Assembly (NCBI GenBank): GCA_029054965.1 | Contig: JAIDEF010000015.1 | Location: forward strand, 1 to 11,838 | Origin: Eubacterium sp. | GTDB lineage: Bacteria; Bacillota; Clostridia; Oscillospirales; Acutalibacteraceae | DNA: 11,838 nucleotides | Reading direction: 5' to 3' | Shown: in pieces, positions 1-11,838 of the stretch | Numbering within the stretch: position 1 is the first letter of the stretch | How the letters are laid out: each line of letters opens with the position of its first letter | Position numbers and translations under genes: made by a program | The notes under the pieces: model-generated | What the model was told of the DNA's origin: nothing | What the model saw: only the letters and a program-made list of their open reading frames with translations | The model's database searches: none

Positions 1-189
1 ATCAAGAGCATTTGATATACGATTCTGTGTTTCAAGTGTCGGTTTTCTTACCCCACGCTCGATTGCAGAAAGTTGAGTTCTCCCTATATCAGCAAGACCA
101 CTCATCACTTCCTGTGATATTCCCTTCTCATATCTGAGCTCTTTTATAACCTCACCTACAATTTTTGCATCCAAAGTCGGAATAAACAT
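1..189 (-). CDS. XRE-family helix-turn-helix regulator, N-terminal part (runs off window)
   Basis: This is a partial gene: 63 codons are visible and the frame is still open at the window edge. The protein begins MFIPTLDAKIVGEVIKELR and continues with a classic XRE/Cro-C1 DNA-binding fold at about residues 12-62. The SQEVMSGLADI segment matches helix 2 and RTQLSAIERG matches the recognition helix, followed by RKPTLET. I chose the ATG at 187-189 because AGGTG (revcomp of 196-200) lies a few bases upstream. The gene diverges from the membrane protein at 305, and the region between them carries two palindromes that could be its operator. It is probably a sequence-specific repressor or activator. 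Any C-terminal domain lies outside the window, so ligand and partners are unknown. The fold call is firm; the role is inferred. Confidence 0.85.
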   Translation of the reverse strand, partial: MFIPTLDAKIVGEVIKELRYEKGISQEVMSGLADIGRTQLSAIERGVRKPTLETQNRISNALD

Positions 190-238
190 TCACATCACCT
201 CATAAATAGTGTATGCGATAATCTTCTTCAGTTTGAAT

Positions 239-269
239 ACATATGTTGACAAACGAACACATATGTGTT
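239..269. promoter_or_regulatory. Palindrome pair, candidate operator of the divergent XRE regulator
   Basis: A perfect 14-bp palindrome, AACACATATGTGTT, occupies 256-269. A second copy of its core, ACATATGT, occupies 239-246. The centres are 20 bp apart, about two helical turns, so bound dimers would sit on the same DNA face. The right palindrome fills part of the spacer and touches the -10 of the plus promoter; the left one reaches the first base of its -35. A protein bound here would block transcription of the membrane protein gene and could also affect the regulator's own, poorly defined promoter. Assignment to the XRE protein is inferred from the divergent layout. Confidence 0.55.
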
Positions 270-274
270 AATAT
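246..274 (+). promoter_or_regulatory. Promoter of the DUF5067-like membrane protein gene
   Basis: A perfect -35 box TTGACA (246-251) is followed by a 17-bp spacer and TAATAT (269-274), a 4/6 match to the -10 consensus. An alternative -10, TATTAT (272-277), would give a 20-bp spacer. The palindrome at 256-269 lies between the boxes. The gene's ribosome site AGGAGG is at 291-296, eight bases before the ATG. No strong promoter is visible for the minus-strand regulator; TTCAAA (238-233) with TACACT 18 bp further on is a weak possibility. Confidence 0.65.
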
Positions 275-304
275 TATTGTATCAAAAAAGAGGAGGTTTG
301 CAAA

Positions 305-898
305 ATGGCAGACAATATTTATGAAACACCACAAAACAACTCAGATGTGCAAACTGCAGTAAATGCAGCAATGAAAGAGGAAAAGAAAAAGAAGAAAAAG
401 AAAACAATCATTATTATATCAGTAATTGCAGCAATACTAATCATAATTGGTGTAATCGGCTCTGCAGGCAGCAGTGACGAAAATAAACCTGATACTGCTT
501 CAACAAATTCATCTGTAAAAGCAGATACAACTGAAGCATCAAACAATGAGATTGGTGATTACAAATGTGTGGTTAAATCAGCAAAGCTTACAAAGAACTG
601 GGAGGGCAAGGATACTGTACTTCTTACATATGAATTTACAAACAATTCAAGCAATCCTGCAAGCTTCGATGTAGCATTAATTGACCGTGTTTATCAAGAT
701 GGAATTGGTCTTGAAACAACATTTTTATCTAATGATGATACTGACTATCTTGATGTTCAAATCAAACCCGGTGTCAGCAAGGATGTAAGAAAAGCATATA
801 TATTGAGAAACACCACAACAGATTTAGAGGTTGAAATTGAAGAATTAATATCTTTTAGTGACGACAAAATTGTCACAACAGTTAAGCTTGAAAAATAA
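305..898 (+). CDS. Single-pass membrane protein with DUF5067-like extracytoplasmic domain
   Basis: This 197-residue protein has a short cytoplasmic tail ending in a run of seven lysines (residues 27-33). One hydrophobic segment follows at about 34-52, then a Ser/Thr/Asp-rich linker at about 53-80, then a beta-rich domain at about 82-190. The tail charge predicts N-inside topology with the globular domain outside. No lipobox cysteine is present, so it should be anchored by the helix and not by lipid. The outer domain (GDYKCVVKSAKLTKNWEGKD, then a VLLTYEFTNNS strand) resembles the DUF5067 family of Ig-like domains found in Firmicute surface proteins; this is recognised by eye. Function is unknown. 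It has its own promoter and terminator and is probably controlled by the divergent XRE regulator. Confidence 0.75.
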   Translation: MADNIYETPQNNSDVQTAVNAAMKEEKKKKKKKTIIIISVIAAILIIIGVIGSAGSSDENKPDTASTNSSVKADTTEASNNEIGDYKCVVKSAKLTKNWEGKDTVLLTYEFTNNSSNPASFDVALIDRVYQDGIGLETTFLSNDDTDYLDVQIKPGVSKDVRKAYILRNTTTDLEVEIEELISFSDDKIVTTVKLEK

Positions 899-902
899 TC
901 AT

Positions 903-942
903 AAAAAAACGATGCGGTTCACATTGAACTGCATCGTTTTTT
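903..942. terminator. Bidirectional intrinsic terminator between membrane protein gene and porB
   Basis: A 12-bp stem (910-921 with 925-936, one G-U pair) closes a 3-base loop. It has a T run at 937-942 on the plus strand and an A run at 903-909 that serves as the T run on the minus strand. It lies between two convergent genes and should end both transcripts. Confidence 0.9.
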
Positions 943-953
943 ACTTTAATTAA

Positions 954-1895
954 TTATGCACCGCGTACTTCGTCACATCTGTTGAGAAGCTCATACCAAC
1001 GGCGGTCGACCTCTTTCTGGAATGACTCAATCATCCACTCATTGCCGGGCTTGAACATATGCTTGAATCTGCCCTGCTTAACAAGCCACTCCTCAATCGG
1101 AACATAGCTCTTTGGCTGGTAGTTTAAAATCCATCTGCCGTCAACAACCTCAAACAACGGCCAGTAGCGTGTTTCAACTGCAAGCTTGCAGATTTCCATA
1201 ATATCATATGTCGGATATCTCCAGCCCCTCGGACACGGTGCCATAATATTTAAGAAAGCAGCACCCTTTGTATAAATTGCTCTTTCGCTCTTTTTATACA
1301 AGTCCTTAAAATTCTGTACAAATGTAGTCTGTGCAACATAAGGCACCTGATGCTCTGCAATGATTGCAGCAAGGTCCTTTCTGTACTGTGGCTTACCTAA
1401 CGACTCTCTGCCGACAGGAGTAGTTGTTGTATCGGCGAACATAGGTGTCGCTGATGAACGCTGAATACCTGTATTCATATAAGCACCGTTATCGTAGCAA
1501 ACATAAACCATATCGTGATTACGCTCCATTGCACCTGAAAGTGACTGGAAACCGATATCATATGTACCGCCGTCACCACCGAAGGTAATGAACTTATAGG
1601 TTTCGTCAAGCTTACCTTTTCTTCTGAGAGCGTTATATGCACCCTCAACACCTGACATTGTTGCACCTGCATTTTCAAATGCATTATGAATATAGCTGTC
1701 CTTATAAGCGGTATAAGGATACATAAAGGTTGAAACCTCAAGACAGCCTGTAGCATTGCCTACAACAGCCTTATCCCCCGGCTTGATAGCCTTTAAAACA
1801 TTTCTTACGGCAATTGTGCCGCCGCAGCCTGCACACATTCTGTGACCACCGACAAGGCGGTCTTCTCTTGAAACATATTCTTTAAAATTATACAT
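954..1895 (-). CDS. porB: 2-oxoacid (pyruvate):ferredoxin oxidoreductase, beta subunit
   Basis: This is the thiamine-diphosphate-binding catalytic subunit of a four-subunit 2-oxoacid:ferredoxin oxidoreductase. The complex interconverts a 2-oxoacid plus CoA and the acyl-CoA plus CO2 with reduced ferredoxin, in the cytoplasm. Its 313 residues fit the family. The CAGC motif gives Cys21 and Cys24; Cys51 (NATGCLEV) and Cys221 (APCPRGW) complete the set expected to bind the subunit's [4Fe-4S] cluster. The ThDP/Mg motif starts at GDGG (107-110) and runs to the DNGAYMNTG segment (135-143). Similarity to the pyruvate-type PorB is clear. It is the last gene of the operon, 14 bases after porA, with AGGAGG at 1905-1910. 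A strong terminator follows. Confidence 0.93.
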   Translation of the reverse strand: MYNFKEYVSREDRLVGGHRMCAGCGGTIAVRNVLKAIKPGDKAVVGNATGCLEVSTFMYPYTAYKDSYIHNAFENAGATMSGVEGAYNALRRKGKLDETYKFITFGGDGGTYDIGFQSLSGAMERNHDMVYVCYDNGAYMNTGIQRSSATPMFADTTTTPVGRESLGKPQYRKDLAAIIAEHQVPYVAQTTFVQNFKDLYKKSERAIYTKGAAFLNIMAPCPRGWRYPTYDIMEICKLAVETRYWPLFEVVDGRWILNYQPKSYVPIEEWLVKQGRFKHMFKPGNEWMIESFQKEVDRRWYELLNRCDEVRGA

Positions 1896-1909
1896 ATCAG
1901 ACGACCTCC

Positions 1910-3091
1910 TTATTCTCTTACGCCCATATAACGATATGGATTTTCAACCTTGCCTGCCTCTGCAGTCTTAACAAGCTCTTCGTATACCTCAACCATATCA
2001 CTGACCTTAACATCACGTCCGCCAAGACCGTAAACATAGTTGACTGCCAGAGCATTTGAGCCTGCTCTGTAAAGGGCGGTTGTAACCTCTGAGCCGATTG
2101 GTCCGCAATTATCGTTATAAGCCTCTGTTCTGTCCATAAGTGCAACAGCTTTAATATTCTTTAAGCTCTCAGCAATTTCTTCTGCAGGGAAGGGTCTGAA
2201 CAATCTGATTTTTATTAAGCCTGCCTTGACGCCCTTTTCTCTCAGCTCATCAACAGCATCCTTTGCTGTACCTGCTGCTGAGCCGATAATTACAACAGCA
2301 TATTCGGCATCGTTCATCTTATATTCTTCAAAGAGTCCGTACTCTCTGCCTGAGATTTTTGCATATTCCTTGGCAACATCAAGTGTAACCTGCTTTGCAT
2401 TTTTTAGTGCCTCAGCCTGTGCTCTCTTAGCCTCAAAGTAGTAGTTGGTTACACTGTAAGGACCTACTGCCATAGGGCATTCTGGGTTAAGGAGTGAATT
2501 TTCAGGATTATACTCACCAACAAAATTCTTAACATCCTCATCCTCATTAAGAACAATATTTTCAACAGCGTGTGAGGTTATGAAACCATCCTGGCAAATC
2601 ATAACAGGAAGCATAACATCCTTATGCTCTGCAATACGATAAGCCATACAAAGGTTATCATAAACCTCCTGATTATTCTCGGCATAAATCTGAATCCATC
2701 CGGAATCCCTTGCACCCATTGAATCACTATGGTCGCAGTTGATATTGATAGGACCCGATAAAGCTCTGTTAACAAGGGTCAATACGCAAGGCAGTCTGTT
2801 TGATGCTGCAAGATAAAGCTCCTCCCACATAAGGGCCATACCTGCTGACGAGGTAGCTGTAACACTTCTTGCACCTGCTGACTGAGAACCGATAACAGCG
2901 GACATAGCTGAATGCTCACTTTCAACAGGAATAAACTCACTGTCAACCTGTCCGTTAGCAACGAGCTTTGAAAAATATTGAGGAATTTCAGTTGAAGGAG
3001 TAATGGGGAAAGCCGCCATTACATCAGGATTTATCTGGCGTAAAGCCTCGGCAACGGCTTCATTACCGCTTAATCTGTCTTTTCTTGCCAT
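1910..3091 (-). CDS. porA: 2-oxoacid (pyruvate):ferredoxin oxidoreductase, alpha subunit
   Basis: This is the alpha subunit, which packs against PorB to form the active site; its 393 residues are normal length. Landmarks in order are an N-terminal pyrimidine-binding-type domain (SGNEAVAEALRQI, then AAFPITPSTEIPQ), the hallmark VESEHSAMSAV, TATSSAGMALM, NRALSGPININCDHSDS and RDSGWIQ. A domain II then ends in IRLFRPFPAEE and YVYGLGGRD. The GPININCDHSD segment matches pyruvate-type PorA better than the 2-oxoisovalerate type, whose equivalent reads differently (from memory of the Pyrococcus VorA). Pyruvate is therefore the best substrate guess, although the T-box leaves a branched-chain 2-oxoacid open. 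It starts two bases after the porD stop and uses a GGAGGGGG ribosome site inside the porD end. Confidence 0.93.
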   Translation of the reverse strand: MARKDRLSGNEAVAEALRQINPDVMAAFPITPSTEIPQYFSKLVANGQVDSEFIPVESEHSAMSAVIGSQSAGARSVTATSSAGMALMWEELYLAASNRLPCVLTLVNRALSGPININCDHSDSMGARDSGWIQIYAENNQEVYDNLCMAYRIAEHKDVMLPVMICQDGFITSHAVENIVLNEDEDVKNFVGEYNPENSLLNPECPMAVGPYSVTNYYFEAKRAQAEALKNAKQVTLDVAKEYAKISGREYGLFEEYKMNDAEYAVVIIGSAAGTAKDAVDELREKGVKAGLIKIRLFRPFPAEEIAESLKNIKAVALMDRTEAYNDNCGPIGSEVTTALYRAGSNALAVNYVYGLGGRDVKVSDMVEVYEELVKTAEAGKVENPYRYMGVRE

Positions 3092-3093
3092 AA

Positions 3094-3396
3094 TTACTTT
3101 ACCCCCTCCATTGTGATTGCACCTAAATGACAGCTTTTAACACATATACCGCAGCCCTTGCAGTGATCATAATCAATTTCGCTTCTTTTGCCGTCAACAA
3201 CAGCAATACAGCTATCAGGGCAAACAGGCACGCACATTAAGCAGTGAATGCATTTTTCGTTATCAACAACAGGCTGAACTGATGTCCACTCACCTGTATT
3301 AAACTCAAGTGAGGTAGCCTCACCATAAATCTGCATACCCTCGGTTAAATCCTGCCATGAGCAGTCGAGGTGTAATTTATTCAAATCTGATTTCAT
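3094..3396 (-). CDS. porD: 2-oxoacid (pyruvate):ferredoxin oxidoreductase, delta (ferredoxin-like) subunit
   Basis: This 100-residue subunit carries two [4Fe-4S] clusters that relay electrons from the ThDP site of PorB to external ferredoxin. Cluster motif 1 is C49-x2-C52-x2-C55-x3-C59-P. Motif 2 is C79-x2-C82-x2-C85-x3-C89, followed by His90 where Pro is usual. The N-terminal extension (SWQDLTEGMQIYGEATSLEFNTGEW) matches the PorD family and not a free ferredoxin. The ATG directly abuts the porC stop, and its ribosome site AGGAGG (3405-3410) is encoded by the last codons of porC, so translation is probably coupled. Confidence 0.93.
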   Translation of the reverse strand: MKSDLNKLHLDCSWQDLTEGMQIYGEATSLEFNTGEWTSVQPVVDNEKCIHCLMCVPVCPDSCIAVVDGKRSEIDYDHCKGCGICVKSCHLGAITMEGVK

Positions 3397-3969
3397 TTAT
3401 CTTACCTCCTCAAAAGCCATATTAAGCGCATTCATATTGCCCTCGATAACCTCAGGCTTTGATGCGAACTTATGAGAAAATGAATTTTCCATTTCCTTTA
3501 AGAAAATCTCTTTTTCCATAACACCTGAAACCTTAACAATAGCAGCAAGCATAGGAGTATTCGGGAAATATTTACCAAGGCAGGCCTTTGAAACCTTTCT
3601 TGCATCAATTGTATAAACCTTACCTGCATAGCCGTTAAGCTTTTCTCTGATTTCATCAGGTGACTTTGATGTATTAACAACAATACCGCCGTCAGCCTTA
3701 AGACCGTCAGTTACGTGAACTACATCAAGAAGTCCCTCGTCAACAACTACAACATAATCAGGCTCATAGATATTTGAATGAACTCTGATTTCGCTTTCGC
3801 TGATTCTGTTATATGCAGTAATCGGAGCACCCATACGCTCAGGACCGTACTCAGGAAAGCCCTGCACAAAGCTACCTGTTTTGAAGGCAACGTCTGCCAG
3901 CAGCAAGGCGGCTGTTTTAGCACCCTGACCACCGCGGCCGTGCCAACGGATTTCTACTAAATCTGCCAT
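3397..3969 (-). CDS. porC: 2-oxoacid (pyruvate):ferredoxin oxidoreductase, gamma subunit
   Basis: This is the gamma subunit, which contacts CoA and stabilises the complex. The family signature RWHGRGGQGAKTAA sits at residues 8-21, followed by FPEYGPERMGAPITAYNRIS and an NTPMLAAIVKVSG segment near the C-terminus. I start it at the ATG 3967-3969 (MADLVEIRW, 190 residues) because GGGAGGA lies just upstream and the family normally begins here. The frame is open further upstream, but that would run back through the T-box terminator and is not credible. It is the first gene of the porC-D-A-B operon, the same order as the Thermotoga four-subunit enzyme. Expression should depend on read-through at the T-box. 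Confidence 0.92.
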   Translation of the reverse strand: MADLVEIRWHGRGGQGAKTAALLLADVAFKTGSFVQGFPEYGPERMGAPITAYNRISESEIRVHSNIYEPDYVVVVDEGLLDVVHVTDGLKADGGIVVNTSKSPDEIREKLNGYAGKVYTIDARKVSKACLGKYFPNTPMLAAIVKVSGVMEKEIFLKEMENSFSHKFASKPEVIEGNMNALNMAFEEVR

Positions 3970-3985
3970 AATAATCCTCCCAAAT

Positions 3986-4023
3986 AAAAAAATAAAAGCC
4001 TCTCTGCCCAAAGGCAAAGAGGC
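3986..4023 (-). terminator. T-box intrinsic terminator (regulated)
   Basis: An 11-bp stem (4023-4013 pairing with 4008-3998, one U-G pair) and short loop are followed by a U-rich tract at 3997-3986. The 5' arm overlaps CUCUUU (4021-4016), which can instead pair with AAAGAG (4051-4046) in the antiterminator. The two forms are mutually exclusive, as T-box control requires. The porC ribosome site follows immediately. Confidence 0.92.
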
Positions 4024-4246
4024 GATAATTAATACCGTGGTACCACTCTTTTTCGTTAAAAAACGCACTTAATGTACTATCATACACTATCCGTATAACG
4101 GCGGCGACCGTCTGCACCTACTGCCCTTCAGCACAGCCACTCAAGGAGGATACCCCACTTAACATTGTACCGACTCACACCAACCGTCGGCTCTCTTAAA
4201 CAACTACATAAATGAAACTTGTTCCCATCAACGTGTTTTATTTATT
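4016..4246 (-). promoter_or_regulatory. T-box riboswitch leader of the por operon
   Basis: The leader RNA senses uncharged tRNA and stops the terminator from forming. The T-box core reads AGUGGUACCACGGUA (4047-4033). Stem I starts near 4235 with the GAUGGGAACAAG block typical of T-box 5' arms. It continues with helix 4214-4209/4161-4156, helix 4204-4200/4168-4164, the AGAGAG bulge (4196-4191) and a distal hairpin with stem 4190-4186/4174-4170 and loop GGUUGGUGUGA. The UGGU bulge (4045-4042) implies a tRNA ending ACCA, discriminator A. The specifier lies on the 3' side of the loop at 4155-4145. By analogy with the glyQS spacing to the GAG motif, AUC (4151-4149, Ile) fits, but GUA (Val) and CUC (Leu) overlap it and are not excluded. 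The riboswitch call is firm; its amino acid is not. Confidence 0.93.
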
Positions 4247-4252
4247 GCAACA

Positions 4253-4281
4253 ATTATATTACAGGAAAAACCATTTGTCAA
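4253..4281 (-). promoter_or_regulatory. Promoter of the T-box/por operon
   Basis: TTGACA (4281-4276), a 17-bp spacer and TATAAT (4258-4253) match the sigma-A consensus perfectly. Transcription should start near 4246, just before stem I of the T-box. Such a strong promoter fits a system controlled mainly by attenuation. The -35 lies only eight bases beyond the stop codon of the HMA gene. Confidence 0.9.
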
Positions 4282-4288
4282 CAACTTT

Positions 4289-4543
4289 TTACTTTTTTAG
4301 CTTAGAAAAAAATCCCTTTTTCTCGTACGGCTCTTTAGTTATTGATTTAAGGTCATAGCCTGTTTCAGCAACAACAGACTTCAGCTTCTCTTCATCAAGC
4401 TCTTCTGCAACAATAACACACTGCTTTTTTGTATGAGAGGATTCAACCTTTTTGACAGAAAAATGATTTCTGACCGCATCATTCATATGAGCCTCACAGT
4501 GACCGCACATCATACCTTCAATTTTCAGAATATATTTAGTCAT
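4289..4543 (-). CDS. Heavy-metal-associated (HMA) domain protein, CopZ-like
   Basis: This 84-residue cytosolic protein has the HMA fold. The metal-binding loop GMMCGHC occupies residues 10-16, with Cys13 and Cys16 as the predicted Cu(I) ligands. It is followed by EAHMNDAVRNHF and a second half ending ETGYDL. The last 15 or so residues form a Lys/Phe-rich tail (EKKGFFSKLKK) beyond the usual domain end. Family knowledge suggests a copper chaperone or metal buffer. No copper ATPase or CsoR/CopY regulator is adjacent, so the metal is inferred. The ATG at 4541-4543 has AAGGAGT about eight bases upstream. No terminator is visible before the downstream por promoter, so some read-through into the T-box is possible. 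Confidence 0.85.
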   Translation of the reverse strand: MTKYILKIEGMMCGHCEAHMNDAVRNHFSVKKVESSHTKKQCVIVAEELDEEKLKSVVAETGYDLKSITKEPYEKKGFFSKLKK

Positions 4544-4577
4544 AATAAAAACTCCTTAATCTTTAATTTCAGTCAAT

Positions 4578-4606
4578 ATCATATCATTTTAATAGGAATT
4601 TGTCAA
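4578..4606 (-). promoter_or_regulatory. Promoter of the HMA protein gene
   Basis: TTGACA (4606-4601), a 17-bp spacer and TATGAT (4583-4578, 5/6) form a strong sigma-A-type promoter. It diverges from the beta-mannosidase promoter, with 54 bp between the two -35 boxes. An imperfect inverted repeat (TAGGA 4593-4597, TCCTA 4614-4618) flanks the -35. It matches no copper operator I know, so no regulator is assigned. Confidence 0.8.
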
Positions 4607-4660
4607 TATAAAATCCTACTTCGTTTAGAATTCCCCTTAACTTAAAGATTATAAAAACTA

Positions 4661-4689
4661 TTGAAAAGATATAAAATATAACTTATAAT
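4661..4689 (+). promoter_or_regulatory. Promoter of the beta-mannosidase gene
   Basis: TTGAAA (4661-4666), a 17-bp spacer and a perfect TATAAT (4684-4689) precede the gene by about 38 bases. The ribosome site AGGAGA is at 4715-4720, six bases before the ATG. I see no clear operator or cre-like site in 4620-4726. Confidence 0.75.
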
Positions 4690-4726
4690 AAAGATATGCT
4701 ATGACTAACTACTCAGGAGATTTGCT

Positions 4727-7264
4727 ATGAAAAAAACATTAAACGGAAAATGGTATTTTAAAGAGGTCGGTACACAATACTGGTATGATGCAACTGTACC
4801 CGGCTGCAACTTTTTGGATTTGATGTCAAATGGTAAAATTCCCGACCCTTTCATTGGTCTGAATGAAGCTAAGGTTGCTTGGGTTGGCGAAAAGGACTGG
4901 GAGTATAAAAAAACTTTTATAATAAGAGAAAAAGCTGTAAATTACAGCGATATTCTTTTGAACTGTAAAATGCTTGACACAATATGCGATGTATTAATTA
5001 ACGACAAGCTGCTCTTTAAAGGCAGCAATTGCTTTAAAGAATACAGCTACTCAATTAAAGATTTTGTTGAAGTCGGTGAAAATGAGCTTCGTATCATCTT
5101 TCACTCACCTGTAAACTACGTAAGCAGAAAATATGAGCAATCCCCCACTCCTGTAAATTCAAACGGTCAGAACGGAATTGTACATATCAGAAAACCTCAA
5201 TGCCATTTTGGCTGGGACTGGGGACCTGTTCTGCCCTGCAGCGGCATTACAAGGGACATTGAGCTTGAATTTGTAGAGGACGGAAGAATCAACTATCTAT
5301 CAGTAACTCAGAATCACAGCGACAATGTTACAATCAGCGTTAATGCTGATTTGACATTATATAATAAAGACGCAGAATGCTTTATCACCCTTGAAACTCC
5401 TGACGGCGAAATTTTCCAGCACTGGGGAAACAGTTGTGATTTTGTTATTGAAAATCCTAAGCTGTGGTGGACAAAAGAGCTTTCAGGCAGTGACGAGCAG
5501 CCGTTATATACAGTGAAAGCAGTAATTTTTAATAACGGAAAGGAAATCTGCTGGGAGGAAAAGAAAATCGGCTTAAGAACCATTGAGCTTAACCGTGAAC
5601 GTGATGAATACGGACAGAATTTCCAGTTCAGATTAAACGGTGTACCACTCTTTATCAAGGGTGCAAACTATATACCTCCTGACAGCTTTATAACACGCTT
5701 CAGAGCTAAAGAACTTAACCATCTGCTGGATGCCGTACAATTTTCAAATATAAATATGCTGCGCATATGGGGCGGTGGATACTATGAAAGTGACAGCTTT
5801 TATGAAGCATGCGATAAAAGAGGTATTCTCGTATGGCAGGATTTCCAGTTTGCCTGTCAGGCATATCCGTTCTTTGACAACGAGTTTTTAGACAACGTCA
5901 AGGAAGAAGTTGAAAGCAACGTAAAAAGACTTTGTCACCATCCTTCACTGGCTGTATGGTGCGGTAACAATGAAATTGAAGATATGCATATGTCCTGGGT
6001 ACATATGACGAAATATGTGGACTGGACAGAAAAATTCTTTTATAACATTCTTGAGCCTGAAATCAGAAAATATGATAAACAAACCCCATATACGCAGGGC
6101 TCTCCAATCGGAATTTCACACAATAAGGGTGTAAGCTCTGACAATGTCGGCGATACTCACCTTTGGGGAGTATGGCACGGACTTAAACCAATGGATTATT
6201 ACCGCAAGCGTATGACACGCTTCTGCAGCGAATTTGGTTTTGAAAGTCTGCCTGATATCAAGGCGATTGAAAGATATGCGCAGCCGTCAGACTACAATCT
6301 CGGCAGTGATGTTTTCAAAGCACATCAAAAATGTGCAAGCGGTAATGACAAAATGGTTTACTACATTGCATCACGATTTAACCTGCCGAAAAGATTTGAA
6401 GATTACATTTACCTTTCACAGGTAACACAAAATGAATGTATTGCAGATGCAACAGAGCATTGGAGAAGAAATAAGGGCAGATGCAACGGATCAATGTACT
6501 GGCAGTTCAATGACTGCTGGGGTGTATGCTCATGGTCAAGTATTGACTACTATGGCAACTACAAGGCACTGCAATACGGCGCAAAACACTTTAATGCTCC
6601 CCTTTCCGTTTCTGTTGAAGATACAGAGGAATATATTAAAATATTTGTGCTTAACGACCTTAACAGCAAACAGTCAGTTGAAGCCGAATATATAATTTTT
6701 GACTTTGAAAAAGGTACTCTTGAAAAACACAGAACTGCCGTAGATATAAATGCACTCGAAAACAGACTGCTGTTTGAGCTTGATATCAATGAAATAAAAA
6801 GAGTTCACGATTACAGAAAAACAGGAATCTGTGCACGGCTTTATCAGAACGGAGAACAAATTAATCAGAAGGTTGTTCTTTTTGACAATGAAAAAAATCT
6901 CAGACTGCCGAAAGCAAAGCTTAAAACAAGAATTACAATTGAAGAAAAGCAATTAAGATTAACAATTAAAAGCGATAACTTTGCAAGACTTGTTAAGGCA
7001 GAAAGCAGCAGATCATCAAATCCGTTCAGTGATAATTTCTTTGATATACTTCCAAATGAAACAAAGGAAATTACTATTGCAGCAGATAAAGCAATGAGGA
7101 TAAGAGAATTAGCTGAAAGCATCAGAGTTTATAGCTTAAGTGATATTAAATTTGATTACTGCAAGCTCAATTCAATAAAGAACCAGCTCAAGGTTTACCT
7201 TTCACCTGTTAATATCGGAAATGCGGTTTACCACGGCAAGCTTTCAAAGGATGTTAAATTCTAA
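4727..7264 (+). CDS. Beta-mannosidase, glycoside hydrolase family 2
   Basis: This 845-residue enzyme removes terminal beta-D-mannose from manno-oligosaccharides (EC 3.2.1.25). The layout is a jelly-roll sugar-binding domain (about 1-170, ending near the mannosidase hallmark FGWDWGP), an Ig-like domain (about 180-290), a TIM barrel (about 295-620) and C-terminal beta domains. Barrel landmarks are KGANYIPPDSF, MLRIWGGGYYESDSFYEACDKRG, VWQDFQFACQAYP and WQFNDCWGVCSWSSIDYYG. The predicted acid/base is Glu416 (WCGNNEIE) and the nucleophile Glu502 (FCSEFGFES). No signal peptide or membrane segment is visible, so it should act in the cytoplasm on imported oligomers. It stands alone, with its own promoter and a shared terminator; no transporter or other glycosidase is nearby. 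Length and motifs are normal for the family. Confidence 0.95.
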   Translation: MKKTLNGKWYFKEVGTQYWYDATVPGCNFLDLMSNGKIPDPFIGLNEAKVAWVGEKDWEYKKTFIIREKAVNYSDILLNCKMLDTICDVLINDKLLFKGSNCFKEYSYSIKDFVEVGENELRIIFHSPVNYVSRKYEQSPTPVNSNGQNGIVHIRKPQCHFGWDWGPVLPCSGITRDIELEFVEDGRINYLSVTQNHSDNVTISVNADLTLYNKDAECFITLETPDGEIFQHWGNSCDFVIENPKLWWTKELSGSDEQPLYTVKAVIFNNGKEICWEEKKIGLRTIELNRERDEYGQNFQFRLNGVPLFIKGANYIPPDSFITRFRAKELNHLLDAVQFSNINMLRIWGGGYYESDSFYEACDKRGILVWQDFQFACQAYPFFDNEFLDNVKEEVESNVKRLCHHPSLAVWCGNNEIEDMHMSWVHMTKYVDWTEKFFYNILEPEIRKYDKQTPYTQGSPIGISHNKGVSSDNVGDTHLWGVWHGLKPMDYYRKRMTRFCSEFGFESLPDIKAIERYAQPSDYNLGSDVFKAHQKCASGNDKMVYYIASRFNLPKRFEDYIYLSQVTQNECIADATEHWRRNKGRCNGSMYWQFNDCWGVCSWSSIDYYGNYKALQYGAKHFNAPLSVSVEDTEEYIKIFVLNDLNSKQSVEAEYIIFDFEKGTLEKHRTAVDINALENRLLFELDINEIKRVHDYRKTGICARLYQNGEQINQKVVLFDNEKNLRLPKAKLKTRITIEEKQLRLTIKSDNFARLVKAESSRSSNPFSDNFFDILPNETKEITIAADKAMRIRELAESIRVYSLSDIKFDYCKLNSIKNQLKVYLSPVNIGNAVYHGKLSKDVKF

Positions 7265-7272
7265 ATAGCAAC

Positions 7273-7305
7273 AAAAAAACACTTCCCTATCGGGAAGTGT
7301 TTTTT
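7273..7305. terminator. Bidirectional terminator between beta-mannosidase gene and groEL
   Basis: A perfect 9-bp stem (7279-7287 with 7292-7300) encloses the loop TATC. It is flanked by an A run (7273-7279) and a T run (7300-7305), so it can end transcripts from both directions. It separates two convergent genes. Confidence 0.92.
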
Positions 7306-7330
7306 AATTATATGTTATATGTTGTATTTA

Positions 7331-8974
<1,644 letters not shown>

Positions 8975-8992
8975 TCAAATTTTCCTTTCTGA

Positions 8993-9265
8993 TTATTCAA
9001 CAACTGCAAGAATGTCACTTACAGAAATAATAGTGTATTCCACACCGTCAACCTTAACCTCAGTGCCTGAGTATTTGCTTGTAATAACCTTATCGCCTGC
9101 TTTAACAGTCATTGGATTTTCCTCAGTACCGGGTCCTACTGCAACGACCTCGCTCATTTCAGGCTTTTCCTGTGCAGACGCAGCAAGAATAAGTCCGCTC
9201 TTTGTTGTTTCCTCAGCCTCAAAGGATTTAAGCAAAACCTTATCTGCCAATGGTTTAATATTCAT
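8993..9265 (-). CDS. groES: Co-chaperonin GroES (10 kDa)
   Basis: This is the seven-fold lid of the GroEL chamber, 90 residues from the ATG at 9263-9265 (MNIKPLADKVLLK). I prefer this start because it matches the family N-terminus and has AGAGGTG just upstream. An upstream in-frame start at 9298 would add 11 residues not seen in GroES. The mobile loop that contacts GroEL is ETTKSGLILAASAQEKP (about 19-35), followed by VVAVGPG and GDKVITSKYSGTEVKVDGVEY. It is the first gene of the groESL operon and is controlled by CIRCE. Confidence 0.97.
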   Translation of the reverse strand: MNIKPLADKVLLKSFEAEETTKSGLILAASAQEKPEMSEVVAVGPGTEENPMTVKAGDKVITSKYSGTEVKVDGVEYTIISVSDILAVVE

Positions 9266-9301
9266 AATATCACCTCTAAAAATATTTTGCGTTTTCACTA
9301 G

Positions 9302-9328
9302 TTAGCACTCAGGCACATCGAGTGCTAA
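9302..9328. promoter_or_regulatory. CIRCE element (HrcA operator)
   Basis: TTAGCACTC (9302-9310), nine bases, then GAGTGCTAA (9320-9328) is a perfect match to the CIRCE consensus. It lies just downstream of the -10 box, where HrcA binding represses groESL until heat or protein-folding stress frees the site. hrcA itself is not in this window. Confidence 0.98.
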
Positions 9329-9336
9329 CAATTACT

Positions 9337-9364
9337 ATTTTAGCAATATTTTTCCATTTGTCAA
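9337..9364 (-). promoter_or_regulatory. groESL promoter
   Basis: TTGACA (9364-9359), a 16-bp spacer and TAAAAT (9342-9337) form a sigma-A promoter placed so that transcription starts at or just before the CIRCE element. Confidence 0.85.
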
Positions 9365-9382
9365 GAGTATTAACAGAATATT

Positions 9383-9432
9383 CAAAAAATATAGCCTGCT
9401 TATACTAATGTATTGAATAAACAGGCTATATT
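9383..9432 (-). terminator. Terminator of the rqcH-ispD-ispF-radical SAM operon
   Basis: An 11-bp inverted repeat (9388-9398 with 9422-9432) is separated by 23 bases that can form a small inner hairpin (9402-9405 with 9410-9413). On the minus strand a T run (9389-9384) follows the stem. It lies 16 bases after the radical SAM stop and before the groESL promoter. Confidence 0.75.
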
Positions 9433-9447
9433 ATGAATTAAATATAA

Positions 9448-10323
9448 TTATAATTCCCATAGACTCAATTGCTTCGACAACTGCTTTTCCTCAAAGGTAT
9501 GCAAGTATTCAAATATCAAATCGTTATTATGAACAATACCATGCTCATCACATTTGTCATTAAACTGCTTCATAAGAGTGTTATTATTGAAACTATTGAT
9601 TACATACCGGTTGCCATATATTTTTATATATTTTTCTTTTAAACCGGGAAAATGCTTATCAAGCTGATTATAAAAATACTCCCTGTTCCTGTCACGAAGT
9701 GTTACACCCATACCGAAGCATATAATACCATAAACCTTTGCCTCAATACACATATCAAGAATTGCAGAAATATTCTCCCAAGTATCATTTATAAAAGGTA
9801 AAATCGGTGAAAGCCATACAACGGTTGGGATTCCTGCATCACGCATTTGTTTAAGGACCTCAAATCGTTCTTTGGATGTTGAAACATTCGGTTCAATTTT
9901 TCTGCACAATTCCTCATCAGCAGTTGTCAGGGTCATCTGAACAACACACTTTGTTTTTTCATTAATTTTCTGCAGCAAATCAATATCACGCAGAATACGG
10001 TTTGATTTTGTAATGACTGTAAAACCAAAGCCATTTTCATAAATTAATGATAAAGCTTTTCGCACATTCTGCAATTCCATTTCAAGCGGAATATAGGGAT
10101 CTGTCATAGAGCCTGTGCCTATCATACACTTTTTGCGCTTGTGCTTGAGCGTATTTTCAAGCAGTTCAACAGCATTTTCCTTAATCTCAATATCTTCAAA
10201 ATCATGCTGCATATTGTAGCACTTGCTTCTTGAGTCGCAGTATATACATCCGTGAGAACATCCACGGTACAAATTCATACCGTTTTTCGGTGATAAAATT
10301 CCCTTTGCTTTAACATAATGCAT
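9448..10323 (-). CDS. SPL-family (SplB-like) radical SAM protein
   Basis: This protein of about 291 residues belongs to the radical SAM superfamily, in the group related to spore photoproduct lyase (COG1533 type). The [4Fe-4S]/SAM motif is NLYRGCSHGCIYC, with Cys22, Cys26 and Cys29 in CxxxCxxC spacing. GTGSMTDPYIPLE and FTVITKSNRI follow, both typical of the group. It is shorter than true spore photoproduct lyases; most proteins of this kind have no proven substrate, so I give no gene symbol. I chose the ATG at 10321-10323 because AGGGAA (10336-10331) lies seven bases upstream. A GTG at 10341 overlapping the ispF stop would add six residues but lacks a ribosome site. It is the last gene of the operon. 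Confidence 0.85.
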   Translation of the reverse strand: MHYVKAKGILSPKNGMNLYRGCSHGCIYCDSRSKCYNMQHDFEDIEIKENAVELLENTLKHKRKKCMIGTGSMTDPYIPLEMELQNVRKALSLIYENGFGFTVITKSNRILRDIDLLQKINEKTKCVVQMTLTTADEELCRKIEPNVSTSKERFEVLKQMRDAGIPTVVWLSPILPFINDTWENISAILDMCIEAKVYGIICFGMGVTLRDRNREYFYNQLDKHFPGLKEKYIKIYGNRYVINSFNNNTLMKQFNDKCDEHGIVHNNDLIFEYLHTFEEKQLSKQLSLWEL

Positions 10324-10337
10324 ACAATAATTCCCTG

Positions 10338-10805
10338 TCACTCAATAAGACAGACAGCATGGGCAGCAATACCCTGTTTTGCTCCTGTAAAGCCAAGACC
10401 CTCTTCGGTTGTTGCTTTCACGGAAACACAGTCGGAATCAACATTGCAAACATTTGCAATGTTACATCTCATATCATAAATATGGGGTGCCATTTTAGGT
10501 GCCTGAGCAAGGATTGTGGAGTCAATATTTATTATTTTATATCCTTTTTCATTAACCTGTCTTACAACCTCTTTTAAAAGCTCAAGACTGTCTGCACCCT
10601 TCCACTTGTCATCGGTGTCAGGGAAAAGGTGACCGATGTCACCCATAGCAGCAGCACCGAGTATTGCATCACTTACAGCGTGCAAAAGCACATCAGCATC
10701 ACTGTGACCAAGTAAACCGACAGGACTTGGAATATCAACACCGCCGATAATACACTTTCTGCCTTCAACTAATTTATGAACATCATAGCCGTGACCGATT
10801 CTCAT
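10338..10805 (-). CDS. ispF: 2-C-methyl-D-erythritol 2,4-cyclodiphosphate synthase
   Basis: IspF is the cyclising step of the MEP isoprenoid pathway; it releases CMP and forms MEcPP. The 155 residues start [12 protein letters not shown]. The zinc ligands Asp8, His10 and His42 are present ([14 protein letters not shown], 33-46). [20 protein letters not shown]-type (here [13 protein letters not shown]) and [12 protein letters not shown] motifs follow, all diagnostic. The ATG overlaps the ispD stop by one base (TAATG), so the two genes are translationally coupled. The stop lies just before the radical SAM start. Confidence 0.97.
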
Positions 10806-11482
10806 TACTGCTCACCTCTCATTTTCAGCACACCCTCTGCCATAGGCAAATCCTCAGGTGTAGTAATCTTAATATTACCGTAGTCACCGATAACTGTGAA
10901 TACAGGCTTTCCGAAATACTCAATCAACTGGCAGTCATCCGTAAAATCCATACCATCTGCTTTGGCTTTTTTAACTGCATCAGTATACAGCTTAAAATCA
11001 AAAATCTGCGGAGTTCTTATGGATACCAGTGTCGACCTGTCAGGTGTTGAAACAATCTGATTATTACCGTCTACAACCTTGATTGTATCCTTCACCATAA
11101 CACCGACAGCAGCAGCACCATTCTGAACAGCACTTGCAAGAGTATCTTTTATCTCTTTTTCAGTAATAAGCGGTCTTGCCCCGTCATGTATTAACAAATA
11201 ATCACATTCGTCGATTGTTTCAACCGCATTCATAACACTTTGCTGACGTGTATCACCGCCAAAGCAATACGAAACATCATATGCTGAAAGTACATTTTCA
11301 AAGCTATCAAGATCACATTCACGGCAAACAACAATAATTTCACTAATTTCTTTTATTTTTGAAAAGGTTTCAACCGTTCGCTCTAAAACAGTTTTTCCGT
11401 TTATATCAAGAAGCAACTTACTTTTGTCTGCCTTCATTCGTGTGCCTGCACCTGCACCTAAAATAATTGCAGCATTATTCAT
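10805..11482 (-). CDS. ispD: 2-C-methyl-D-erythritol 4-phosphate cytidylyltransferase
   Basis: IspD couples MEP to CTP, giving CDP-ME and pyrophosphate, an early MEP-pathway step. The protein has 225 residues. The nucleotide-binding loop is [19 protein letters not shown]; Arg15 and Lys22 align with the catalytic Arg20 and Lys27 of the E. coli enzyme, although the usual Gln after the lysine is Leu here. HDGARPL, a [14 protein letters not shown] segment, TDDCQLIE and [10 protein letters not shown] follow as expected. I start at ATG 11480-11482, eight bases after GGAGGG; an adjacent GTG at 11485 would add one residue. It overlaps the end of rqcH by eight bases. Confidence 0.95.
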
Positions 11483-11838
11483 CACTCAAGCCCTCCGCTT
11501 CTTCCATAGTCGGTGTAACAAACTCCGTTTTATATGGGTCATAGACCACAAAGCCCGGCTTAGCACCATTTGGCTTTTTAACATTTTTTATCAGCGTATA
11601 ATCAACTGCAACATTTGAGCTTGCTCTTGCTTTGCTGTAATAAGCCGCCAGCACTGCACAATCATGAATAGCTTCATCTGTAATTTCCGCACCTGAGGTT
11701 TCGCAGATAACATGACTGCCTGCGCTGTCCTGAACATGAAACCAGGTGTCATAATTTTTAGCTGTTTTCATGGTCAGTCGGTCATTCATCAGGTTATTCC
11801 TGCCTACCCACACAACAAAACCGTCACGGGTTTTAAAG
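11475..11838 (-). CDS. rqcH: RqcH / NFACT family protein (FbpA-like), C-terminal part (runs off window)
   Basis: Only the last 120 residues are visible; the frame is open to the window edge. The segment reads FKTRDGFVVWVGRNNLMNDR, then LTMKTAKNYDTWFHVQDSAGSHVI, the diagnostic NFACT-R domain. KPNGAKPGFVVYDPYKTEFV and a short acidic end follow. Family members were once called fibronectin-binding proteins; the Bacillus member RqcH binds stalled 60S-like (50S) subunits and directs C-terminal alanine tailing of nascent chains. The N-terminal NFACT-N and coiled-coil parts lie outside. It overlaps ispD and heads the visible part of the operon; the promoter is not in view. Confidence 0.92.
   Translation of the reverse strand, partial: FKTRDGFVVWVGRNNLMNDRLTMKTAKNYDTWFHVQDSAGSHVICETSGAEITDEAIHDCAVLAAYYSKARASSNVAVDYTLIKNVKKPNGAKPGFVVYDPYKTEFVTPTMEEAEGLSDE

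What the first reader, a model, noticed from the sequence alone, without database searches (positions are those of the whole stretch)
3397..4281. T-box riboswitch controls a four-subunit pyruvate-type ferredoxin oxidoreductase operon
Seen: a consensus promoter, full T-box leader, mutually exclusive antiterminator and terminator, then porC-D-A-B. T-boxes usually control tRNA synthetases, amino-acid synthesis or transport, so tRNA-charging control of a POR is striking. Inference: here the enzyme may run as a 2-oxoacid synthase feeding amino-acid synthesis, either making pyruvate for Val/Leu/Ile or carboxylating branched acyl-CoAs. Rumen ruminococci are known to use branched fatty acids to make branched-chain amino acids. 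The alpha subunit itself looks pyruvate-type.
Basis: partly seen in the sequence, partly recalled or inferred. Interest (0 to 1): 0.72.

Follow-up and report, generated by a model that had tools for sequence, protein, structure and literature searches.

The report
Isoleucine tRNA switch controls ketoacid synthase
In many gut bacteria an RNA switch that senses isoleucine-starved tRNA sits in front of an iron-sulphur enzyme usually linked to energy metabolism, which suggests that the enzyme here works in reverse, fixing CO2 to make a precursor of isoleucine.

Summary
A full T-box leader (RF00230, 123 bits, gathering 93) lies at 4240-4015(-), behind a 12-of-12 promoter and ahead of a four-gene operon for the gamma, delta, alpha and beta subunits of a 2-oxoacid:ferredoxin oxidoreductase (POR). 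The specifier reads AUC, isoleucine. It is invariant in 43 of 43 aligned por leaders, as is the UGGU that pairs with the tRNA end, while the flanks vary. The pairing is conserved: 37 of 38 assessable close relatives (alpha at least 83% identical) carry it, and so do five loci of a second clade that also has T-box-free members. A fused PFOR is over cut-off in 22 of 23 T-box-por genomes, with a fragment in the own genome, so this POR is a second enzyme placed under isoleucine control. A por-less congener carries its AUC T-box on a BrnQ-type transporter. Best reading: uncharged tRNA-Ile switches the operon on, and the enzyme carboxylates an acyl-CoA to an isoleucine precursor, most likely 2-oxobutanoate or 3-methyl-2-oxopentanoate. 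Regulation is strongly supported; direction and substrate are inferred. My searches found no paper reporting a T-box on a POR.

The parts
4253..4281 (-). sigma-70 type promoter TTGACA-17-TATAAT
   Evidence: 12 of 12 matches
4015..4240 (-). T-box leader (stem I, stem II/IIA/B, stem III, antiterminator)
   Evidence: RF00230 123 bits, full length
4149..4151 (-). specifier codon AUC (Ile)
   Evidence: register from the alignment; invariant 43/43
4039..4045 (-). T-box bulge UGGUACC; UGGU would pair with a tRNA 3' end ACCA (A73)
   Evidence: UGGU invariant 43/43
4016..4051 (-). antiterminator: helix A1 4051-4046/4021-4016, helix A2 4037-4034/4026-4023
3998..4023 (-). intrinsic terminator, mutually exclusive with the antiterminator
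3397..3969 (-). porC, gamma subunit (TIGR02175, PF01558); RBS GGAGG 3980-3976
3094..3396 (-). porD, delta subunit, 4Fe-4S dicluster (TIGR02179)
1910..3091 (-). porA, alpha subunit (PF01855, PF17147; best NCBIfam PorA_Arch, 490.7 bits, below its 550 cut-off)
954..1895 (-). porB, beta subunit (PF02775; best NCBIfam PRK11865 pyruvate synthase PorB, 335.4 bits, below its 405 cut-off)
904..942 (.). terminator-like inverted repeat after porB, probable end of operon

Best explanation
An isoleucine-specific transcription-attenuating T-box controls a second, biosynthetic 2-oxoacid:ferredoxin oxidoreductase. With charged tRNA-Ile the leader terminates at 4023-3998. When tRNA-Ile is uncharged, its anticodon pairs with AUC (4151-4149) and its 3' ACCA end with UGGU (4045-4042); the antiterminator forms and porCDAB is transcribed. 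The enzyme then runs in the carboxylating direction (acyl-CoA + CO2 + reduced ferredoxin to 2-oxoacid) to supply an isoleucine precursor. Candidates are 2-oxobutanoate from propionyl-CoA (about 0.4), 3-methyl-2-oxopentanoate from 2-methylbutyryl-CoA (about 0.3), or simply pyruvate (about 0.15). Shown here: leader anatomy, codon, conservation, operon, second PFOR. Inferred: tRNA response, direction, substrate.
For: T-box at 123 bits. AUC and UGGU invariant 43/43 while flanks vary. 59 consensus pairs, 41 with at least one compensatory change. T-box motif at por in 42 of 75 assessable loci: 37 of 38 with alpha at least 83% identical plus 5 in a separate clade; the label needs 5 changes on the tree, at least 3 forced. 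Fused PFOR over cut-off in 22 of 23 T-box-por genomes, a fragment in the own genome, so pyruvate oxidation has another enzyme. The same genus puts T-boxes on supply or charging genes with matching codons: leuA CUC, trp UGG, valS GUA, pheST UUC, thrS ACC, cysE-cysS UGC (gene names by my reading of translations), and a por-less congener has an AUC T-box on a BrnQ-type transporter. Closest solved relative is 9BT4, which PMC13156950 calls the archaeal pyruvate synthase (passages). PMC7476758 (passages) reviews propionyl-CoA reductive carboxylation to 2-ketobutyrate in anaerobes.
Against: IlvA is over cut-off in 23 of 23 T-box-por genomes, ilvC in 22 of 23 and ilvD in 20 of 23, so the threonine route to Ile looks present and a POR route is not strictly needed. 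No methylmalonyl-CoA mutase (0 of 28), so no succinate route to propionyl-CoA; no butyrate kinase over cut-off (0 of 28). Acids would have to be activated otherwise (not tested). In G247, which lacks a T-box at por, ilvA lies about 620 nt upstream of por on the same strand, as a catabolic threonine-to-propionate route would also have it. 33 of 75 assessable loci have no T-box motif. The base after the codon is C in 32 of 43, where a purine is usual. The alpha looks pyruvate-type. The tRNA-Ile gene was not found by pattern (0 of 4 genomes), so its discriminator base was not checked.
Confidence: 0.62

Rival explanations
1. The POR is a pyruvate synthase (acetyl-CoA + CO2) that tops up pyruvate for isoleucine and general biosynthesis; isoleucine charging is only a proxy for amino-acid hunger.
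For: Alpha and beta score best against pyruvate synthase families; the residues for pyruvate carboxylate and Asn996 are kept; nearest solved structure is an archaeal pyruvate synthase.
Against: Specifier is AUC in all 43 leaders, not Val, Leu or Ala; a fused PFOR is present as well; sugar fermenters rarely lack pyruvate (general knowledge).
Confidence: 0.15
2. The POR oxidises 2-oxoacids (pyruvate, 2-oxobutanoate) and the T-box was recruited for another reason, for example to balance reduced ferredoxin when growth slows on isoleucine starvation.
For: OFORs are reversible and many are catabolic (general knowledge). In G247 ilvA is near por. Many T-box-free relatives exist (33 of 75 assessable loci).
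Against: Burning 2-oxobutanoate when isoleucine is short would be counter-productive; the other T-box targets that I read in the genus are supply or charging genes; fused PFOR already present.
Confidence: 0.15
3. The codon is misread and the leader senses another tRNA, e.g. Gly (GGU before A) or Val (GUA).
For: In the window GGU-A and GUA-U overlap the same stretch, and GGU-A would restore the purine after the codon.
Against: Only AUC is invariant (43/43); the bases that would make GGU or GUA vary. UGGU implies discriminator A; tRNA-Gly usually has U73 (recalled).
Confidence: 0.03

Closest known systems
T-box riboswitch, RF00230 (transcriptional class; synthetase, biosynthesis and transporter leaders)
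   Same: Stem I with specifier loop and AGAGA/GGUG apical motif, stem II S-turn (GAA/AGUA), CGUUA, UGGUACC bulge, antiterminator against terminator.
   Different: Target gene: a ferredoxin oxidoreductase, not a synthetase, textbook amino-acid pathway gene or transporter. Base 3' of the specifier is C in 32 of 43, where a purine is usual (PMC7583486 passages).
Four-subunit pyruvate synthase PorCDAB (archaeal type, PDB 9BT4)
   Same: Four separate subunits, POR_N/PFOR_II alpha, TPP-binding beta, dicluster delta, conserved YPITP-type motif (here FPITP).
   Different: Bacterial; below the curated cut-offs of the pyruvate synthase models (490.7 of 550 alpha, 335.4 of 405 beta); under predicted tRNA-Ile control; coexists with a fused PFOR.
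2-ketobutyrate:ferredoxin oxidoreductase activity (propionate to isoleucine in anaerobes; Buchanan 1969, Sauer 1975, as cited in PMC7476758)
   Same: Would explain why a POR is controlled by isoleucine.
   Different: That is an activity reported in other anaerobes; here only genes and regulation are seen, no activity.
Isoleucine from 2-methylbutyrate in rumen bacteria (Robinson and Allison 1969, as cited in PMC7356843)
   Same: Anaerobic gut bacteria; reductive carboxylation to the 2-oxoacid of Ile.
   Different: Substrate not shown here; no ptb-buk type activation found (butyrate kinase 0 of 28 over cut-off).
iorAB-paaK operon of Geobacter, listed under tryptophan biosynthesis (PMC2700814, passages)
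   Same: An OFOR gene set treated as biosynthetic, with a conserved sequence upstream.
   Different: Different OFOR (indolepyruvate type); that paper names the leuA leader, not the iorAB one, as a T-box.

Membership tests
T-box leader (RF00230) | covariance-model match over the gathering score, full length | tested here: met
   123 bits, 1-219/219
T-box leader (RF00230) | UGGN-ACC bulge in an antiterminator | tested here: met
   4045-4039; invariant UGGU 43/43; pairs conserved. The isolated hairpin is no more stable than shuffles (50 of 200 as stable)
T-box leader (RF00230) | competing intrinsic terminator | tested here: met
T-box leader (RF00230) | specifier codon in the stem I loop naming an amino acid | tested here: met
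   AUC
T-box leader (RF00230) | purine 3' of the specifier | tested here: not met
   C in the window and in 32 of 43; A in 10, G in 1. A preference, not an absolute requirement: leuA T-boxes of the genus have CUC-U
T-box leader (RF00230) | read-through in response to uncharged cognate tRNA | not testable with these tools
   needs RNA experiments
T-box leader (RF00230) | target gene linked to the sensed amino acid | tested here: inconclusive
   POR not in the textbook Ile pathway; link inferred
Four-subunit 2-oxoacid:ferredoxin oxidoreductase (POR/VOR type) | gamma, delta, alpha, beta subunits with TIGR02175, TIGR02179, PF01855, PF02775 | tested here: met
   over cut-off
Four-subunit 2-oxoacid:ferredoxin oxidoreductase (POR/VOR type) | carboxylate-binding Thr and Arg, and Asn of PFOR (Thr31, Arg114, Asn996) | tested here: met
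   my reading of the alignments; residues named in PMC5020499 (passages)
Pyruvate synthase equivalogs (NF040682, NF008819) | score above the curated cut-off | tested here: not met
   490.7 of 550 and 335.4 of 405 bits
2-ketoisovalerate oxidoreductase equivalog (NF006232) | score above the curated cut-off | tested here: not met
   337.1 of 646 bits
2-oxobutanoate or 3-methyl-2-oxopentanoate synthase | carboxylation of propionyl-CoA or 2-methylbutyryl-CoA | not testable with these tools
   needs an enzyme assay

The most novel reading that the evidence does not exclude
The AUC T-box marks, at gene level, the enzyme of ferredoxin-dependent reductive carboxylation to isoleucine (propionyl-CoA to 2-oxobutanoate, or 2-methylbutyryl-CoA to 3-methyl-2-oxopentanoate), an activity described in anaerobes since 1969. 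At least two lineages of gut Clostridia have put a CO2-fixing iron-sulphur enzyme under direct tRNA-charging control, so that scavenged short-chain fatty acids replace threonine when isoleucine runs out.
Probability: 0.5. Interest if true: 0.72.

Novelty: new member of a known kind. Interest (0 to 1): 0.56.

Why it matters
The RNA is a textbook T-box, but its target is not. Control by isoleucine charging gives an independent, conserved clue to the physiological role of an OFOR, a family whose direction and substrate are hard to read from sequence. It gives a gene candidate for a long-known activity (fatty acid to isoleucine by reductive carboxylation), testable in one enzyme assay and one labelling experiment, and bears on how gut anaerobes recycle propionate and branched fatty acids.

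Tried and rejected
Auxotrophy explanation: rejected for the clade. If ilvA, cimA, ilvC and ilvD were missing, the POR would be the only route to Ile. ilvA is over cut-off in 23 of 23 T-box-por genomes, ilvC in 22 of 23 and ilvD in 20 of 23 (G300 has a partial ilvD under cut-off, G311 and the own genome none). cimA is over cut-off in 0 of 23; it is over cut-off in 3 of the 50 genomes searched. ilvB and ilvE were not searched. The own genome has neither ilvC nor ilvD, but it is 92.7% complete in 421 contigs and its near relative G300 (alpha 98%) has ilvC, so I do not read a loss from it.

Gene-neighbour clues: I saw no conserved neighbour of the T-box-bearing por operons that names the substrate (a GroEL gene is in 21 loci, as in the window). 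An AGCS-type transporter gene is in 11 of the 88 loci clustered, mostly T-box-free por loci but also L195, a T-box locus, about 4 kb off; glycine riboswitches lie ahead of it at L062 and L078. Not taken as evidence.

Endogenous propionyl-CoA by methylmalonyl-CoA mutase: 0 of 28 genomes. Butyrate kinase: 0 of 28 over cut-off, only weak partial matches in 26.

tRNA-Ile in the genomes by pattern: 0 of 4. The pattern was too strict or the gene is missing from the assemblies; the discriminator base of the cognate tRNA was therefore not checked.

Glycine or valine reading of the specifier: rejected on the alignment.

Literature: Vitreschak 2008 and Gutierrez-Preciado 2009, the main T-box surveys, are not held. 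Searches listed no title or abstract that links a T-box to an OFOR (one search showed 20 of 28 papers, 10 of 189, one search found none). Passages only were seen: PMC5171806, PMC9045289, PMC5640608 and PMC2700814, PMC2940859 mention both subjects without linking them; PMC2494555, PMC3766115, PMC7778990 and PMC11477304 have 0 occurrences of 'ferredoxin' and of 'oxidoreductase' in the main text. Supplements could not be opened, so an entry in a database or supplementary table is not excluded.

Full report
WHAT IS THERE. On the minus strand, a promoter with all 12 consensus positions (4281-4253) is followed by a T-box leader that matches RF00230 over its full length (4240-4015, 123 bits, gathering 93). 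Then come a terminator (4023-3998), a ribosome-binding site (GGAGG, 3980-3976) and four tightly packed genes: gamma 3969-3397, delta 3396-3094, alpha 3091-1910, beta 1895-954. Family scans identify them as PorC/KorC-type gamma, PorD/KorD-type delta, a POR_N/PFOR_II alpha and a TPP-binding beta. A terminator-like repeat at 904-942 probably closes the operon.

THE SWITCH. The 5' arm of the terminator shares bases with the 3' arm of the antiterminator, so the two cannot coexist. The terminator alone folds at -21.7 kcal/mol (0 of 200 shuffles as stable); the isolated antiterminator stretch is no more stable than its shuffles (-6.7 kcal/mol, 50 of 200 as stable), which is compatible with a need for tRNA to hold it. 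I aligned the window leader with 42 relatives, all loci with the motif. The consensus fold has 59 pairs, 41 of them with at least one compensatory change. The named antiterminator pairs in 97.9% of cells (sliding the partner gives 44-59%), the terminator in 99.6% (slid 39-58%). Shuffle controls overstate this for related sequences; the slide control does not, though the structures came partly from these sequences.

THE CODON. The Rfam alignment puts AUC (4151-4149) at the specifier place, one base before the lower stem I helix. TBDB states a rule of the same form, positions 2-4 from the end of the loop (a passage cut off in the output, PMC7778990). In 43 of 43 leaders AUC is invariant while each of the six bases before it varies, and the base after it is C in 32, A in 10, G in 1. 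UGGU, which would pair with a tRNA ending in ACCA, is invariant 43 of 43. The own genome's other four T-boxes read sensibly by the same register: UUC (gene beyond the contig end), CUC (leuA), AAC (aspS), UGG with UGGC (trpB). In the congener G021, GUA is on valS, UUC on pheST, AAC on aspS, UGC on cysE-cysS, ACC on thrS, CUC on leuA, UGG on trpE (gene names by my reading of the translations, not by family scan). So the por leader should sense isoleucine. The cognate tRNA itself was not found with my pattern (0 of 4 genomes).

HOW WIDESPREAD. The T-box core motif lies upstream of por in 42 of 80, or 42 of the 75 with at least 1.2 kb upstream. Among the 39 loci with alpha at least 83% identical it is 37 of 38 assessable; L025 lacks it (Rfam too) and L038 is cut off. 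A separate clade contributes L045, L048, L061, L076 and L077; it also has members without the motif. On a protein tree the label needs 5 changes, at least 3 forced by well-supported branches, with the five unassessable loci counted as lacking it. Rfam at gathering level confirmed 7 of 8 motif-positive loci tried (L076 did not reach it) and the por T-box in 12 of 12 motif-positive genomes. It found no T-box in 13 of 13 motif-negative loci. In the window's family, an alpha with at least 58% identity occurs in 5 of 300 sampled genomes: the own one, G149, G021, G152 and G247. The last two have no T-box near por.

WHY A SECOND POR. The fused one-chain PFOR is over its cut-off in 30 of 31 genomes searched, and in 22 of 23 with the T-box por (two of these are partial at contig ends); the own genome has a fragment at a contig end (C290, 299.9 bits, under cut-off). 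Pyruvate oxidation in fermentation therefore has its own enzyme, and the T-box enzyme is an addition. The por-less congener G293 has an AUC T-box upstream of a BrnQ-type transporter (L175), as if the isoleucine signal goes to whichever supply gene is at hand. G231 has neither this por nor an AUC T-box among its six.

PATHWAY CONTEXT. The threonine route looks present: ilvA 23 of 23, ilvC 22 of 23, ilvD 20 of 23 over cut-off (ilvB and ilvE not searched). Citramalate synthase is over cut-off in 0 of 23 (only in G002, G007 and G030 of 50, and G007 and G030 are the two genomes without ilvA over cut-off). ilvC in G021, G293 and G307 has no T-box near it. The POR route is thus an addition that could spare threonine, not the only route. 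Methylmalonyl-CoA mutase is absent (0 of 28) and butyrate kinase not over cut-off (0 of 28), so propionyl-CoA or 2-methylbutyryl-CoA would come from acids taken up and activated by acetate kinase/phosphotransacetylase, a CoA transferase or a ligase. I did not test these. In G247 an ilvA gene lies 619 nt upstream of a T-box-free por, which also fits threonine breakdown.

WHAT THE ENZYME MAKES. Alpha and beta score best against pyruvate synthase models but under their cut-offs, and higher than against 2-ketoisovalerate models. By alignment to D. africanus PFOR the carboxylate-binding Thr31 and Arg114 and Asn996 are kept; around the methyl pocket Leu121 is Ile, Ile843 is Val and Ala219 is Tyr. 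9BT4 has Ile, Val and Phe there (my reading, taking chain index + 1 as the paper's numbering; residue list from passages of PMC5020499). PMC13156950 calls 9BT4 the archaeal pyruvate synthase (passages). This fits a small substrate, pyruvate or 2-oxobutanoate, somewhat better than a branched one, but does not decide. PMC7476758 (passages) lists propionyl-CoA reductive carboxylation among known routes to 2-ketobutyrate, citing Buchanan 1969, Monticello 1984, Eikmanns 1983 and Sauer 1975, and warns that formate-lyase chemistry may explain some cases. PMC7356843 (passages) cites Robinson and Allison 1969 for isoleucine from 2-methylbutyrate. PMC2700814 (passages) lists a Geobacter OFOR operon, iorAB-paaK, under tryptophan biosynthesis with a conserved upstream sequence, a precedent for an OFOR used in biosynthesis but not for a T-box on one.

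VERDICT. A T-box of the ordinary kind on an unusual and conserved target. Regulation by isoleucine: very likely. Carboxylating, isoleucine-supplying role: likely. Exact substrate: open. The searches and the passages read showed no report of it, but the main T-box surveys and databases could not be read.

Noticed in passing
4151-4148: The base 3' of the specifier is C in 32 of 43 por leaders, where a purine is the rule (PMC7583486 passages); leuA T-boxes of the genus have U there. The clade may tolerate pyrimidines at this place.
   Followed up: partly
window 4543-4289: A small HMA-domain (CopZ-like) gene ends 7 nt before the -35 box of the por promoter, on the same strand, with no predicted terminator between; read-through into the T-box leader is possible.
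   Followed up: no
G000 (own genome): No ilvC or ilvD match in the own 92.7% complete genome, though leuA with a Leu T-box is present and the near relative G300 has ilvC; incompleteness or true loss not resolved.
   Followed up: partly
L175 (G293:C2:117645-117884): In a por-less congener an AUC T-box precedes a BrnQ-type branched-chain amino-acid transporter gene (named by my reading of the translation).
   Followed up: partly
L189 (G247), 4725-5918 and 6538-9567: Threonine ammonia-lyase gene 619 nt upstream of a T-box-free por operon on the same strand.
   Followed up: partly
L187 (G293) 2745-4327 and L191 (G307) 13256-14858: ilvA is followed directly by a RidA-like gene (by my reading of the translation) in both genomes.
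   Followed up: no
L014 / G021: Public record titled Bacteroides sp. carries this Clostridia-type locus; its genome (G304) gives the same ilvC contig coordinates as G021, same genus as the window: the title looks like a mislabel.
   Followed up: no
L062 7695-7789, L078 9062-9152: Glycine riboswitch ahead of an AGCS-type transporter gene downstream of T-box-free por operons.
   Followed up: no
window 4727-11837: Rest of the window: GH2 family glycosidase resembling beta-mannosidase (4727-7264 +), groEL- and groES-like genes (8971-7331, 9298-8993 -), PA0069-like radical SAM (10341-9448 -), ispF- and ispD-like genes (10805-10338, 11485-10805 -), NFACT-R domain fragment (11837-11475 -). Domains of the first, the radical SAM and the last; the others by my reading.
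   Followed up: no
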